The position numbers were made by a program, and so were the translations under genes. The notes under the pieces were generated by a model. That model was not told where the DNA came from. It did no database searches and worked only from the letters and a program-made list of their open reading frames with translations. Below, piece by piece: positions 1 to 64,000 of a stretch of DNA of 64,000 nt. The stretch comes from Nocardia iowensis (lineage in GTDB: Bacteria > Actinomycetota > Actinomycetes > Mycobacteriales > Mycobacteriaceae): NCBI RefSeq assembly GCF_019222765.1, contig NZ_CP078145.1, positions 4,402,001 to 4,466,000 on the forward strand, written 5' to 3'. Within the stretch, counting starts at the first letter, position 1, and each line of letters begins with the position of its first letter.

Positions 1-1
1 G

Positions 2-889
2 GCTTTCGAACAGTTGCTCGTCGACCGGTTCCGCGTACTGGGACCCGACCACCCGAAAACCCTTGGCACACGCACCAATCTGGCAACCTACCGGGCCCGT
101 TGCGGCGACTACACCGGCGCCAGAGCCGACTACGAACGCCTGTTCGCCGACCAGCGCCGCCTCCTCGGTCCCGACCACCCCGACACCCTCCGCACCCGAA
201 ACGACCTGGCGTCCAACCGCGCCGACCTGGCGTCCAACCGCGCCGACCGGAACGAGCTCGTCGCCGCCATCACCGATTTCGAAAAGCTGGTCGCCGACCG
301 CGCCCGAGTACTCGGCCCCGACCACCCGCAGACCATGCGAACCCGCAACAGCCTCGCCTACTGGCGCGGCGAGATCGGCGATCTGCCCGGTGCCCGAACC
401 GAATTCGAACAACTGCTCGCCGACTGCCTGCGCATCTACGGCCCCGACCACGCCGCGACGCTGGCCGCCCGAAACGCCCTGGCCGCCTTCCGCACCCGCA
501 GCGGCGACCTCGTGGGCGCCAGCGCCGAATTCAATCACCTTCTCGCAGACCGCCTCCGGGTGCTCGGCTCCGACCACCCCGACACCCTGACCACCCGAAG
601 CACTCTCGCCGGTTTCCGTGCCGACGCGGGCAATCTCCCCGAGGCCATCGCCGAACTCGAGCAACTGCTCGCCGACCGCCTCCGCGTCCTCGGCCCCGAT
701 CACCCCGACACCTTCGCCACCCGCAACGACCTGGCCACCCGCCGAGCCGAAAATGGCGACGTGCGCCGAGCCATAGCCGAACTCGAAATCCTGCTGGTAG
801 CCGAACTCCGCGCGCTCGGCCCCAACCACGCCGCCACCATCCGCACCCAAACGTCGCTCTCCTACTGGCGAGGCCAACTCGGCCGATAG
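2..889 (+). CDS. TPR-repeat protein, C-terminal part (5' end outside window)
   Basis: The reading frame is open from base 2, so the start lies to the left. The protein is about seven copies of a ~42-residue unit with the core 'LLADRLRVLGPDHPDTL.TRN.LA..R...GD...A', typical of the TPR_10/TPR_12 repeats at the C-terminus of actinobacterial NB-ARC or signalling ATPases. Such repeats form a superhelical protein-binding scaffold; the effector domain is not visible here. One unit carries a 7-residue direct duplication (DLASNRA twice, a 21-bp repeat near 207-248), probably replication slippage. The gene ends at TAG 889 without a clear terminator. The family is clear, the function is not. Confidence 0.9.
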   Translation, partial: AFEQLLVDRFRVLGPDHPKTLGTRTNLATYRARCGDYTGARADYERLFADQRRLLGPDHPDTLRTRNDLASNRADLASNRADRNELVAAITDFEKLVADRARVLGPDHPQTMRTRNSLAYWRGEIGDLPGARTEFEQLLADCLRIYGPDHAATLAARNALAAFRTRSGDLVGASAEFNHLLADRLRVLGSDHPDTLTTRSTLAGFRADAGNLPEAIAELEQLLADRLRVLGPDHPDTFATRNDLATRRAENGDVRRAIAELEILLVAELRALGPNHAATIRTQTSLSYWRGQLGR

Positions 890-926
890 GCGCGAAGCTC
901 GCCACCGCGCGCGGCGGGGCGGGGGA

Positions 927-1316
927 TCAGTGCAGGTCGCGGATGAGGCGGGTAGCGCCGACGGTCATGTAGCTGCCGGTCATCGCGACCATAGCGATGG
1001 CGGCGGGGCGGGGGACGTCGCCGCGGGCGAGGTGGGCGGTGCCGTGGCTGGTGTCGATGATGTCGACCAGCAGGGACAGGCGTTGCCATCGGGGGCGTTC
1101 GGCAGCGGGAGCGGTCAGGTAACCCAGGCCGAGTGCGATGGCTCGGGCGCCGAAGATACGGGTCATGTAGGTGAGTTCGGGTGTGGCGCGGATTCGGAAG
1201 GCCGCGGTCAGTGTTCGTGGTGCCGCGATGGCGGCGGCGCCGAGGACGATGCGGCCGACGGCCAGGCCACGCAGGGCGGCGGCCAGCGGTGGGCGGGGTG
1301 CTGGCGCGGTGTTCAT
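927..1316 (-). CDS. Small membrane protein, DUF4267-like
   Basis: This ~130-residue protein starts at an ATG at 1316 (an in-frame ATG two codons upstream at 1322 is also possible). The longer open frame upstream runs through a terminator hairpin and has biased, non-coding composition, so it is excluded. Hydrophobic stretches around residues 10-35, 45-65 and near the C-terminus (IAMVAMTGSYMTVGATRLI) suggest three to four membrane segments. The pattern 'RGLAVGRIVLG..A.AAP..L..AF.I......YMTRIFGARAIALGLG' resembles DUF4267 proteins. The role is unknown. It sits alone, downstream of the terminator of the ABC operon on the same strand. Confidence 0.65.
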   Translation of the reverse strand: MNTAPAPRPPLAAALRGLAVGRIVLGAAAIAAPRTLTAAFRIRATPELTYMTRIFGARAIALGLGYLTAPAAERPRWQRLSLLVDIIDTSHGTAHLARGDVPRPAAIAMVAMTGSYMTVGATRLIRDLH

Positions 1317-1347
1317 TGCCATGAGGTGAGTGTTGCCGACAGACGAC

Positions 1348-1382
1348 GCGGGGTCGATTACCTCCGAGGTAATCGACCCCGC
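1348..1382 (-). terminator. Perfect 16-bp hairpin ending the mgtC-ABC operon
   Basis: The arms GCGGGGTCGATTACCT and AGGTAATCGACCCCGC are exact reverse complements around a CCG loop, 25 bases downstream of the ABC ATPase stop codon. There is no long U tract, as is common in actinobacteria. It lies where the minus-strand operon should end and before the next gene on that strand. Confidence 0.75.
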
Positions 1383-1407
1383 AGCGGCGTCGGTCGTGTT
1401 CCGGACG

Positions 1408-2754
1408 CTACGCGGTCCACTTCCCGCGCACGCCCGCGAAGATCTGGGCCGCCGGATCCGCGGTGATCTTGTCGGAATCGGTGTCGTAGTCGTACAACTC
1501 GGCGTAGCGCCCCCAGTCGATGGCGATATCGAGCTGGCGCCGCGCGTCTTCGGGCCCGAAGCCGCGGCGGAGCAAGTCGAGAAAGAAACCGGCGCGCAGG
1601 CTGCCATCGGAACTGCCTGCGAGTCCCTTACAGATGGTGCGGACCAACGGTGCGCGATGGCGGGCCTGTTCGGCGAAAATGCGCTTGCTCTCTTGGATGT
1701 CGGCGGTGGTGAACCGGGTGCCGATCTCGGTGAGCAGCACGTCGCCGTCTTCGACGGTGCTGAAACCGAGCATTTCGGCGGCGTCGACGAGCGGCAGGAG
1801 ACTGTCGATCTCGAAGTTCAGTTCGTCGGCGATGTCCGGGAGATCGGCGCGGCCACCGGTGGCGTAGACGAGCTCGACCAGACCCGCCAAGCCGCCGACC
1901 GAGGCGTCGGGCAGCGGCTGCGCGGTGGGGGTGGCCTTATCCGGTTCGGCGACAACGGGTTCGGTGTCGCGACCGGTGAGCAGGCCGTAGATCTGGTCGA
2001 CCATCGCCTCGAACCACGGTGCCCGCCGGTCGCGCGGGCGGGGCTGGGATACCGCGATTTCGGCGATGATTCGGCCCGGGTTGGAGCCGAGGACCAGCAC
2101 CCGGTCGGCCAGCTGCACCGCCTCCTCGATGTTGTGGGTGACGACGCAGATCGCCTTGGTGGGAAACCCGTCAGTGGCCCACAGGTTCACCAGTTCTGTG
2201 CGCAGGTTCTCCGCGGTGAGCACATCCAGAGCGGAGAACGGTTCGTCCATCAGCAACAGGTCGGGTTCGAGCACGAGCGCGCGGGCGAAGCCGACCCGCT
2301 GGCGCATACCGCCGGAAAGCTCCTTGGGATAGGCGGATTCGAAGCCGTCCAGGCCGATCATGTCGATCGCGGCCAGCGCCCGCTGCTGGCGTTCGGCGGG
2401 CGCGACGTTGCGGGCGGCGAGGCCGAGCTCGACATTGTCCTGCACGGTGAGCCACGGCATCAGCGCGAACGACTGGAACACCAGTGCGGCACCGGGATTG
2501 CTGCCGTTGAGCGGGGTGCCTCGATAGGTCACCTCGCCGTCGGACGGTGCGATGAGGCCCGCGATGATCCGCAGCAGGGTGGACTTGCCGGAGCCGGAAC
2601 GCCCAAGCAGGGCGACGATTTCGCCGCTGCGCAGTTGCAGATCGATACCGTCGAGCACCCGCAACTCGTCACCGGCGGCACCGGTGAATCGCTTGCCGAC
2701 GCCCGAGATGTCCAGCAGCACATCGCGGTCGGCCTGGGTGGTGGTCACGGTCAT
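1408..2754 (-). CDS. ABC transporter ATPase (NitT/TauT type) with C-terminal AAA-associated domain
   Basis: 448 residues. The first ~250 form an ABC ATPase: Walker A GRSGSGKST, Q-loop region ALVFQSFALMPW, signature LSGGMRQRVGFARAL, Walker B LLLMDEPFSALD and H-loop VTHNIEEAV, closest to nitrate/sulfonate/taurine importers. The last ~150 residues (DELNFEIDSLLPLVDAAEMLGF onward) match the AAA-associated C-terminal domain (PF09821 type) found on a subgroup of these ATPases, probably regulatory. It is the third gene of the M-box-controlled operon, 40 bp after the permease gene, and presumably energises that permease. No solute-binding protein is encoded nearby. The substrate is unknown. Confidence 0.93.
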   Translation of the reverse strand: MTVTTTQADRDVLLDISGVGKRFTGAAGDELRVLDGIDLQLRSGEIVALLGRSGSGKSTLLRIIAGLIAPSDGEVTYRGTPLNGSNPGAALVFQSFALMPWLTVQDNVELGLAARNVAPAERQQRALAAIDMIGLDGFESAYPKELSGGMRQRVGFARALVLEPDLLLMDEPFSALDVLTAENLRTELVNLWATDGFPTKAICVVTHNIEEAVQLADRVLVLGSNPGRIIAEIAVSQPRPRDRRAPWFEAMVDQIYGLLTGRDTEPVVAEPDKATPTAQPLPDASVGGLAGLVELVYATGGRADLPDIADELNFEIDSLLPLVDAAEMLGFSTVEDGDVLLTEIGTRFTTADIQESKRIFAEQARHRAPLVRTICKGLAGSSDGSLRAGFFLDLLRRGFGPEDARRQLDIAIDWGRYAELYDYDTDSDKITADPAAQIFAGVRGKWTA

Positions 2755-2794
2755 GATCGGTCTCCCGTCGAACGAATGCAGAGGTAGCCGGTGT

Positions 2795-4531
2795 TCACAG
2801 CGAGTACCGCCGTTCGGCCAGTGCGTAGAGCCGCCGCCAGAACAGTCGGTTGATGCCGACCACGTAGATGCTCATGACGAGCACGCCGATGAGGATGCGC
2901 GGGGAGTCACCGGCCTCGGTCGCCTCGGAGATATAGGAGCCGAGGCCCGCGGCCACCAGGGTGGTCGATCCGTACTGCACGACTTCCGCGACGATGGAGG
3001 CGTTCCAGGCGCCACCGGCCGCGGTGATCCCGCCGGTAACATAGCTGGGGAAGATGGCGGGCAGGATCAGCCTGCGCCACCACAGGTTTCGCGGCAATTG
3101 CAGATTTGCGGCGGCCTCGCGCAGATCGTTGGGTACCGCGCTGGCACCCGCGATGACGTTGAACAGGATGTACCACTGCGCGCCCAACGCCATCAGAATG
3201 GTGCCCGCCCAGTTCAAACTGGCTCCGCTCCAGACGAGTACGGCGGTGATGAACGGGAACAGGAAGTTGGCCGGGAAGCTGGCCAGCACCTGCACCACGG
3301 GCTGCGCGAGCCGGGAAACCTTGGGGTTCAACCCGATCCACACCCCGACCGGCACCCACACCACGGTGGCCAGCACCAGCAGCACCACCACCCGCAGCAG
3401 GGTCAAGAACCCGAGGCCGAAGGCATGCGCGACTTCGCCGAAGCCCGCTGTCGATTCGATGTAGTCGACGACCCGGTAGGCGCCGTAACCGATCGGCACC
3501 GCGACCACCGCGGCGAACAGCACGTCACCGGCGCGGCGGCGGATCGGTGGCGTGTGCAGTGGATGCTCGGCCAGTCCGAACACGCTCATCGCCCGGTCCA
3601 TCGGCGCGACCAGCGGGCCGAACACCTTGCCGAGCAGCAGCGGAACGTGCGAGCGCCGCAGCAGGTTCAGCATCAGGCTGCGCGGCGCCTCGGCGGCTTC
3701 GGTGTCCTCCACCCGGAACCGCTCCGACCACGCCGTGAGCGGCCGCCAGAACAGGAAGTTCACGCCGACGACCATCACGATCATGACGCCGATCGCGATG
3801 AACACCTTGCCGAGATCGCCGTCTCGGGTCGCGGTCGCGACATAGGAGCCGATGCCGGGCACCACGTACTTGTGGTTGTTCACGCTGATCGCCTCGGACG
3901 CGACCAGGAAGAACCAGCCGCCGCCGAAACTCATCATCCCGTTCCAGACCAGCGGGATCATGCCGCTCGGCACGTCGACGCGCCAGAACCGTTGCCAGCG
4001 CGACAGTCTCAGGTTGCGCGCCGCCTCGTCCAGCTCACGCGGCTGGGAGGCCAGGCTGTGGTAGAACGCGAACGCCATGTTCCAGGCCTGCGAGGTGAAG
4101 ATCGCGAAGATGGCGGCGCTTTCGAGGCCGAGCTCGGAGCCGGGAAACAGCGCGATGAACCCGGCGACGGTGATCGACAGGAACCCGAGGATCGGCACCG
4201 ACTGGAGGATGTCGAGCAGCGGTAGCAGCACCGTGCGTGCCCGGCGCAGTCGCGCCGCCGCCGTCGCGTACACGAAGGTGAAAACGATCGACAACCCCAG
4301 CGCAGCGAACATCCGCAGCAGCGAGCGGGCCGCGTAGTAGGGCAGTTGATCGGGATCGGTGGACACCGTCGCGGGCGCGTCGGCCTCGTCGAACGGCACA
4401 TTCGCACTCGCCGAGACTCGCACGATCAGCCAGATCAGCACCGCCGCGCCGACGAACACGACAACGTCGGCGAACCGGTTGCGTGGCCGGTCGAGCGCAC
4501 TACGGGAGGGGAAGGAACGCAAAAGAGTCAT
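2795..4531 (-). CDS. Double-domain ABC transporter permease
   Basis: 578 residues with two binding-protein-dependent permease domains in one chain. Each has an EAA-type loop for ATPase contact: 'ELDEAARNLRLSRWQRFWRV' in the N-half and 'DLREAAANLQLPRNLWWRRL' in the C-half. Around twelve hydrophobic segments are visible. The start is ATG 4531, which overlaps the mgtC stop codon as ATGA, indicating translational coupling; the open frame further upstream is a shadow of mgtC. The two-in-one permease plus the adjacent ATPase gives a complete membrane complex without a binding protein. Control by a Mg2+ riboswitch suggests a role in Mg2+ starvation, but transport of Mg2+ itself is not shown. Confidence 0.93.
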   Translation of the reverse strand: MTLLRSFPSRSALDRPRNRFADVVVFVGAAVLIWLIVRVSASANVPFDEADAPATVSTDPDQLPYYAARSLLRMFAALGLSIVFTFVYATAAARLRRARTVLLPLLDILQSVPILGFLSITVAGFIALFPGSELGLESAAIFAIFTSQAWNMAFAFYHSLASQPRELDEAARNLRLSRWQRFWRVDVPSGMIPLVWNGMMSFGGGWFFLVASEAISVNNHKYVVPGIGSYVATATRDGDLGKVFIAIGVMIVMVVGVNFLFWRPLTAWSERFRVEDTEAAEAPRSLMLNLLRRSHVPLLLGKVFGPLVAPMDRAMSVFGLAEHPLHTPPIRRRAGDVLFAAVVAVPIGYGAYRVVDYIESTAGFGEVAHAFGLGFLTLLRVVVLLVLATVVWVPVGVWIGLNPKVSRLAQPVVQVLASFPANFLFPFITAVLVWSGASLNWAGTILMALGAQWYILFNVIAGASAVPNDLREAAANLQLPRNLWWRRLILPAIFPSYVTGGITAAGGAWNASIVAEVVQYGSTTLVAAGLGSYISEATEAGDSPRILIGVLVMSIYVVGINRLFWRRLYALAERRYSL

Positions 4532-5244
4532 GCCTGCGGTCCCTTCACATCCGTCGCGGCGATGTGCCAGCCGACGCTGGTCACCGACGGTTCCAGGCTG
4601 AGCCTGCTCACCGCGGTCTCCATCTGGCGGTCGTCGCGCTGGTCGCCGAACAGTTCGGCACGCACCTCGACCCGGCCCGGGGTGCCGGTATTGGCGCTGG
4701 AGATCGAGATCAGCTGGAAGTCGGTGCGGGTCAGCGCCTGCACCAGCAGGGCGCGCACGTGCGCCTCGTTGGCATCGTTGGTGACGGCGACGAACGCGTA
4801 GGAAGCGGGTTGTTCGTGACCGGCTTCCGGCTGCCGGTCGACGGCCCGGCCCGCGGCGCGCAGTGCGACGTTGACCCCGACCACGGCGACCGTGCCCGCT
4901 GCGGCCGTGCCGAACATGCCCGCGCCTGCCAGTGCGCCGACCGCTGCCGCGCACCACAGCGTGGCCGCGGTGTTGAGGCCGCGCACATTGAGTCCGTCAC
5001 GGATGATCACGCCCGCGCCGAGGAAGCCGATTCCGGACACGATCTGCGCCGCGACGCGAGTCGGGTCGGCGACTTCGCCGTGGAAGCCGTGCGCCGACAA
5101 CAGCACGAACAGGGTGGCGCCGACAGCGACGAGCGCGTTGGTGCGCAGCCCCGCCATTCGGGCCCGATACTGCCGCTCGAAGCCGATGACGGCGCCGAGG
5201 CCGACGCCGGTGAGCAGCCGGAGGATCATCTCCACTGTTGTCAT
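4528..5244 (-). CDS. mgtC: MgtC/SapB family membrane protein
   Basis: 238 residues. The N-terminal ~145 residues are the MgtC/SapB membrane domain, with the family pattern 'LGAVIGFERQ...AGLRTNALVAVGA' and 'GIGFLGAGVI', and four to five hydrophobic segments. The remaining ~90 residues form a soluble ACT-like C-terminal domain, as in mycobacterial MgtC. MgtC proteins act at low Mg2+ and in intracellular survival; in Salmonella MgtC inhibits the F1Fo ATP synthase and affects phosphate uptake. AGGGAG lies 7 nt before the ATG. It is first in the operon, directly behind the M-box leader, and its stop overlaps the permease start by ATGA. Confidence 0.95.
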   Translation of the reverse strand: MTTVEMILRLLTGVGLGAVIGFERQYRARMAGLRTNALVAVGATLFVLLSAHGFHGEVADPTRVAAQIVSGIGFLGAGVIIRDGLNVRGLNTAATLWCAAAVGALAGAGMFGTAAAGTVAVVGVNVALRAAGRAVDRQPEAGHEQPASYAFVAVTNDANEAHVRALLVQALTRTDFQLISISSANTGTPGRVEVRAELFGDQRDDRQMETAVSRLSLEPSVTSVGWHIAATDVKGPQA

Positions 5245-5289
5245 GACCGCACTCCCTGAACATGTCAGCGCACCGTCGAAAACAGCAGG

Positions 5290-5382
5290 TTACGGGGCTT
5301 GTCCCGAAACGGAATCGGCTGTTGAGGTGTCGCCGGGTGAATATTTGGCAAATTGGGGATACGGACTATTACCGCCGGGCAT
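5290..5382 (-). CDS. Candidate 30-residue leader peptide upstream of mgtC
   Basis: An ATG at 5382 preceded by a strong ribosome site (GGGAGGTGAG, ATG 4 nt later) opens a 30-codon frame ending TAA, 45 nt before mgtC. It lies between the M-box and mgtC. It contains five Pro codons (positions 2, 7, 9, 16 and 30), including SPYPQ near the start and Pro as the last codon before the stop, a slow termination context. Enterobacterial mgtCBR and mgtA leaders also use Pro-containing leader ORFs, so a translation-sensing role is a reasonable inference, but no homology is claimed. Confidence 0.55.
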   Translation of the reverse strand: MPGGNSPYPQFAKYSPGDTSTADSVSGQAP

Positions 5383-5462
5383 CCGGCTCACCTCCCTCGT
5401 CTCTCGGCGCACGGCGAAGCCGGGCGTTGTTTGTTCGATCGTTGCAGAGCGCAGCAGGAGAA

Positions 5463-5480
5463 CCCGGCAAAAACGCCGGT
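5463..5480 (-). terminator. Small hairpin just after the M-box, possible expression platform
   Basis: On the minus strand, 5-bp GC arms CCGGC and GCCGG enclose a U-rich loop, within ~25 nt of the riboswitch 3' end. It could be part of an attenuator, but there is no trailing U tract, so its role is uncertain. Confidence 0.3.
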
Positions 5481-5489
5481 AAGGACCCC

Positions 5490-5645
5490 TCCTCGTAAGA
5501 CCTTTGGCACTTCACGGCGTGAACCCGGTGGACCGGGAGCCAATCGGGATCACCCCTTAAGCCGGGGAGATCTGTCCTGACCCGGGGCGTCTCTCGACGT
5601 TCGGGGTCGCTGGCCTGTTTCCGTGAAGGAGCCTCAGCGAACGAT
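5490..5645 (-). promoter_or_regulatory. M-box (ykoK) Mg2+-sensing riboswitch
   Basis: Read on the minus strand, the leader has the M-box conserved blocks in order. CGCUGAGGCUCCU is at about 5625-5640, then GGAAACAGGCC, then ACGUCGAGAGACGCC at 5586-5600. GGGUCAGGACAG follows, and the 3' closing block GUGAAGUGCCAAAGG...UUACGAGG lies at 5490-5517. In known M-boxes Mg2+ binding compacts the RNA and reduces expression of downstream Mg2+ homeostasis genes. The next full gene is mgtC, as expected. The distance from M-box to mgtC (~245 nt) is long and contains a leader ORF. Confidence 0.92.
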
Positions 5646-5663
5646 CGGCACCTTGCGCAGGCC

Positions 5664-5692
5664 AGTAAACACCCGAATGGAAACATTGGCAA
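5664..5692 (-). promoter_or_regulatory. Promoter of the M-box/mgtC transcript
   Basis: On the minus strand, TTGCCA (5687-5692) and TTTACT (5664-5669) are separated by 17 nt, a good sigma-70-like pair. Initiation would fall near 5657, about a dozen nucleotides before the first conserved M-box block, which is the spacing expected for a riboswitch transcript. Confidence 0.55.
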
Positions 5693-5756
5693 CCCGGATG
5701 TGATCGTGGTCGCAGCCGCCGCCGAATTCCGTTGCGGCGGAGCGGCCCTCGCGGGT

Positions 5757-6386
5757 TCAGGACTTGTACAGCGAGCGGTACGCGGTAATGACCGCGACGC
5801 AGTGATCGATGATCTCGTCCCGGGTGGCCCGCAGCGAGCCGTTGAGCCAGGCGGAGAACATGCCCGCGTTGCCACTGGCCATGGTCACCGCGGCGAGCCT
5901 GCGCTTGACCGGGTCGTCGATGTGCGCGAACAGGTGGTCCTGCATCAGCCTGGTGAACACCGGCATTACCGAGATGGTGGTCTGGCCGAGGCCGGTGCTG
6001 GAGTACGGCTCGACCAGGAACAGCCGGGACTTGCGCGGGTCGGCCAGCACCTTGTCGACCAGGATCCGCGCCAGTTCCCGGTCTCGGGACGGTTCGTCGG
6101 CCGCGGCGAAGGCGGTCATCGGTTGCAGGAACTCCTCGGCGACCTGCCGATAGAGCACGTCGAGCAGTTCGTCGCGACTGGTGAAGCTCTCATAGAAGTA
6201 TCGGTCGGTGAGGTTGGCCCGGCGGCACACCGCGCGCATGGTCACCCCGCTCGCCCCCGCCTCACCGATCAGATCCAGTGCGGCCTCCAGTAGCGCGGTG
6301 CGGCGCGCCTCCCTGCGCTCGGTGAGGGTCGTGCCGCCCCAGATCCGCGGGCCCGCGTCGTCGTCTGTTTCCTGGCCTGATTGCAC
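5757..6386 (-). CDS. TetR family transcriptional regulator
   Basis: 209 residues. The N-terminal HTH is evident in 'RRTALLEAALDLIGEAGASGVTMRAVCRRANLTDRYFYESF', followed by an all-helical ligand-binding domain. It is on the same strand upstream of the M-box promoter, but the riboswitch has its own promoter, so there is no reason to link it to mgtC. Ligand and targets are unknown. The ATG at 6386 is used; the first ~20 residues are a polar tail. Confidence 0.9.
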   Translation of the reverse strand: MQSGQETDDDAGPRIWGGTTLTERREARRTALLEAALDLIGEAGASGVTMRAVCRRANLTDRYFYESFTSRDELLDVLYRQVAEEFLQPMTAFAAADEPSRDRELARILVDKVLADPRKSRLFLVEPYSSTGLGQTTISVMPVFTRLMQDHLFAHIDDPVKRRLAAVTMASGNAGMFSAWLNGSLRATRDEIIDHCVAVITAYRSLYKS

Positions 6387-6471
6387 CGCACCAGACTAGT
6401 GCGTGATCGGCGGCGAGCCCGCCGACCCGCACCACACCGCGGATCTCGCCGGAACCGGGCCGACCGGTCGC

Positions 6472-6879
6472 TCAGGGCAGCACGACGCAGGCGAAGCCGA
6501 GGTTGACTCCGTTGCCGACGGTGGCCGCCGTCGACACCCACGCGTTCGAATTGTGCACCGCGTAGACGGTGTGGTTGCCCGGGACCAGTGGTGTCCACCT
6601 CGCGGTCACGGTGCCCGACGACGGGACGGTGATCCAGCCCGCGGGATCGAAAGTGCCAAGGGGGTCGACGAATCCGATGACGTCGCCGGGTGTGGCGGTC
6701 GCCGTCGCGATGTAGGTGCAGTTCGTGCCGTAGGCGGTGGAGGTGCCGAAACTCATCCCCGGCGCCAGGCCGATGGCGGTGACCGCGGCGGGTGCGGCGG
6801 GTGCGGCGAGCACGACGGCGGCGCTCATGGCGCTGAAGGAAGTCAGTGCGGCGGCAACGGATTTCTTCGACCGGAACAT
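6472..6879 (-). CDS. Small secreted protein
   Basis: 135 residues beginning with a signal peptide: MFRSKKS, then a hydrophobic Ala-rich core, with likely cleavage after an Ala-Pro-Ala stretch near residue 32. The mature part is beta-rich, with two Cys (NCTY and FACVVLP) that could form a disulfide. The segment 'PSSGTVTARWTPLVPGNHTVYAV' resembles Ig-like/Big-type folds of actinobacterial cell-surface proteins. No catalytic motif is seen. It stands alone. The function is unknown. Confidence 0.75.
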   Translation of the reverse strand: MFRSKKSVAAALTSFSAMSAAVVLAAPAAPAAVTAIGLAPGMSFGTSTAYGTNCTYIATATATPGDVIGFVDPLGTFDPAGWITVPSSGTVTARWTPLVPGNHTVYAVHNSNAWVSTAATVGNGVNLGFACVVLP

Positions 6880-6988
6880 GAATCATCTCTTTCGACGTGG
6901 ATCGGGAAGCAGCGCCGGTTCTGCGCTCCCTGTAGTTTCCGCGCGACGCGAACGAGACACGCGCGGAATCGCGGACGGCCTCCGCGCG

Positions 6989-8317
6989 TCATCCGCCACT
7001 TTCCAGCGGCAGCCCGGCATCCCGCCAGGCAACGATCCCACCGGCCAGGCTCGCGGCGTCGTACCCCGCCTGCTGCGCGCGGCCGGCAAACCGCAGCGAC
7101 AGCTCACCCACCGGGCAGACGAACACCACCGGTCGGGAGCGGGGGAACGGAATGCCATGAGCGAACATCTCGTCGAGCTGATCATCGCGAATATTGAGCG
7201 CGCCGGGCACGTGCCCGATCCGGTAGGCCATCGCGCCGCGGGTGTCGACGATGGTCGGCTTGCCGGTGCGCTCCAACTCGGCCAGCTCGGCGGGCGAAAG
7301 TGTCGGTGTGGCAGCCAATTCCGTGGCGGTCGGTGGCGGTCGGCGCTCGGCGCGACCGAACAGCTCCGGTCTGCGCTTCTTGATGTAGGACAGGTATGGC
7401 TCCAACCGGTCGCAGACGATGAACACCGCGACGATCGGTCCGTCCGTCCGCTGTGCCGAATCAGCCGCTGCCGCAAGGGTGTCCAGCGCCGCCGCGTAGC
7501 TGGCTCCGCTGGTCGGCCCGGCCAGGATGCCGTACCCGGTGGCGAGCCGAAGGGTGGCGTCGACCGCGTGCGCGGCCTCGACGGTCACGATGTCGTCGTA
7601 GAAGTCGGGCTGGAACAGGCCGACATCCCACATCTCACTCTCCGAGCGGATGCCGGGAATGAAGTCGGTGCGGCCGGAAACCACGGCGACGGTGCGCAAT
7701 TCGGGATTGTGCTTGCGCAGATAGGTGGCGGCGCCCCTCGTCGAACCCGTGGTACCCAGCCCGCCGATCAGGTAGTCGACCCTGGTGATGCCGTCGGCGG
7801 CCAGGTCCTCGTGGATCTCCCGGCCGGTGCCGTGATGATGCGCCTCGACGTTCTTCTCGTTGGTGTACTGCGACGGGTGATGGTACACGCCGGGGTGCTG
7901 TGCCATGGTCGCCTCGATCACCGAGTACACGTCGTTCGGTGTCGTCGGGTCCGGGCACTCGGACAGTCCGGGCAACTCGACGATGTCGGTGTCGAACAGC
8001 TGCAACAGCTCACGTACCTCGGCGACCTTGATCCGGTTGGTGACGGCGCGCAGCCCGATGCCGTGGATGGCGCCAAGGATCCGCAGCGCCTTGGCGGTAT
8101 TGCCGCTCGACGCCTCGATGAAGGTCTGCCCGTTGGCCAGGATGGTGTCGAGATCGTCGCGGATCATGCCCCACGCCACTCGGTCCTTGACCGAGCCGAA
8201 GGGATTGTGCGACTCCAGCTTCGCGTACAGCTCGACGTCGGGCAGACCGTGCACGGCGGGGTCGAGCCGCAGCAGGGGAGTGTTGCCGATGAGTTCGGTG
8301 ATGTGGTCGTAGCGCAT
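6989..8317 (-). CDS. PLP-dependent cysteine synthase fused to a rhodanese domain
   Basis: 442 residues. Residues ~1-320 are a fold-type II cysteine synthase/cystathionine beta-synthase-like enzyme: PLP Lys in NPFGSVKDRVA, SGNT phosphate/substrate loop in EASSGNTAKAL, glycine loop GLGTTGSTRG and GPTSGASYAAAL. Residues ~340-442 are a rhodanese domain (IVDTRGAMAYRIGHVPGALNI) with the persulfide Cys in VFVCPVGELS. The start at 8317 gives a TGATG overlap with the upstream gene; the 14-codon longer frame is rejected. It is the last gene of a four-gene operon. Likely chemistry is beta-replacement with a sulfur (or amine) nucleophile, with the rhodanese handling persulfide; the product is unknown. 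Confidence 0.9.
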   Translation of the reverse strand: MRYDHITELIGNTPLLRLDPAVHGLPDVELYAKLESHNPFGSVKDRVAWGMIRDDLDTILANGQTFIEASSGNTAKALRILGAIHGIGLRAVTNRIKVAEVRELLQLFDTDIVELPGLSECPDPTTPNDVYSVIEATMAQHPGVYHHPSQYTNEKNVEAHHHGTGREIHEDLAADGITRVDYLIGGLGTTGSTRGAATYLRKHNPELRTVAVVSGRTDFIPGIRSESEMWDVGLFQPDFYDDIVTVEAAHAVDATLRLATGYGILAGPTSGASYAAALDTLAAAADSAQRTDGPIVAVFIVCDRLEPYLSYIKKRRPELFGRAERRPPPTATELAATPTLSPAELAELERTGKPTIVDTRGAMAYRIGHVPGALNIRDDQLDEMFAHGIPFPRSRPVVFVCPVGELSLRFAGRAQQAGYDAASLAGGIVAWRDAGLPLESGG

Positions 8318-9903
8318 CACGGCGCCCCGGTGGGTCGGCGCGGCATCGGCGGGCGCCACGGTCCGTGCGGTGAGGTGCGGCGGTGCGGCGGCAACCCGAC
8401 CGGCAGGTGCGGTTCATAGTCCGGGTCGCGGTATACCTGGAAGCTGCCCGCCCGGTGCGCGACCGACAGTTTGATCGGCGGTGGCCGCATCGAGGCCGTC
8501 GCCGCGGACAGATCCATGTGATAGGCAGCGGTATTCGGGAACACCACCAGATCGCCTGGGCGCGGCCGCTCCGGCAGCCAGACTTTGTGATTGGTGATCA
8601 GATCCCGCTCCAGACAGAGGCGCCCGGCGAAATACACACCGACAGGCCCGGTTTCGGTTACCGGATGCAGGCTCGGCGAGGTGTCGCCCGCCCCCAGCGT
8701 CGGCACCACCGCACCGTCGACCGGGACGGCGGGGGCCGGACGGTGCGCGGTGGTGGGCAGGACGACCGGATCGACCATCACCTCCTGATCGGCCGGAGTC
8801 ACCGAGTCGCGGCTGAGGTCGACATTCACCAGGACGCTGCCGTCGGCGATCTCCTTGACGAAGTCGACCCTGGCCACCGTCACCCCGGCGTGGTCGACCA
8901 GTGCCTTGCCCGGCTCCAGCCACACGTCCAGGAGATTGTCCGAGGCCAGCTCGGCGACCGTGCGCCCGCCGTGTCGCTCCAGCGGGGCGGTGAGTAGATC
9001 ATCGAGCATGGTGGTCGCCGGAATCGTGTTGGCGTACTTGTGGAAAATCGGTGTCCCGTGCACCGTGCCGCCCGCCACGTGATAGCCGAAGGTGTTGCTG
9101 CCCCAGCTCATCGGCTCACCATGGCCGAGCAGCGATTCGCGCAGCGCGTGCACATAGCGGTCGAACCGGTCGGCATCGGCGGTGAAGACCTGCCGGAACC
9201 CGCCGCCGATATTCAGCACCGACGGCGTGAGCCCGTAACCGTAGGCTCGTTCGATCAGCGCCAGACATGCCTCGATCGCGCGGATCCGTTCGCCGATGTC
9301 ACCGGAGTCGAGATGAAAAGCGAAGCCGAGGAACGCGATCCGGCTACGGTGTGCCGAGAGCACGTCGAAGGCGCGCTGGATGTGCGCCAGCGGCACGCCG
9401 AACCGGCTAACCTGTGCCTCGTCGAATCCGGAAACCCGTAGCAGCACCGGCACTTTCGCGCGGTCCCCGGCCAGCTCGGCGATCCGCCGCAGTTCCCACA
9501 GATTGTCCACGTTGATCGTGACGCCGCAGTCGATCAGATCCCGCAGGAACACTTCGCCTTTCGGCCCGGTCACCTCGATCCGCATCGGTCCGAAGCCCGC
9601 ACCCACCGCGGCCGCCAACTCCTGTGGCGAGGCGACATCGATGGAAATTCCGGCGTGTTCGGCGGTGCGTACGAAAGCGCGCGACTGGTTCACCTTGTGT
9701 GCGTAGCAGATTCGGTGCCGTGGCAGCCGGTGGTCGAGCACCGCGCGGAATCGCTTCAGATTCTCCGTGTAGACCTGCGGGAACAGCAGGTGCACCGGCG
9801 AGCCGAACCGGATCAGCGTCTCTTCCACGGCGTCCGGGGTATCGAGAAAGGCGCGTACCAGCGGATGGATCTTCGCGGGTAGCGCCGGTAGCGGTGCTGT
9901 CAT
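8317..9903 (-). CDS. PLP-dependent decarboxylase, DapDC/Orn fold III class (Y4yA-like)
   Basis: 528 residues. It has the fold-type III barrel with PLP Lys in ICYAHKVNQSRAF, a FHLDSG segment, the glycine motif NIGGGF, and the C-terminal CxExD-type motif (GRLCLERDLI) followed by FPNTAAYHMD, the counterparts of the diaminopimelate decarboxylase active-site Cys and Tyr. It resembles the uncharacterised Y4yA group (from memory; in rhizobia a cysteine synthase-like gene lies close by). A ~45-residue Pro/Arg-rich tail follows. ATG 9903 overlaps the preceding stop by ATGA; the longer upstream frame is a shadow. The substrate is probably an amino acid made by the neighbouring PLP enzymes. Confidence 0.88.
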   Translation of the reverse strand: MTAPLPALPAKIHPLVRAFLDTPDAVEETLIRFGSPVHLLFPQVYTENLKRFRAVLDHRLPRHRICYAHKVNQSRAFVRTAEHAGISIDVASPQELAAAVGAGFGPMRIEVTGPKGEVFLRDLIDCGVTINVDNLWELRRIAELAGDRAKVPVLLRVSGFDEAQVSRFGVPLAHIQRAFDVLSAHRSRIAFLGFAFHLDSGDIGERIRAIEACLALIERAYGYGLTPSVLNIGGGFRQVFTADADRFDRYVHALRESLLGHGEPMSWGSNTFGYHVAGGTVHGTPIFHKYANTIPATTMLDDLLTAPLERHGGRTVAELASDNLLDVWLEPGKALVDHAGVTVARVDFVKEIADGSVLVNVDLSRDSVTPADQEVMVDPVVLPTTAHRPAPAVPVDGAVVPTLGAGDTSPSLHPVTETGPVGVYFAGRLCLERDLITNHKVWLPERPRPGDLVVFPNTAAYHMDLSAATASMRPPPIKLSVAHRAGSFQVYRDPDYEPHLPVGLPPHRRTSPHGPWRPPMPRRPTGAP

Positions 9904-11189
9904 ACCGCGGTTTCCGACGGCTGTGCGGGCACGGCACCCTTGGGCGCGCCGTCGGGTTTTTCGGCGACGGGGTTGTAGCCGCCGTCCCGGATGGCCTCGA
10001 ATGCCCTGGCCCGATTGCGCGGACTGCGGAATTCGGCGACCACCCGCTTGCTGACCAGATCGATTTCGACCACCCGGATGTCCATTGACTCCAGCACTCC
10101 GCCGATCGTCCGGACACAGTGCTTGCAGGTCATATCCGGCACGTAGAACACGCGATCCTCGGCGGTGGCCGCGCGATCGGCGTCGTCGCCGTCCAGGTCG
10201 GCACTCACCTCGACGAGCGCGCACCGCTCGGCGACCTCGGTGAACACCGCGACGAACTGATCGATCACCACCGGCAGGATGCTGTAGTGCCCGCCGCCGA
10301 GGTGATGCGGCATCGCGGCCAGGCAGGCGGGGCGGGTGCCCGCGGGCAGCAGCGCGTACTGGCGGGAGATGAGGTCCAGGTCCTCGTGGTACTTGGCGAT
10401 CGCCTCCGCAACGCTGAGTCCCTCGACATGGGTGGCGCGGCGCATCACCGTGTGGGCGTCGGAGATGGTGGCGTCCTTCATCGCGCGCAGCGTCGCCACG
10501 GTCTCGGCGGAGTAGCGCACGGTGCCGTCGGGCTGCGCGATCAGCGTCACCGGGATCATCCCGCGCCGGTAGGTGGACGCCTGTAGCTCCCAATACCAGC
10601 GGGTGGCGACGGCGGCGAAGAGGCCGGATTCGCGCATGCCGCAGGCGAATTCGGCCGCACCGCGATATGGCGTCTGCCGCGCGAGCAGGGCGTGCTGGGC
10701 GAGCGCCCGACCGGCGGCTTCGATGCCGACCCGGAAGATATCCATCGGCTCGTGGTCGGTGGTGGTGCCTGCCAGTACCGCGTGCTCACGCGGACCGAGT
10801 GCCGAAATACGTTCGGCGAAAGATGTATTCGCGTCGAGGGCATGCCAGAGTGCGAGCACGGTCTCGCGCATGGCGATGGGTACCAGCGGGCCGAGGCCGT
10901 CCACCCGATAGTGGCCGGTATTGGGGATGCCGTCGCTGTCGGTCCAGGTGATCCGATGGGTGGCGCTGGTGACCTGATACGGGCGGCAGGGGCGCATGAA
11001 CCGCTCCAGGTACAGCCGCTGTGAGTAGGTGAGGTGGCTGTTCGGCTCGGTATGCAGTGCGGTGCGGGTGAATTCGAACTTGCGCCGCTCGGGGACGGGC
11101 ACCGGCGCCGCGAACAGCCCCGGCTGCGCCAGCCCGGCGAGCACCCGGGACGCGGCCCGACGGTCGTAGCGCGGGGTGTCCATAGTCAT
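9900..11189 (-). CDS. Uncharacterised protein with C-terminal heavy-metal-associated (HMA) domain
   Basis: 429 residues. Residues ~1-340 match no family I recognise; they contain many His, Tyr and Arg and a motif MPHHLGGGHYS. Residues ~350-415 are a ferredoxin-like HMA domain with the metal-binding loop DMTCKHCVRTIGGVL (CxxC), as in copper chaperones and P-type ATPase tails. The start at 11189 overlaps the upstream stop by ATGA, with GGAGGTCAG before it; the 10-codon longer frame is less likely. Being embedded between PLP enzymes by overlapping stops and starts argues that it works in the same pathway, perhaps as a metal-dependent synthase or metal-delivery protein. Confidence 0.85.
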   Translation of the reverse strand: MTMDTPRYDRRAASRVLAGLAQPGLFAAPVPVPERRKFEFTRTALHTEPNSHLTYSQRLYLERFMRPCRPYQVTSATHRITWTDSDGIPNTGHYRVDGLGPLVPIAMRETVLALWHALDANTSFAERISALGPREHAVLAGTTTDHEPMDIFRVGIEAAGRALAQHALLARQTPYRGAAEFACGMRESGLFAAVATRWYWELQASTYRRGMIPVTLIAQPDGTVRYSAETVATLRAMKDATISDAHTVMRRATHVEGLSVAEAIAKYHEDLDLISRQYALLPAGTRPACLAAMPHHLGGGHYSILPVVIDQFVAVFTEVAERCALVEVSADLDGDDADRAATAEDRVFYVPDMTCKHCVRTIGGVLESMDIRVVEIDLVSKRVVAEFRSPRNRARAFEAIRDGGYNPVAEKPDGAPKGAVPAQPSETAV

Positions 11190-12418
11190 CTGACCTCCTC
11201 GGCAATCGTCATGACGCACTTGGTGAATCGGTCGATCTCGTCGGCGGTGTTGTAGACGTGCGTGCTGACCCGCACCGAGTCGTCGGAGCCCGCGTCCGCG
11301 GCCGGTGCGTCGGCCACAGTGCAGTGCAGGCCGGTGCGGACCAGGAAACCCAGTTCGCTCAGCACGAATCCGAGGTCCGTCGCCGAGATGCCGTCGAGCG
11401 TGAACGACACGATGCCGTAGCCGACCGCGCAGGACGCGTACGCCGGACCGGGCAGGAATTCCAGGCCGCGGATGGGGCGAAGGCCGTCGATCAGGCGCAG
11501 CGTCAGCTCGCGATTGTGCGCGGCGATGGCGCCGACGTCCAACGACTCGAGCACCTCGAGCGCGCTGCCGAGCGCGAGCACGCCGGGGACGTTGTGCGTT
11601 CCGCCTTCGAGCAGCGCGGGCATCGCTTCCGGAACCAGCCCGGCCTCGCTCACCAGCACCCCCGAATTGCCGCCGGGCAGGAACGGCACCAGCCTATCGT
11701 GAACCCGCCTGTGGCAGTACAGAATTCCGGTTCCCGGTGCCCCGAACATCTTGTGCGCGGCGAAGATCGCGAAATCCGCGCCGAGCGCGGTGACATCCAC
11801 CGGCACATGACCGCCGCTCTGGCTACAGTCGAAGCACAGCAGGATGGCGGGGTCGAGCAGGCCACGCAATTCCTCCAGCGTGGTCAGGCCGCCGTAGACG
11901 TGGTGCAGGTGGCTGGTGGTGATCAACCGGGTGCGCGGGGTCACCTTGGCGAGGATGTCCGCGGTGTCCGCCTCGCCGAGCGCGGTCACCCGATAGGGGA
12001 CCAGCTCGATGCGGCGGCCGAAACGGGCGAGCAGGCCGCGCAGGTGGTGCCACGGGTGCACATTCGACGCGTGATCGGCTGGGCTGTATAGGATTTCGTC
12101 GCCATCCTCGAGCACCGCCAGCCCCCAGGACAGGGTGACCGCGTTCAGCGCCGCGGTGGCGCCGCTGGTGAAGACCACCTCATCGGGGTGCTCGGCGCCG
12201 ATGAAGGCCGCGGTGCGGTCCCGGATTCTGCTCAATCGGGTGCTGAGACTGGTCGCCCACGGATAGGTGCCGCGCCCGGCATTGGCGGTTCGTGAGCTGT
12301 GATAACGGTGAATGGTCTCGATGACCGGCAGCGGCTTTTGCGTGGTCGCGGCGCTGTCCAGATAGATCTCGGTGGATTCGGCGAGGGCGGGGAAGAGCTT
12401 GCGGAGGTCGGGGGGCAT
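11186..12418 (-). CDS. Class V aminotransferase / cysteine desulfurase-like enzyme
   Basis: 410 residues, close to SufS/CsdA length. PLP Lys is in FAAHKMFGAPGTG, the N-terminal motif IYLDSAATTQKPLPVIE is family-typical, and the loop Cys of desulfurases is present in VRTGLHCTVADAP. It could make a persulfide from cysteine or act as a lyase on a related amino acid. The start is ATG 12418 (MPPDLRKLFPAL); the longer frame adds a Ser/Arg-rich, unconvincing leader. It is first in the operon, and 3' overlap with the HMA gene is ATGA. The 194-bp gap to the divergent gene at 12613 should hold its promoter. Confidence 0.9.
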   Translation of the reverse strand: MPPDLRKLFPALAESTEIYLDSAATTQKPLPVIETIHRYHSSRTANAGRGTYPWATSLSTRLSRIRDRTAAFIGAEHPDEVVFTSGATAALNAVTLSWGLAVLEDGDEILYSPADHASNVHPWHHLRGLLARFGRRIELVPYRVTALGEADTADILAKVTPRTRLITTSHLHHVYGGLTTLEELRGLLDPAILLCFDCSQSGGHVPVDVTALGADFAIFAAHKMFGAPGTGILYCHRRVHDRLVPFLPGGNSGVLVSEAGLVPEAMPALLEGGTHNVPGVLALGSALEVLESLDVGAIAAHNRELTLRLIDGLRPIRGLEFLPGPAYASCAVGYGIVSFTLDGISATDLGFVLSELGFLVRTGLHCTVADAPAADAGSDDSVRVSTHVYNTADEIDRFTKCVMTIAEEVR

Positions 12419-12612
12419 CGGTGTCGACGCCGACGATAATCGCGCGGCGGACGGCCGCGCGAAATGCGACCTCGAGGCATGGGATCGCAATGACGCTCCC
12501 TCCGCAAAAGCGCTTCACAAGGTGCGCTGGACGCTCCCAACGATACGCACTTTTCGTAAGGTCTTCGAAGGTTTCTCGTGGGCAACGGCTTTGACGGACT
12601 AGGGTGGGAGCC

Positions 12613-13035
12613 ATGGCATTGACCTTGAAAGAGCGTCAAGAGTTCCTCGCGCAGCCACACGTCGCGGCATTGTCCGTGGCCGGTGCTCCCGGTCGTGGGC
12701 CACTCACCGTGCCCATCTGGTACCAATACCAGCCCGGCGGCGAGCCGTGGGTGCTCACCGGCGCGGAATCGCAGAAAATGCGTGCGATCAAGGAGGCCGG
12801 CCGGTTCACTCTGATGGTGCACCGTATCGAGCCGACCGTTCGGTATGTGACGGTCGAAGGTCCGGTCGCCAGGGTCGAGCCGATGACCGACGAACTGCAC
12901 CTCGAGCTGGTCCACCGCTACCTGAGCGGGGACGCCGCCGAGGCCTACCTGAAGCAGGCGGCCGGCTTCGGCGCGCAGGTCGTGGTCTACCTGCGGCCCG
13001 AGCACTGGCTGTCCGCGGACCTCGGCGGGGTGTAG
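12613..13035 (+). CDS. Pyridoxamine-phosphate-oxidase-like flavin-fold protein
   Basis: 140 residues of split-barrel type: 'LSVAGAPGRGPLTVPIWYQYQPGGEPWVLTG...KMRAIKEAGRFTLMV' is the typical FMN/F420-binding PNPOx-like fold. Cofactor and substrate cannot be read from sequence. The ATG at 12613 is chosen over the GTG at 12604. TAGGGT at 12599-12604 lies 8 nt before the ATG and could be a -10 element of a leaderless transcript, while GGGAG could instead serve as ribosome site. It diverges from the PLP operon and converges on the CBS gene. Confidence 0.85.
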   Translation: MALTLKERQEFLAQPHVAALSVAGAPGRGPLTVPIWYQYQPGGEPWVLTGAESQKMRAIKEAGRFTLMVHRIEPTVRYVTVEGPVARVEPMTDELHLELVHRYLSGDAAEAYLKQAAGFGAQVVVYLRPEHWLSADLGGV

Positions 13036-13047
13036 CCGGCTGCTGGG

Positions 13048-13482
13048 TCAGTACTTGCCCTGCAAGTATTCGACCAGGTGCTGGCGTTCGGTCGTCAGTT
13101 CCGAAATGGCGCTCTTCACCACGTCGCCGATGCTGACGATGCCGATCATCCTGCCCTTGTCGACGACGGGCAGATGTCGAATCCGATGCTCTGTCATGGT
13201 GTTTCGCAGCCCGTCGACCCTGTCGTCGGGCGCGCAGGTGCGCACGTCGGTGGTCATGATCTCCGACACCGGGGTGTCGAGCAGCTCCGCGCCGCGCGCG
13301 TGCAGGCTGCGCACGACGTCGCGTTCGGAGACTATCCCGACGATCCCTTCGCCGTCACGTGACACGACAACCGCGCCTATGTTGCGCTCGGCCAAGGTGG
13401 CCAGCAGGCTCCGAATTGTCGTGTCGGGCGCGACCATTGCGACGTCGCTACCTTTTCTGCGCAAGATTTCGGCTATTCGCAT
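13048..13482 (-). CDS. CBS-pair domain protein
   Basis: 144 residues made almost wholly of two CBS motifs: 'RNIGAVVVSRDGEGIVGIVSERDVVRSL' and 'HRIRHLPVVDKGRMIGIVSIGDVVKS'. Stand-alone CBS pairs of this type (such as hypoxic response protein 1 of mycobacteria) usually bind adenine nucleotides and respond to energy state. It has no attached effector domain. It converges with the PNPOx-like gene, 12 bp apart. Confidence 0.92.
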   Translation of the reverse strand: MRIAEILRRKGSDVAMVAPDTTIRSLLATLAERNIGAVVVSRDGEGIVGIVSERDVVRSLHARGAELLDTPVSEIMTTDVRTCAPDDRVDGLRNTMTEHRIRHLPVVDKGRMIGIVSIGDVVKSAISELTTERQHLVEYLQGKY

Positions 13483-13571
13483 ACTTCACCATCCAGACGT
13501 CCGCGGCAGTTTCAGGATCCCAAGTCGATCGCCTGGTGACCAGCACAAATCCGTTACAGGTCACGTGGCGA

Positions 13572-14834
13572 TCACAAACGCCGGGTGACACTGTGGTCCA
13601 GGTCCCGGGCGAGCAGGGCGATGGCCGCCTGGGAAATTCCCGCCGAGGTGGCCAGGTCGACCGTGGTGAGCTGGGCGATGCGGCGCAGCCGGTAGTCGAC
13701 GGTGTTCGGATGCACGTAGAGCTGACGCGCGGTGAGCTGGCGGTTCATATCGTTGCCGAGATAGGCGCGCATGGTTTCGAACAGCTCGGGATGTGCTTCG
13801 AGCGGATCGAGGATGGTGGCGATGCGCCGGGTCGCCGGACCGCCGCGGGTCAGTTGGTACTCCACCGCCAAGTCGGCCATCTGATAGAGGCCAGGGGACT
13901 TGCCACCGACGCGAACCAGATTGAGTAGTTCGTGCGCCTGATCGGCCGACTCGGGCACCTCGTCGGTGTCGCTGGTGACGACCGTCGCGGTGAGCGGAAC
14001 CTCCGCGGCCTCGGCTAGTCGCGCCAATGTCTCGGCGGTCATCATGGCGTCGGTGCTTTCACCTACCGGAATGAGCATGGTGCCGCCCTTGGTGCTGAGC
14101 AGCGCCAGCGCGCGGGAGGCGAACACGGTGGCCAGCGCGGATTGCAGCCTGCGTAGCTTGCGCCGGGCCGCGACGTGCCCGTCGACCCGCGGATCGCGTT
14201 CGTCCGGATGCTCCGAAAGGGACAGGGCCACTACCTGATACGAGTCGGCGATCGGGATGCCCGCCTGTCGGGCGAGTGCCGAGCTGCCCCGTCCGCTCAG
14301 CAGTGCCGAGGCAAGGGTTTGTGCCGCGGTCTGGTGTTCCTTGGCGACGAGATGCTGTTCGTCGACGTAGGCGTCGGCCACCGCGGCGGTGACGGCCTCC
14401 AGGAGTTCCAGCATCAGATCGGTGGCGACCAGCAGCTCGTCGACGTCGTCGGCTCTGGCGGGTGCGGTGACCAGACCGAACGCGATGCGCACCCCTTCGT
14501 GGTATCCGCGCAGGATGGTGCTGAGCGGTACGCCTTCTCTGGCCCATTGGGTGGCCGCCTCGCGTACCTCGCCGAGTTGCTCGTCGCCGGGCACGGTGCG
14601 GCGGTCGAACATTTCGGCGACCAAAGCCAGGCAGCTGCGGGTGACCTTGGTGACGTCACCGCGCAATTGCTCGCCCGGCAGGGTGCGGCACGGTGCCATG
14701 CAGGTGGCGAAGTAGCCGACCATCCGCGAGGCCACTCGGTCGGTGTTCTGTAGGGGCACCGAAGCCGGCTGGCCACCGATTTCGAGCGCCGCGTCGGAGG
14801 AACCAGCGGACATATCCAGCGCGGAGAAGGTCAT
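13572..14834 (-). CDS. PucR-like transcriptional regulator with C-terminal HTH
   Basis: 420 residues. The N-half has the pattern 'ATQWAREGVPLSTILRGYHEGVRIAF', then a GGDEF-like mid-domain ('DEQHLVAKEHQTAAQTLASALLSG' onward), and the C-terminus is a PucR-type HTH_30: 'YLGNDMNRQLTARQLYVHPNTVDYRLRRIAQLT'. Two paralogues occur in the window (36437-37405 and 50707-51927). Start ATG 14834 has GGAG 8 nt upstream; the much longer frame to 15476 has Arg-rich non-coding composition and is rejected. Its ligand and targets are unknown. Confidence 0.9.
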   Translation of the reverse strand: MTFSALDMSAGSSDAALEIGGQPASVPLQNTDRVASRMVGYFATCMAPCRTLPGEQLRGDVTKVTRSCLALVAEMFDRRTVPGDEQLGEVREAATQWAREGVPLSTILRGYHEGVRIAFGLVTAPARADDVDELLVATDLMLELLEAVTAAVADAYVDEQHLVAKEHQTAAQTLASALLSGRGSSALARQAGIPIADSYQVVALSLSEHPDERDPRVDGHVAARRKLRRLQSALATVFASRALALLSTKGGTMLIPVGESTDAMMTAETLARLAEAAEVPLTATVVTSDTDEVPESADQAHELLNLVRVGGKSPGLYQMADLAVEYQLTRGGPATRRIATILDPLEAHPELFETMRAYLGNDMNRQLTARQLYVHPNTVDYRLRRIAQLTTVDLATSAGISQAAIALLARDLDHSVTRRL

Positions 14835-15073
14835 TCGGGTCGCTCCATTGCCACGTCGGGCGTAATAGAACTGTGCCCGAATCGTTCGGCTCACTATACG
14901 AAAGGGTGCTGCGCGTGGTGTGCTATCGGTGAGATCTATTGGGAGCCTACGGCATTGTGCGGTAACCCGTTTGTGACCTACCGCTGTTTCGGGATATCGG
15001 CGTGCGTTCGCGCTACGTTGCAACGAATGTGTCACGCGGCGAACATCGTTGTCCACCAACTGATTCGGAGGAT

Positions 15074-15304
15074 TTACTCGTCGTCGAGGCCGGCTGAGAG
15101 GTACGCGGCGGCGGCCAGCCACTGCCTGCACTGGGGGCCGTGGACCTCGTGGGCGGACAGGATGTCGCGTGCCAGCCGGTAGGTGAGGCCGGGGGGTTCG
15201 ACACCGCAATCGGATACCGGGCCCGTAGCGGGACACTGCCGTAGCGTCTCGACGCCGGTGCCGATGACGGCGACCCGGCGGGGAGTCCGGAATGGCTGGC
15301 TCAT
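15074..15304 (-). CDS. Small hypothetical protein of the XRE/DUF397 island
   Basis: 76 residues (MSQPFRTPRRVAVIGTG...) with two Cys, a conserved-looking 'GLTYRLARDILSAHEVHGPQCRQWLAAAAYL' segment and an acidic end. No known domain is recognised. GAGGGG lies ~9 nt before the ATG. Support for it being real comes from the promoter at 15395-15436, which shares architecture and an operator-like motif with the promoter of another small gene at 18349-18717. Confidence 0.6.
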   Translation of the reverse strand: MSQPFRTPRRVAVIGTGVETLRQCPATGPVSDCGVEPPGLTYRLARDILSAHEVHGPQCRQWLAAAAYLSAGLDDE

Positions 15305-15394
15305 TCGACCGCCCCTCGCGTGTGGCGTGTGGGGAGGTTGCTGTGTAGGCGCCGCCGGCTCGAACTCCCTGCGTACCTCCCCGATATGAGCCCA

Positions 15395-15436
15395 AGTCTA
15401 TGCCGCCGTCGCTTACAGATGCAAGTACATTTGCAC
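15395..15436 (-). promoter_or_regulatory. Promoter with GTGCANATGYAC motif (site A)
   Basis: On the minus strand, the 12-mer GTGCAAATGTAC (15425-15436) abuts TTGCAT (15419-15424), followed after 18 nt by TAGACT (15395-15400). The same arrangement, -35 TTGCAT, 18-nt spacer, -10 TAxACT, with the motif against the -35, is found at 18760-18801. The downstream gene starts at 15304. Confidence 0.6.
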
Positions 15437-15515
15437 AGACGAACACGATGAACACGAGCTGAATCCGGGCCGACACGGCGGTCGTGAACGGCCACCGTTT
15501 CAGTTCTCTGACAGG

Positions 15516-16154
15516 TCATGGCTTTCGGTCGACCGCACTGTTTGCGGAGATGGTCCTGGTCAGAGGGGGCTCTGTGGCGTCGGGCTGCCATTGGGAGATC
15601 GAAATGGAGCCTCGTCGCATCAGTTTCGGTCCGTCGAGGACGCTGCGGATCTCTTCCTCGAGGCGCGGAACATGGGACGCGCCACGGATTCCGGTGTAAT
15701 GCTCGCGGAGCTTGACGTAGCCGGGGCTGTCGTCGGCGTCGTCCCGCATGGCGAGGTAGCTGCCCGATGGCACGACGGCGTGGTCGTTCGCGCGATCCGC
15801 AGCAGGTCGGCGTACGACTCGGCGTGGCCGAGGACGCTCATGAACATGACGTGATCGGTTGGTCGGAAGTTCGGCAACGTCCCTTCGCGGCGACGCGCTC
15901 GCGGCGACGATGCGCTCGGTGGCGGTGTGGCCGGCAGCCTATATGTGTGGCCACGCTTTCGGGTGTTGGGCGGTAGGGCCCTTGACGGGGTGAGTCCCAT
16001 CGGGGTCGTTGCCTATGTACAACTTTCGACACCGGTGTCGCGGCCTAAGCGACTTCGTGCGTGTTCCGCGTGGTCGGCCGGCAGTGCCGAAGTCGTTGCC
16101 GCCCATCCAGTAGTGCGGGATGCGCGCGGAGCGCGGGATGTATGTCCGGATCAC
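15516..16154 (-). pseudogene. Broken SAM-dependent methyltransferase (PF04672/DUF574 type)
   Basis: Three pieces of one protein family lie in order on the minus strand but in different frames. 16154 downward gives the N-terminal hallmark 'SARIPHYWMGGNDFGTAGR' and then 'KLYIGNDPDGTH'. The frame passing ~15870 gives 'RPTDHVMFMSVLGHAESYADLLRI'. The frame ending at 15516 gives the C-terminus 'PSGSYLAMRDDADDSPG' and 'ISISQWQPD'. Intact members are about 270 residues; here ~210 codons remain, so there is an internal deletion between the first motifs plus at least two frameshifts. These methyltransferases often accompany XRE/DUF397 genes in Nocardia and Streptomyces, fitting the location. Confidence 0.75.
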
Positions 16155-16499
16155 GGGGTCTGCTGTCGCTTTTCGGGCATGCCCGGGCGTCTCGGGACGC
16201 GGGTGACGACGCGCTGCGCGGGTGCGGAGCAGGGCTGTCGCGAACGATTGGAACCTCCGATCTGCCTTGTGTAGTACCGGATTCGCGTCTGTCGGAGGGC
16301 GTGATCAGCGAGCTGAGCAGCCGGTTCGGTGGCGAAACACTCGTGCGTCACATCCCGAACCGGATGGTCCGAATTAGTAGGGGCGCAGGGGCGAACTTCG
16401 TGCTATCGTCCAAAGTGTTGGTGCAAATGCAAGAACGTTTGAGCGTGCATATGCACGAACTGTTCATCCAAAACTGGCGTAACCGAGGAGTGGGGAAAA
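16155..16499. other. Intergenic region between the methyltransferase remnant and the DUF397 gene
   Basis: No gene is supported in this 345-bp stretch. It holds a 9-bp inverted repeat (CCGGTTCGG at 16321-16329 and CCGAACCGG at 16355-16363) and, nearer the DUF397 gene, the operator-like motifs described separately. Confidence 0.5.
16421..16456 (+). promoter_or_regulatory. Operator-like motifs upstream of DUF397 gene (site C)
   Basis: GTGCATATGCAC at 16445-16456 is a perfect 12-bp palindrome matching the consensus GTGCANATGYAC shared with sites A and B. A half-copy, GTGCAAATGC, begins 24 bp upstream at 16421. The DUF397 gene starts at 16500. A promoter could not be fixed here with the clear geometry of the other two sites. 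Confidence 0.5.
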
Positions 16500-16721
16500 A
16501 TGTCGGATACATCCACCAACAAGATCACCGGTACCTGGCGCAAGAGCACCTACAGCAACCCGAGCGGGAACTGCGTCGAAGTCGCCGAGGCGACCAACGG
16601 CCAGGTAGCTGTACGGAACTCGCGGGATCCGGAAGGCGGCGTGCTCTTCTACACCCGCCCGGAAATCGATGCGTTCGTCCGCGGCGCGAAGGCCGGGGAG
16701 TTCGACTATCTGACGAGTTGA
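16500..16721 (+). CDS. DUF397 protein
   Basis: 73 residues, full family length: 'GTWRKSTYSNPSGNCVEVAEA' and 'VAVRNSRDPEGGVLFYTRPEIDAFVRGAKAGEFD' are diagnostic of DUF397. Such small acidic proteins pair with HTH/DUF5753 regulators in streptomycetes (WhiJ/AbaA-type loci) and probably modulate the partner. GGAGTGGGG precedes the ATG. The XRE partner begins 89 bp downstream on the same strand; in many loci the order is reversed. Confidence 0.95.
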   Translation: MSDTSTNKITGTWRKSTYSNPSGNCVEVAEATNGQVAVRNSRDPEGGVLFYTRPEIDAFVRGAKAGEFDYLTS

Positions 16722-16810
16722 GCGGTAACATAAGCGATCGGTGCGGTGTGTTTCGCGACAGGTGGTTGTGACACACTGTGGGCAACCCCCGAGTATCGGA
16801 GACGAACTCA

Positions 16811-17698
16811 ATGATCGCTGAACCCGATGACGATGGTCAGCTGCATTCCGTTGTCGCGGAACGTGGTCCGACAGTGCTGCGCATCGCACTGGGCGGTCAG
16901 TTGCGCAGGCTCCGGGAGGCGAAAGGCATCACCCGCGAGGCAGCGGGCGATGCCATCCGTGGGTCGCATGCGAAGATCAGTCGTCTCGAGTTGGGCCGCA
17001 CCGGTTTCAAAGAACGTGACATCCGGGACCTGCTGACGCTGTACGGCGTCGACGAGGCCGAAGAGCGGGAGCGGTTTCTCGATCTGGCCAGGCAGGCGAA
17101 CGAGCCCGGTTGGTGGCATCGCTACAGCGATCTGCTGCCGCAGTGGTTCGGCACCTACCTCGGCCTCGAGCAGGCGGCGAGCAAGATTCGTACCTACGAG
17201 GCGCATCTTGTTCCTGGACTGCTGCAAACCCCCGAATACGCCAGGGCAGTGGTGGCGCTGGGGTATGAGGACGCCGACACCGATCGGCGGGTCCAGGTGC
17301 GGCAACGCAGGCAAGAGATTCTGCATCGGTCGGATCCGCCGATCGTCTGGGCAGTGATCGATGAGGCTGCGTTGCATCGGCCGGTCGGCGGGCCGCGGGT
17401 GCACCGCGAACAGATGGAACATCTGATGCGGTTGGCCAAACTGCCGAACGTGACGGTCCAGGTGCTGCCTTACTCGGCGGGGGAACACGCCGCCGCGGGC
17501 AGCTCGTTCAGCATCTTGCGCTTCGCCGAGCCCGAGCTGCCGGACATCGTGTATCTCGAACACCTGACGAGTGCGCTATATCTGGATCGCCGGCAAGACC
17601 TCGCGCTGTACCTGTCGGTCATGGACCGATTGAGCGTCCAGGCCGAACGGCCGGAGAAGTCGATCGAGATCCTCGGTAGGTACGCCGAAGGTTACTGA
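16811..17698 (+). CDS. XRE family HTH regulator with DUF5753 domain
   Basis: 295 residues from ATG 16811 (GGAG 9 nt upstream; a GTG at 16778 gives 11 more residues). The N-terminus has the HTH 'LGGQLRRLREAKGITREAAGDAIRGSHAKISRLELGRTGF', then the long DUF5753 domain with 'WWHRYSDLLPQWFGTYLGLEQAA', 'LLQTPEYARAV' and 'LPDIVYLEHLTSALYLD'. DNA targets are probably the GTGCANATGYAC sites around it. A paralogue lies at 31701-32642. Confidence 0.95.
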   Translation: MIAEPDDDGQLHSVVAERGPTVLRIALGGQLRRLREAKGITREAAGDAIRGSHAKISRLELGRTGFKERDIRDLLTLYGVDEAEERERFLDLARQANEPGWWHRYSDLLPQWFGTYLGLEQAASKIRTYEAHLVPGLLQTPEYARAVVALGYEDADTDRRVQVRQRRQEILHRSDPPIVWAVIDEAALHRPVGGPRVHREQMEHLMRLAKLPNVTVQVLPYSAGEHAAAGSSFSILRFAEPELPDIVYLEHLTSALYLDRRQDLALYLSVMDRLSVQAERPEKSIEILGRYAEGY

Positions 17699-18070
17699 TC
17701 ACCCGGTGAGGGGATCATGTCGGCACCCGTCGATACCGATGAACAACCAGGACACCACGCGTCACGAAGTCGGCCGTGGTGTACTGGAACGCGATCCGTG
17801 TCTCACTGCGCGGTACGGGGATGTTCAGGCGCTGTGCGCCACAATTTCGCCGAGGGCGAGGATTCGTCTGGGCTGCCGCGTGATTCGCGGCGTCTGATGG
17901 CGCTATGGTCGGCCGAGAATGGGCTGCCGTACACACCGGTGCCGAACCGGGAGCCGAGAGGCTGTGGGGCGAGCAGGGAAGTGCGAGCCTATGCCGCAGG
18001 ACGATTCGGTGGGGGAGTCCGACGGCACTCGCTGCCGGTGACACCGCAGGATCCATGGTCGTCGGCGCTG

Positions 18071-18196
18071 GCCGATTCGGGGCGGGCATCGAGCGCCAAT
18101 TCGACACGGCCACTCGATAATTCGGCGCGGGCGCGAGATCATTCAACGCAGGCGCGAGTCAATTCAGTACGCGCACCAGGTATTTCGGTGCGAGCA
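18071..18196. repeat. Six degenerate 21-bp tandem repeats
   Basis: Six consecutive 21-mers share a core like ATTCGGCGCGGGC and GAG. Read on the plus strand they encode a 7-residue unit with pattern xxNSxRA (ADSGRAS, SANSTRP, LDNSARA, RDHSTQA, RVNSVRA, PGISVRA). Period and order are regular although individual copies have diverged. They sit in a stretch with no accepted gene. Confidence 0.65.
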
Positions 18197-18230
18197 TCAT
18201 CGGGCGGCTCGACGCCCTTCGCCGCCTCAG

Positions 18231-18311
18231 TGCCTTGTACCGCAAGCCCTGCGCCCGAGGGTAGATCATCGCCAGTGGAGCAAGTTGGCTCAAGGCTTGC
18301 GGTACAAGGCA
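18231..18311. repeat. Perfect 18-bp inverted repeat with 45-nt spacer
   Basis: TGCCTTGTACCGCAAGCC at 18231-18248 is the exact reverse complement of 18294-18311. It starts 38 nt beyond the stop codon of the minus-strand gene 18349-18717, so it may end that transcript, but the large loop is unusual for a terminator. A short mobile element remnant or a protein-binding site are alternatives. Confidence 0.7.
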
Positions 18312-18348
18312 ATTCGGCGTCTACCGGACACCGGGATGCCCGGAAGTA

Positions 18349-18717
18349 TCACTGCTTGATAAAGCTGGACGCTATCCGCCAGAACGTCGACGGCTGCAGT
18401 GTGTGGAAGTCCCAGTCGTCGACCACATCGTGTGCGGTGGTGACGATCCGGTCGATATCGAAATCGTGCCGGGTGGCCGCACCTTTGGACTCGACGGCAT
18501 CGATGACGAACGCGACGGCGGTTTCCCGCGAGTACGCGGTGTTCCTGTGGCCACTTCGGGCCGACGGTGTGCTCATTTTTATACCGTTCGCTGGCTGGTC
18601 GACCAGTGCGGCGTCGGCTATTCCGAGCCGGCCGCCGGAAAGTGGTTGGTTCATCAGAACGCCCTTGACGTTTGGCGGCGGCGGACCCACGGCGACTTCG
18701 GCCTTCGGCTCGCCCAT
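18349..18717 (-). CDS. Hypothetical protein of the XRE/DUF397 island
   Basis: 122 residues (MGEPKAEVAVGPPPPNVKG...) with no domain I recognise. A Pro-rich start is followed by 'AYSRETAVAFVIDAVESKGAATRHDFDIDRIVTTAHDVVDDWDFHTLQPSTFWRIASSFIKQ', a plausible folded helical region. A strong ribosome site AGGGGAGG lies 4 nt before the ATG. The promoter at 18760-18801 carries the shared motif, so it is probably controlled with the other island genes. Confidence 0.75.
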   Translation of the reverse strand: MGEPKAEVAVGPPPPNVKGVLMNQPLSGGRLGIADAALVDQPANGIKMSTPSARSGHRNTAYSRETAVAFVIDAVESKGAATRHDFDIDRIVTTAHDVVDDWDFHTLQPSTFWRIASSFIKQ

Positions 18718-18759
18718 GCGGCCTCCCCTGGTTGTCCCCTATAAAGCGTTGCGGGACTG

Positions 18760-18801
18760 AGTTTAGGACTCCGTACCTTTCAGATGCAAGTACATCTGCA
18801 C
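18760..18801 (-). promoter_or_regulatory. Promoter with GTGCANATGYAC motif (site B)
   Basis: On the minus strand, GTGCAGATGTAC (18790-18801) abuts TTGCAT (18784-18789); TAAACT (18760-18765) follows after 18 nt. Including the flanks, 20 of 21 bases (18781-18801) match site A at 15416-15436. Initiation would be ~36 nt before the gene at 18717. Confidence 0.65.
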
Positions 18802-18872
18802 GATCGATTTGCAAGCGCACGTGCGGGATTAGGCGTCTGAATGTTTGCTGACGCCACGTTCCGATAAGAGGA

Positions 18873-19172
18873 TCAGTTGGCGAAAAGAACGTCTGTGCTG
18901 TAGTGAATCTGGGTGCCTGGCTCGACAAACCGCTCAGCCGCCGCGCGCATGGCCAGAAAATGTTCGGTGAAGCGGTGCGCCTCGGCGGCCTCGTCATCGG
19001 TATACAGCTGGTAGAGGAAGAATCGGTGCGGATCGACGCGGTCGGCACAGACGTCGAAGCGCAGACAACCCGGTTCGTCACGCAGTGCGGACAGCGCGCT
19101 GCGCGAGATGGCATCGAGGAACTCGGCGCGCGATCCCTCACGGATCTTCATGGATACGATGCGGCTGAACAA
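18873..19172 (-). CDS. Antibiotic biosynthesis monooxygenase (ABM) domain protein
   Basis: 99 residues forming a single dimeric alpha/beta barrel domain: 'MKIREGSRAEFLDAISRSALSALRDEPGCLRFDVCAD' and 'RFFLYQLYTDDEAAEAHRFTEHF', typical of putative quinol monooxygenases (YgiN-like). The start is TTG at 19172 with GGGAGAG upstream. It follows the NAD(P)-binding gene by 30 bp, so the two are likely one operon acting on a quinone or aromatic substrate. Confidence 0.88.
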   Translation of the reverse strand: MFSRIVSMKIREGSRAEFLDAISRSALSALRDEPGCLRFDVCADRVDPHRFFLYQLYTDDEAAEAHRFTEHFLAMRAAAERFVEPGTQIHYSTDVLFAN

Positions 19173-19202
19173 GGTTGCTCTCTCCCATCGAGAACGTGAA
19201 GG

Positions 19203-19898
19203 TCAATCGGCAAGAGGGGCTGCACCATCCGATGCGGCGCGGTCGGCGAGCTCGGCCACCGCCCGGCTGATCGCCGTGTCGCCGGAGACGAGCTCGAGGG
19301 TGGCGCCCGCCGTGTGCGTCGCGGGCAGTAGTTCGGCGAGCACGGCCGCGACGTCGGCGCGGGCGATATCGCCGCGCGGAACGCGTGGCGCGGCCAGGGT
19401 GACCAGGCCGGTGCCGGCGGAGTCGACGAGACGGCCCGGCCGCAGGATCGTCCAGGCCAGATCGCGCTCGCGTAAATCGTTTTCGGCCTGTGTCTTGGCA
19501 TCGATGTAGGCGGCCCAGACTTCGTCGCTCCCAGGTGCGGGCGGCTGACCGGCGCCCATCGTGGAGATTTGCACGAAACGCCGCACTCCGGCCCGTTCGG
19601 CGGTGTCGGCCAGCCGGACGGAGCCGTCCCGGTCGACCGTGTACTTGCGGTCGGCGCCGCTACCGGCGCCCGCGCCCGCCGCGAAAACCACTGCGTCCGA
19701 CCCCTTCACCGTGGCGAGCAGGTCCGCCGAGTCGGCGTGCTCCAGATCGAGCAGAACCGGTTCGGCACCGACGGCGGTCACGTCGGCGGCATGATCCGGA
19801 TTGCGGATCAGCGCGACGACCTCGTCGCCGCGGCGGGTGAGCAGGTCGGCGAGCAACAGAGCGATTTTCCCGTGTCCGCCTGCGATTACGGTGCGCAT
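19203..19898 (-). CDS. NAD(P)-binding atypical SDR (NmrA-like/NAD(P)H-binding)
   Basis: 231 residues. The N-terminal Rossmann motif is 'VIAGGHGKIALLLADLLTRRGDEVVALIRN', then 'DAVVFAAGAGAG' and 'GVRRFVQISTMGA'. This group includes sugar-nucleotide-like and quinone-linked oxidoreductases, often without the classical YxxxK dyad. The start at 19898 places the glycine motif at the N-terminus; the longer frame adds only a non-conserved leader. It is upstream of the ABM gene in a probable two-gene operon. Confidence 0.9.
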   Translation of the reverse strand: MRTVIAGGHGKIALLLADLLTRRGDEVVALIRNPDHAADVTAVGAEPVLLDLEHADSADLLATVKGSDAVVFAAGAGAGSGADRKYTVDRDGSVRLADTAERAGVRRFVQISTMGAGQPPAPGSDEVWAAYIDAKTQAENDLRERDLAWTILRPGRLVDSAGTGLVTLAAPRVPRGDIARADVAAVLAELLPATHTAGATLELVSGDTAISRAVAELADRAASDGAAPLAD

Positions 19899-19932
19899 GC
19901 GTCGGTCCTTTCGGTCGGGGGTGGGTCCGCAC

Positions 19933-20463
19933 TCAGCGTTCGGGACCACCCGGATTGCAGCGGGCTTCGACGGTGGCCTGGTAGCCGACCGCGGGACGCC
20001 AGGGTTCCAGGTTCCAGCTCGGTTTGTCGGGCTGGACCAGCCTGGCCCAGGCCCAATGGCAGACGAATTGGTCGCGCATACCGGGCGTGTCCGCGTCGGG
20101 CGACTGCGCGATCACCTCCTGCCACGCGCGTTCGTCGGTGCCGGGAAAGGTGGTGTGCCGTCCGGCCTGGGTGGGGTAGACGAGCAATCGTGGTCCGTCG
20201 ACGGCCTCGGTCCAGCCGACATGGTCGATGAGCGGCATCCCGGCGTACGGGTCGACGGTCGGCACGGTGCCCGGTGGCGTAGTGGCGGGCGGTAGCGTCG
20301 CGGACATCGTGGTCGGTGCGGCCGTGGGCTCGGTCGCCGGTGCGTCGGAGCCGCATGCGGTCGCCGTCGGCAGTATTACCGCACACAACAGCGCGGTCGT
20401 CCGGACCTGAACTGGCATACCGGCCCGCCATAGCCTGCGGACCGGCCGGTTCGGGTCACCCAC
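19933..20463 (-). CDS. DUF2599 secreted/lipoprotein
   Basis: 176 residues from GTG 20463, chosen because AAGGAG lies 5 nt upstream; an internal ATG at 20418 has no good ribosome site. The n-region contains Arg-Arg, followed by 'TTALLCAVILPTATACGS', a signal peptide with a weak lipobox, then a Thr/Pro-rich linker. The C-terminal ~95 residues carry the DUF2599 pattern 'YAGMPLIDHVGWTEAVDGPRLLVYPT' with two Cys (FVCHWAWAR, EARCNPG). The function of DUF2599 is unknown; it is common in mycobacteria and Nocardia. Confidence 0.88.
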   Translation of the reverse strand: MGDPNRPVRRLWRAGMPVQVRTTALLCAVILPTATACGSDAPATEPTAAPTTMSATLPPATTPPGTVPTVDPYAGMPLIDHVGWTEAVDGPRLLVYPTQAGRHTTFPGTDERAWQEVIAQSPDADTPGMRDQFVCHWAWARLVQPDKPSWNLEPWRPAVGYQATVEARCNPGGPER

Positions 20464-20646
20464 TCCGGCTCCTTCCGCGTCGTCCCCGGGCCGACCGAGG
20501 AGCGTTCTTACCTTCGAGCCTAGCGACCGGCCGGTACCCTCGACAGTCCGCGCGCCCGGAACCGAAGCCGTCCCTGTCCGGGCGACAGCCGGTGGCACCC
20601 GGTATAGGCCACTGATTGTGGTGGCTTGCCGTGAGGGCGCCGGGGT

Positions 20647-21789
20647 GTGGATAGTCGTTCGATGATGTGTACACGGATCATGGCGGGGGCGGCTGGGGTC
20701 GTGATCTCGGTGGCGGTCGTGCTGGCAACACCGGCGGCGGCGCGGGCGGGCGAAGCACCGGGAACGGTGACGAATCTGACGGAGCTCACCGGGCGATTCC
20801 GGGTGGACGGCGCGGCGACTGCGGAGCGGCTGACCTATTGGTCGCGCGGGCCGCGCGGGCCGATGCAGAGTACGGGCGCGGTCTACGTGCCGCCCGGCCC
20901 GCCGCCACCGGGCGGTTGGCCGATCGTGGCCTACGCGCACGGCACCACCGGGATCGCGGATCAGTGCGCCTTCACGACGGAACCCCGCGTGTATTACCTG
21001 GATTCGCTCTACCCAGAGTTGCTGCGGGCGGGCTACGCGGTGGTGATCTCGGACTACGTCGGGCTGGGTACGCCGGGCACGCATCCCTATCTGGACGGAC
21101 CGTCGCAGGCCCGCAGCGTGATCGACGGTGTCCGCGCGGCACGGGCGGTCGCGCCCTCGCTCGGTACCCGGTGGGCGGTGCTCGGCCAGTCGCAGGGGGC
21201 GCAAGCCGCCTTGTTCACCGCGCATCTCGGACCCGCCGACGCTCCGGAATTGCAACTGCGCGGCGCCGCGGCCACCGGCCCGCCGTCGAACCTCGAGCTC
21301 GCCATCCCGTTGGCCGGGCCGTGGATACCGCGCCTTCCGCTGGAGAAGACCCCCGCCTACGTGGCCATGCTGCTGGCCGGATTGCGTGCCAGCGCACCGG
21401 AACTCGATGTCGACAGCTACCTGACGCCGACCGGTCAGGACGCGCTGCGGGTAGTGGAGTCGGAGTGCATCACCGAGGCCAACGCCCGGCTGGCCGATGT
21501 CCCGATCGGTGAGATGCTGGCCAAACCACTGAACGATCCGGCGCTGGTGGCGGCGGCCAGGGCGATGCTGCAGATCCCGACCTCCGGATACACGGTTCCG
21601 CTGTTCGTCGGTCAGGGACTGACCGACATGGAAGTCCCGCCGCCGTTGACCGCCAAACTGATCGCCGAGCTGCGGTTGTCGGGTAGTGACCTCGAGACAC
21701 ACATCTACCCCGGCGATCACCTGGGCGCCGCACGGGCCGCGCTCCCCGATGCCGTGGCGTTCCTGCATCGCGTGCTGGATCCGACCTAG
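20647..21789 (+). CDS. Secreted alpha/beta-hydrolase, LIP-type lipase
   Basis: 380 residues with an N-terminal signal segment (GAAGVVISVAVVLATPAAARA). It has the oxyanion region AYAHGTTGIADQCA, nucleophile elbow GQSQGAQA (GxSxG) and C-terminal His in IYPGDHLGAAR, as in secretory lipase family PF03583. It probably cleaves exogenous lipid esters. The start may be GTG 20647 (GAGGG upstream) or ATG 20662. Two further LIP lipases lie at 27407 and 28881. Confidence 0.88.
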   Translation: MDSRSMMCTRIMAGAAGVVISVAVVLATPAAARAGEAPGTVTNLTELTGRFRVDGAATAERLTYWSRGPRGPMQSTGAVYVPPGPPPPGGWPIVAYAHGTTGIADQCAFTTEPRVYYLDSLYPELLRAGYAVVISDYVGLGTPGTHPYLDGPSQARSVIDGVRAARAVAPSLGTRWAVLGQSQGAQAALFTAHLGPADAPELQLRGAAATGPPSNLELAIPLAGPWIPRLPLEKTPAYVAMLLAGLRASAPELDVDSYLTPTGQDALRVVESECITEANARLADVPIGEMLAKPLNDPALVAAARAMLQIPTSGYTVPLFVGQGLTDMEVPPPLTAKLIAELRLSGSDLETHIYPGDHLGAARAALPDAVAFLHRVLDPT

Positions 21790-21861
21790 CACAGCGGACC
21801 GGAAGGGGTGCGACGTCGGCGGCGCTAGGCAACGCCGGTGCGACGTGGCACCATTTCGAAT

Positions 21862-22296
<435 letters not shown>

Positions 22297-22316
22297 CCGC
22301 GGCTAGCGTGAGCGCC

Positions 22317-22727
22317 ATGAACATCAGCATTCTCGCGAGCTTCCTCCCGCAGAACGATCCGGAGGCCGCGCTGGCCTTCTACCGTGACACCCTCGGCTTC
22401 GAGGTACGCAAAGACGTCGGCTACAACGGGCTGCGCTGGATCACGGTCGGCCCCGCCGACCAGCCCGAAACATCGATCGTCCTGTACCCGCCGGGCTCCG
22501 ACCCCGGCATCACCGACGACGAGCGCCGCACCATCGCCGAGATGATGGCCAAGGGCACCTTCGCCTCCATCCTGCTGGCCACCAAGGATCTCGACGGCAC
22601 ATTCGAGCGGGTGCAGGCCGGCGACGTCGAGGTCGTTCAGGAACCGACCGACCAGCCGTACGGCGTGCGCGACTGTGCCTTCCGCGATCCCGCGGGCAAC
22701 ATGATCCGCATCCAAGAGCTGAGCTGA
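22317..22727 (+). CDS. VOC family protein (glyoxalase/dioxygenase fold)
   Basis: 136 residues: 'FLPQNDPEAALAFYRDTLGFEVRKDVGYNGLRWITVGP' and 'YGVRDCAFRDPAGNMIRIQEL' are characteristic of the vicinal oxygen chelate fold. The C-terminal half has DCAFRDPAGN with the usual metal-ligand region, but a full ligand set cannot be assigned. The substrate is unknown. It probably forms an operon with the AraC regulator. Confidence 0.92.
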   Translation: MNISILASFLPQNDPEAALAFYRDTLGFEVRKDVGYNGLRWITVGPADQPETSIVLYPPGSDPGITDDERRTIAEMMAKGTFASILLATKDLDGTFERVQAGDVEVVQEPTDQPYGVRDCAFRDPAGNMIRIQELS

Positions 22728-22743
22728 GCGGTCCGGCGGTCGA

Positions 22744-22768
22744 GCGGCGCTGCCCGTCGCAGCGCCGC
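22744..22768. terminator. Bidirectional hairpin between convergent VOC and LysR genes
   Basis: 10-bp arms GCGGCGCTGC and GCAGCGCCGC around a CCGTC loop, located between two convergent stop codons. Confidence 0.65.
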
Positions 22769-22785
22769 CGTATTCGCGAACGTCC

Positions 22786-23715
22786 CTAGCTGACCGAACG
22801 AAGACGATGCAGAGCGGACGGATCGAGGTCGAGGGTCAGGTTGATCGGCCCGAGTTCGGCCGCGATGCGGGCGAACTCAGCCACCCACCGGCTGACCGGC
22901 TCGGCGCGGTGGACCAGCCCCCAACTCAGCGTGGGATTCTCCTCGATCGGGATGTACACGACCTCACCGCGGTCGTAGTACTTGATCGCTTGCCCGCACG
23001 CGAATGCCACGGCATCTCCGGCGGTCACGGCCCACAGGACCTCCTCGCGGGTGGGCTGGGGAGCACCCGGCTCGCGCGCGCCGGGCGGCACCGGCGAGAA
23101 CGACTCCTCCCAGTAGTCCGGCATCGGCAACCCCGACGGCAGGATCTGGTAGTCGGCCAGGTCGGCCAGCGAGACCGAGGGGCGTCTGGCCAACTCGTGC
23201 GTACGTCCGACCACCAAGACGATGGGCTCGGTGAACGCCGGGGCCCCGACCTGGAGATCGGGCTCTCGCACGGGCATCGCCAGCAGGGCGACGTCGACAT
23301 CGCCATTGCGGATCAGCGCGAACGGTTCATCGATCCGCACCTCGCGCATGCGGAATTCGACGTGCGGACAACGGGTCCGGAACAGCGCTGTCATCGGTGC
23401 GAGGTCCTGCCACATCGGACCGAGCACGCCCAACGTCAAGGTGTCCGGGCCACCGCGCGCGGCGTTCGCGGCCGATTCGACGCCGTCGAGAATTCGACGA
23501 TAACCGGCTTGCAGGTCGTCTCGGAGTTGTTCGCCGAGCGGTGTCAAAGTCACCTTGCGACTGGTTCGCTCGAACAGTGGCGCACCGATTCGCCGTTCCT
23601 GCTTGGCGATTGTCTGACTTACGCGCGGCGTCGAGATGTGCAACCTCTCCGCAGTACGACCGAAGTGCAATTCCTCGGCCAGGGTCAGGAAGATCTCGAT
23701 TTCACGCAATTCCAC
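22786..23715 (-). CDS. LysR family transcriptional regulator
   Basis: 309 residues from GTG 23715 (GGAG ~9 nt upstream; the frame opens 12 codons earlier). The HTH is 'LREIEIFLTLAEELHFGRTAERLHISTPRVSQTIAKQERRIGAPLFERTSRKVTLTPLG', followed by an effector domain. It diverges from the ABM/membrane/UvrA-like operon beginning at 23845, which it probably regulates in the usual LysR arrangement; the 129-bp gap holds both promoters. Confidence 0.93.
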   Translation of the reverse strand: MELREIEIFLTLAEELHFGRTAERLHISTPRVSQTIAKQERRIGAPLFERTSRKVTLTPLGEQLRDDLQAGYRRILDGVESAANAARGGPDTLTLGVLGPMWQDLAPMTALFRTRCPHVEFRMREVRIDEPFALIRNGDVDVALLAMPVREPDLQVGAPAFTEPIVLVVGRTHELARRPSVSLADLADYQILPSGLPMPDYWEESFSPVPPGAREPGAPQPTREEVLWAVTAGDAVAFACGQAIKYYDRGEVVYIPIEENPTLSWGLVHRAEPVSRWVAEFARIAAELGPINLTLDLDPSALHRLRSVS

Positions 23716-23844
23716 CCCGTCATACTCCGCGATCGTTAACCCCCGACGCAACCGGCGTTTCGCGATTGCTCATTGTTCGCGGATGGCCGTGGCGGAAAAC
23801 TAAGAGTCGTAAGGGAAACCGCTTTGAGCCGAGAGGAAGCGACC

Positions 23845-24135
23845 ATGGCAGTCGTACGAACGCACCGGTACACCGTCGTGACCGGCAAGCTGGCGCAGTT
23901 GCTCGAGCAGCGCACGCTGCTGCTCCGTGGCATCAGGTCGGCGAACGCGGCGTTCACCGCTGCCACCTTGATTCGCCAGGACGACGGGTCCTACCTCGAC
24001 ATCTGGCGCTGGGAATCGGCCGAGGCGATGCGGGGCGCCACGGACCGACTGCAGAACTTCCCGCTGGCAGCGGCGACAGCGGCGCTGACCACCGGCCACT
24101 CGGTAGTCGACGGCAAGGTACTGGACGAGCGGTAG
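23845..24135 (+). CDS. Small ABM-like dimeric alpha/beta barrel protein
   Basis: 96 residues: 'THRYTVVTGKLAQLLEQRTLLLRGIRSANAAFTAATLIRQDDGSYLDIWRWESAEAMRGAT' fits the ABM/quinol monooxygenase fold. GAGGAAGC precedes the ATG. It is first in a three-gene unit with a small membrane protein (33 bp later) and the UvrA-like ATPase, so it may modify a toxic aromatic compound that the other genes protect against. Confidence 0.8.
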   Translation: MAVVRTHRYTVVTGKLAQLLEQRTLLLRGIRSANAAFTAATLIRQDDGSYLDIWRWESAEAMRGATDRLQNFPLAAATAALTTGHSVVDGKVLDER

Positions 24136-24167
24136 CCGCGAAATAACACGCAGAAAAGGAGATCATC

Positions 24168-24401
24168 ATGACTTGGAGCAAGCGCAACCGGCAGCTGCAC
24201 CGCGCACTGTCCATCATCTTCACCTCGACCGTCGTCATCGCTTTCATCGGCGCCGCCCTCGGTCTGACGGAGACCGCGATGTGGCTGTTCTATCTGCCGC
24301 TGCCGCCGCTCTTCTTGCTCATGGGCACCGGTTTGTACATGTTCGTGCAGCCGTACCGCAAGGGACGCAATAATCGCCAGACCGTCGTCCACCAGCACTG
24401 A
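24168..24401 (+). CDS. Small two-TM membrane protein
   Basis: 77 residues with two hydrophobic segments (ALSIIFTSTVVIAFIGAALG and TAMWLFYLPLPPLFLLMGTG) and basic termini. GGAGATCATC lies before the ATG. No family could be named with certainty. It is the middle gene of the LysR-linked operon. Confidence 0.8.
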   Translation: MTWSKRNRQLHRALSIIFTSTVVIAFIGAALGLTETAMWLFYLPLPPLFLLMGTGLYMFVQPYRKGRNNRQTVVHQH

Positions 24402-24430
24402 TCAGGTTAGATGTAGAAGATGGAGCCCCG

Positions 24431-26829
<2,399 letters not shown>

Positions 26830-26833
<4 letters not shown>

Positions 26834-26875
26834 CCGAGTCCCGCGCGAACGGCGCGGGACCCGCTCGGCGGTCAG
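26830..26875. terminator. Hairpin between convergent UvrA-like gene and 26886-27128
   Basis: Core arms GTCCCGCGC (26838-26846) and GCGCGGGAC (26852-26860) around GAACG, inside a weaker outer pairing of CTGACCGAG with CTCGGCGGTCAG. It would serve both convergent genes. Confidence 0.65.
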
Positions 26876-26885
26876 CGAAATACGT

Positions 26886-27128
26886 TCAGCGCCACAGTGA
26901 TCGGCAGGGGAGTCGGCGTAATCCCGGACGCACCTTGCCATCCACGGTGACGGTGAGACCGGCATGCACCGCGGCGGAGGTGAATTCCCACGCCTCGGTG
27001 CTGCTGGCCGCGTATTCGAGGACCAGGGCGTCGTCGGGGGTGGGGCCGTCGAAGTAGACGGTGACGCGCCGCGTCGGTTCCTCATCGATATCGTCGCGGT
27101 TCGCCAGTTCGCGCACAGTGCCGTCCAT
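26886..27128 (-). CDS. Small hypothetical protein
   Basis: 80 residues: 'RRVTVYFDGPTPDDALVLEYAASSTEAWEFTSAAVHAGLTVTVDGKVRPGLRR' reads as a small beta-rich domain; the last ~15 residues are Arg-rich and may be abnormal. AAGGAG is upstream of the ATG, supporting translation. No family is recognised. Confidence 0.6.
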   Translation of the reverse strand: MDGTVRELANRDDIDEEPTRRVTVYFDGPTPDDALVLEYAASSTEAWEFTSAAVHAGLTVTVDGKVRPGLRRLPCRSLWR

Positions 27129-27406
27129 GCCACCGTCTCCTTCCGGCCGGACGCGGCAACCGCGCCGGTATTTCGTGAAGGTAGAGGCGCCGGACCGGCT
27201 GCAACACGTTACTTCTTATTGGCTGGACATGTCACAGGGCCGGGTCGCGCTCGTCGGGCAGTGTCACGAGCGAATGCGCACAGTCGTCACAGACTGGTCG
27301 CCCCAAACTTGTGAATTCTCAACATGATCCATGCGGTGTCTGCCGCTCGTCGGCGAAATTGCCGAGGATGAATCACAACGTTGGACCATTCGAGAGGCAC
27401 CTATCG

Positions 27407-28651
27407 ATGAGTCAGGCCCTACGTTCGATGGGCAGGGGAGCGACCCGCAGACGATTGACCCGCGCTTTCGGCGCAATGGCCGCGGGTCTTGTGCTCGTCG
27501 CCACGATGGCGGGGGCAGGCCACAGCGCACCTCTTTATCCCGTACCCGATCCGGACCCGTTCTACGCGACTCCGGCGGATCTGGCCGACAAGAAACCCGG
27601 TGATGTCCTGGCGACCCGGGTGATGCCGCCGCTGCCGATTTTCCCCGACACCACCGTGACGGTGGTGCGGTTCCGTTCCACCAGTTCCGAGGGCAAGCCG
27701 ATCGCGGCGACCACCACCGTGCTCACCCCGCGGGCGCACGCCAAGGATGGGCCGCTGCTGTCCTTCCAGCACATCATCAATGGCCTCGGCGCCGAATGCT
27801 CGGTCTCCAAGGTCCTCTACACCGGCGACCCGAACCTGGTCGTCCGGGAGGCGCCGGGCTGGAACGTGCTGCTGCAGCGCGGGTGGAGCGTCGCGCTGCC
27901 GGACCATCTCGGCCCGAATTTCGCCTACGGCGCGGCGAAGCTGGGTGGCCAGATCACCCTCGACGGCATCCGCGCGGTCAAGCAGGTGGCCGAACTGGAG
28001 GTGCAGCAGAGCCCGGTGGCGATGGTGGGTTACTCCGGCGGCGGCATGGCCACCGCATGGGCCGCCGCGCTTGCCCCGGAGTACGCGCCCGAGCTGGATA
28101 TCGTGGGCGCCGCGATGGGCGGCGTGCCGATGAACCTGGTGAAAATGCTGGAGGGCCTCGGTCTCGGCGCGCACCCGGTGTTCGGGCTGGCGCTGGCGGC
28201 CGGTCTCGGCCTGGAACGCGAGTATCCCGAGCGTTTTCCGCTGAGTGAGCAACTGAACGAACGCGGTCTCGCCGCCCGCGCGCAGATGGCGAACAGCTGC
28301 ACCAACGACATTCTGGCGGCGGGTGCTGGTCGTGGCGCGCTGGACTTCGCGAAGACGACCTCGATGATCAACGACAGCACCGCACGGGCCGTGGTGGAGG
28401 AGAACAGCCTGGAACTGTACGACGGCGTGCCGAAAACACCGGTCTTCGAATGGCATTCGCCGATCGACGGACTGATCCCGGTGGACGCGGTGGTCAATAC
28501 CGACCGGCGCTGGTGCGCGGCCGGGGCGACGGTGCAGTCCGAACAGATCCCGGTACCCGATCACCTGACCGCGGCGGTGCTCGGCATCCCGGCGGCGTTG
28601 TCCTGGCTCGACGCCCGTTTCCGAGGGGAGCCCGCACCGAGCAACTGCTGA
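27407..28651 (+). CDS. Secretory LIP-type lipase
   Basis: 414 residues. A basic n-region with Arg-rich motif (ATRRRLTRAF) precedes the hydrophobic core AAGLVLVATMAGAGHSAP, so Tat export is possible. The alpha/beta-hydrolase has nucleophile elbow GYSGGGMAT, a catalytic Asp region EWHSPIDGLIP and a His in VPDHLTAAV, matching secretory lipases PF03583. The ATG at 27407 has GAGAGG upstream. It is followed by another LIP lipase at 28881. Confidence 0.9.
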   Translation: MSQALRSMGRGATRRRLTRAFGAMAAGLVLVATMAGAGHSAPLYPVPDPDPFYATPADLADKKPGDVLATRVMPPLPIFPDTTVTVVRFRSTSSEGKPIAATTTVLTPRAHAKDGPLLSFQHIINGLGAECSVSKVLYTGDPNLVVREAPGWNVLLQRGWSVALPDHLGPNFAYGAAKLGGQITLDGIRAVKQVAELEVQQSPVAMVGYSGGGMATAWAAALAPEYAPELDIVGAAMGGVPMNLVKMLEGLGLGAHPVFGLALAAGLGLEREYPERFPLSEQLNERGLAARAQMANSCTNDILAAGAGRGALDFAKTTSMINDSTARAVVEENSLELYDGVPKTPVFEWHSPIDGLIPVDAVVNTDRRWCAAGATVQSEQIPVPDHLTAAVLGIPAALSWLDARFRGEPAPSNC

Positions 28652-28669
28652 ACCGCACGACCACGACCG

Positions 28670-28723
28670 GGCCGAACCTGTTTCGCCACGAGCGGCATTC
28701 GGCTCGGTTGTTGCGGTTCGGCC
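28670..28723 (+). terminator. Possible nested hairpin after lipase gene
   Basis: Arms GGCCGAACC (28670-28678) and GGTTCGGCC (28715-28723) are exact complements, enclosing a smaller GAGC/GCTC pairing, starting ~19 nt after the stop codon. There is no U tract. Confidence 0.4.
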
Positions 28724-28880
28724 ACGTGTCACACACAACTCGGGCGCTTCGCCGCGTCGGAGGGTACTCGCCGGGTTAGCCTGACGGTCTGGCCTCGGTG
28801 CGACAGGGGGCATTACGGGGCCGAAGGCCACATCTCCCGGGCGCCAGGCGAACCCGACATCGCACCCAGAGGCGTGTGCC

Positions 28881-30314
28881 ATGAGATGCTTGCCTGCCAT
28901 TGCCGTGGCACTGCTGATCGTCTGCCCGAGCACGATGGGGCAGGCGGCCGCCGAGCCGCTGCCTGCCCCGCCGGGGGTACCCGCATTGCCGGGGCTGCCC
29001 GAGCTACCGCAGTTACCCGGTCTGTTCCCGCCACCTGTCGGCCCGCTGCCTCGTCTGCACGAATTGATCGATCAGGTGATCCCGCCGCCGCCGATCGAGC
29101 CTGCCCCGCGCCAGACCGAGCCGATCTGGGAGGCGACCACGCTGTCGCCCTCGGTGGTCGCCCTGCGCGACGCGTCGCTGCCCGCGAACATCGGTGATCC
29201 GATGTTCGATGCCTGGCCCGCGAACCTGGCGGAGCTCGACGAGGGACAGGTCATCGAGGTCAGGGACGTCACCGCGACCACGGCCCCGTTGATGCTGCTG
29301 CCGATCCAACGCGCGCAACTGCTCAAATACCGGACCACCAACGCGCACGGCGGACCCTCCTACGCCACCGCGACACTGGTCGTCCCGGCCGCTGCCTGGC
29401 CGGGACAGGGCCCGCGCCCGGTGGTGGTGAACAACCTGCCCATCGACGCACTCGGCCGCGGCTGCACGCCCGGATACACGCTGGCGCACGGGTTGAACCC
29501 CGATACCAGCGTCACCGATTTCATCCCACCGACCAGCTACGTCGCGGCTCTGCGCGGCTACGCGGTGCTCATCCCGGACCACGAGGGCCCGTGGATGGCC
29601 TACGCCGAGCCGTACGTCGCCGGCCACGCGGTGCTCGACTCGATCCGGGCGGTGCGCGGCCTGTTCCCGGACGAGTTCGGCGCGAGCAGGTTCGGCATGG
29701 CGGGCTATTCCGGCGGCGCCATCGCCACGCACGGCGCGGTGAAGCTGATCGACGGTTACGCACCGGAATTGGCGGACGTCATCGTCGGCGCGGCGCTGGG
29801 CGGTGTACCCGCGGACTACGAGATCCTGGCGCGCAGCATGAACGGCAATCTCGCGTCGGCGGTGTTCATGGCGGCGGTCTTCGGCATCGGCAGGGAGCGC
29901 CCGGAAATCCTCGCCCGAATGAACAATCTGGCGCAGTGGGTGGCGACCTCGCCGGTGAAGAACCTGTGCGGCAGCACCTATGGAGCGATCGGCGTGCTGA
30001 TGCTGCCGATCGATGTGGCAGCCAACATCGCCGACCCGCTGCGGTCCGATGTCGCCGAGGAGATCTATCGGGTGACCCGGATGGCGGACATGAAATCGGC
30101 TACGCCGCTCTATATCTACAACGGCGAGCAGGAGTTTTGGATCCCGGCCGAGGGGGCGCGCAATCTCTACCACGAACAGTGTCGGCTCGGCGTGCCCTCG
30201 GTCTATCGCAGCGTGCTCGGCGAACACATCATCGCGGGTGGGCTCGGTTATCCGGAGGCGATGCTCTGGCTGGACGAACGGTTGCACGGTGTACCCGCGC
30301 CCAACGAGTGCTGA
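28881..30314 (+). CDS. Secretory LIP-type lipase with Pro-rich N-terminus
   Basis: 477 residues. The signal peptide is MRCLPAIAVALLIVCPS...AAA, followed by ~60 Pro/Leu-rich residues (PGLPELPQLPGLFPPPVG). The hydrolase domain has GYSGGAIATHGAVKL as nucleophile elbow, the Asp/His region SVLGEHIIAGG near the C-terminus, and a closing Cys. The length exceeds its neighbour mainly through the Pro-rich segment, which may span the cell envelope. Confidence 0.9.
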   Translation: MRCLPAIAVALLIVCPSTMGQAAAEPLPAPPGVPALPGLPELPQLPGLFPPPVGPLPRLHELIDQVIPPPPIEPAPRQTEPIWEATTLSPSVVALRDASLPANIGDPMFDAWPANLAELDEGQVIEVRDVTATTAPLMLLPIQRAQLLKYRTTNAHGGPSYATATLVVPAAAWPGQGPRPVVVNNLPIDALGRGCTPGYTLAHGLNPDTSVTDFIPPTSYVAALRGYAVLIPDHEGPWMAYAEPYVAGHAVLDSIRAVRGLFPDEFGASRFGMAGYSGGAIATHGAVKLIDGYAPELADVIVGAALGGVPADYEILARSMNGNLASAVFMAAVFGIGRERPEILARMNNLAQWVATSPVKNLCGSTYGAIGVLMLPIDVAANIADPLRSDVAEEIYRVTRMADMKSATPLYIYNGEQEFWIPAEGARNLYHEQCRLGVPSVYRSVLGEHIIAGGLGYPEAMLWLDERLHGVPAPNEC

Positions 30315-30525
30315 CGGTTTGCCGCGCGCCGGGCGAGTTGTCAAGTGAGCTGAACACTTGGTGTTACATTTTGCCCCGATTGTCGCGATCTATGACGGAC
30401 GACCCTTCCCTCGATGGCGGGCGGGCAGCGTCTGGACCGGCTGCCCGCGCTATCCGACTCTGTAGCGCTTCGGTATTGTGGGCCGGTCCGGGCGAGCTCG
30501 ACGCCGGGATTCGCGAAAGAGGCAG

Positions 30526-31584
30526 ATGAACGACATCACTACCACCGCGTCCGAACAGGCAATGGCCTTGGTGGGGCGGCACTACCGGATGACCGAGCAC
30601 TACGAGGTCGGGCGGGAGAAGATCCGGGAGTTCGCCCGCGCCGTGCACGACCAGCATCCGGCGCACTGGCACGAGTCCGCCGCCGCGGAATTGGGCTACG
30701 ACGCGCTGATCGCGCCGCTGACCTTCACCTCGATCGTGCTGATGTTGATGCAGCGCAAGATGTTCGAGTCGGTGCTCACGGCCTATGACATCGGCCAGGT
30801 GCTGCAGACCGAACAGTCCATCGAGGTGCACCGCCCGGTGCTCGCGGGCGACCAGTTGCATTGTGTCTCCTATATCGAGTCGTTCCGTCAATTCGGCGAC
30901 AAAGACTTCATGGTGACCAAGAACGTGCTCACCAATCAGCACAAAGAACTGCTGCAGACCGCGACCTCGACCGCCGTGGCGCAGACCGGGGTGGCGATCG
31001 CCGCGGAGCTGACGGCCGCCGTCGACGGCGTCATCATGACCGGGCAGTCGACGGCCGACCGGCACGATGCCGCGACACAGCTCGGCGCGGACGCGGGCGT
31101 GCTGGAGTGCTTCGACGAACCGGTGCGGGCCGACCCGCTCGATCACCAGCGGACCCCCCACACCGTGCCGAGTTTCGACGAGCTCGCCGTCGGAATGGAA
31201 CTGCCGCCGCGCTCGATGGTGCTGTCCCGTGGCGATCTGGTGAATTACGCTGGGGTGTCCGGTGATTCGAACCCGATTCACTTCAGCGACGTGGTCGCGC
31301 GCAGTGCGGGCCTGCCTGACGTGGTGTCGCACGGGTTGCTCACCATGGGCCTCGGCGCGGGCTACCTGACCTCGTGGCTGGGTGATCCCGCCGCCGTCAC
31401 CGGTTACGGCGTGCGGTTCGCCGGTTTCGCGCCGGTCGCGGCGACCAAGGCGAGCGCCATCGAATTCCGCGGCAAGATCAAATCGCTCGATCCGGAACGC
31501 CGGACCGCCACCGTCGCGCTCACCGCGACGTGTGACGGCCGCAAGCTGTTCGGTCGCGCGACCGCGGACGTCGCGCTCCGCTGA
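30526..31584 (+). CDS. Fused HadA-HadB-like (3R)-hydroxyacyl dehydratase (MaoC)
   Basis: 352 residues with two hot-dog domains. The N-half has HadA/HadC-type 'YEVGREKIREFARAVHDQHPAHW'. The C-half carries the hydratase-2 motif 'YAGVSGDSNPIHFSD' with catalytic Asp and His, plus 'SHGLLTMG'. In mycobacteria HadAB/HadBC act in FAS-II elongation of mycolic acids; a single-chain fusion could perform the same reaction or act on other acyl thioesters. The start is ATG 30526 (MNDITTT); the longer frame lacks conservation. A degenerate paralogue lies at 40606-41646. Confidence 0.92.
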   Translation: MNDITTTASEQAMALVGRHYRMTEHYEVGREKIREFARAVHDQHPAHWHESAAAELGYDALIAPLTFTSIVLMLMQRKMFESVLTAYDIGQVLQTEQSIEVHRPVLAGDQLHCVSYIESFRQFGDKDFMVTKNVLTNQHKELLQTATSTAVAQTGVAIAAELTAAVDGVIMTGQSTADRHDAATQLGADAGVLECFDEPVRADPLDHQRTPHTVPSFDELAVGMELPPRSMVLSRGDLVNYAGVSGDSNPIHFSDVVARSAGLPDVVSHGLLTMGLGAGYLTSWLGDPAAVTGYGVRFAGFAPVAATKASAIEFRGKIKSLDPERRTATVALTATCDGRKLFGRATADVALR

Positions 31585-31700
31585 GTCATGCCGACGGCCG
31601 CGATCTCGCACGCTGGGCAGGCACTGGACCTGCGGTCGGTTATCGGTACAGGGTCTTTAGTCCGTAGAAACAGACAAGCTACGCATGGCAAACTCGAGGT

Positions 31701-32642
31701 ATGCGGGCTTCGGAGGTGCGACAGTCGACTGATGCCCCGCTGGCCGCAATGACTCCGGCGAGTGGCCCCACCGTGCTGCGCATGGTGCTCGGCGCCAGGT
31801 TGCGCAAGCTCCGTGAATCCTGCGGCCTCACCCGCGAGGACGCGGGTGCGGCCATTCGCGGCTCGCACTCGAAGATCAGCAGGCTCGAACTCGGCCGCAC
31901 CGGCTTCCGCGAACGGGACCTGCTCGATCTGCTCGACCTCTACCGGGTCACCGATCCGGTCGAGCGCGAGGAATACCTGGAGCTGGCGCGTCAGGCCAAC
32001 GAATCGGGCTGGTGGCACCGCGACAGCGACTGGCTGCCCAAGTGGTACGACACCTATCTCGGCCTGGAGCAGGCGGCCACGCTGGTCCGTGCCTACGAAC
32101 CGAGGGCCGTGCCCGAGCTGCTGCAGACCGCCGACTACGCCAGGGCGCTGCTGTCGCTGGCGCACTCCGGCGAGCCGCAGCCCGTGATCGAGCGCCGCGT
32201 CGCCCTGCGGATGCGCCGCCAGAGCATCCTGGACCGGCCGAATCCACCGCAACTGTGGGTGGTCGTCGAGGAGGCGGCCCTGAGCCGTCCGATCGGCGGT
32301 ACCGCCGTGTGGAACGCCCAGATCGAGCACCTGCTGCGGGTCGTAGCCAAGCGGCACATCACCGTCCAGGTGCTGGCCGATCACGTCGGCGGACCCGCCC
32401 TCGCCGACGGCGCCTTCACCATGCTCCGCTTCGCCGAGGCCGACCTGCCCGACATCGTCTACCTGCAACAGCTCACCAGCGCCCTCTACCTGGACAAGCA
32501 AGCCGACCTGGACGCGTATCGCGCTGTCGCCAACCAACTTTCGGTGCACGCCGCGCCGCCGGAATACACCATCGGCCTGCTGGAGGCGCTGCGCCGCCGT
32601 CAGCCGCGAATCCTCGACCAGCCAGCCGGCACCAAGCCCTGA
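31701..32642 (+). CDS. XRE family HTH regulator with DUF5753 domain
   Basis: 313 residues, a paralogue of 16811-17698: 'LGARLRKLRESCGLTREDAGAAIRGSHSKISRLELGRTGF', 'WWHRDSDWLPKWYDTYLGLEQAA' and 'LPDIVYLQQLTSALYLD' are shared almost word for word. CGAGGT precedes the ATG. No DUF397 gene is seen next to it, and the GTGCANATGYAC motif was not noticed near it, so it may have different targets. Confidence 0.95.
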   Translation: MRASEVRQSTDAPLAAMTPASGPTVLRMVLGARLRKLRESCGLTREDAGAAIRGSHSKISRLELGRTGFRERDLLDLLDLYRVTDPVEREEYLELARQANESGWWHRDSDWLPKWYDTYLGLEQAATLVRAYEPRAVPELLQTADYARALLSLAHSGEPQPVIERRVALRMRRQSILDRPNPPQLWVVVEEAALSRPIGGTAVWNAQIEHLLRVVAKRHITVQVLADHVGGPALADGAFTMLRFAEADLPDIVYLQQLTSALYLDKQADLDAYRAVANQLSVHAAPPEYTIGLLEALRRRQPRILDQPAGTKP

Positions 32643-32662
32643 CGGGCAAGTGCCCCAGGCTG

Positions 32663-32679
32663 ATTCGGCTCGGCCGAAT
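32663..32679 (+). terminator. Short hairpin after XRE gene
   Basis: ATTCGGC and GCCGAAT around TCG, 20 nt after the stop codon. Stem only 7 bp; weak. Confidence 0.35.
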
Positions 32680-32802
32680 TGGGCATCTGCTAATCGAGAC
32701 GAATACCCGTAGTGCTCGACGCTCCGCGTGCTGTGCTGCGTGCAGCAGGGGCCGACCGACCTTGCCACCCGGCCCCGAAACCGGCGAGCGAAGGGCCTGA
32801 AG

Positions 32803-32823
32803 TATTGTCCCAATGGGACAATA
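32803..32823. promoter_or_regulatory. Perfect palindromic operator before TetR gene
   Basis: TATTGTCCCA-A-TGGGACAATA, 10-bp arms with one central base, ending 18 nt before the TetR start codon at 32842. Position and symmetry are those of a TetR autoregulatory operator. TATTGT or ACAATA could also form part of the promoter. Confidence 0.75.
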
Positions 32824-32841
32824 AGGTGGTAAACTGACGAT

Positions 32842-33486
32842 ATGAGCGACGACGGTGTCGATCTCGATGGCCGCAGGCTGCGGACCAGACGCAGCCGGGA
32901 AGCTCTTTCGCGCGCCGCCTTCGATCTGCTCACCGAGCGGGGTTTGGGCGCGGTCGCCGTCGAGGACATCGCGGTGCGGGCCGGGGTCACCCGGCGCACC
33001 TTCAGCCGGCACTTCACCTCCATCGCGGACGCCATCCTCGGCGAGGTCGACCAAGACGTCCACCTGTTCAACGCCGCCCTGCGCCGCCGTCCGGCGGCGG
33101 AACCGCCGCTGCTGGCCTACCACAACGCCATCCACGATTGGTTCACCGCCGAATACGGCGGCGAACGAGCCGCGCTGCTGGCCCGGCGGTGGGCGCTGTT
33201 CCAACGATTCGAGGACGAACCCGAGCTGTTCGCCGGATATCAGCGCATCCGGCTCGAAGGTCAGCGAGAATCGGTGCGGATCATCGCCGCCCGGCTCGGC
33301 GTCGACCCGGACCGCGATCTGCGCCCGGCCACCGCGGTGGCGGTCGGCGCGGGCTTGCTCATCGCGGCCCTACAGGCCTGGGCCGCGGGTGATGATCCGG
33401 ACGGCCTGCCCGAACTCATCGAGGGCTACTTCGGCACCCTCGTCGAACTGACCACCGAATTCCGGACCGAGGAGTCACCGCCATGA
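32842..33486 (+). CDS. TetR family regulator
   Basis: 214 residues: HTH 'SREALSRAAFDLLTERGLGAVAVEDIAVRAGVTRRTFSRHFTS', then a helical C-terminal domain of the MftR-like group ('ALLARRWALFQRFEDEPELFAGY'). The next gene (Rv1733c-like) overlaps its stop by ATGA, so the two are co-expressed and probably controlled by the palindrome at 32803-32823. Confidence 0.92.
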   Translation: MSDDGVDLDGRRLRTRRSREALSRAAFDLLTERGLGAVAVEDIAVRAGVTRRTFSRHFTSIADAILGEVDQDVHLFNAALRRRPAAEPPLLAYHNAIHDWFTAEYGGERAALLARRWALFQRFEDEPELFAGYQRIRLEGQRESVRIIAARLGVDPDRDLRPATAVAVGAGLLIAALQAWAAGDDPDGLPELIEGYFGTLVELTTEFRTEESPP

Positions 33487-34067
33487 CCACAGAGTCGGTG
33501 AATATCTACCGCAGGACCTGCCGCCGCGTCGGGCTGGATCGTAATCCCATGCGCCGCAGGGAAGATCGAGTGCAGACCCTGGTCGCGGCGGCACTGACGC
33601 TGGTCTTCCTGATCGCCGTTCCCGTGCTGGTGATGTCGGTGGGCGCCCGGGTCTATCACACCGAAACCGCTGCGGTGCAAGCGGAAACGGCGAAACTGCA
33701 GCAGGTCGAAGCGACGGTGACGGCAACCGGCAAGGCGCCGCTGTACGCCCCGATCATGCCCGCCAAAGTGGAGTGGAAAGACGCCGACGGCGTCATCCAC
33801 ACCGACGACTATCAGTCGACCACCGTCGTGGAACCCGGTTCGACAGTGACCATTTGGCTGAACGGCGCCGGACGGATCGTCGAGCCGCCGTCACCGGACC
33901 AGGCGCTCAGCAAGGCGGTGCTGCTCACCTCCGGAGCCCTGTTGGGCGTCGTGCTCGCCCTGGTGGGTTGCTACTTCGCGCTTCGCCGCGCCCTCGACCG
34001 TCGCCGCCTACGGATGTGGGAAATGGAGTGGGCCACGGTAGATCTGCGCTGGGGCAGTCACAGCTGA
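33483..34067 (+). CDS. Rv1733c-like two-TM membrane protein
   Basis: 194 residues. TM1 is LVAAALTLVFLIAVPVLVMS, a ~90-residue extracytoplasmic part includes 'VEWKDADGVIHTDDYQSTTVVEPGSTVTIWL', and TM2 is AVLLTSGALLGVVLALVGCYFAL. This layout matches the mycobacterial Rv1733c family (a hypoxia-regulon membrane protein of unknown function). It is co-translated with the TetR gene and followed by a strong hairpin. Confidence 0.88.
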   Translation: MTTESVNIYRRTCRRVGLDRNPMRRREDRVQTLVAAALTLVFLIAVPVLVMSVGARVYHTETAAVQAETAKLQQVEATVTATGKAPLYAPIMPAKVEWKDADGVIHTDDYQSTTVVEPGSTVTIWLNGAGRIVEPPSPDQALSKAVLLTSGALLGVVLALVGCYFALRRALDRRRLRMWEMEWATVDLRWGSHS

Positions 34068-34072
34068 CCTCG

Positions 34073-34130
34073 GGTACGGCGTGCCCGCCGACGAGGGTAG
34101 GGAACAGGTTAGGCGGGCACGCCGCGTACC
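34073..34130 (+). terminator. Long hairpin ending the TetR-Rv1733c-like operon
   Basis: Arms GGCGTGCCCGCC (34078-34089) and GGCGGGCACGCC (34112-34123) are exact complements; GGTAC and GTACC extend the pairing with a small bulge. It begins 6 nt after the stop codon. Confidence 0.65.
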
Positions 34131-34275
34131 AGACCACATCGCGGCAAACGGCGGCCGGGCACGTCCTCGACGTTAAGTCTTTTCAGCCGGCTTCGTCCGG
34201 CAAGCAGACGATCGCCGGGCACTCCATAACTCACGGCCGGTTACGTTGTGACACAACACAAGCGGGTGCGGTCGA

Positions 34276-35823
34276 TCACACCGGCATGAGGCTGTGCTTG
34301 CGCGGATTCGTTTTCATGGTGTCTTTGTCGCGCAGCAAGCGCAGCGCTTTACGGATTTCCAGTCGGGTCTGTGCGGGCTCGATCACCGCATCGACATAGC
34401 CGCGCTCGGCAGCGATCCACGGCGTCGCCATGGTGGCGTTGTAGAAGTCGATCATCTGATCTCGCACCGCGGCACGCTGATCGACAGGGGTGGCCTCGAG
34501 TTGCTTACGCCCGATGATGCCGACCATGCTCTCCGCGCCCATTACCGCGATCCGCGCGGTCGGCCAGGCCAGACTGACATCGGCACCGAGCTGCTTGCAG
34601 CCCATCACCGCGTAACCGCCGCCATAGGCCTTGCGCGTCACGACCGTCACGATCGGCACGGTCGCTTCGATCACCGCGCGGAAGAAGCGACCGCCGCGCT
34701 TGATGACGCCATTGCGTTCCTCCTCGATGCCGGGCAACACACCGGGGGTATCGACGACGAAGATGACGGGCAGCCCGTAGGCATCGCACAGCCGGATGAA
34801 ATGTGTCGCCTTGTCCGAGCATTGCGCGTCGAGCGCGCCGCCGAGCACCTGCGGCTGATTGGCGACCACGCCGACACTGCGGCCGTCGACCCTGGCGAAA
34901 CCGGTGATCAGATTCTGCGCGGTACTGGCGGCCATCTCGTGGAAGGCGCCGTCGTCGAAGATCCGGATCAGGATCTCGTGCATGTCGTAGCCGACCTTGT
35001 CGGAGTCCGGGATGATCGAATTCAGTTCGAGGTCATGGCTGGTCAGCTCGGGCTCCAGCCCCGGATTCACCACCGGCGGCTGTTCCAGACAGCTGGTCGG
35101 CAAGTAGCTCAGGTAATTACGCACCCAGTCGAAAGCGGCCTGCTCATCGGGGGCGACATGGTGGACGGTGCCGTTGCGGGCCAGGGCCGCCGCGCCGCCG
35201 AGCTCCTCCGCGCTCACGTCCGCGCCGGTCACCGCCTTGGTGACCTCGGGACCGGTGACGAACATGTACGACTTCTCGGTCGCCACCAGCACATCCATAT
35301 TGACCGGCGCGTACACCGAACCGGCCGCGCACTTGCCGAGCATGATCGCCACCTGCGGCACGTATCCCGACATGTCACCTTGGCGTCGGCACATCAGCGC
35401 GTACCAGGCCAGCGAGGTCACCGCGTCCTGAATACGCGCGCCGCCGGAGTCGTTGATCGCCACCACCGGGCAGGCGTTCTCGTAGGCGAACTCCATGGCG
35501 GCGGCGACCTTACGGCCGAACATCTCACCGACCGAGCCGCCGTGGACGGTCTGGTCGTGCGCGATCACCACGACGGGCCTGCCGTCGATATAGCCGCGAC
35601 CGGTAACCACGCCGTCGCCGTACATCGCGCCCGGTTGGGCCGATTGGCGCATCAGCGCGCCGATCTCCACGAAGCTGCCCGGGTCGAGCAGGGCGCGCAC
35701 GCGCTCTCGTGCACTAGGTATTCCCTTGGCCTTGCGTTTCGCGATGCCCGTTTCGCCGGCGGGTTCCTCGGCGAGCTCCAGGATCCCCCGCAGCTCGTCC
35801 AGCTTCTCTCGCGTACCGCTCAT
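34276..35823 (-). CDS. Acyl-CoA carboxylase, carboxyltransferase (beta) subunit
   Basis: 515 residues, usual AccD length. Crotonase-like carboxyltransferase halves are both visible: '[46 protein letters not shown]' with the oxyanion glycine pair, and '[40 protein letters not shown]'. It transfers CO2 from biotin to an acyl-CoA (acetyl, propionyl or longer), feeding fatty and mycolic acid synthesis or propionate use. The start is ATG 35823; the upstream extension is repetitive. No biotin-carboxylase partner is in the window, so the substrate cannot be fixed. Confidence 0.94.
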
Positions 35824-36436
35824 GACTGCGCCTCGCTGGCGCTCGGCTTCGTCATGCGCGAGGCGCGCTGGCACATGATTCGCTCACTTCGTTCCCTCAT
35901 GTCCTGGTGTTGCCCTTCGAACTCTGCAGTGTCGCCGTACGGGCGCAGCGCCCGATGGTATCCGTGGTGTGGGCCGCTGCACAGGTGTTCGTCGCATCGG
36001 ATGGGACAGCTCACAGGTTTGCCCGGCACGCTCTCGGTCAATGCGACACCCCACGCAGCCTGCGAAGGGACGCGGTGTTTGTGCAACTTACCAGTCGGCG
36101 CGCGTCGCGCCGATGACTGGTCCCGAGGATCGCGCCGGTGCCTATCCGGGTGCCGTCGCGCGGCGTTAGGGTGACTTCGACGCAGCGCCGGAATGCGCGG
36201 TCGGCGCTGCGTCACAATCTATTTGGGCGGGTCGGGGAACTGCGCCGGGGGCGAAATTCCTGTGCGCCGAATACGCGGTCGATACCGAAATCATGATCGT
36301 TTGGCGGCTGCACGTAACGAAAATCACTCGGGTGCTTGTGAATTCGCCCAACGAATGGGGTGCCCGCTGATGACTTCCCTGATTCGGTGGATCGTATCCC
36401 GTTTTCATCACGAATCGTCGCTAGTCTTCTTGAGTC
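35824..36436. other. 613-bp divergent intergenic region
   Basis: No convincing gene. Directly upstream of accD there is a low-complexity stretch with GCGCCTCGCTGGCGCTCGGC and TTCGCTCACTTCGTTCCCTC (about 35829-35900), of a kind often repeated between genes in these genomes. A hairpin with arms CCAGTC..GGCGCG and CGCGCC..GACTGG lies at 36091-36120. The part after ~36220 is lower in G+C and probably holds the promoter of the gene at 36437. Confidence 0.5.
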
Positions 36437-37405
36437 ATGACGGCTATGCAGGTCAGTTCGAGTACCGAGAGTCTGGCGTCGAAACTCCTCGACTACTTGG
36501 CACAGCACGCGGGCGGCGCTCCGATCGGTGATGTCGCGACGACCACCAGGGATTGTGTCGCGGCGGCGGTAGAGTTGCTCGCGCCGCGACCACCGCAGCG
36601 GATAGCCGGGCCGCCCGAAATCGCAGGCACCGCAACGCGATGGGCACGCGAGGGGGTCGCGCTGGAAACAGTGCTCGGCGCCTATCACGACGAAATCCGT
36701 TCTGGTTTGGAATTTGTCGCCGAACACAGTGACGGCGAGGCGGTCGCCGGGGCGCAGTTGATCCTGCGGGTGCTGGAAATGGTCACGGTCACCACGTCGA
36801 CCGCCTATGTGGACGAACATCGCGCGGTGGCCAGGGAGCACCAAACCGCCGCGCAGACCTTGCTGTCCGCCCTGCTCGGCGGCCATGCGGTCGGCGAGTT
36901 GGCCGCGCAGACCGGAATCGCGATCGCACCGGCGTATCAGGTGGTGGCGCTGAGTATTCCGGCCCACCCCGATGAACGAAGACCGGGTGCGGGCGTCGTG
37001 GCGGCCCGGCGCAAACTGCGCCGGGTGCAGGCCGCGCTGGCCGGCCCGCTCGGTTCCCGCGCGTTGTCGCTGCTGTCCGCGGCGGGCGGCACCGTGCTCG
37101 TGCCGTCCGATATCCGGCCCGCCCGCGTCGGCGCACCGGCGATGACCGCCGATGTGCTCGCCATCCTGAGTGAGGCCGCCGAGGTGCCGCTTACCGCCGT
37201 GGTCGCCACCGGCGGCACCGCCCGCATCCCCGAACTCGCCGCTCGCACACACGATTTGCTGGACCGCATCCGCGCCGCGGGCAGATCGCCGGGTCTGTAC
37301 CGCGTGGCCGACCCCGACGAGGCGGCGGATTGTGATCCGGCCCAGCAAGTCCGGACCCCCATGGTCACCTCGGCCAACGATCATGAAATAGGCCGCTCGG
37401 CTTGA
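36437..37405 (+). CDS. PucR-like protein lacking the C-terminal HTH
   Basis: 322 residues. It aligns with 13572-14834 through the N-domain ('ATRWAREGVALETVLGAYHDEIRSGLEF') and mid-domain ('DEHRAVAREHQTAAQTLLSALLGGHAVGELAAQ', 'VVAARRKLRRVQAALAGPLGSRALSLLS'). It stops after 'RAAGRSPGLYRVADPD', where both paralogues continue for ~100 residues into the HTH. The tail is short and polar, and the next gene begins 55 bp later, so the DNA-binding domain is absent. It could be a ligand-binding decoy, a partner of a paralogue, or a decaying gene. Confidence 0.85.
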   Translation: MTAMQVSSSTESLASKLLDYLAQHAGGAPIGDVATTTRDCVAAAVELLAPRPPQRIAGPPEIAGTATRWAREGVALETVLGAYHDEIRSGLEFVAEHSDGEAVAGAQLILRVLEMVTVTTSTAYVDEHRAVAREHQTAAQTLLSALLGGHAVGELAAQTGIAIAPAYQVVALSIPAHPDERRPGAGVVAARRKLRRVQAALAGPLGSRALSLLSAAGGTVLVPSDIRPARVGAPAMTADVLAILSEAAEVPLTAVVATGGTARIPELAARTHDLLDRIRAAGRSPGLYRVADPDEAADCDPAQQVRTPMVTSANDHEIGRSA

Positions 37406-37460
37406 CGTTTCATCCCTACTGTCGAATGCGCCGCGCTACCGCCGAGCACAAGGAGTACGT

Positions 37461-38411
37461 GTGACCACCGCGTTGACCGATCGCGATATTCTGCGCGAAC
37501 TGGAACCCGTCGCCGAACGTTTGCTCAATGACCACCTGCGCAAAGCCAAGGCGTGGAACCCGCACGATTATGTGCCGTGGGACGACGGCCGCAACTTCGC
37601 CGCACTCGGCGGAATCGATTGGGAGCCGGGCCAATCCAAGCTGTCCGAGGTGGCCCGGACCGCTATGGTGACCAACCTGCTCACCGAGGACAATCTGCCG
37701 TCCTATCACCGCGAGATCTCGGAGACGTTCTCCCTCGACGGCGTGTGGGGCACCTGGGTCGGCCGCTGGACCGCCGAGGAAAATCGGCACGCCATCGTCA
37801 TGCGCGACTATTTGGTGGTTACCCGCGCGGTCGACCCGGTGCTGCTGGAACAGGCCCGGATGGCGCATATGACCACGGGCATCGCGAAACCCGAAAAAGG
37901 GCAGCAATTCCTGCGTTCGGTCGCCTATGTCACCTTGCAGGAACTGGCTACCAGAATCAGTCACCGGAACACCGGAACCGCATGCGACGAACCCATCGCC
38001 GAGCGTATGCTGCAACGGATCGCCGCCGACGAAAACCTGCACATGATCTTCTACCGCAACATCAGCGCAGCGGCCCTCGATCTGATGCCGAACGAATCGC
38101 TGCGTGCCATCACCGACATCGTCACGCGCTTCCAGATGCCCGGTCTCACCCAGCCGAACTTCCGCCGCAACGCGGTGGTGCTCGCCAAACACGGCATCTA
38201 CGACCTCCGTCAGCACCTGGACGTAGTGGTGCGGCCGGTGCTGCGGGCGTGGAATGTCTTCGAGCGCACGGACCTATCCGGCGACGGCGAACGGGCGCGC
38301 GACGAGCTCGCCGCCTACCTCGACGAATTGGCCACGAAGGCAACGAGATTCGAAGAGCAGCGGGACCGGGTGGCGGCCAGGCAGGCAGAACGAGCCGCCG
38401 TAGCGAGATGA
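37461..38411 (+). CDS. DesA-type acyl-ACP desaturase
   Basis: 316 residues. Di-iron ligand motifs are seen: TAEENRHAIVMRDYL (EExxH) and ADENLHMIFYRN (DExxH), plus 'LTEDNLPSYHREISETF' near the N-terminus, as in plant-type stearoyl-ACP desaturases and mycobacterial DesA1/DesA2. It probably introduces a double bond in acyl-ACP for mycolate or membrane lipid synthesis. GTG 37461 has AAGGAG 5 nt upstream. The stop overlaps the start of the esterase gene by ATGA. Confidence 0.94.
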   Translation: MTTALTDRDILRELEPVAERLLNDHLRKAKAWNPHDYVPWDDGRNFAALGGIDWEPGQSKLSEVARTAMVTNLLTEDNLPSYHREISETFSLDGVWGTWVGRWTAEENRHAIVMRDYLVVTRAVDPVLLEQARMAHMTTGIAKPEKGQQFLRSVAYVTLQELATRISHRNTGTACDEPIAERMLQRIAADENLHMIFYRNISAAALDLMPNESLRAITDIVTRFQMPGLTQPNFRRNAVVLAKHGIYDLRQHLDVVVRPVLRAWNVFERTDLSGDGERARDELAAYLDELATKATRFEEQRDRVAARQAERAAVAR

Positions 38412-39442
38412 GCATCCGGCGGCCGATCAGCGCGGCGGCGATGGCACTCATCGCCGCGACGGTCGCTGTTCCCGCCGTGGCGGATACGCCCGGCGTACCC
38501 GGCGGGCCACCACCCGCCGTCGACCCGTCGATGACCCGGACCGGCCTCCTCTCCATCGAGAGTGTCGGCCCGCAGCGCGACCACCTGCGGATTTCCTCGG
38601 CGGCCATGCGCCGGGTGATCGAGGTCGACGTGCTGCGTGGCACCGGCTCGGCGCCACGCCCGACGCTGTATCTGCTCGATGGCGTCGACGGCGAAGCCAC
38701 CTCGGGCTGGCTCACCAAGGGCGGCGCCGCGGAGTTCTTCGCGGACAAGCCGGTGGACGTGGTACTGACCAGCGGCGGCACCGGCAGCATGTACAGCGAC
38801 TGGGTGCGCCACGACACCGCACTCGGGCTCAACCGGTGGGAAACCTTCCTCACCGACGAACTGCCGCCGATCGTGGAGTCGCTGCTGAAGTCCTCCGGCC
38901 GCCGCGCCATCGCCGGGGTCTCGATGGGTGCGCAGGCGGCGATGATGCTGGCCGCGCGCCATCCTGGGCGCTATCACGCCGTTGCGGGCATGAGCGGGTG
39001 CTATTCCACCGCGGACCCGCTGGGTCGCGCGGTCACCACGATCACCGTCGCATCGCGTGGCGGCAATGTCGAAAACCTCTGGGGCCCACCGGCTTCACCG
39101 GAATGGGCGGCGCACGACAGTCTGCTCGGCGCGGCCGCGCTGCGCGGCACCGCGATCTACCTCTCGGCGGCCACCGGCGTGCCGACCGGCGCCGATCTGG
39201 TGGCCATCGCGCAGTCGCCGACGATCGTCGACGCGCTGCGGCTGGCGGGCGGCGGTGCGGCATTGGAGGCCGGCGCCCGGTCGTGCACCGAGCGGTTCGC
39301 CGGCCGGCTGGCCGAGCTGAACATCCCGGCCACCGTCGAATACGGGCCCGAGGGCATGCACACCTGGCCGGACTTCGAGGCCGAACTGCCGCGGGCCTGG
39401 CAGGTGCTGGCGAAGGCGCTCGAGCTGCCATCACCGAAGTGA
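38408..39442 (+). CDS. Secreted esterase of the antigen 85/mycolyltransferase fold
   Basis: 344 residues. The signal peptide is MSIRRPISAAAMALIAATVAVPAVA. The mature alpha/beta-hydrolase has 'TLYLLDGVDGEATSGWLTKG', nucleophile region IAGVSMGAQAAMML (GxSxG), and a C-terminal His in EGMHTWPDFEAEL, the layout of Ag85 and corynomycolyl transferases (esterase D family). Overlapping translation with the desaturase suggests both serve cell-envelope lipid assembly. Confidence 0.9.
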   Translation: MSIRRPISAAAMALIAATVAVPAVADTPGVPGGPPPAVDPSMTRTGLLSIESVGPQRDHLRISSAAMRRVIEVDVLRGTGSAPRPTLYLLDGVDGEATSGWLTKGGAAEFFADKPVDVVLTSGGTGSMYSDWVRHDTALGLNRWETFLTDELPPIVESLLKSSGRRAIAGVSMGAQAAMMLAARHPGRYHAVAGMSGCYSTADPLGRAVTTITVASRGGNVENLWGPPASPEWAAHDSLLGAAALRGTAIYLSAATGVPTGADLVAIAQSPTIVDALRLAGGGAALEAGARSCTERFAGRLAELNIPATVEYGPEGMHTWPDFEAELPRAWQVLAKALELPSPK

Positions 39443-39445
39443 GCG

Positions 39446-39514
39446 AGGACGTCGTCACGGAGTGACCGATGACGGCATCGCGGAGTGACCGAAGACGTCG
39501 TCTCGGAGGGACGG
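39446..39514. repeat. Three tandem 23-bp repeats in intergenic DNA
   Basis: Units at 39446-39468, 39469-39491 and 39492-39514 share the pattern AxGACGxCxTCxCGGAGxGACCG. They begin just after the esterase stop codon and end ~46 bp before the LLM gene. They resemble the GAGTGACCG-type intergenic repeats of some actinomycetes. Confidence 0.7.
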
Positions 39515-39560
39515 AAGGCGCAGCGCGGAATCACCGGCCGGTCGGCGCGTTGACACTGAT

Positions 39561-40598
39561 ATGACCTCGGCACTTCCCTCCGTCCGGTTCTCCATCCTGG
39601 ACCGGTCCCGCGTCCGGCGCGGTCAGAGCCACCCCGCGGCGTTGCGCGACACCGTCGAGTTCGCTCGCCTCGCCGAGGAATGGGGCTACCACCGTTTCTG
39701 GGTGTCCGAACATCACAGCGTGCCCGGTGTGGCCGGGTCGGCACCGACGGTGCTCGCGGCGGCCGCTGCCGCCGCCACCCAACGCATCCGGATCGGCACC
39801 GGCGGAGTGATGCTGCCCAACCATCAACCGCTGATCGTGGCCGAACAGTTCGGTGTGCTGGAATCGCTGTACCCGGGCCGGATCGACATGGGTCTCGGCC
39901 GCTCGGTCGGCTTCACAGACGGGGTCCGCCGCGCGCTCGGCCACGACAAGCGCGACGCCGAGGACTTCGACGCCCAATTGACCGAGCTGCTCGACTATTT
40001 CGACCACGGCCGAAACGGCGTGCACGGCTGGCCCGCCGAGGGACTGCGGATTCCGGCGTTCCTGCTGGCGACCGGCTCGGGTGCCGAGCGGGCCGCGCGC
40101 TTCGGGCTGCCGCTGGTGATCGCCGCGGTGGGCGGGACGGACCGGATGATCGAGGCGATCGAGCGCTACCGCGCCGGGTTCCAGGCCACGGCCTGGGGCG
40201 CTGAACCATATGTCATGGTGTCCGGATCGGTCGTCATCGCCGACACCACAGAGCAGGCGCGCCGACTGTTGTTGCCGGAGGCGTGGTCGAACGCGTACTC
40301 ACGCACCCGCGGCGAATTTCCGACGCTGATCCCGCCGTCCGAGATCGAGGCGCTGACCATGACCGACCGGGAGCGCAGGATCTTCGACGAATCGCTGCTC
40401 GGCCACGTACACGGCACCGAGGACGAGGTCGCCGACCAGTTGGAGCACCTGGTGACCAGCACCGGTGCCGACGAAATCCTGGTGCACACCAGCACTTACG
40501 ATCGGGCCGCGCGGCTGGAGTCGCACCGTAGGCTGGCCCGGCTGACCGGATTGCTCGGCGCCGCGGAAGCGGGTGCGCGAATCGGACAGGCGGTGTAG
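39561..40598 (+). CDS. LLM class flavin-dependent oxidoreductase
   Basis: 345 residues of the bacterial luciferase-like fold: 'VRFSILDRSRVRRGQS', 'LAEEWGYHRFWVSEHHSVPGVAGSAPTVL', 'IRIGTGGVMLPNHQPLIVAEQFGVLESLYPGRIDMGLGRSVG'. This matches the MsnO8/YhbW-like alkane-monooxygenase-related group using FMN. The substrate is unknown. It converges with the degenerate MaoC gene, 7 bp apart. Confidence 0.93.
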   Translation: MTSALPSVRFSILDRSRVRRGQSHPAALRDTVEFARLAEEWGYHRFWVSEHHSVPGVAGSAPTVLAAAAAAATQRIRIGTGGVMLPNHQPLIVAEQFGVLESLYPGRIDMGLGRSVGFTDGVRRALGHDKRDAEDFDAQLTELLDYFDHGRNGVHGWPAEGLRIPAFLLATGSGAERAARFGLPLVIAAVGGTDRMIEAIERYRAGFQATAWGAEPYVMVSGSVVIADTTEQARRLLLPEAWSNAYSRTRGEFPTLIPPSEIEALTMTDRERRIFDESLLGHVHGTEDEVADQLEHLVTSTGADEILVHTSTYDRAARLESHRRLARLTGLLGAAEAGARIGQAV

Positions 40599-40605
40599 CC
40601 ACTAC

Positions 40606-41646
40606 TCAATCGGCAAGCGGGAAGCGGACTTCCGCGGCCGCGTAGCCGAAGAGCTTGCGTCCGTCGGATCGCGCGTCGATCGCGATGGTCGCGCGACGGC
40701 GGCGTCGATCGAGCGAGGTCACCCGGCCGTGGAATTCGATCGCACTGGTGGTCAGCAGCGGGATCCGCAGGGAGTGGGTGGAGTGCGCGAACTGCGCGCG
40801 AAACCTGGTGACCGCGGCCGGGTCGCCCAGCCATGGACTCAGAAACGCCGCGGCCAGACCGAGTTTCAGCATGCCGGGCGCGACAAGCGACGGCAAGCCG
40901 CTCGCCATCGCTGCCTGCTCGTTGCACACTGCCGGATCACCGTCACCGACCACGTCCGCGTAGTTCATGAGATCACCGCGAGACAGCCGCACAGTTCGAC
41001 GGGGCAGTTCGGTGCCGACGGCGAGCGCATCGAAATCGGCTGTGGTGCGCGGTATCCGGCTCGCGCACGGCGGAGCCACCCGGTCGGCCGTCGACGGGAC
41101 GAGGTTGCCGGGCGGTGAGCCGGATCGGGCGGGGGCGTAGCCGTTCACGGCGATGCCGCGGACCGTTTCGGCGAGTTGGGGACCGGTCCTGGCGAGCAGA
41201 GCGGTCGAACCGGTCTGCACCGTTTCGCCGTGCTGATCGATGAGTACGCTCTTGATCGCCAACACGTCGTAGTCGGCGAAATGACGGAACGACTCGAAAT
41301 AGATGTCACAGGTCAGCCGGTCGCCCGCGACCAACGGCCTGCCGATGTCGAGCACCTGATCCGCGTGCAATATGCGGGTCGGCTGGTAGCCGGTGATCAG
41401 CGTGTCAAGTATTTCCCGCTGCACCCGACTCAGGATTATCGACGAGAAGGTGGCCGGTGCGAGCAGGCCCGGGAAACCGAGGTCGGCGGCCGCGTCCGCA
41501 CTCCAGTGCGCCGGATGGAAATCCTGAACGGCGCGGGCGAATTCGCGAATCTTTTCCCGGCCGACTTCATAGGGCGTGGTCGAACGATACCGATGGTTGA
41601 CCAGTGCCTGGACCTGATCGGCCGGATTCACGGCGATGTCGCGCAT
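40606..41646 (-). CDS. HadAB-like MaoC protein with lost catalytic motif
   Basis: 346 residues, a paralogue of 30526-31584: 'YEVGREKIREFARAVQDFHPAHW' in the N-half is nearly identical. In the C-half the hydratase-2 motif GDSNPIH is replaced by GDGDPAVC, so the catalytic His is Cys and the Asn is Asp, and the later SHG motif has become APG. The fold is preserved but dehydratase activity is unlikely. It could be a structural partner of an active dehydratase, or have a new function. The YdcF gene lies 44 bp upstream on the same strand. Confidence 0.88.
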   Translation of the reverse strand: MRDIAVNPADQVQALVNHRYRSTTPYEVGREKIREFARAVQDFHPAHWSADAAADLGFPGLLAPATFSSIILSRVQREILDTLITGYQPTRILHADQVLDIGRPLVAGDRLTCDIYFESFRHFADYDVLAIKSVLIDQHGETVQTGSTALLARTGPQLAETVRGIAVNGYAPARSGSPPGNLVPSTADRVAPPCASRIPRTTADFDALAVGTELPRRTVRLSRGDLMNYADVVGDGDPAVCNEQAAMASGLPSLVAPGMLKLGLAAAFLSPWLGDPAAVTRFRAQFAHSTHSLRIPLLTTSAIEFHGRVTSLDRRRRRATIAIDARSDGRKLFGYAAAEVRFPLAD

Positions 41647-41690
41647 GTTTGCTCCTGTATTGCTACTGGCCGAAAAGACGGTGTCGAGCT

Positions 41691-42335
41691 TTACTGGCCT
41701 GGCCCGAATTGCCAAGTGAGCCGCGGCACTTGGTCGGGCGTCACCGCGCCGACCACGTCCACACCGGCGTCGGTGAACGTGCCGACGGCCCGGTCGATAT
41801 GGTCGGCCGAGGTGACCACCACCGCATCTTGCGCGCCGATTTCGCGCATGATCCGCGCGGAGTGTTCGGCGTTCTGCACGGTCGAGTCCGCGTCCGGTTC
41901 GAGGTGGATCCGCTCGGCCGGAATGCCGTGTCGGATGAGCCAGTCCGCCATCGCCTGTGCCTCGGTGATGCCGTTGTGTGGATTCCCGCCAGTGACGATG
42001 ACCGGTGACGCCGGAGCCAGCAGGGCCTGCACAAATCCGGCGTGCAAGCGGTCGATCAGCTCCGGTCGCATCGTTCCGTCGGGCAGCAGGCCGTAGCCGA
42101 GCACCACGATGGCGGTCGCCGGACCGCGCAGTGCGGGAAGGGGTTGCGGCTCCGGCGGGACGAGGGTGCGCAGCGCGTCCGGGAATCGGCTTTCGGCGGA
42201 GCCGGTGCTGTCGGCGAAGGCGGCGGGCAGATGGACGACCGCGACCGCGACGGCGACCGCGCCGAACAGCGTGCGAACGGTGCTCCTCGCTCGGTACGCG
42301 GGACTGCGGTAGTTCGAAAAGACGGTGACGAACAT
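41691..42335 (-). CDS. YdcF/SanA-like DUF218 protein
   Basis: 214 residues. An N-terminal hydrophobic segment (LFGAVAVAVAVVHLPAAFA) acts as signal or anchor. The DUF218 core follows: 'TAIVVLGYGLLPDGTMRPELIDRLHAGF', 'PVIVTGGNPHNGITEAQAMADWLIRHGIPAERIHLEPDADSTVQNAE'. Such proteins act in the cell envelope; activity is undefined. The ATG at 42335 is chosen; the longer frame runs over the promoter region. It is probably co-transcribed with the MaoC-like gene. Confidence 0.88.
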   Translation of the reverse strand: MFVTVFSNYRSPAYRARSTVRTLFGAVAVAVAVVHLPAAFADSTGSAESRFPDALRTLVPPEPQPLPALRGPATAIVVLGYGLLPDGTMRPELIDRLHAGFVQALLAPASPVIVTGGNPHNGITEAQAMADWLIRHGIPAERIHLEPDADSTVQNAEHSARIMREIGAQDAVVVTSADHIDRAVGTFTDAGVDVVGAVTPDQVPRLTWQFGPGQ

Positions 42336-42731
42336 AGGGATCTCCGGGGTTAGCCATCGGCTCACCACCGGTGGCTGGAAAAGATTCACCCATGTTCGGC
42401 CACTCCGTTGTATTCGCTCCACAATTCGGCTGTTTATCTGTAGACCTCACCGTTCGGCAGGGTCGCTATTCAGTGAAAATCACGTGCGGTTGTGCGCTGC
42501 CGGAACAGTTGGTCCGTCGCACTGTGACTATTCCTTACCGACGTAATTCTCGGCGGCGGACTGTGTCGGTTCCCTAACCGCGACAGCGGCTTTGGTGAGG
42601 TGTCCAGACACCGCGTCGATCGATGGGTCGACGGTGCGCCCGGCTTTAGCGTTGGCGCAGTTTCGGTGCCGTCGACCGGCATACCTCGGCACTGCGACTC
42701 GGACTCTGTGCTCGAAGCAGGAAGGCATGCA
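42336..42731 (+). promoter_or_regulatory. Upstream region of first duplicated lipase, homologous to that of the second
   Basis: No gene is supported here. TTCGCTCCAC and CTGTAGACCTCACCGTTCGG (42438-42457) recur with few changes at 44225-44244, and the ribosome-site segment CAGGAAGGCATGCA before the ATG recurs as CAGGAAGGCGTGTCA before the second gene. The duplicated block therefore included the promoter. The distance between block and start codon is longer here (~270 bp) than in the second copy (~100 bp). Confidence 0.6.
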
Positions 42732-43937
42732 ATGAAACGAAGTACCTCTGGCCGGTCGTCGATCGCGGCGGCGGTGATGATGGGCGTCTCGGTGCTGGTC
42801 ATGGGCATCGCCGGAGTCGGCGCGAGCGCCGAACCCCCGGCGGATGCGACTGAGCAGGCCCTCGCCGACTACATCGCCGCGGGCCGGAAGGCGGCGCCGG
42901 TCGCCGATTCCGGCAGCGCGTCCGGCTCGGCCTGCAACTCCGGCAGTGGCGCCGGATCAGGCAACGGCTCCGGTGACTGCTACGGCGGTTCCGGCAGCAG
43001 CTCCGGATTGTCCGGCGGATATGCCAGCGACACAGTCGGTTACGGCCCGCCGATGACCTCCTGGCTGGCCGCCTTCGGGCACGGTCTGCTCAACCCGGAT
43101 GTCGCTCCGCCCGGTGCGAACGACTGGAACTGCAAGCCGACCGCCGAGCACCCACGCCCCGTGGTGATGCTGCACGGCACCTGGATGAACGCCTACAACG
43201 GCTTCGCGTACATGGGCCAACCGATCAAGGACGCCGGTTTCTGTACCTTCACCTTCAACTACGGCCGGTCCAACTTGGTGCAGGGCGGCGGTCTCGGCTC
43301 GGTGCTGCCCGGTGTGATGGGCACCGGCTACATCCAGGACTCGGCCAAGCAACTGGCCACCTTCGTCGACCGGGTGCTCGCCGCCACCGGCTCGGCGGAG
43401 GTCGATATCGTGGCGCATTCGCAGGGCGGCTCGATGGCGAACTGGTACACCAAGTTCGAGGGCGGCGCGGACAAGGTGCAGAACCTGATCACCTACGGTG
43501 CCACCCATCACGGCACCTCGTTGGTCGGCATCGGCGCGCTCGGTCGGGCGATCAACAACTTCGGCATCGACATCCTCGGTTTCATCGAGATCTTTGTCGG
43601 CCATGCCGGTATCCAGCAGACCATCGGTTCTGATTTCGTCAATCGGCTCAACGCCAATGGCGACACCGTTCCCGGCGTCGACTACACCATCGTCGGCACC
43701 CGCTACGACGAGATCACCAACCCGTACGACCTGACCTTCCTGCGGCCAGGCCCCGGCGCGTCGGTGCAGAACATCACCCTGCAGGACGGCTGCGAACAAG
43801 ACGTCTCCGACCATTTGACGATCATGTACTCACCCCGTGCCCTGTCCATCGCCCTGCGTGCCATGGACCCGGTCGGTCACCCGAATCTCGAGTGCACCTT
43901 CAACCCGTGGCTGATCGGCGGTGGCGGACAGCTGTAA
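42732..43937 (+). CDS. Secreted triacylglycerol lipase, EstA/LipA-like (copy 1)
   Basis: 401 residues. The signal peptide is MKRSTSGRSSIAAAVMMGVS...ASA, then a ~40-residue Ser/Gly/Cys-rich linker (residues ~58-97) absent from copy 2. The lipase has 'RPVVMLHGTWMNAYNGF' (oxyanion), 'DIVAHSQGGSMANWYTKFEGG' (AHSQGG nucleophile) and 'EQDVSDHLTIMYSPRAL' (catalytic His). Cys pairs are consistent with disulfides. It is the first of two tandem paralogues that are near-identical over long stretches such as ANDWNCKPTAEHPRPVV. Confidence 0.92.
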   Translation: MKRSTSGRSSIAAAVMMGVSVLVMGIAGVGASAEPPADATEQALADYIAAGRKAAPVADSGSASGSACNSGSGAGSGNGSGDCYGGSGSSSGLSGGYASDTVGYGPPMTSWLAAFGHGLLNPDVAPPGANDWNCKPTAEHPRPVVMLHGTWMNAYNGFAYMGQPIKDAGFCTFTFNYGRSNLVQGGGLGSVLPGVMGTGYIQDSAKQLATFVDRVLAATGSAEVDIVAHSQGGSMANWYTKFEGGADKVQNLITYGATHHGTSLVGIGALGRAINNFGIDILGFIEIFVGHAGIQQTIGSDFVNRLNANGDTVPGVDYTIVGTRYDEITNPYDLTFLRPGPGASVQNITLQDGCEQDVSDHLTIMYSPRALSIALRAMDPVGHPNLECTFNPWLIGGGGQL

Positions 43938-44348
43938 CAGAACGTGCACCGCGTCGGGCAGGTGAAACCCGCACTCTCCGAGCCTGTTCCGACGGATGCA
44001 CCCCCCGCCACGTGACACGTGCGCACCGAACAGGTTCCCCTCAACCGCTCTCTGTTCGTTGCCCACTCTCCGGCCCGTGGCGAAGTGCCCACCGAGCGGC
44101 TGCCGCACGCGCCGCCGGTGGGCACTGTGCGTTGCAGCGAATCTGTATGAGGTTTACCTGATCTGGACCAGGTTCACCCGCCATTGGTCAACTGGCCATG
44201 TTCGCTCCACCCCCTGCTGCTTGCCTGTAGTCCTCACTGTCCGGCACGGGTTTGTTCGGATGAAAGCTTCGCTCTCGAACCTTCCCGCGCCGGACTGTGC
44301 CGTTTCCGTGGATCTCGAATGCTGCGCTCGACGCAGGAAGGCGTGTCA
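43938..44348 (+). other. Region between the duplicated lipases: terminator and second promoter
   Basis: No gene is supported. It contains a hairpin at 44084-44126 (listed) and, from about 44207, the duplicated promoter block including CTGTAGTCCTCACTGTCCGG and the ribosome site for the second lipase. Confidence 0.55.
44084..44126 (+). terminator. Hairpin after first lipase
   Basis: Arms AGTGCCCACCG (44084-44094) and CGGTGGGCACT (44116-44126) are exact complements with a 21-nt loop, ~147 bp after the stop codon. Confidence 0.5.
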
Positions 44349-45470
44349 ATGAAACGAAGGACCTCCAGTCGGCTGTCGATCGCGGCTGTGTTGGCCGGTG
44401 TCACCGCGCTCGTCATGGGCGTCGCGAGCACCGGCGCGAGCGCCGCGCCGACGGACCAGTCGATCGAGCAATCGATCGCGGACCGCATCGCCGCGAGCGG
44501 AAAGGCTACCGCCGTCACCGATTACGGCTTCAGCTCGGGGCTGTCCGGCGGATTCGCCAGTGACACAGTCGGTTCCGGCCCGCCGATGGCTTCCTGGCTG
44601 GCTGCTTTCGGTTACGGCCTGGTCAACCCCGACGCTGCCCCGCCCGGCGCGAACGACTGGAACTGCAAGCCGACCGCCGAGCATCCCCGCCCGGTGGTGC
44701 TGCTGCACGGCACCTGGATGAACGCCTACAACAGCTTCGCTTTCATGGGCCAGCCGATCAAAGACGCGGGCTTTTGCACCTTCGCCTTCAACTATGGCCG
44801 AGCCGACCCCGCGCAGGGCGGTGGTCTCCCGCCGCTGCTGCCCGGTGTGATGGGCACGGGCAACATCGAGGACTCCGCGAAGCAGCTGGCCAGCTTCGTG
44901 GACCGGGTGCTCGCCGCCACCGGCGCGCCCGCCGTCGACATCATCGGCTATTCGCAGGGCGGCGCGATGGCCAACTGGTACACCAAGTTCGAGGGCGGTG
45001 CGGACAAGGTGCGGAATCTGATCACCTACGGCGCAACGCATCACGGCTCGACCATCGACGGCATCGCCGCCCTCGGCCGGGTCGTCGACACCATCGGTGT
45101 CGACGCCATCGGCGCCAGCTCGATCGTCGTCGGCCACGCCGTCGCCGAACAGACCGTCGGCTCGAACTTCGTCAACCGGCTCAACGCGAACGGCGACACC
45201 GTCCCTGGCGTCGACTACACGATCGTCGGCACCCGCTACGACGAAGTCATGACCCCATACCACCTGAGCTTCCTGCACGCGGGCCGCGGCGCCTCGGTGC
45301 GCAACATCACCCTGCAGGACGGCTGCGAGCAAGACCTCTCCGACCACCAGACCATGATGTACTCACCCCGCGCCCTCTCCATCGCCCTGCACGCCCTGGA
45401 CCCGGCCGGTCACCCGAACCTCGACTGCACGTTCAACCCGTGGTTGATCGGCGGCGGTGGGCGGTTGTAG
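44349..45470 (+). CDS. Secreted triacylglycerol lipase, EstA/LipA-like (copy 2)
   Basis: 373 residues, paralogue of copy 1 and lacking its Ser/Gly/Cys linker. Signal peptide MKRRTSSRLSIAAVLAGVT...ASA. Catalytic regions 'RPVVLLHGTWMNAYNSF', 'DIIGYSQGGAMANWYTKFEGG' (GYSQGG) and 'EQDLSDHQTMMYSPRAL'. Both end in FNPWLIGGGG. The presence of two copies with separate promoters suggests dosage or expression divergence. Confidence 0.92.
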   Translation: MKRRTSSRLSIAAVLAGVTALVMGVASTGASAAPTDQSIEQSIADRIAASGKATAVTDYGFSSGLSGGFASDTVGSGPPMASWLAAFGYGLVNPDAAPPGANDWNCKPTAEHPRPVVLLHGTWMNAYNSFAFMGQPIKDAGFCTFAFNYGRADPAQGGGLPPLLPGVMGTGNIEDSAKQLASFVDRVLAATGAPAVDIIGYSQGGAMANWYTKFEGGADKVRNLITYGATHHGSTIDGIAALGRVVDTIGVDAIGASSIVVGHAVAEQTVGSNFVNRLNANGDTVPGVDYTIVGTRYDEVMTPYHLSFLHAGRGASVRNITLQDGCEQDLSDHQTMMYSPRALSIALHALDPAGHPNLDCTFNPWLIGGGGRL

Positions 45471-45484
45471 CGGGACCGTGCCGT

Positions 45485-45946
45485 TCAGTCGGTGGCGCTC
45501 GCGTTACCGCACGACATTTCGGTGGCGATGTCGTGCGCGTCGAGCGCCGCCGAGGTCTTGGTCGCCAGCGACTCGGCCAACGCCATCTCCGGGCCCCGAG
45601 CGGGCTCGGGCCCGATTGTCGCGCAGCGGAATTGAGCCGACGCGACGGTGTTGTCCAGCGTGAAGATCACGTCCACCGCGATCTTGCTGTGCACCGCGAC
45701 GGTGATCGCCGCGATCGCCCGGCGTTCGATCACGTGCTTCAGGTGCACGGTGGCCAGTGCGAGATCGTGCACCTGTGGCGTGCTGATGCCGACGACGTTG
45801 CCGTACCGCCACCGGCGAATGGATGGACCGCCCGATTGCCCCGCTGCCTCGTGCACCGCGAGGATGAGCTCGCCGAGGGCCGAGGCCGGAACAGTCACCT
45901 CATAGATATGTCGCCGGTTCACGATGGGTGCCCACACTTTCCGCAT
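45485..45946 (-). CDS. Hypothetical protein next to the two-component cluster
   Basis: 153 residues from ATG 45946 (a GTG 7 codons upstream is possible). It reads as an alpha/beta fold: 'HIYEVTVPASALGELILAVHEAAGQ', 'DLALATVHLKHVIERRAIAAITVAVHSKIAVDVIFTLDNTVASAQFRCATIG', with two Cys. No family is recognised. It converges on the lipase gene and follows the LuxR-HTH gene on the same strand, 248 bp apart. Confidence 0.65.
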   Translation of the reverse strand: MRKVWAPIVNRRHIYEVTVPASALGELILAVHEAAGQSGGPSIRRWRYGNVVGISTPQVHDLALATVHLKHVIERRAIAAITVAVHSKIAVDVIFTLDNTVASAQFRCATIGPEPARGPEMALAESLATKTSAALDAHDIATEMSCGNASATD

Positions 45947-46194
45947 ACGGTCGCGATCCTGTCGCACCGGCGACCGAGTTCAGAGTCAAACAATGTCCGA
46001 GAAGATCGTGGGCGCAACCGATCTGCACGACGGCGGGTCTTCGCCGAATGCCCTGGCCGGTGTTTCGTCCGCGAATCCTGACGATGTCACGATTCCGCAA
46101 CGTTGTCTGTCGGTCGAATGTCCGACAAGGAAACGATGGGCACGCGGTCGGCACTCCGCCGCGGCGCAACGGTGGCGGGCAGCGTCGGGTACGA

Positions 46195-46476
46195 CTACAA
46201 CTCGTCCAGCACGATCAGGCCGTCTTGCAGAGCCCGAGCCACCAGCGCTGCCTTGGTGTTGGCCGCCCGCCCAGCCGCCGCGTACTTGCCGCGAATACGG
46301 GTGATGTGGGTGTTGACCGTACCGATAGACAGGTAAAGCTGTTTTCCGACTTGGGTTTTCGAATCACACTTGACCCAGGCGACGAGCACTTCGCGCTCGC
46401 GCGCGGACAAGTGCGGGTCTTGCCACAATCCCATCCGGTTCGGTCGTGATCGGGGGTCCGGAACGATGGAGGTCAT
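46195..46476 (-). CDS. Stand-alone LuxR-type HTH protein
   Basis: 93 residues consisting of a GerE/LuxR HTH: 'LSAREREVLVAWVKCDSKTQVGKQLYLSIGTVNTHITRIRGKYAAAGRAANTKAALVARALQDGLI'. It has no receiver domain, so it cannot be phosphorylated in the usual way. ATG 46476 is preferred over 46494. It lies 126 bp beyond the kinase-like gene on the same strand and may share targets with the response regulator at 48860-49555. Confidence 0.85.
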   Translation of the reverse strand: MTSIVPDPRSRPNRMGLWQDPHLSAREREVLVAWVKCDSKTQVGKQLYLSIGTVNTHITRIRGKYAAAGRAANTKAALVARALQDGLIVLDEL

Positions 46477-46602
46477 CAGAGTTTCCCGCTTCATGCAGTG
46501 TCATCCGGTTCCGGTACCACACCTCCCCGAAGGTTGCGGACCAATAACCGACGTGCCTAATGAATATATGAGCCGTTGTCGCCCATGGGAATTCCCCAAC
46601 TC

Positions 46603-47679
46603 TCAGCCCGCAGGTCTTGGGTCTTGCTTAGCTTCGCGAAGTGGTTGTCGGCGGTCCAGGTCGGATCGCACCGAACCGGTCGACTCGACCTCGATCCGCA
46701 GTTCACCGTTGTCGCGCAACAGGATCGACGCCAGCGTGGTGCGCCCCGGAGGCAGGACGCGGGCGGTGACCGTGCCGCCATCGGCATAGTCGAGCGCGTC
46801 CCGCAAGACGGTGCGCACGAGTTGCCGAAGGTCGGTGTCGACGTCGTCGAGGCCGCCGCTGTCATCGAGTACCACGGTCACGCCGCGTTGTCGCGCACTG
46901 CGCGCCGCCGCGCCGACCGAGGCGTCGATCATGACACCGCCGAGAATATCGTCGCGAAGTTCCGCCTCGACGAGTCGGCACTCGGCCTGTTCGTGCGTGG
47001 TGAGCGGGCGGCCCGAGGCGATGATCTCCAGCAGCGGGCGCGCGGCGCTGTCCAGCCGGGCGACGCGCTCGTCTCGCTCCTGCTGCGCGGCCTGCGCCGC
47101 GGCCTCGGCGGCGGCTCGTTCGGTATCTTGTTGCCGCAGCGCGAGAATCGAATGCGCCATCGGGCGGACCACCCTGGCGAAGAACGTCGCCATCAGCAAC
47201 GGCGTGAGGTTGATGAACGAGAACCCCACCCCGGTGAGCAATCCCTGACCGGTGCCCGCGGTCCACCACGCACAGACCGCGATCTGCGCGAGCAAGCCTG
47301 CCCACGCCCACAGTGCGGCCCCGCGCACGCACAGGAAGTTCAGGTACGCGGAGCAGGCCCCGAGAAACCAGATCTGGGTGGAGTTGGCCATCGGGACCGG
47401 CAACTGCCAGATGGCCAGCGCGCTCGCGAGCGGAGCCGCCGCCGCGGTGGGCATCGCGAAACGGGCGGGCAGCGGATCGCCGGGCGCGAGCAGCATGCTC
47501 AGGCCGGCACCGAGGATGAGAACCGCGGCCAAAACGGTGCACCGGATGTCGCGGATCCCGTCGTCGGCGGCCAACGCCATGGAGCAGATCGCGACGGCGA
47601 AGAGCCCGGTCAGCAGCCACGCGGTCGGCGTCCGCATGCCGAGAATGTCACGAACATCGTCTCGGACGGTCGTGGTCAT
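46603..47679 (-). CDS. Membrane kinase-like protein lacking the phosphoacceptor His
   Basis: 358 residues. About six TM segments (such as TAWLLTGLFAVAICSMALA and GLLTGVGFSFINLTPLLMATFF) precede a coiled region 'RQQDTERAAAEAAAQAAQQERDERVARLDSAARPLLEII'. The partner kinase at this position has FDALAHDWVIATLLEA; here LDSAARPLLEI has no His. The C-terminal domain is only vaguely ATPase-like (LRDALDYADGGTVTARVLPPG) and lacks a clear G box. It overlaps the preceding kinase gene by ATGA. Likely a pseudokinase or sensory partner. Confidence 0.8.
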   Translation of the reverse strand: MTTTVRDDVRDILGMRTPTAWLLTGLFAVAICSMALAADDGIRDIRCTVLAAVLILGAGLSMLLAPGDPLPARFAMPTAAAAPLASALAIWQLPVPMANSTQIWFLGACSAYLNFLCVRGAALWAWAGLLAQIAVCAWWTAGTGQGLLTGVGFSFINLTPLLMATFFARVVRPMAHSILALRQQDTERAAAEAAAQAAQQERDERVARLDSAARPLLEIIASGRPLTTHEQAECRLVEAELRDDILGGVMIDASVGAAARSARQRGVTVVLDDSGGLDDVDTDLRQLVRTVLRDALDYADGGTVTARVLPPGRTTLASILLRDNGELRIEVESTGSVRSDLDRRQPLREAKQDPRPAG

Positions 47680-48863
47680 CGCGCCACCCATCCGGTGCTG
47701 ATCCGGCAGCCGCGCCCCGGCGCGGTATCGATGTCGGACCAGCCGCCGGGAAGTTCGGCGAGGCGGTCGGTGATGCTGGCGCGCAACCCGAGTCGGTCCG
47801 GCGGGACGGTCGTGGGATCGAAACCGACACCGTCGTCCACGACGTCGACGCGCACGGACGCGGCATCGGCGGTCACCAATACCTCGCAGTCTGCCTCGCG
47901 TCCCCGGGAACCGGCGTGCCGCTGCCAATTACGCAGCGCCTCGCCCACGGCTGCGGCCAGCGCCGCCGCGACATCGCTTGGCACCGCCAGCGCGACACCC
48001 GCGGCACCGGCGGCCCGCAGCCGCACCGTGTCGTCGACCTCGGCCGCCGCCGCGCGGATGCTGGAGACCACCTGATCGAGGTCGAGGTTGTCCTGCACGG
48101 GCAGCCCGGAGCGCAGCCGTTCGAGGTCGCGCAGCGTGCTGTCCGCGTGGTGGGTCAGCACGGGGGAGTTGGGCGCACGCGACGCCTCGAGCAAAGTCGC
48201 GATGACCCAGTCGTGCGCGAGGGCGTCGAAGCGTCGCCGCTCGAATCGGCGCGCCTCCGCGGCGGCCGCGGTGGTGGCCTTCGCGCGCACCGCGGAGGAG
48301 GTCTGATCCAGCGTCCGCCCGACCCGGACCAGCACGACGCAAGCCGCGCAGGGCAGCGCCGAATAGGCCACGGCGAACAGCAATTCCGGCAGCAGCGGAT
48401 TATGGGCGTCCGGGCCTCTGGCATACGCCGCGTTGAGCTGACTGAGCGCCGCGGAGACGGCGAGGTAGCCGAATGGCATGCGGCGCCAGAAGACACACAG
48501 GGAAAGCGCGGGTAGCCCTGGAATCCACGTGGTCCACAAGGATTCCTCGGGGGTCACCGTGGCGCCGGTACGCACGACGAGCCAACTGGTCGCCGCGAGC
48601 AGGTAGCCGAGCGCGAACGCGAGGACTGCGTAGCGCACCAGGTCGAAGCGCCAGCGCACGGCCGCGCCGATGATGAACACGGTGGGCCCGTAGACCAGAA
48701 CGAGCGCGACCGGTGTCCACCACGGTGCGGCCAGCGCGGACTGGGCCAGGGCGATCGGCACGGTGAGGGCCGCATAGAACAGGCCACCGGATCCGACGAA
48801 AAGGCAAGCGCCACGGACGAGGCGGGATTCGGCGCTGCGCGGTGGCGCGGCCGTTTCGATCAT
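47676..48863 (-). CDS. Sensor histidine kinase (HisKA_3/NarX type)
   Basis: 395 residues. Six or so TM segments occupy residues ~15-200, then 'RRFERRRFDALAHDWVIATLLEASR' with the dimerisation-phosphoacceptor His-Asp, and an HATPase domain with N-box-like 'AAVGEALRNWQRHAGSRG', G1 'VVDDGVGFDPTT' and 'GLRASITDRLAELPGGWSDIDTAPGRGCRI'. The ATG at 48863 overlaps the response-regulator stop by ATGA. The signal is unknown. Confidence 0.9.
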   Translation of the reverse strand: MIETAAPPRSAESRLVRGACLFVGSGGLFYAALTVPIALAQSALAAPWWTPVALVLVYGPTVFIIGAAVRWRFDLVRYAVLAFALGYLLAATSWLVVRTGATVTPEESLWTTWIPGLPALSLCVFWRRMPFGYLAVSAALSQLNAAYARGPDAHNPLLPELLFAVAYSALPCAACVVLVRVGRTLDQTSSAVRAKATTAAAAEARRFERRRFDALAHDWVIATLLEASRAPNSPVLTHHADSTLRDLERLRSGLPVQDNLDLDQVVSSIRAAAAEVDDTVRLRAAGAAGVALAVPSDVAAALAAAVGEALRNWQRHAGSRGREADCEVLVTADAASVRVDVVDDGVGFDPTTVPPDRLGLRASITDRLAELPGGWSDIDTAPGRGCRISTGWVAR

Positions 48864-49555
48864 CGGGGCCGGGGATCGCCGCCGAGGAAACCGTCCCGTT
48901 TCGCCTCCCGGTAGAGGTCCACCCGCGACCGGACCGGACGGCCTGCCTCGGCGTACCGGCGGCGGATCCGGCTCAGATAGTCGTTGACCGTGTGTTCGGA
49001 AAGGCCGAGCTTGTGTGCGACGGAGGCGGCGGTCTCGCCATTCGCGTAGTGCTCCAACACGTCTCGTTGCCGGGGTGGCAGATCGATGTTGGTCAGCGCC
49101 GGATCGCTGTCGATGGCCGAGGCCCATGCCATCGTCGCGACCTGTCTGCCGGAGGCGGCCGCGCGGATCATCGCGGTGGTGCGTTCGGCCGGATCGCTTT
49201 TCAGCGCGACGCCGAGTACGCCCGCGCGTGCCGCGGAGCGGATCAGGTCGCGCCAATCGCCGGTGGTGTAGACCAGGCACGGAATGTCGAGGCTGTGCAG
49301 CAGTTCGACATTCGCACGTGGGCTGGAACCGTCGGGCAGCCGCAGATCGAGGACGGCCAGATCCAATTCCGTTGTCCGGTCCAGCAGCGCGGGGACGGTC
49401 GGCGCGATCGCGACGACGGTCAGATCGGGCTGGTCGGACAGGATCGCGGCCAGACCGACCGCGACGGCTTGGTGGTCTTCGACGATGCCGATTCGGCGCA
49501 CCGTTCCTGGCGTCGCATAGTCGCCGGGCAGATCGGTGACGGCGACTCCCGCCAT
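48860..49555 (-). CDS. LuxR/NarL-type response regulator
   Basis: 231 residues from ATG 49555 (in-frame ATG 49579 and 49615 are alternatives; no ribosome site decides). Receiver: acidic pair in RRIGIVEDHQAVAVGLA, phospho-Asp in LAVLDLRLPDG, Lys in GVALKSDP. Output HTH: 'LPPRQRDVLEHYANGETAASVAHKLGLSEHTVNDYLSRIRRRY'. It heads the operon RR, kinase, kinase-like. Confidence 0.92.
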   Translation of the reverse strand: MAGVAVTDLPGDYATPGTVRRIGIVEDHQAVAVGLAAILSDQPDLTVVAIAPTVPALLDRTTELDLAVLDLRLPDGSSPRANVELLHSLDIPCLVYTTGDWRDLIRSAARAGVLGVALKSDPAERTTAMIRAAASGRQVATMAWASAIDSDPALTNIDLPPRQRDVLEHYANGETAASVAHKLGLSEHTVNDYLSRIRRRYAEAGRPVRSRVDLYREAKRDGFLGGDPRPR

Positions 49556-50167
49556 TGTGAGCAGCCGGCGGATCACCATGAATGGAATTAAATCACTCGA
49601 TAACCGGCGTGCCAAGGGAACCTGTTCTGATATTCGGAGGTAACACCGTGCATCATCGGAGCGAATGGTGATCGAAGGGGTCGGACGAGATTGTCACCTT
49701 ACGTCGTAAGCTGATTTCGACCGGTCGGTTCGATAATTCGGCGGTCGAATCCGCTTGCGGCAGTGGGGATCAGGATTGGTTCCTCGAGGATGGCGGTAGC
49801 CGTATTCTGTGTGCGCGGATCTCTGTAGGTAATTGCGCATATGTGCGTGGAATGCGCTCGATGTCGTCGTTATCGAGCCGGTTGGGGTATTGCGTGATAT
49901 TTCCTCAAATTACCCGTTTTTACAGTCGGCGCTCGTCGATCGAGGCCGCTTCAGTGGCGGGTCGATCGGGATCACGCGGGCCACGCCGGGGCCGGTACCG
50001 GGATGTCGAGTGTTCGGTGGACAGACATCGGCGACCGGCGCCACGAAACTCAATAGGTGCGGCCGCAGGACTCCGGGTGCGCGTCGGATCACCACACCCG
50101 GACAACTGAAGAGATTGCTGGACAACAAGTTCGAGATCGTGCAGACCGAATCAGGGGCATTTGAGTG
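49556..50167. other. 612-bp intergenic region, lower G+C
   Basis: A frame at 49833-50168 ends in a TGATG overlap with the next gene, but its composition is poor and it is not accepted. A perfect inverted repeat CTTACG-T-CGTAAG at 49698-49710 may be an operator for the divergent response-regulator operon. A very short frame with a strong ribosome site (GGAGGT near 49639, GTG 49651) is noted without interpretation. Confidence 0.45.
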
Positions 50168-50722
50168 ATGAGCATCTTCACAGAGTGGCAGCGGCCGAGC
50201 GCGAAGTCTGAACGGGTCACCTTGGCGGACCCGCACGACGAAGGCAACCCCAAACAGCGGGCCTTCCTCGGGCTCGACCGAGCCGGGCTCAGTCTGTTGA
50301 TCTACGGCCCCGGCGACATTCTGCGTTGTTTCGCCGCCCTCGGTGCGGCGGCACCGGTTTTCCGCTCGGCCGAGTTACGGGCGGAGTCGCCGTATCTGGG
50401 CCGGTTCCCCGGCAAGAGTGACATCACGTGGATGGCATTGAACGGCCCGGCGGGTTCCGCGATCTCCGTGCAGTGTTATCCGCAGTGCGACATCGACTTC
50501 GTCACCAGGCAGATCGCGGTGCGGGTGAGCGGACCGAGCGGTGTGCTTGCGCCGCCTTGGCAGTTCGGCATCGGGACAGTGGGCGCGCGGGTGCCCGCCG
50601 GGTTCGCGGATATCTTCGGCCCTGCCGATGCGGTGCCCCTCGGCGCCCTCCCCGGTCTGGCGGCGCTACCCGTTTCGGTGGCACGACCGCAGACTGCTTC
50701 CGGACGTCAGGTCGTGCGATAG
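50168..50722 (+). CDS. Hypothetical protein
   Basis: 184 residues from ATG 50168. It reads 'RAFLGLDRAGLSLLIYGPGDILRCFAALGAAAPVFRSAELRAESPYLGRFPGKSDITWMALNGPAGSAISVQCYPQCDIDFVTR', a plausible mixed alpha/beta fold with three Cys. No domain is recognised. Its last 16 bases overlap the convergent PucR-like gene. Confidence 0.65.
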   Translation: MSIFTEWQRPSAKSERVTLADPHDEGNPKQRAFLGLDRAGLSLLIYGPGDILRCFAALGAAAPVFRSAELRAESPYLGRFPGKSDITWMALNGPAGSAISVQCYPQCDIDFVTRQIAVRVSGPSGVLAPPWQFGIGTVGARVPAGFADIFGPADAVPLGALPGLAALPVSVARPQTASGRQVVR

Positions 50723-51927
50723 CTGCGCGCGACGAGGGCCGAGCGCAGGTACCAGAGGCCGGAAGGCTGGGACGGGTCGAAGCCGGTGAGCTGGCCGATG
50801 CGCTTGAGGCGATAGTCGACGGTGTTGGTGTGCACGTGCAGGACTCGGGCGGTGCGCTGGCGGTTGAGGTTGTTGCCGATGTGGCGTTGCAGGGTTTCCA
50901 GCAGTTCCGGGTGCTCGTCGAGGGGGTCGAGCAGCTGACCGAGGTATTCGCGGCCGGGGCCGGGGCGGGTGAGCTGATATTCGAGCGCGAGTTCGTCGAA
51001 GCGGTACAGGCCGGCCACCGCCTCCAGGCGCTGCACCATATCGAGCAGTTCGTGGGCTTGGTCGGCGGCATTGGGGATCTGTTCGGGGGTGGCCTCGACC
51101 ATGGTCGCGGTGATGCCGACCTGCGCGGCATGCGAGAGCTGGTTGACCAAGGTTTCGAGGCCCGCGTTGTCGAACTTGGTGGACGGGATCAGAACCGTGC
51201 CGCCGTCGACGCTGAGCAGTGACAGGGCGCTGTCACCGCAACGCGTCGCGAGTTCGGCCTGCACCCGTCTCAGCTTGCGACGCGCGACGACCTGGCTGTC
51301 GAGCATCGGGTTGTGTTCCTCCCGATGTGGCGGGATCGCCACGGCGAGAACGGCATACGCCGCCGCGATGGCGATGCCGCACTCGCGCGCCATGGTGGAG
51401 GTGCTGTGCCCGCCGAGCAACGCGGAGGTCAGCGTGTGCACGGCCGTGTGGTGTTCACTGACCACCGCGCGCAGTTCCCTGATGTAGGCGACGGAGGTCG
51501 CCGAGCTGATCATGTCCAGCATTTCCAGCACCATCTTGGCGCCGTCGACCAGGCTGTCGTAATCCTTGATCGAGGCGTCGGAGATCACCAGATCCAGCCC
51601 CATTTTGAAGCCCTCGTGGATGGAGTGGTGAATCGTGTCGATCGGCACGCCCTCGCGCGCCCAACCCGCGGCGGCGTCCTGGAGGCGCTGCAGCTTCTCC
51701 GGGATGTTCTGGCCGTCGAGCATGCTCACCGCGAACTCGAGGCACACCCGGGTGATGGTGGTGACGTCGCCGGAGATCGCGTCGGCGGGCAATGTGCCAC
51801 AGGGGATGATGTTTTCGACGAAGTGCCCGACCATCTGCCGGGATAGCGCACGGACGTCCTTGAGCGGGGACGACATCGGTTTGCCTGCGAGAGTCAGGCT
51901 TTGCCGTGCCGAGTTGTCGATCGACAT
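50707..51927 (-). CDS. PucR-like transcriptional regulator with C-terminal HTH
   Basis: 406 residues from ATG 51927 with AAGGAG upstream. It shares the family layout: 'AAGWAREGVPIDTIHHSIHEGFKMGLDL', 'VVARRKLRRVQAELATRCGDSALSLLS', and the HTH 'HIGNNLNRQRTARVLHVHTNTVDYRLKRIGQLTGFD'. It diverges from a small secreted protein gene at 52176 across a 248-bp gap containing a 14-bp palindrome, so autoregulation or control of that gene is possible. Confidence 0.92.
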   Translation of the reverse strand: MSIDNSARQSLTLAGKPMSSPLKDVRALSRQMVGHFVENIIPCGTLPADAISGDVTTITRVCLEFAVSMLDGQNIPEKLQRLQDAAAGWAREGVPIDTIHHSIHEGFKMGLDLVISDASIKDYDSLVDGAKMVLEMLDMISSATSVAYIRELRAVVSEHHTAVHTLTSALLGGHSTSTMARECGIAIAAAYAVLAVAIPPHREEHNPMLDSQVVARRKLRRVQAELATRCGDSALSLLSVDGGTVLIPSTKFDNAGLETLVNQLSHAAQVGITATMVEATPEQIPNAADQAHELLDMVQRLEAVAGLYRFDELALEYQLTRPGPGREYLGQLLDPLDEHPELLETLQRHIGNNLNRQRTARVLHVHTNTVDYRLKRIGQLTGFDPSQPSGLWYLRSALVARSYRTT

Positions 51928-52047
51928 TGACGACTCCTTCCGCCCCCGGGATCTAGCTGTGCGGCGCATTCACACTAATCGTTTCTTCCTGGTAACGGAA
52001 CGATTTGGGCGGTTCTGTGCAGCGTCAGAGACTGGTCGGTTGGCGGT

Positions 52048-52061
52048 TGTGACCGGTCACA
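52048..52061. promoter_or_regulatory. 14-bp palindrome in the PucR/secreted-protein divergent region
   Basis: TGTGACCGGTCACA is a perfect palindrome. The half-sites equal those of CRP-family regulators, but the 4-nt spacing is two shorter than the usual 6, so another regulator is more likely. It is 121 bp before the PucR start and 115 bp before the secreted-protein start. Confidence 0.45.
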
Positions 52062-52175
52062 GCGGCGAGCCGCGGCTGACAATTGGTCGCTTGATTTGTT
52101 GAAACCTGGTCGGACTGTTATGAATTGACCGTTGTATCCAACATTGGGTCGGGGAGTTCGAAAAGGAGGGGGTTC

Positions 52176-52631
52176 GTGGCGTTTCGCCATACCACCGTGA
52201 AGTTTCGTCGTCTGTTGATCGCGGCCGCGTTGCCGGTCGCGGTTGCCGTGGCGTCCGTCGGCGTTGCTCAGGCTGATCCGGGTGTGCCCGGTAGTCAGTC
52301 GGTCGCCGTCGCAGCGGTGGAAAACAGCGCGGCAGCGCCGGTCGCTGAGCCGGTCGCGCAGGTCGTGCCGGTTTCGCAAGAGGCCGGTCTGCCGCTGGAG
52401 TCGATCAAGAACGACGAGATCAAGAACGAGGATCCGCTGGCCAACGGCATTGTCGGCGGCGCGCTCGCCGGTGCCACCGGCTCGGCGATCATCGGCTGCA
52501 TTGCCACGATTTACGTGCTGTGCATCCCGGGTGCCGTGAACGGCGCCATCTGGGGCACCGTGCTCGGTGCGGTGGTCGGTGCCCTCGTCGGCATCATCGC
52601 GCCGAACTCGGTTCCGCGCATCCTGCCGTAA
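52176..52631 (+). CDS. Small secreted protein with glycine-zipper-like C-terminus
   Basis: 151 residues from GTG 52176 with AAAGGAGGG upstream. The signal peptide (RRLLIAAALPVAVAVASVGVAQA) is followed by an Ala/Val/Pro-rich region. The C-terminus 'GIVGGALAGATGSAIIGCIATIYVLCIPGAVNGAIWGTVLGAVVGALVGIIAP' is a pair of Gly/Ala-rich hydrophobic helices. Such proteins may associate with membranes or oligomerise; function is unknown. They are common in Nocardia. Confidence 0.85.
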   Translation: MAFRHTTVKFRRLLIAAALPVAVAVASVGVAQADPGVPGSQSVAVAAVENSAAAPVAEPVAQVVPVSQEAGLPLESIKNDEIKNEDPLANGIVGGALAGATGSAIIGCIATIYVLCIPGAVNGAIWGTVLGAVVGALVGIIAPNSVPRILP

Positions 52632-52644
52632 GGCCGGTGCCAGC

Positions 52645-52681
52645 CGTGCCCGCACACCTTTCCGGTGTGTGGGCACGTTTT
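52645..52681 (+). terminator. Intrinsic terminator after the secreted protein gene
   Basis: Arms CGTGCCCGCACACC and GGTGTGTGGGCACG pair with a single G-U, loop TTTCC, followed by TTTT. This is the most classical terminator in the window. Confidence 0.85.
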
Positions 52682-52700
52682 GCGTTGTGGCCCAAAACGA

Positions 52701-53576
52701 TTACGCCAGCACCGCGATGTCGAGCGCGCGCAGGCGAGCGGGATCGGCGATCACCTGGTAGCCCGCGATCCGGTCGGCGCGCACTGTCACGGTAAGAGCG
52801 AGCAACAGTTTGCCGCGCGGCGCGACCAGGATGCCGACCGCACCGTTGACCACGGCCAGCGTGGCCACCCGCGAACGACGTTGCAGCAGTACAGTTTCCT
52901 CGGCCACCGCCCGCGCACCGCGGACCACCGCCGCCATGCCCGCTGGCAGCGCTGCCGGGTCGGCGACGCGGACCACATCGGGGGCGAGCACGGCGAGCAG
53001 GGCGTCGAGGTCACCGCCGCGGGCAGCGGTCAAGAACGCCTCGACCACATGCCGTTGTTCGGCGAGTTCGGTTGCCGTCGCTGTCGATTCACCCTGTGCG
53101 CGCTGCCGTGCCCGACTGGCGAGCTTCTTCGTGGTTGCCGTCGTCCGCCCGACGATCGGTGCGATCTGGTCGAACGGCACCGCGAACAGATCGTGCAGCA
53201 CGAACGCCACCCGCTCGTCGGGGCCGAGCGTGTCCAGCACCACCAGCAGCGCGCGGCCGACCGAATCGATCAGCATCGCTTCGTGTTCCGGGTCGCTGTC
53301 GTAGGCGGCGTCGCCGAGTTCGGCGAGCAGATCGATGGGGTCTTCGCGGCGGGCGGCCCGCGAGCGCAACATGTCGAGGCAGATCCGCGAGACCACCGTG
53401 GTCAGCCAGCCGACCAGGTTCTCGACGTCACCGGTGTCGTGGCGGGCCAGGCGCAGCCACGCCTCCTGGACGGCGTCGTCGGCTTCGCTGACCGAACCGA
53501 GCATGCGATACGCGACCGCCCGCAAGTGGCCGCGATGCGTCTCGAACCGCCGCGCCAGCATGTCTTCGGCCCGCAT
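52701..53576 (-). CDS. ECF41-like RNA polymerase sigma factor with SnoaL-like C-terminus
   Basis: 291 residues. Region 2 is 'HLRAVAYRMLGSVSEADDAVQEAWLRLAR', region 4 'TLGPDERVAFVLHDLFAVPFDQIAPIVGRTTATTKKLASRARQR', and the last ~110 residues form a SnoaL-like domain ('VVEAFLTAARGGDLDALLAVLAPDVV'), which in ECF41 factors controls activity in place of an anti-sigma. ECF41 genes usually lie beside a target oxidoreductase, CMD or DoxX gene; here a DoxX gene diverges at 53712. Confidence 0.93.
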   Translation of the reverse strand: MRAEDMLARRFETHRGHLRAVAYRMLGSVSEADDAVQEAWLRLARHDTGDVENLVGWLTTVVSRICLDMLRSRAARREDPIDLLAELGDAAYDSDPEHEAMLIDSVGRALLVVLDTLGPDERVAFVLHDLFAVPFDQIAPIVGRTTATTKKLASRARQRAQGESTATATELAEQRHVVEAFLTAARGGDLDALLAVLAPDVVRVADPAALPAGMAAVVRGARAVAEETVLLQRRSRVATLAVVNGAVGILVAPRGKLLLALTVTVRADRIAGYQVIADPARLRALDIAVLA

Positions 53577-53711
53577 CGGTCACCTTTCCGTTCCGCCATC
53601 CGTCACACGTTCGACAGATCCGCCCGCGCCCGGCTCGGCGAGGTGCGGCGTCGCCCGGCGCCACACCACGATCGCAGGCCGGTCGCAGCACGAACCAGGA
53701 GGGTATTACCT

Positions 53712-54059
53712 ATGTCCACCGCCTACGTCATCGTCACCATCGTTGCCGCGGCCGCCATGCTGATCGCGTCCGGTGTCGATGTCTTCCGCGCCCAGTGGGT
53801 GCGCGACAACATGAAGCGCTACGGCCTGCCCGAGTGGACGCTGTACCCGCTGGCCGTGATCAAGGCGGCTGGGGCGCTGGGCCTGCTCGTCGGGCTCGCC
53901 ATCCCCGCGCTCGGCTTGGCCGCCGCCATCTGCCTGGTCCTGTACTTCATCGGCGCGATCATCACCATTGTCCGTGCCCGCGGCTACGGCGACCTCGTCT
54001 ATCCGACGCCGTACCTGGTCCTGGCCGCCGCGTCGCTCGGCTTGTTCGTCGCCTCGTGA
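53712..54059 (+). CDS. DoxX-family membrane protein
   Basis: 115 residues with four TM segments; 'SGVDVFRAQWVRDNMKRYGLPEWTLYPLAVIKAAGALGLLVGLAIPALGLAAAICLVLYFIGAIITIVRARGY' is DoxX-like. AGGAGG precedes the ATG. Its divergence from the ECF41-like sigma gene makes it the likely direct target; CGTCACA at 53601-53607 resembles the -35 of ECF41 promoters, but a matching -10 was not clear. Confidence 0.9.
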   Translation: MSTAYVIVTIVAAAAMLIASGVDVFRAQWVRDNMKRYGLPEWTLYPLAVIKAAGALGLLVGLAIPALGLAAAICLVLYFIGAIITIVRARGYGDLVYPTPYLVLAAASLGLFVAS

Positions 54060-54101
54060 GCACGACCGATCAGTCGGCGCACTGTCGGAAGGGGCCGCCC
54101 G

Positions 54102-55688
54102 CTACCCGTTCAGGATGAACCGCGCCGCCTGCTCACCGATGAAGACCGCCGGTGCGTGCGTGTGGCCGCGGATGAGCAGCGGCATGACCGACGCATCCGC
54201 CACCCGAAGGCCCTGCACGCCACGCACTTCCAGGCGCGGGGTGACGACGCTGGCTACATCGGTGCCCATCCGGCAGGTGCCGACCGGGTGGTACAGCGTG
54301 TGCGAGTAGCCGTTCAAGGTGAGTTCGAGGGTCGCCTCCATATTCGCCGGTGCTTGCGGCGGATAGATCAGCGGGCCGAGTACCGCCTTCATCGCCGGGG
54401 TGGCGGCGATTTCGGCGCAGGTGCGCAGGCCGGACATGATCGCGGCGCGGTCGACGCCCGCGCTGTCGGACAGGTACCGCGGGTCGATCACCGGCTTGGC
54501 GGCGGGGTCGGCGGCGGCCAGCGTGATGCGGCCGCGACTGTGCGGGCGCAGCAGCACGGTCGCCAGGATCACGCCGTGCTCGGTCGGGTCGACCAAGCCC
54601 TCGTGGTAGAACGGCGCGGGGGCGAAGATCAGCTCGAGGTCGGGCAGGTCGAGATCGGGCCTGCTGCGCACGAACCCGTAGGCCTCGCCCACATTGGAGG
54701 TGAGCATGCCGCGATGCCGGAGCAGGTAGTCCAGCAGTTGGCGCGGCTTCTCGGCGGCGAACAGCGAGTCGGCGGCGACGCCGTAGCCGATGCCGGCGAC
54801 GAGATGGTCCTGCAGGTTCGCGCCCACCTCGGGCACGTGCCGAAGGGCGCGAATGCCCTGGCGCGCCAACTCGTCCCGGTCGCCGATGCCCGAAAGCATC
54901 AGCAACTGCGGACTGTTGATCGCACCGCCGCACAGCACCACCTCGCGCCGCGCGGTGACCGTGTGCGGACCGCCGCCCTGGTGATATTCGACGCCGACCG
55001 CGCGGGTTCCGTCGAACAGGACCCGGGTGGCCAATGCCTCGCTGCGGACGGTCAGGTTCGGCCGGCGCATCGCGGGCCGCAGATAGCCGTCCGCGGTGCT
55101 CCAGCGGCGGCCGCCGTGCTGGGTGACCATGGTCTGGCTGAAGCCTTCCGGCTCCGGCCGATTCGGCGGCTCGACCTCGAAACCGGCCTCCTGCACCGCC
55201 GTCAGGTAAGCGGCCGTCAGCGAGCGGGGACTGCGTTGCCGCGAGATGTGCAGGGGGCCGTTGGCGCCTTCGTCCGGATATTGTGCGGCTTCGACACTTT
55301 CGATCCGCCGGAATTGCTCGACGGCGGCCGCGAAGCCCCACTCGTCGCCGGCCAGCAGCGCCCACTCCTCGTAGTCGGCGCGGAAACCACGCACCCACAT
55401 CATCGCGTTCATCGATGACGAGCCGCCGAACATCTTGCCGCGCGGCCAATAGATCTGCCGGTTCTTCAACTCCGGCTGCGGCTCGGTGAGATAGTCCCAA
55501 TCCACCTCGGAGCGAAACAGTTTCGCGAATCCGGCGGGGATGTGGGCGAATTTGTTCTTGTCCTGCGGCCCGGCCTCGAGCAGCACCACCGAGTTGTTCG
55601 GATCGGCACTGAGCCGGTTCGCCAGTACGGCGCCCGCGGATCCGGCGCCGACGATCACATAGTCCGCGGTAAGCCCACCTGGTTGCAC
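54102..55688 (-). CDS. GMC family FAD-dependent oxidoreductase
   Basis: 528 residues from GTG 55688 (GGAG 7 nt upstream). FAD motif '[21 protein letters not shown]', GMC signatures '[21 protein letters not shown]' and '[15 protein letters not shown]', and the catalytic His region '[11 protein letters not shown]'. It is similar to choline/alcohol dehydrogenases that oxidise an alcohol to an aldehyde with FAD. It diverges from an SDR gene (55800), with 111 bp between them. The longer frame upstream is antisense to that SDR and is rejected. Confidence 0.93.
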
Positions 55689-55799
55689 TGTCCCACTCCG
55701 ATCTGCGCTGCCTACGGCAAAGATACGAGGATCGGGTTGGCCGGGGTTCGATTTCGGCCCAACCGGACACAAGTCACCGACTACGGAGGTATCGAAGCA

Positions 55800-56549
55800 G
55801 TGGATGCGGGAACAGTGATCGTCACCGGCGGCAGTCGCGGTATCGGCGCCGCCACCGCCCACCTGCTCGCGAGGGCGGGCCGCCGCGTCTGCATCGCCTA
55901 TCGCGCCGACGCGGCGGCGGCCGAGGCGGTGGCCACCGACATCGCCGCCGCGGGCGGCACCGCGCTCGCGGTGCGCGCCGACATGAGCAGTCCCACGGAC
56001 ATCGCCGCGCTGTTCAGCACCGTCGACACCGAGCTCGGACCACTCCGCGGCCTGGTCAACAATGCGGCGACGCTCGAAACCCAATGTCGGGTAGACGAAC
56101 TCGACGCCGCACGGCTGCACCGCGTGATGACCGTCAACGTCGTCGCCCCGATGCTGTGCGCGAAACACGCGATCCAGCGCATGTCCACCTCGCACGGTGG
56201 CACGGGTGGCGCGATCGTCAATGTGTCGTCGGCGGCCGCGCGCCTCGGCTCACCCGGCGAGTACGTCGATTACGCGGCGAGCAAGGGCGCCCTCGACACC
56301 TTCACCCGCGGACTCTCCGTCGAAGTCGCCGCGGAAGGCATCCGCGTCAACGCCGTCCGACCGGGCTTCATCCACACCGATATGCACGCTCAGGGCGGTG
56401 AGCCCGGCCGGGTCGACCGGATCGCCCCGACCCTGCCGATGCGCCGCGGCGGTCGCCCGGAGGAAGTCGCTGAAGCCATCGCGTGGCTGCTGTCCGAGCG
56501 CGCCTCGTACGTAACCGGCACCTTTATCGATCTCGCAGGCGGGCGCTAG
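55800..56549 (+). CDS. Short-chain dehydrogenase/reductase (classical SDR)
   Basis: 249 residues from GTG 55800 (GGAGG 10 nt upstream). Cofactor motif [15 protein letters not shown], catalytic '[27 protein letters not shown]' with Ser and YxxxK, and the C-terminal '[15 protein letters not shown]'. The TGGSRGIG motif is FabG-like, with NADP(H) likely. It probably works with the divergent GMC oxidoreductase on an alcohol/ketone. Confidence 0.93.
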
Positions 56550-56681
56550 GTCAGCGGCAACCCCGATTTCGGCCGCGAGACTGCTCGCGGACAGGGCCTG
56601 GTCGAGGTGGCTGTTGAGGTAGGCCACGGCGCGACGGACCAGGTCGTGGTCGGCCGGTGGCGCGGCAACGAACATGCTCAT
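56550..56681 (-). pseudogene. Truncated AraC-type HTH remnant
   Basis: On the minus strand from ATG 56681, 'DHDLVRRAVAYLNSHLDQALSASSLAAEIGVA' matches the first helices of an AraC/XylS HTH. The homology stops where the SDR 3' end begins; the frame then runs antisense through the SDR gene. Only ~40 codons remain of a domain of ~100, so this is a gene fragment. Confidence 0.5.
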
Positions 56682-56739
56682 CTGCGCGTCGACGTGCTCG
56701 TCGCGGTGGCCCTTGTGCTCGCTCCGCCGCTGTGAGCGG

Positions 56740-57318
56740 CTAGTTCAGGATGAGCAACGCCGACTTCTCGATGCGGTCGGCGATCTCCGAATACGACCCG
56801 TAGCCCATGCCCGCCCGCACGAGCGCGCCCGCGTACAGCAACTCCAATGACTCGACGACATCGGGATCCGGGTCCGGCCCGAGGGCGCGGATGATCCGCT
56901 TGCGGATCTCGGTGCCGATGCGGCCGCGCAGATGCTCGACATCGGGATCGCGGCCGAGCAGCGCGCTGGTCACGGCGCCGGACAGCTCCTGCTCGTCGGC
57001 CACCAGCATGGCGATGTTCCGCAATTCGGCGATCACCCGGACGGTCGGGTCCGCATCCTCGCTCGCCGGTGACGGCGCGGAAATCAAACGCCGCCAGAAG
57101 ATCTCGGCGACCAGATGTTCCTTCGAGGAGAAATACGTGTACGCGGTCGCCGTACCGACCCCCGCCGCCGCTGCGACCATCCGGATCGTCATTCCCGCGA
57201 ATCCTTCGCGGGCAAGCACTTCCACCGCCGACCTGGTGAGCTTGTCGACGGTGTCGGCCTGCTTTCCGGACAGCCTGCGGCGGGTCGCCTCGAGAATGAC
57301 GGAATCGGGTTCGGACAT
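56740..57318 (-). CDS. TetR family regulator of the oxidoreductase/P450 cluster
   Basis: 192 residues: HTH 'TVDKLTRSAVEVLAREGFAGMTIRMVAAAAGVGTATAYTYFSSKEHLVAEIF', then a helical ligand domain. The start ATG 57318 lies 8 nt after a TAGTAT -10 element, so the mRNA is probably leaderless. The sequence around the start, CCAGACACATGTCC, is shared with the P450 promoter, implying autoregulation and control of the catabolic genes. It precedes no terminator; the FAD gene ends 25 bp upstream of it. Confidence 0.92.
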   Translation of the reverse strand: MSEPDSVILEATRRRLSGKQADTVDKLTRSAVEVLAREGFAGMTIRMVAAAAGVGTATAYTYFSSKEHLVAEIFWRRLISAPSPASEDADPTVRVIAELRNIAMLVADEQELSGAVTSALLGRDPDVEHLRGRIGTEIRKRIIRALGPDPDPDVVESLELLYAGALVRAGMGYGSYSEIADRIEKSALLILN

Positions 57319-57332
57319 GTGTCTGGATACTA
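57313..57332 (-). promoter_or_regulatory. TetR operator overlapping a leaderless start (site 1)
   Basis: On the minus strand: -10 TAGTAT (57327-57332), then CCAGACAC, then the start codon ATG (57316-57318) within TATCCAGACACATGTCC (57313-57329). The same 14 bases CCAGACACATGTCC occur at the P450 leader (62520-62533), where the -10 (TACTGT) is again followed by 8 nt and ATG. Confidence 0.65.
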
Positions 57333-57343
57333 CTATGGCCGGT

Positions 57344-58813
57344 TCAGTTCTTGGCCGCGGCCAAGCCGGCCCTGCGGCCGTAGAAACTGCCGTCACCGAG
57401 CGAGGCCCCGCTCACGTAGCCGCCCGCGCACAGCCCGGAGGTGCAGCGCCCCGCGGCGTAGAGGCCGGGGATGGGCGCACCGGAAACGTGCAGCACCCGC
57501 GAATCGAGGTCGGTGCGCAACCCGCCGAGGGTGAAACCCGCGGTGAAACCGCGCATGTCGAACGCGGCCAGCGAACCTCGCAGCGGGCGAACCCATTCCG
57601 GCTTCTTGCCGAGCAATGGGTCCTTGCCGTCGGCGGCGTGCAGGTTGTAGCAGTCGACAGTGGACTGCAACGCCAGCGTCGGCAGCCCCATGTCGGCCTC
57701 CAGCTCCGCCACCGTTTCGGCCGCCCAGGTCGGCGGCTGCCGGAAGAAGGGGGTAGCGGTCTCGGTGGCCAGCCCGGCCTCGTAGGCGGCCTCGTCGATG
57801 ACCAGATATGCCTGGTTGTCCTGCTGGATGAGCGTCGCCTGGCCGATCCGGCCGGGATAGGTGTCCTCGGCGATGAACCGCTGGCCGCGCCCGTTGACCA
57901 GGATGCCGCGTGCCATCAGCTGCGGGTCGCCGAAGAACGCCACCTCGGTCGCGTCCATGTGCGCCAGTTCCGCGCCGAGCGCCTGCGCGACCCGGATACC
58001 GATCCCGTCGTGCTCCTCGATCGCGGCCGCGGGCCTGCCGATCAGTCGCGGCGCGTAGCCTTCGATCATCTGCTGGTGGTAGGCGAAACTGCCGGTGGCC
58101 AAGACGAGTCCGCGATCGGCGCGGATCGCCACAGTCTTACCGTAACGCTTGGCCATCACCCCGACGACGCGATCGTCGTCGTCCACCACGAGACGACCGA
58201 TCCGCAGGTCGTATTCGACTCGGACACCGAGGGATTCGGCGGTCTCGGCCAGCGGCTTCATCAGCATGTAGCCGCCGCTCTTGCGGCCGATCTTCTTGTC
58301 GGCCAGCTGCGGAACATGGCCGCGCGGCGCCGGTTTCGCGATCGCGTTGAACGGGGCGGCGTTCTCGCCGCCGGAGTACATCAGCCCCTCGTCGTGCGGG
58401 GGCTCCCACCCTGGCTCACCCCAAAACGCCTCCCGGAACGGCACTCCGCAGGAGACGAGCCAGTTATAGTGTTCGACGCTGCCGCGGCAGTAGTCGGCGA
58501 TCTTGGCTTTGTCCACGCCGGGGCCGAGCGCCGCGAGCAGGAAGGTCTCCATGTTCTCGGGGGTGTCCTCGAAGCCGAGTGCCTGCTGGAGTGGGGTGCC
58601 GCCGCCGAGGTAGATGAAGCCGCCCGCCATCGCGGCCGCGCCGCCCCAGCCGCCGGTGCGTTCCAGGATCAGCACGTCGGCGCCTGCCCTCGCCGCTTCG
58701 ATCGCCGCGCAGACCCCGGCGATGCCGTAGCCCGCGACGACGACATCGGCCTGCTGGTCCCACTCGGTGATGCCGCTCGCACGCAACGGACGAAGGGGGT
58801 TGGCGTCAGTCAT
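57344..58813 (-). CDS. FAD-dependent oxidoreductase (fumarate reductase/ketosteroid dehydrogenase type)
   Basis: 489 residues from ATG 58813. FAD motif 'ADVVVAGYGIAGVCAAIEAARAGADVLILERTGGWGGAAAMAGGFIYLGGGT', and C-terminal 'LYAAGRCTSGLCAGGYVSGASLGDGSFYGRRAG', as in flavocytochrome c/3-ketosteroid-delta1-dehydrogenase-like enzymes. It probably desaturates or reduces a cyclic or terpenoid intermediate. It is last in a five-gene operon; its start overlaps the preceding gene by 8 bp. Confidence 0.9.
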   Translation of the reverse strand: MTDANPLRPLRASGITEWDQQADVVVAGYGIAGVCAAIEAARAGADVLILERTGGWGGAAAMAGGFIYLGGGTPLQQALGFEDTPENMETFLLAALGPGVDKAKIADYCRGSVEHYNWLVSCGVPFREAFWGEPGWEPPHDEGLMYSGGENAAPFNAIAKPAPRGHVPQLADKKIGRKSGGYMLMKPLAETAESLGVRVEYDLRIGRLVVDDDDRVVGVMAKRYGKTVAIRADRGLVLATGSFAYHQQMIEGYAPRLIGRPAAAIEEHDGIGIRVAQALGAELAHMDATEVAFFGDPQLMARGILVNGRGQRFIAEDTYPGRIGQATLIQQDNQAYLVIDEAAYEAGLATETATPFFRQPPTWAAETVAELEADMGLPTLALQSTVDCYNLHAADGKDPLLGKKPEWVRPLRGSLAAFDMRGFTAGFTLGGLRTDLDSRVLHVSGAPIPGLYAAGRCTSGLCAGGYVSGASLGDGSFYGRRAGLAAAKN

Positions 58814-59210
58814 GTTTCGGTCCTTCACTCTGGCGGGCGGACTTTTTCTGTTGCGCCACAATGGTGCCCACCAACAGATCGAGTTTGGTGCCGTTCGGCC
58901 AACCGACGTAATGACAGAGGAATACCGCGATCTCGTGTAGCTGCTCCTCGGTGAGCTCCTCGTTGCGCAGCGCTGCGCCGATCTGGATGCCAGCGGTGTC
59001 GATGGCCCCCTGTGCGGTGAGGGCCCCGAGCAGCAGCAGTCGCCGGTCCCGGATGGACAGCGCCGGACGCGACCAGATGTCGGCGAACAGGTGGTCGGCG
59101 GTGACGGCGAAGTGGCTGCCGGGATAGTCCTTGAATTCGGTGCCGTAGACCTCGGCCATCTTGGCCAGTCCGCGCTGGCGGACGGAATCGGCGGAACCGT
59201 TGTCGGTCAT
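58806..59210 (-). CDS. Carboxymuconolactone decarboxylase-family protein
   Basis: 134 residues: 'FADIWSRPALSIRDRRLLLLGALTAQGAIDTAGIQIGAALRNEELTEEQLHEIAVFLCHYVGWPNG' fits the CMD/AhpD-like fold (gamma-carboxymuconolactone decarboxylase subgroup). The usual CxxC of peroxidase-type AhpD is absent. It overlaps the next gene upstream by ATGA. It may open or decarboxylate a lactone intermediate, but CMD proteins have varied functions. Confidence 0.9.
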   Translation of the reverse strand: MTDNGSADSVRQRGLAKMAEVYGTEFKDYPGSHFAVTADHLFADIWSRPALSIRDRRLLLLGALTAQGAIDTAGIQIGAALRNEELTEEQLHEIAVFLCHYVGWPNGTKLDLLVGTIVAQQKKSARQSEGPKHD

Positions 59211-60076
59211 GAGCTGTGCCTTTCGGATGCGCCGACGCCGAGCCCTTGCCCGAGCTGCTCGAGGGCGAGTTCGGCGAGGGGGAGGGTGACGTCGAGTCGG
59301 TTGCCGAGGTCGAGGGCGAGACCGAGGTCCTTCTCACCGAGATCACGCACGTGCCGCAGGATCGGCAGCCAGAAGTCGCCATCCTCGATCGGCGCGGTGC
59401 GGTCGCGCAGCATGATGGCGCCGGGCCCGCCGGTGACGGCATCGGAATGCCTGACCACCTTGCCGAGCACCTTCAGGTCGAGTCCGGCCGCCTCGGCCAG
59501 CCGCTGCGCCTCGGTGGCCGCGGTGAACGCGATGAAGTGGAGCAGATTGCGCGCCAGCTTCATTCGCGTGCCCGCGCCGACCGGCCCGGCATACACGATC
59601 AGATCGGCGAAACAACCGAACGGCGCACGGATCCGCTCGAAGGCCGCGTCGCTGCCGCCGACCATGACCGCGAGCGTGCCCCGTGTGGCGCCCGGTGCTC
59701 CGCCGCTCACCGGTGCATCGATGAATTCGACGCCGTGCGTGGCGCATTCGGCGGCCAGTTCTTCGGCGGTGCGGTCGCTGATGGTCGAGTGCACGGCCAC
59801 GACAGTTTCCGGTGCGGCACTGCGCAACAGGCCCTGGGGTCCGGTGATCACGTCGCGCACCTGCGCGTCGTTCACCACGGCCACCGAAATGATCGTGGCC
59901 TGCTCGGCCAAACGGGCGGGGGAGTCGGCGGCTCCGGCACCGGCCGCGGTGTACGGCAGCACCGCGTCGGCCCGCACATCACACACCGTGAGCCCGCCGG
60001 GCCAGTCGAGTAGCCGGGTGGCCATCGGCGCCCCCATGGCGCCGATGCCGATGAAACCGATCCTGGCGTCGCTCAT
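59207..60076 (-). CDS. NAD(P)-dependent beta-hydroxyacid dehydrogenase (HIBADH-like)
   Basis: 289 residues from ATG 60076: 'ARIGFIGIGAMGAPMATRLLDWPGGLTVCDVR', 'FIDAPVSGGAPGATRGTLAVMVGG' (substrate site), and 'GAGTRMKLARNLLHFIAFTAATEA' with the catalytic Lys in K-L-A-R-N. It belongs to the 3-hydroxyisobutyrate/tartronate semialdehyde reductase family. The start forms a TGATG overlap with the SDR upstream. Confidence 0.93.
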   Translation of the reverse strand: MSDARIGFIGIGAMGAPMATRLLDWPGGLTVCDVRADAVLPYTAAGAGAADSPARLAEQATIISVAVVNDAQVRDVITGPQGLLRSAAPETVVAVHSTISDRTAEELAAECATHGVEFIDAPVSGGAPGATRGTLAVMVGGSDAAFERIRAPFGCFADLIVYAGPVGAGTRMKLARNLLHFIAFTAATEAQRLAEAAGLDLKVLGKVVRHSDAVTGGPGAIMLRDRTAPIEDGDFWLPILRHVRDLGEKDLGLALDLGNRLDVTLPLAELALEQLGQGLGVGASERHSS

Positions 60077-60822
60077 CAGCGGAAGACCTGCCCGCCGTCG
60101 ACATTGAAGATCTGCCCGGTGACCCAGCCCGCCTCGTCGGAGAGTAGGAAGAGGCAGGCGCCGACCAGATCCGCCGGTGTCCCCATTCGCTTGAGCGGCA
60201 GCCGATTCACCATATCCTCCACGATTACCCCGGGTGTCACCGCCTTGGTGGCCTCGGTGTCGATGGGGCCCGGTGCGATGGTGTTGATCCGGATGTTCGA
60301 CCCACCCAGCTCGAACGCCAGCTGCTGGGTCAGACCGTTGATGCCGACCTTGGCCAAACCGTAGAAACTGGCGTACATCCATGCGGCGGTGGACGATTGG
60401 TTGACGATCGAACCGCCGGTCTTGCGCATGTGCGGCCAGACGGCGCGGGTCATATTCAGCGCGCCGTCCATGTTCACGCTCATGAACTTCTTGTAGTAGT
60501 CCCATGGCACGGTGAGCAGCAGATTGACCTTCATCTCGCCGTAGATCGCGGCGTTGTTGACGAGATGGTCGATCCCGCCGAATTCGGCGACGGTCAATTC
60601 GGCCAGGGCCGTGGCGGATTCAGGATCGGACACGTCGACCTGGCCGAACACGGCGGTGCCACCGTCTGCGGTGATCTTCTCTACCATCGCCTGGCCGCCC
60701 TCGGCATTCTTGTCGGCGACAACGACTTTCGCGCCCTCGGCGGCCAGGGCCGCGGCGTAGGCGGCACCGATGCCCTGTGCGGCACCGGTGACAATGACGG
60801 ATCTTCCCGCGAAACGGGCCAT
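60076..60822 (-). CDS. Short-chain dehydrogenase/reductase
   Basis: 248 residues: 'VIVTGAAQGIGAAYAAALAAEGAKVVVADKNAEGG' (Asp after beta-2, suggesting NAD+), NNAA, 'IVNQSSTAAWMYASFYGLAKVG' with Ser and YxxxK, 'VTGQIFNVDGGQVFR'. It likely oxidises a secondary alcohol in the pathway. It is second in the operon after the aldehyde dehydrogenase, 15 bp apart. Confidence 0.93.
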   Translation of the reverse strand: MARFAGRSVIVTGAAQGIGAAYAAALAAEGAKVVVADKNAEGGQAMVEKITADGGTAVFGQVDVSDPESATALAELTVAEFGGIDHLVNNAAIYGEMKVNLLLTVPWDYYKKFMSVNMDGALNMTRAVWPHMRKTGGSIVNQSSTAAWMYASFYGLAKVGINGLTQQLAFELGGSNIRINTIAPGPIDTEATKAVTPGVIVEDMVNRLPLKRMGTPADLVGACLFLLSDEAGWVTGQIFNVDGGQVFR

Positions 60823-60837
60823 GACAGTGTGCTCCTC

Positions 60838-62307
60838 TTATCCAGCGGTCGCGATCAGCTTGGTTTCCAGGTATTCCTCGAACCCGGCGATGCCCATCTC
60901 CCGGCCGATGCCGGACTGCTTGTACCCGCCGAACGGCGCGTCGGCGGAATACCAGACGCCGCCGTTCACGCTCAACGTCCCGGTCCGCACCCCGTCGGTG
61001 ACGCGGCGGATCCGCTCCGGGTCGGTACCCCACACCGAGCCGGACAGCCCGTAGGGGGAGTCGTTGGCGAGCCGGATGGCGTCGTCGTCGCCGTCGTATG
61101 GAATGACCACCAGCACGGGGCCGAAGATCTCTTCCTGGGCGACGGTCGCGGAGTTCGGTACGTCCGCGATCAGGGTCGGCTCGATGAAGAAGCCGCGTTC
61201 GTGATTCGTCGGTCGCCCGCCACCGGTCACGATGCGGCCGCCCTCGGCCCGCGCGATCTCGAGGTAGCGCTCCACCCTGGCGCGCTGGCGTGCGGAGATG
61301 AGTGGCCCGCAGACCGTCCGCGGGTCGGCCGGATCGCCGGGTCGGATCCCGGCGAGCGTTGCCGCGGCCGCCTGCACCGCCTCGGCGTAGGCCGCGCGCG
61401 GGACGAGCAGCCGGGTGGTGATGGCGCAGCCTTGCCCGGCGTGCACGCACACCGAGAACGCGGCCACCCCGCAGGCTGCCGCGATATTCGCGTCGTCGAG
61501 CACGATGAACGCCGACTTGCCGCCGAGCTCCAGGAACGCCTTCTTGAGTGTCGTTGCGGCGCCGCGCATCACGGCTCGACCGGTCTGAGTCGAACCCGTG
61601 AAGCTGATCAGGTCGACGCCGGGATGTTCGGTGAGCCGCGCGCCGAGCCCGTGGTCGGCGGAGGTCACGATGTTCACCACGCCCGCCGGGATGTCGGTCT
61701 CCTCGGCCAGGATCGCGCCGACGGCCGCCGCGCACCACGGTGTGTCCGGAGCGGGCTTGAGCACCACGGTATTTCCGGCGGCGAGCGCGGGACCGAGTTT
61801 GGCGAAGGTGATCTGGTGCGGGAAGTTCCATGGGGTGATCGCGCCGACCACCCCGACGGGCTCGCGGCGCAATACCCGGCGGGTCTTGATACCCATGGGT
61901 TCCGCGGTGCCGAGATCCGTTTCCCAGCTGTAGGTTTCGGCCAGCGAGGCGGAGTAGGCGAGGTCGGCGACCGGGCCCTCCAACTGCGGGCCACGGGTGA
62001 ACATGGCGGGCGCGCCCGCCTCGGCGATGGTGAGCGCGCGCAGTTCTTCGATGTGGGATCGCAGTGCGGTGCGCAGCTGTTCGAGGCAGTGCGCGCGGAA
62101 GGCATGGTCGCGGGACCAGTCGGTCTCGTCGAATGCGGTGCTGGCCGCGGTAACTGCCGCGTCCAAGTCCGCGGCGCTCGCGTTCGCCGCGTGCCCGAGG
62201 ACCTCTTCGGTCGCCGGATTCACGGTGGCGAACACTCCGTCCGCGCCCTCGACCAGCTTGCCGCCGATCAGCAGGCGCGCACCGTCGGCGGGGAGAAGGC
62301 TGCTCAT
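60838..62307 (-). CDS. Aldehyde dehydrogenase
   Basis: 489 residues with all family motifs: 'TPWNFPHQITFAKLGPALAAGNTVVLKPAPDTPW', Glu in FLELGGKSAFIV, the catalytic Cys in HAGQGCAITTRLLVP, and 'EEIFGPVLVVIPY'. It oxidises an aldehyde to the acid with NAD(P)+. It is first in the operon; the promoter carries a TetR operator and a KstR-like palindrome (62323-62383). Confidence 0.95.
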   Translation of the reverse strand: MSSLLPADGARLLIGGKLVEGADGVFATVNPATEEVLGHAANASAADLDAAVTAASTAFDETDWSRDHAFRAHCLEQLRTALRSHIEELRALTIAEAGAPAMFTRGPQLEGPVADLAYSASLAETYSWETDLGTAEPMGIKTRRVLRREPVGVVGAITPWNFPHQITFAKLGPALAAGNTVVLKPAPDTPWCAAAVGAILAEETDIPAGVVNIVTSADHGLGARLTEHPGVDLISFTGSTQTGRAVMRGAATTLKKAFLELGGKSAFIVLDDANIAAACGVAAFSVCVHAGQGCAITTRLLVPRAAYAEAVQAAAATLAGIRPGDPADPRTVCGPLISARQRARVERYLEIARAEGGRIVTGGGRPTNHERGFFIEPTLIADVPNSATVAQEEIFGPVLVVIPYDGDDDAIRLANDSPYGLSGSVWGTDPERIRRVTDGVRTGTLSVNGGVWYSADAPFGGYKQSGIGREMGIAGFEEYLETKLIATAG

Positions 62308-62322
62308 GCATTGCTCCGATGC

Positions 62323-62383
62323 TGTCTGGACACGTGTACGGAATATAGTCTCGGGTCGCGTTTTGCCGCAAGAACAGGTTCTA
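62323..62383 (-). promoter_or_regulatory. Promoter of the aldehyde dehydrogenase operon with two operator-like elements (site 2)
   Basis: On the minus strand, TTGCGG (62366-62371) and TATATT (62342-62347) are 18 nt apart. The sequence TGTCTGGACACGTGTAC at 62323-62339 (plus strand) matches site 3 at 13 of 17 positions and covers the expected start point. AAGAACAGGTTCTA at 62370-62383 overlaps the -35 and fits the KstR consensus TNNAACNNGTTNNA at all fixed bases except the first. Confidence 0.6.
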
Positions 62384-62490
62384 ACTCAGTCATTCTGATC
62401 CACGACCCACGCGGTTGGTGGGGAATCTCCGTGGTTTCCGTGCGAGTCGATGGGATTGTGCGCAATGGTGTTGGTAAACCGCCGGAACCG

Positions 62491-62533
62491 TTGTCGGAGG
62501 TGTGGGCCGATGGTACTGTCCAGACACATGTCC
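62491..62533 (+). promoter_or_regulatory. P450 promoter with TetR operator at leaderless start (site 3)
   Basis: TTGTCG (62491-62496), 17 nt, TACTGT (62514-62519), then CCAGACAC and ATG at 62528. The 17-mer TGTCCAGACACATGTCC (62517-62533) contains the palindromes TGTCCAGACA-like and GACACATGTC. Geometry and sequence match the TetR gene's own start region. Confidence 0.65.
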
Positions 62534-62611
62534 AGCTATGTGTCTCCCGCAGGATTTTCGCCTCATCCGGCTCGGGAGAACGTGTTATCGAATGTTTGGT
62601 GGGTGTGGTGA
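62528..62611 (+). CDS. Candidate leaderless 27-residue leader ORF coupled to the P450
   Basis: The frame begins at ATG 62528 directly at the predicted transcription start and ends in TGA overlapping the P450 start codon as GTGA. It has three Trp codons near its end (VWWVW then stop) and one TTA codon, rare in such high-G+C genomes. The 4-bp overlap suggests that the P450 is translated by ribosomes finishing this ORF. Whether the Trp or TTA codons matter is unknown. Confidence 0.5.
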   Translation: MSSYVSPAGFSPHPARENVLSNVWWVW

Positions 62612-63810
62612 CAGCGGCATTGGAACCTTTGACGTTCGATCCCTACGACTACCGGTTCCACGAGGACCCGTACCCGACCTATCACCGGCTGCGCACCGAA
62701 GCGCCGCTCTACTACAACGCGGACCTGGACTTCTGGGCGCTGTCCCGGCACGCGGACGTGACCGCCGGATTCCGGGACAGCGCACGGCTCTCCAGCGCCA
62801 ACGGTGTTTCCCTCGACCCGGCGGCTTGGGGCCCGCACGCGCATCGGGTGATGTCGTTCCTGGCCATGGATGATCCCCGGCACCTGCGCATGCGCAGACT
62901 GGTCTACAAGGGGTTCACGCCGAAGCGGGTGGCCGAAATGCAGGACCGGATCAAGGAATTGACGCTGTCCTACCTGGAACCCGCGGTCGCCGAGGGGTCG
63001 TTCGACTGGATCGACGAGGTTGCGGGCAAGCTGCCGATGGACGTCATCTCCGAGCTGATGGGTGTGCCCGCGAGCGACCGCGTCGAAATCCGCAGGCTCG
63101 CCGACCTGGTCGTGCACCGGGAAGACGGGGTGCTCGACATCCCGCCCGCGGCGGTCGACGCGTCGATCAAGCTGCTCACCTACTACACCGAGATGCTGGC
63201 CGAACGCAGGCGCAAGCCGAGCGACGACCTGACCTCCGCGCTGTTGGACGCCGAAATCGACAGCGACACACTGTCCGACGAAGAGATCATCGGATTCCTG
63301 TTCCTCATGGTGGTGGCGGGCAACGAGACCACCACGAAGCTGCTCGGTAACGCGCTGTACTGGGGCGCGAAGAACCCGGGGGAGTACGCCAAGGTCGCCG
63401 CGCAACCGGCCCATGTGCCGGATTGGGTCGAGGAGACCCTGCGCTACGACACGTCGAGTCAGGTGATCGCGCGCTCGGCCACCGCCGATCTCGAATACCA
63501 CGGCGGCACCATCCCCACCGGCGCCAAGGTTTTGCTGCTGATCGGTTCCGCCAACCGTGATCCCGCGGTGTTCGACGACGGCGACAGCTTCCGCATCGAC
63601 CGGCCCGACAAGGCCGGGCTCGCGAGTTTCGGTGCGGGCGTGCACTACTGCCTCGGCGCGCACCTGGCGCGGCTGGAAGCGGCAGTCGCCTTGCGCGAGT
63701 TCGCTGCTCGGGTGCGGTCCTATGACGTCGTCGACACGGGAATCGTGCGGGTGCATTCGTCGAACGTGCGCGGCTTCGCGAAACTCCCGATCGTCGCGGA
63801 GGTGGGATAG
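62608..63810 (+). CDS. Cytochrome P450
   Basis: 400 residues from GTG 62608 (VTAALEPLTFDPYDYRFHEDPYPTY...). I-helix oxygen motif MVVAGNETTT, ExxR in EETLRYD, heme loop FGAGVHYCLGAHLARLE with the Cys ligand. It is similar in style to actinobacterial soluble class I P450s that hydroxylate steroids, terpenes or fatty acids. The longer frame upstream is antisense to the operon and rejected. TAG and the next gene's GTG share one base, coupling it to the SDR. Confidence 0.95.
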   Translation: MTAALEPLTFDPYDYRFHEDPYPTYHRLRTEAPLYYNADLDFWALSRHADVTAGFRDSARLSSANGVSLDPAAWGPHAHRVMSFLAMDDPRHLRMRRLVYKGFTPKRVAEMQDRIKELTLSYLEPAVAEGSFDWIDEVAGKLPMDVISELMGVPASDRVEIRRLADLVVHREDGVLDIPPAAVDASIKLLTYYTEMLAERRRKPSDDLTSALLDAEIDSDTLSDEEIIGFLFLMVVAGNETTTKLLGNALYWGAKNPGEYAKVAAQPAHVPDWVEETLRYDTSSQVIARSATADLEYHGGTIPTGAKVLLLIGSANRDPAVFDDGDSFRIDRPDKAGLASFGAGVHYCLGAHLARLEAAVALREFAARVRSYDVVDTGIVRVHSSNVRGFAKLPIVAEVG

Positions 63811-64000
63811 TGCCTCGTTTCGAACCGCACCCGGCTCGCCGCCCCGTTCTGGTCGCCGGAGCCTCCTCCGGTATCGGCGCGGCCACCGCCGCCACGCTGG
63901 CCGAGCTCGGGCATCCGGTCGCCCTCGGCGCACGTCGAGTGGACCAGTGTGTGGAGCTGGCGGACAAGATTCGCGCCGATGGTGGCGAAGCCTTCGCGCA
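63810..64000 (+). CDS. Short-chain dehydrogenase, N-terminal part (cut by window end)
   Basis: 63 codons visible from GTG 63810: 'RPVLVAGASSGIGAATAATLAELGHPVALGARRVDQCVELADKIRADGGEAFA', with the TGxxxGIG-type cofactor motif (here AGASSGIG). GAGGTGGGA precedes the start, which shares a base with the P450 stop. It likely oxidises the P450 product. Confidence 0.9.
   Translation, partial: MPRFEPHPARRPVLVAGASSGIGAATAATLAELGHPVALGARRVDQCVELADKIRADGGEAFA

Follow-up and report, generated by a model that had tools for sequence, protein, structure and literature searches.

An M-box leader precedes mgtC and a duplicated-permease ABC transporter with a probable role in Mg2+ limitation in Nocardia iowensis

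The M-box operon and its boundaries

The locus was contained in a 64,000-nt window (positions 4,402,001–4,466,000) of the Nocardia iowensis contig NZ_CP078145.1 (GCF_019222765.1), where the operon was read on the minus strand. The covariance model of the M-box Mg2+ riboswitch aptamer (RF00380) matched positions 5482–5652 (−) over its full length with 121.3 bits (gathering threshold 44, E 1.2e-26), and a model partly built from the sequence itself gave 176 bits. This strong match bore out the first-pass annotation, which had claimed an M-box leader at 5490–5645 (−) and proposed the covariance search. No second M-box was found in the genome of 8.95 Mb. From its sequence and structure the element is an M-box, and Mg2+ control of the operon is predicted. 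Aptamers of the M-box family fold at high Mg2+. The fold of the whole leader was no better than that of shuffled sequences (z 0.08).

The leader was followed by mgtC (238 aa; 4528–5244 (−)), a duplicated ABC permease with two TMDs (578 aa; 2795–4531 (−)), and an ABC ATPase (448 aa; 1408–2754 (−)), in that order. The product of mgtC belonged to the MgtC/SapB family, with both the transmembrane domain (PF02308, 126.8 bits) and the C-terminal domain (PF21770, 91.4 bits) above the cut-offs. The permease was assigned by model and fold matches and contained PF00528 (BPD_transp_1) in two stretches. The ATPase combined PF00005 (ABC_tran) with a C-terminal AAA_assoc_C domain (PF09821, 140.9 bits), which was the only PF09821 match of the genome. 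The start of the permease and the stop of mgtC shared an ATGA overlap at positions 4531–4528. The gene content annotated earlier, MgtC with a double-domain permease and an ATPase carrying an AAA-associated domain, was thus confirmed, and so was the absence of a binding protein: none was found by Pfam scan among nine neighbouring proteins of the window, and none was annotated in 10 plasmid regions inspected, for which the gene table was incomplete.

A probable promoter directly preceded the M-box at positions 5664–5692 (−), with a −35 element TTGCCA (5692–5687), a 17-nt spacer, and a −10 element TTTACT (5669–5664). The TTGC and TTTACT cores were kept in all 19 Nocardia-type leaders listed, with the spacing measured in only some of the rows, whereas a sigma-70 consensus scan reported no promoter before the M-box. 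The well-placed promoter of the earlier annotation is therefore retained as probable on the conservation of its cores. Downstream of the ATPase gene, a perfect 17-bp hairpin at positions 1348–1382 (−) was composed of two perfect 17-nt arms separated by 1 nt (MFE z −6.87). The transcript had been said to end here. The hairpin was indeed perfect, but it was followed by no T-run, was absent from the output of the terminator scan, and was kept only in some close relatives (of eight listed, present in L003–L007 and absent from L009, L061, and L010). Without a T-run, a simple intrinsic terminator was rejected. The hairpin may be a terminator or an operator; its palindrome core, with up to 2 mismatches allowed, was found at 4 sites of the genome.

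The leader ORF and its putative translational control

A conserved leader ORF of 30 aa (MPGGNSPYPQFAKYSPGDTSTADSVSGQAP; positions 5290–5382 (−)), beginning with MPGGNSPYP and absent from the first-pass annotation, was located between the M-box and mgtC. Its Shine–Dalgarno sequence, SD2 (AGGGAGGT; 5390–5397 (−)), lay in a conserved region. Of 31 M-box/ABC leaders inspected by eye, 30 contained the ORF; L010 was without it, and the frame was lost after the N-terminus in L006 and L007. Of 88 M-box leaders, 24 had SPY, GPY, or YPYP among the first 12 residues of the peptide, compared with none of the mononucleotide shuffles; the motif was picked after the peptides were inspected. SPYP-type leader ORFs were common to Nocardia and Mycolicibacterium.

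A translational M-box with uORF2 has been demonstrated in M. tuberculosis, where the pe20 operon consists of the M-box, uORF2/Rv1805A, the pe20-ppe genes, and mgtC (PMC12810186). The Nocardia operon shared with it an SD1 at the end of the M-box, an SD2-led leader ORF with a conserved N-terminus and a proline at residue 7 (MPGGNSP), and mgtC, whereas it contained no PE/PPE genes and mgtC came first, followed by the ABC pair. This likeness to uORF2, judged from published features with Rv1805A compared by description only, suggests a translational M-box. Although uORF2/Rv1805A was reported as mycobacteria-specific (PMC12810186), a uORF2-like ORF was also present in Nocardia and, less closely alike, in Tsukamurella, which allows the part of uORF2 in Mg2+ control to be examined in further genera. 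The terms ‘ABC transporter’, ‘permease’, and ‘Nocardia’ did not occur in the main text of that paper.

Two further elements were assigned in the leader. SD1 (AGGAGGGG; 5486–5493 (−)), at the 3′ end of the aptamer, is a possible anti-anti-SD by its position and by analogy with the SD1 of PMC12810186, and a candidate anti-SD, TTCTCCT (5456–5462 (−)), could form 7 pairs with it. In 13 leaders of one other Nocardia group, the anti-SD was located by a search pattern already biased towards pairing, and therefore only the SD1/anti-SD position left free by it was counted. This pair was A-U in 5, G-C in 5, and G-U in 3, a covariation that lends weak support to the anti-SD pairing. An argument from duplex energy was dropped: of 35 leaders, 4 had no SD2 by the pattern and were left unscored, and among the remaining 31 a value below 0.05 against dinucleotide shuffles was reached by one leader for SD1, by none for SD2, and by one for both jointly.

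In the proposed mechanism, the M-box aptamer would fold at high Mg2+, as is known for the family, and would let the anti-SD pair with SD2, leaving the leader ORF untranslated. Because the ORF would be kept untranslated, transcription would stop early, probably, as in M. tuberculosis, by the action of Rho. When Mg2+ is low, the aptamer would open, the leader ORF would be translated, and MgtC, the permease, and the ATPase would be made, with the ABC pair acting in Mg2+ starvation.

Conservation of the ABC pair beside Mg2+ genes

The 80 related loci compared were those with the best matches to the ATPase, and many belonged to Nocardia. An M-box with mgtC was present at 33 of them, mgtC with a Mg2+ P-type ATPase at 21, and the P-type ATPase without mgtC at 8, giving 29 loci with this ATPase in all. 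The remainder comprised 6 with mgtC alone, 2 with mgtC and Nramp, 1 with Nramp only, and 9 with none of these genes, three of which were contigs under 5.3 kb; the tree had 91 rows, 17 of them labelled ‘none’. TIGR01524, the model of the Mg2+ P-type ATPase, was passed by 8 of 10 upstream proteins scanned, from 8 loci, and the two proteins of L034 were unrelated. The linkage of mgtC with the ABC genes, for which a comparison of related genomes had been suggested, thus recurs in many genomes and is not local. The Salmonella mgtCBR operon, which has a different leader RNA and, to our knowledge, no ABC pair, is comparable to the P-type ATPase–mgtC–ABC loci found among the relatives. According to PMC3641672, it unites mgtC, leader ORFs, and a gene for a Mg2+ transporter.

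Across 251 genomes sampled from the family, an M-box was found in 22 of the 23 genomes with the permease versus 40 of the 228 others. It was adjacent upstream of the locus in 20 of the 23, in 5 of the 6 permease-holding genera, with 14 of the 23 genomes belonging to one genus. The M-boxes of G585 and G427 were on other contigs, and G638 had none. Three genomes, from two genera, had an M-box immediately 5′ of the permease (L148, L149, and L150); the distance to the permease match was 161, 287, and 358 nt in G515, G539, and G288, respectively, with no mgtC match. Since the M-box was adjacent in 20 of 23 genomes, three of them without room for mgtC, the ABC pair is probably itself a part of the response to Mg2+ limitation. 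Chance passengers behind mgtC would be consistent with every Nocardia copy among the 80 loci following that gene, but such an origin of the ABC genes is very improbable because M-boxes stand straight before the permease; it also fits poorly with the 8 loci that have the P-type ATPase without mgtC, and with L019, a MAG whose mgtC match was limited to residues 186–231 while the ABC pair was whole.

Nramp genes neighboured the pair in L139, L144, L158, L012, L013, and L082; next to Nramp, in L012, L144, and L158, were CBS proteins that carried MgtE_N. Of eight non-actinobacterial plasmid regions, only that of Thermus contained any of the genes sought, an Nramp. The earlier suggestion of an ABC transporter used in Mg2+ stress was strengthened by the M-boxes straight before the permease, and by the Mg2+ P-type ATPases and the Nramp and MgtE_N-CBS genes of other lineages. 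Established by sequence are the presence of the aptamer and of the leader ORF, the order of the genes, and the recurrence of the ABC pair beside M-box, mgtC, P-type ATPase, Nramp, and MgtE_N-CBS genes; the operon, including the ABC pair, probably serves in Mg2+ limitation.

Candidate substrates of the ABC pair

The BPD permease fold and an ATPase of the corresponding branch placed the pair with the NitT/TauT-type importers, for which the NCBIfam equivalogs gave only matches below the cut-offs. No family of CorA, MgtE, MgtA/B, or NrmT was among the Pfam and NCBIfam matches of the permease or the ATPase (for the ATPase, the best 25 of 188 NCBIfam matches). Both permease halves contained what we take, by eye, to be an EAA-type loop. 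The pair was related to NrtBCD and CmpBCD in permease fold and ATPase, and differed from them in its fused permease halves, the cluster without a binding protein, the missing LRTVP arginine, and a conserved Asp107. The duplicated permease appears among the Liberibacter crescens genes tabulated in a section headed ‘Essential gene set’ (PMC4837290), where the passage concerned reports no functional test.

Mg2+ or a Mg2+ complex is our leading guess for the substrate, with a companion solute as the main rival. The ABC pair may tentatively be regarded as a binding-protein-independent, ATP-driven importer of Mg2+ or its complex, made together with MgtC under the M-box. There is a precedent in NrmT, an Nramp-related Mg2+ transporter identified through its M-box, which, as the passages of PMC4072509 present it, also came from a family with other known substrates under M-box control; the Nocardia candidate is an ABC pair rather than an Nramp protein, and a putative Mg2+ transporter.

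It is equally conceivable, if short of probable, that the pair is merely co-regulated and imports another solute required at Mg2+ shortage, such as phosphate, bicarbonate, an organic anion, or a chelator. The solved sequence relatives of the permease, CmpB and NrtB, transport the anions bicarbonate and nitrate, its best NCBIfam matches were nitrate and taurine permeases (below the cut-offs), and MgtC is reported to promote phosphate uptake in Salmonella (PMC6658541). However, the LRTVP arginine of CmpB and NrtB corresponded to Gln110 in the first permease half and to Ala417 in the other, and Asp107 was kept, in every one of the 109 aligned permeases with a residue at the site, and the 10 plasmid regions contained no annotated phosphate or nitrate gene.

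Another divalent metal, Mn2+ or Fe, with an indirect Mg2+-controlled placement, is an unlikely substrate. Such a metal would accord with the Nramp neighbours, with the presence of VIT family and katG genes nearby in other phyla, and with the best fold match of the permease, the fused ferric-ion permease FbpB. Yet the Nramp genes of L012, L144, and L158 adjoined the MgtE_N-CBS proteins, M-box-linked Nramp proteins of Clostridium are the Mg2+ transporters NrmT according to the passages of PMC4072509, and the yybP-ykoY Mn2+ riboswitch was absent by Rfam scan from 22 related loci and the 10 plasmid regions; no Mn2+ riboswitch was found before the pair in other phyla.

In titles and the beginnings of abstracts of the papers listed, with one topic search swamped by unrelated papers, no tie of this ABC family to Mg2+ was found, and ‘magnesium ABC transporter’ was, in the passages checked, a label for MgtA or MgtB. 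The bacterial Mg2+ transporters listed in PMC12810186 and in passages of PMC4072509 are CorA, CorB/C, MgtA/B, MgtE, and NrmT, none of which is an ABC transporter. Should the ABC pair import Mg2+ or a Mg2+ complex, it would define a new class among the bacterial Mg2+ transporters. MgtC, whose function has been termed elusive (PMC12810186), gains a conserved neighbour to test, and the function of a widespread ABC family becomes directly approachable through its repeated link to M-boxes and Mg2+ genes. The transporter of this locus is not one known to handle Mg2+, and the frequent position of its relatives beside other Mg2+ genes hints at a new transporter of Mg2+ starvation.

Organization of the M-box operon

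The operon lay on the minus strand in the order promoter, M-box, leader ORF, mgtC, permease, ATPase and hairpin. The M-box (5482–5652, minus strand), which the first-pass annotation had proposed as a Mg2+ riboswitch controlling mgtC and an orphan NitT/TauT-type ABC transporter, scored 121.3 bits, well over the gathering cut-off of 44, and was the sole one found in the single-contig 8.95 Mb genome. MgtC, the duplicated permease (2795–4531, minus strand) and the ATPase with an AAA_assoc_C domain (1408–2754, minus strand) were confirmed by Pfam, and the one genome-wide match to PF09821 was this ATPase. Among named proteins, those closest to the permease came from Nocardia (92% identity). The mgtC and permease genes shared an ATGA overlap and the permease and ATPase genes were spaced by 40 nt, from which we infer a single transcript.

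No sigma-70 promoter was found by a consensus scan. The promoter candidate, TTGCCA-N17-TTTACT, was located directly 5' of the aptamer on the minus strand; its TTGC and TTTACT elements were conserved in 19 of 19 Nocardia-type leaders (the window, 17 Nocardia loci and the related locus L019), with the spacing measured in some rows. The –10 element of the four Tsukamurella leaders differed from the Nocardia-type TTTACT. The hairpin at 1348–1382 (minus strand) had a folding z of –6.87 against shuffles and was without a U-run. It was seen in related loci L003–L007 and missing from L009, L061 and L010, and its core occurred at four sites in the genome when up to two mismatches were allowed. The hairpin may terminate transcription despite having no U-run, or it may be an operator for the next gene.

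Elsewhere in the window, an Rfam ASdes sRNA match (RF01781, 60.4 bits) was located at 37779–37846 (minus strand), antisense within a coding frame (37461–38411, plus strand) that by eye resembles an acyl-ACP desaturase; the match may reflect conserved coding sequence. Two neighbouring genes at 6989–9912 (minus strand) coded for a PALP-rhodanese fusion resembling cysteine synthase and for an Orn/Arg decarboxylase-type protein that depends on PLP.

Leader ORF and expression platform

A leader ORF of 30 codons (5382–5290, minus strand), preceded by the Shine-Dalgarno sequence AGGGAGGT (SD2), sat between the aptamer and mgtC. By eye, a related ORF was present in 30 of 31 M-box/ABC leaders (31 of 34, the near duplicates L008, L071 and L073 being excluded), with N-termini such as MPGGNSP, MPDGSDRVP, MPDDSHS and MSDGSHS, and none was seen in L010. 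With a stricter scan, ORFs led by an SD were recovered from 65 of 88 M-box leaders of all origins, L010 and L025 being among those without one. SPY, GPY or YPYP occurred within the first 12 residues in 24 of these 88 leaders, which are kin, versus none in mononucleotide shuffles, the motif having been picked post hoc from the peptides. The 24 included named Nocardia loci and L110, from a Mycolicibacterium frederiksbergense genome. D'Halluin et al. 2026 (PMC12810186) place uORF2/Rv1805A downstream of the M. tuberculosis pe20 M-box, show this M-box to act on translation jointly with Rho, and deem the uORF2 peptide mycobacteria-specific from nine genomes. The leaders compared in this work extend the uORF2-type ORF to Nocardia. 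The Tsukamurella ORFs had no SPYP, and their likeness to the uORF2 type was limited to position, SD and initial residues.

In L006 and L007, the ORF went out of frame in its 3' half. A nucleotide stretch in this half (GCCAAnnnTTCACCnGGyGACAC-like; about 5327–5349 in the window) stayed conserved in both leaders (L006, 4163–4418) and in the ORF-less L010, so the 3' half possibly has a role at the RNA level.

L108–L128 (mostly Nocardia; L110 is Mycolicibacterium) had M-boxes of a second type, whose leader ORF is KSGDSPYP-like. On visual inspection, a small protein (...LTPQERHNLRAAQTPLAVVSASLGAHPYHR-like), which may be the counterpart of Rv1535, came next at 14 of the 21 loci.

The SD-like stretch at the aptamer 3' end (SD1) was able to pair with TTCTCCT (5456–5462, minus strand) 24 nt downstream; a middle segment could mask SD2 instead, paralleling the mycobacterial model. 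Of 15 leaders from a second Nocardia group, 13 entered the scoring (L025 lacked the segment and L058 fell outside the pattern). SD1 and the anti-SD were paired in 77 of 78 cells, a count that the search pattern itself favours, and the free position showed 5 A-U, 5 G-C, 3 G-U and no mismatches among these 13 close kin. The pairing energy control was negative, with values <0.05 in 1 of 31 leaders for SD1 and 0 of 31 for SD2. The platform is likely translational on grounds of homology.

Linkage of the ABC pair to Mg2+ genes

Genome contigs were scanned with the ATPase, and the 80 top-scoring among 271 confirmed relatives, picked by similarity, were classified by tblastn and an M-box model made from 26 M-boxes. 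M-box and mgtC were found at 33 of the 80 loci, mgtC with a Mg2+ P-type ATPase at 21, the P-type ATPase without mgtC at 8, mgtC alone at 6, mgtC with Nramp at 2 and Nramp without mgtC at 1; L019 was tallied under mgtC though its match spans just residues 186–231. Nine loci carried none of the Mg2+ genes looked for, among them L074, L076 and L079, which are contigs <5.3 kb. Eight of ten upstream proteins checked by family model passed TIGR01524; the two L034 proteins were a monooxygenase and a kinase rather than P-type ATPases, and calls at loci outside this check have a tblastn basis.

Since the 80 loci were similarity-picked, a less biased sample of 251 genomes from 31 genera of the family was drawn. 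The permease (cut-off E 1e-100) was present in 23 genomes of 6 genera, and the M-box in 62 genomes under stricter filters that lose weak matches. An M-box was found in 22 of the 23 permease genomes versus 40 of 228 others (Fisher 3e-14, uncorrected for kinship, one genus supplying 14 of the 23). It lay ≤1.1 kb upstream of the permease on the same strand in 20 of 23 genomes and 5 of 6 genera, and was not found within this distance in G585, G427 and G638. In G515, G539 and G288, the ABC pair was immediately preceded by the M-box, with gaps of 161, 287 and 358 nt, respectively, and no mgtC match. Phylum-wide, the permease was rare (18 of 396 genomes, E 1e-30), and the M-box was found in 22 of 296 genomes.

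A quick tree was built from 91 permeases, excluding 20 of 110 loci (near duplicates, the distant L159–L167 and one fragment). On this tree, the label "M-box" must change at least 6 times and "Mg-linked or not" at least 9 times, many branches being weak; the well-supported branches alone forced only 3 changes for "M-box+mgtC". The tie of the ABC pair to Mg2+ genes therefore probably arose or vanished several times. At L072, L077 and L078, P-type ATPase identities of ~45% to that of L039 and MgtC identities of 48–52% to the window protein point to separately assembled P-type ATPase, mgtC and ABC loci.

The complete M-box-mgtC-permease-ATPase operon was aboard L142, a 413-kb plasmid of Tsukamurella tyrosinosolvens. 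On plasmid L144, the M-box was opposite in strand to the ABC pair and was followed by a small ORF, a CBS protein and an NRAMP gene. Nramp stood alongside a CBS protein in L012, L013, L144 and L158; the CBS proteins scanned (L012, L144 and L158) had PRC, MgtE_N and CBS domains, a pairing with Nramp that looks like a detached MgtE sensor domain. The Streptomyces orinoci genome (G345/L082) carried 8 M-boxes, 5 of them within ~17 kb of a single contig on which an Nramp gene and the ABC pair were also located.

Neither an M-box nor an annotated binding protein was found near the pair on the Thermus, Paraburkholderia, Rhizobium, Pantoea, Legionella, Azospirillum, Nostoc and Allomeiothermus plasmids. 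Neighbouring genes included Nramp (Thermus), VIT (Paraburkholderia) and katG (Rhizobium). Among these eight plasmids, Thermus alone carried a gene of the kinds sought, its Nramp, which argues against a Mg2+ role for the whole ABC family.

Permease residues and the role of the ABC pair

The permease model (pLDDT 76, pTM 0.77) matched the folds of type I importers, with the fused ferric permease FbpB on top, followed by CmpB and NrtB; sequence matches were to CmpB and NrtB only. The LRTVP segment of CmpB and NrtB is replaced by LQSVP, preceded by Asp107, in the first half of the window permease and by LASFP in the second. Asp107, Gln110, Ala417, Asn510 and Glu516 were invariant wherever the residue was present in 109 aligned permeases (of 111; L143 and L163, being fragmentary or broken, were left out). 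These features make nitrate or bicarbonate less likely as substrate and would suit a cation. The pattern is not specific to Mg2+, because the whole permease family has it. None of the clusters inspected showed a binding protein gene, and the matches listed in open-licence PubMed Central held no literature tying this ABC family to Mg2+. That the pair transports Mg2+ itself is a guess. The operon is genuine, conserved and Mg2+-linked, and its ABC pair very probably forms part of the response to Mg2+ limitation.
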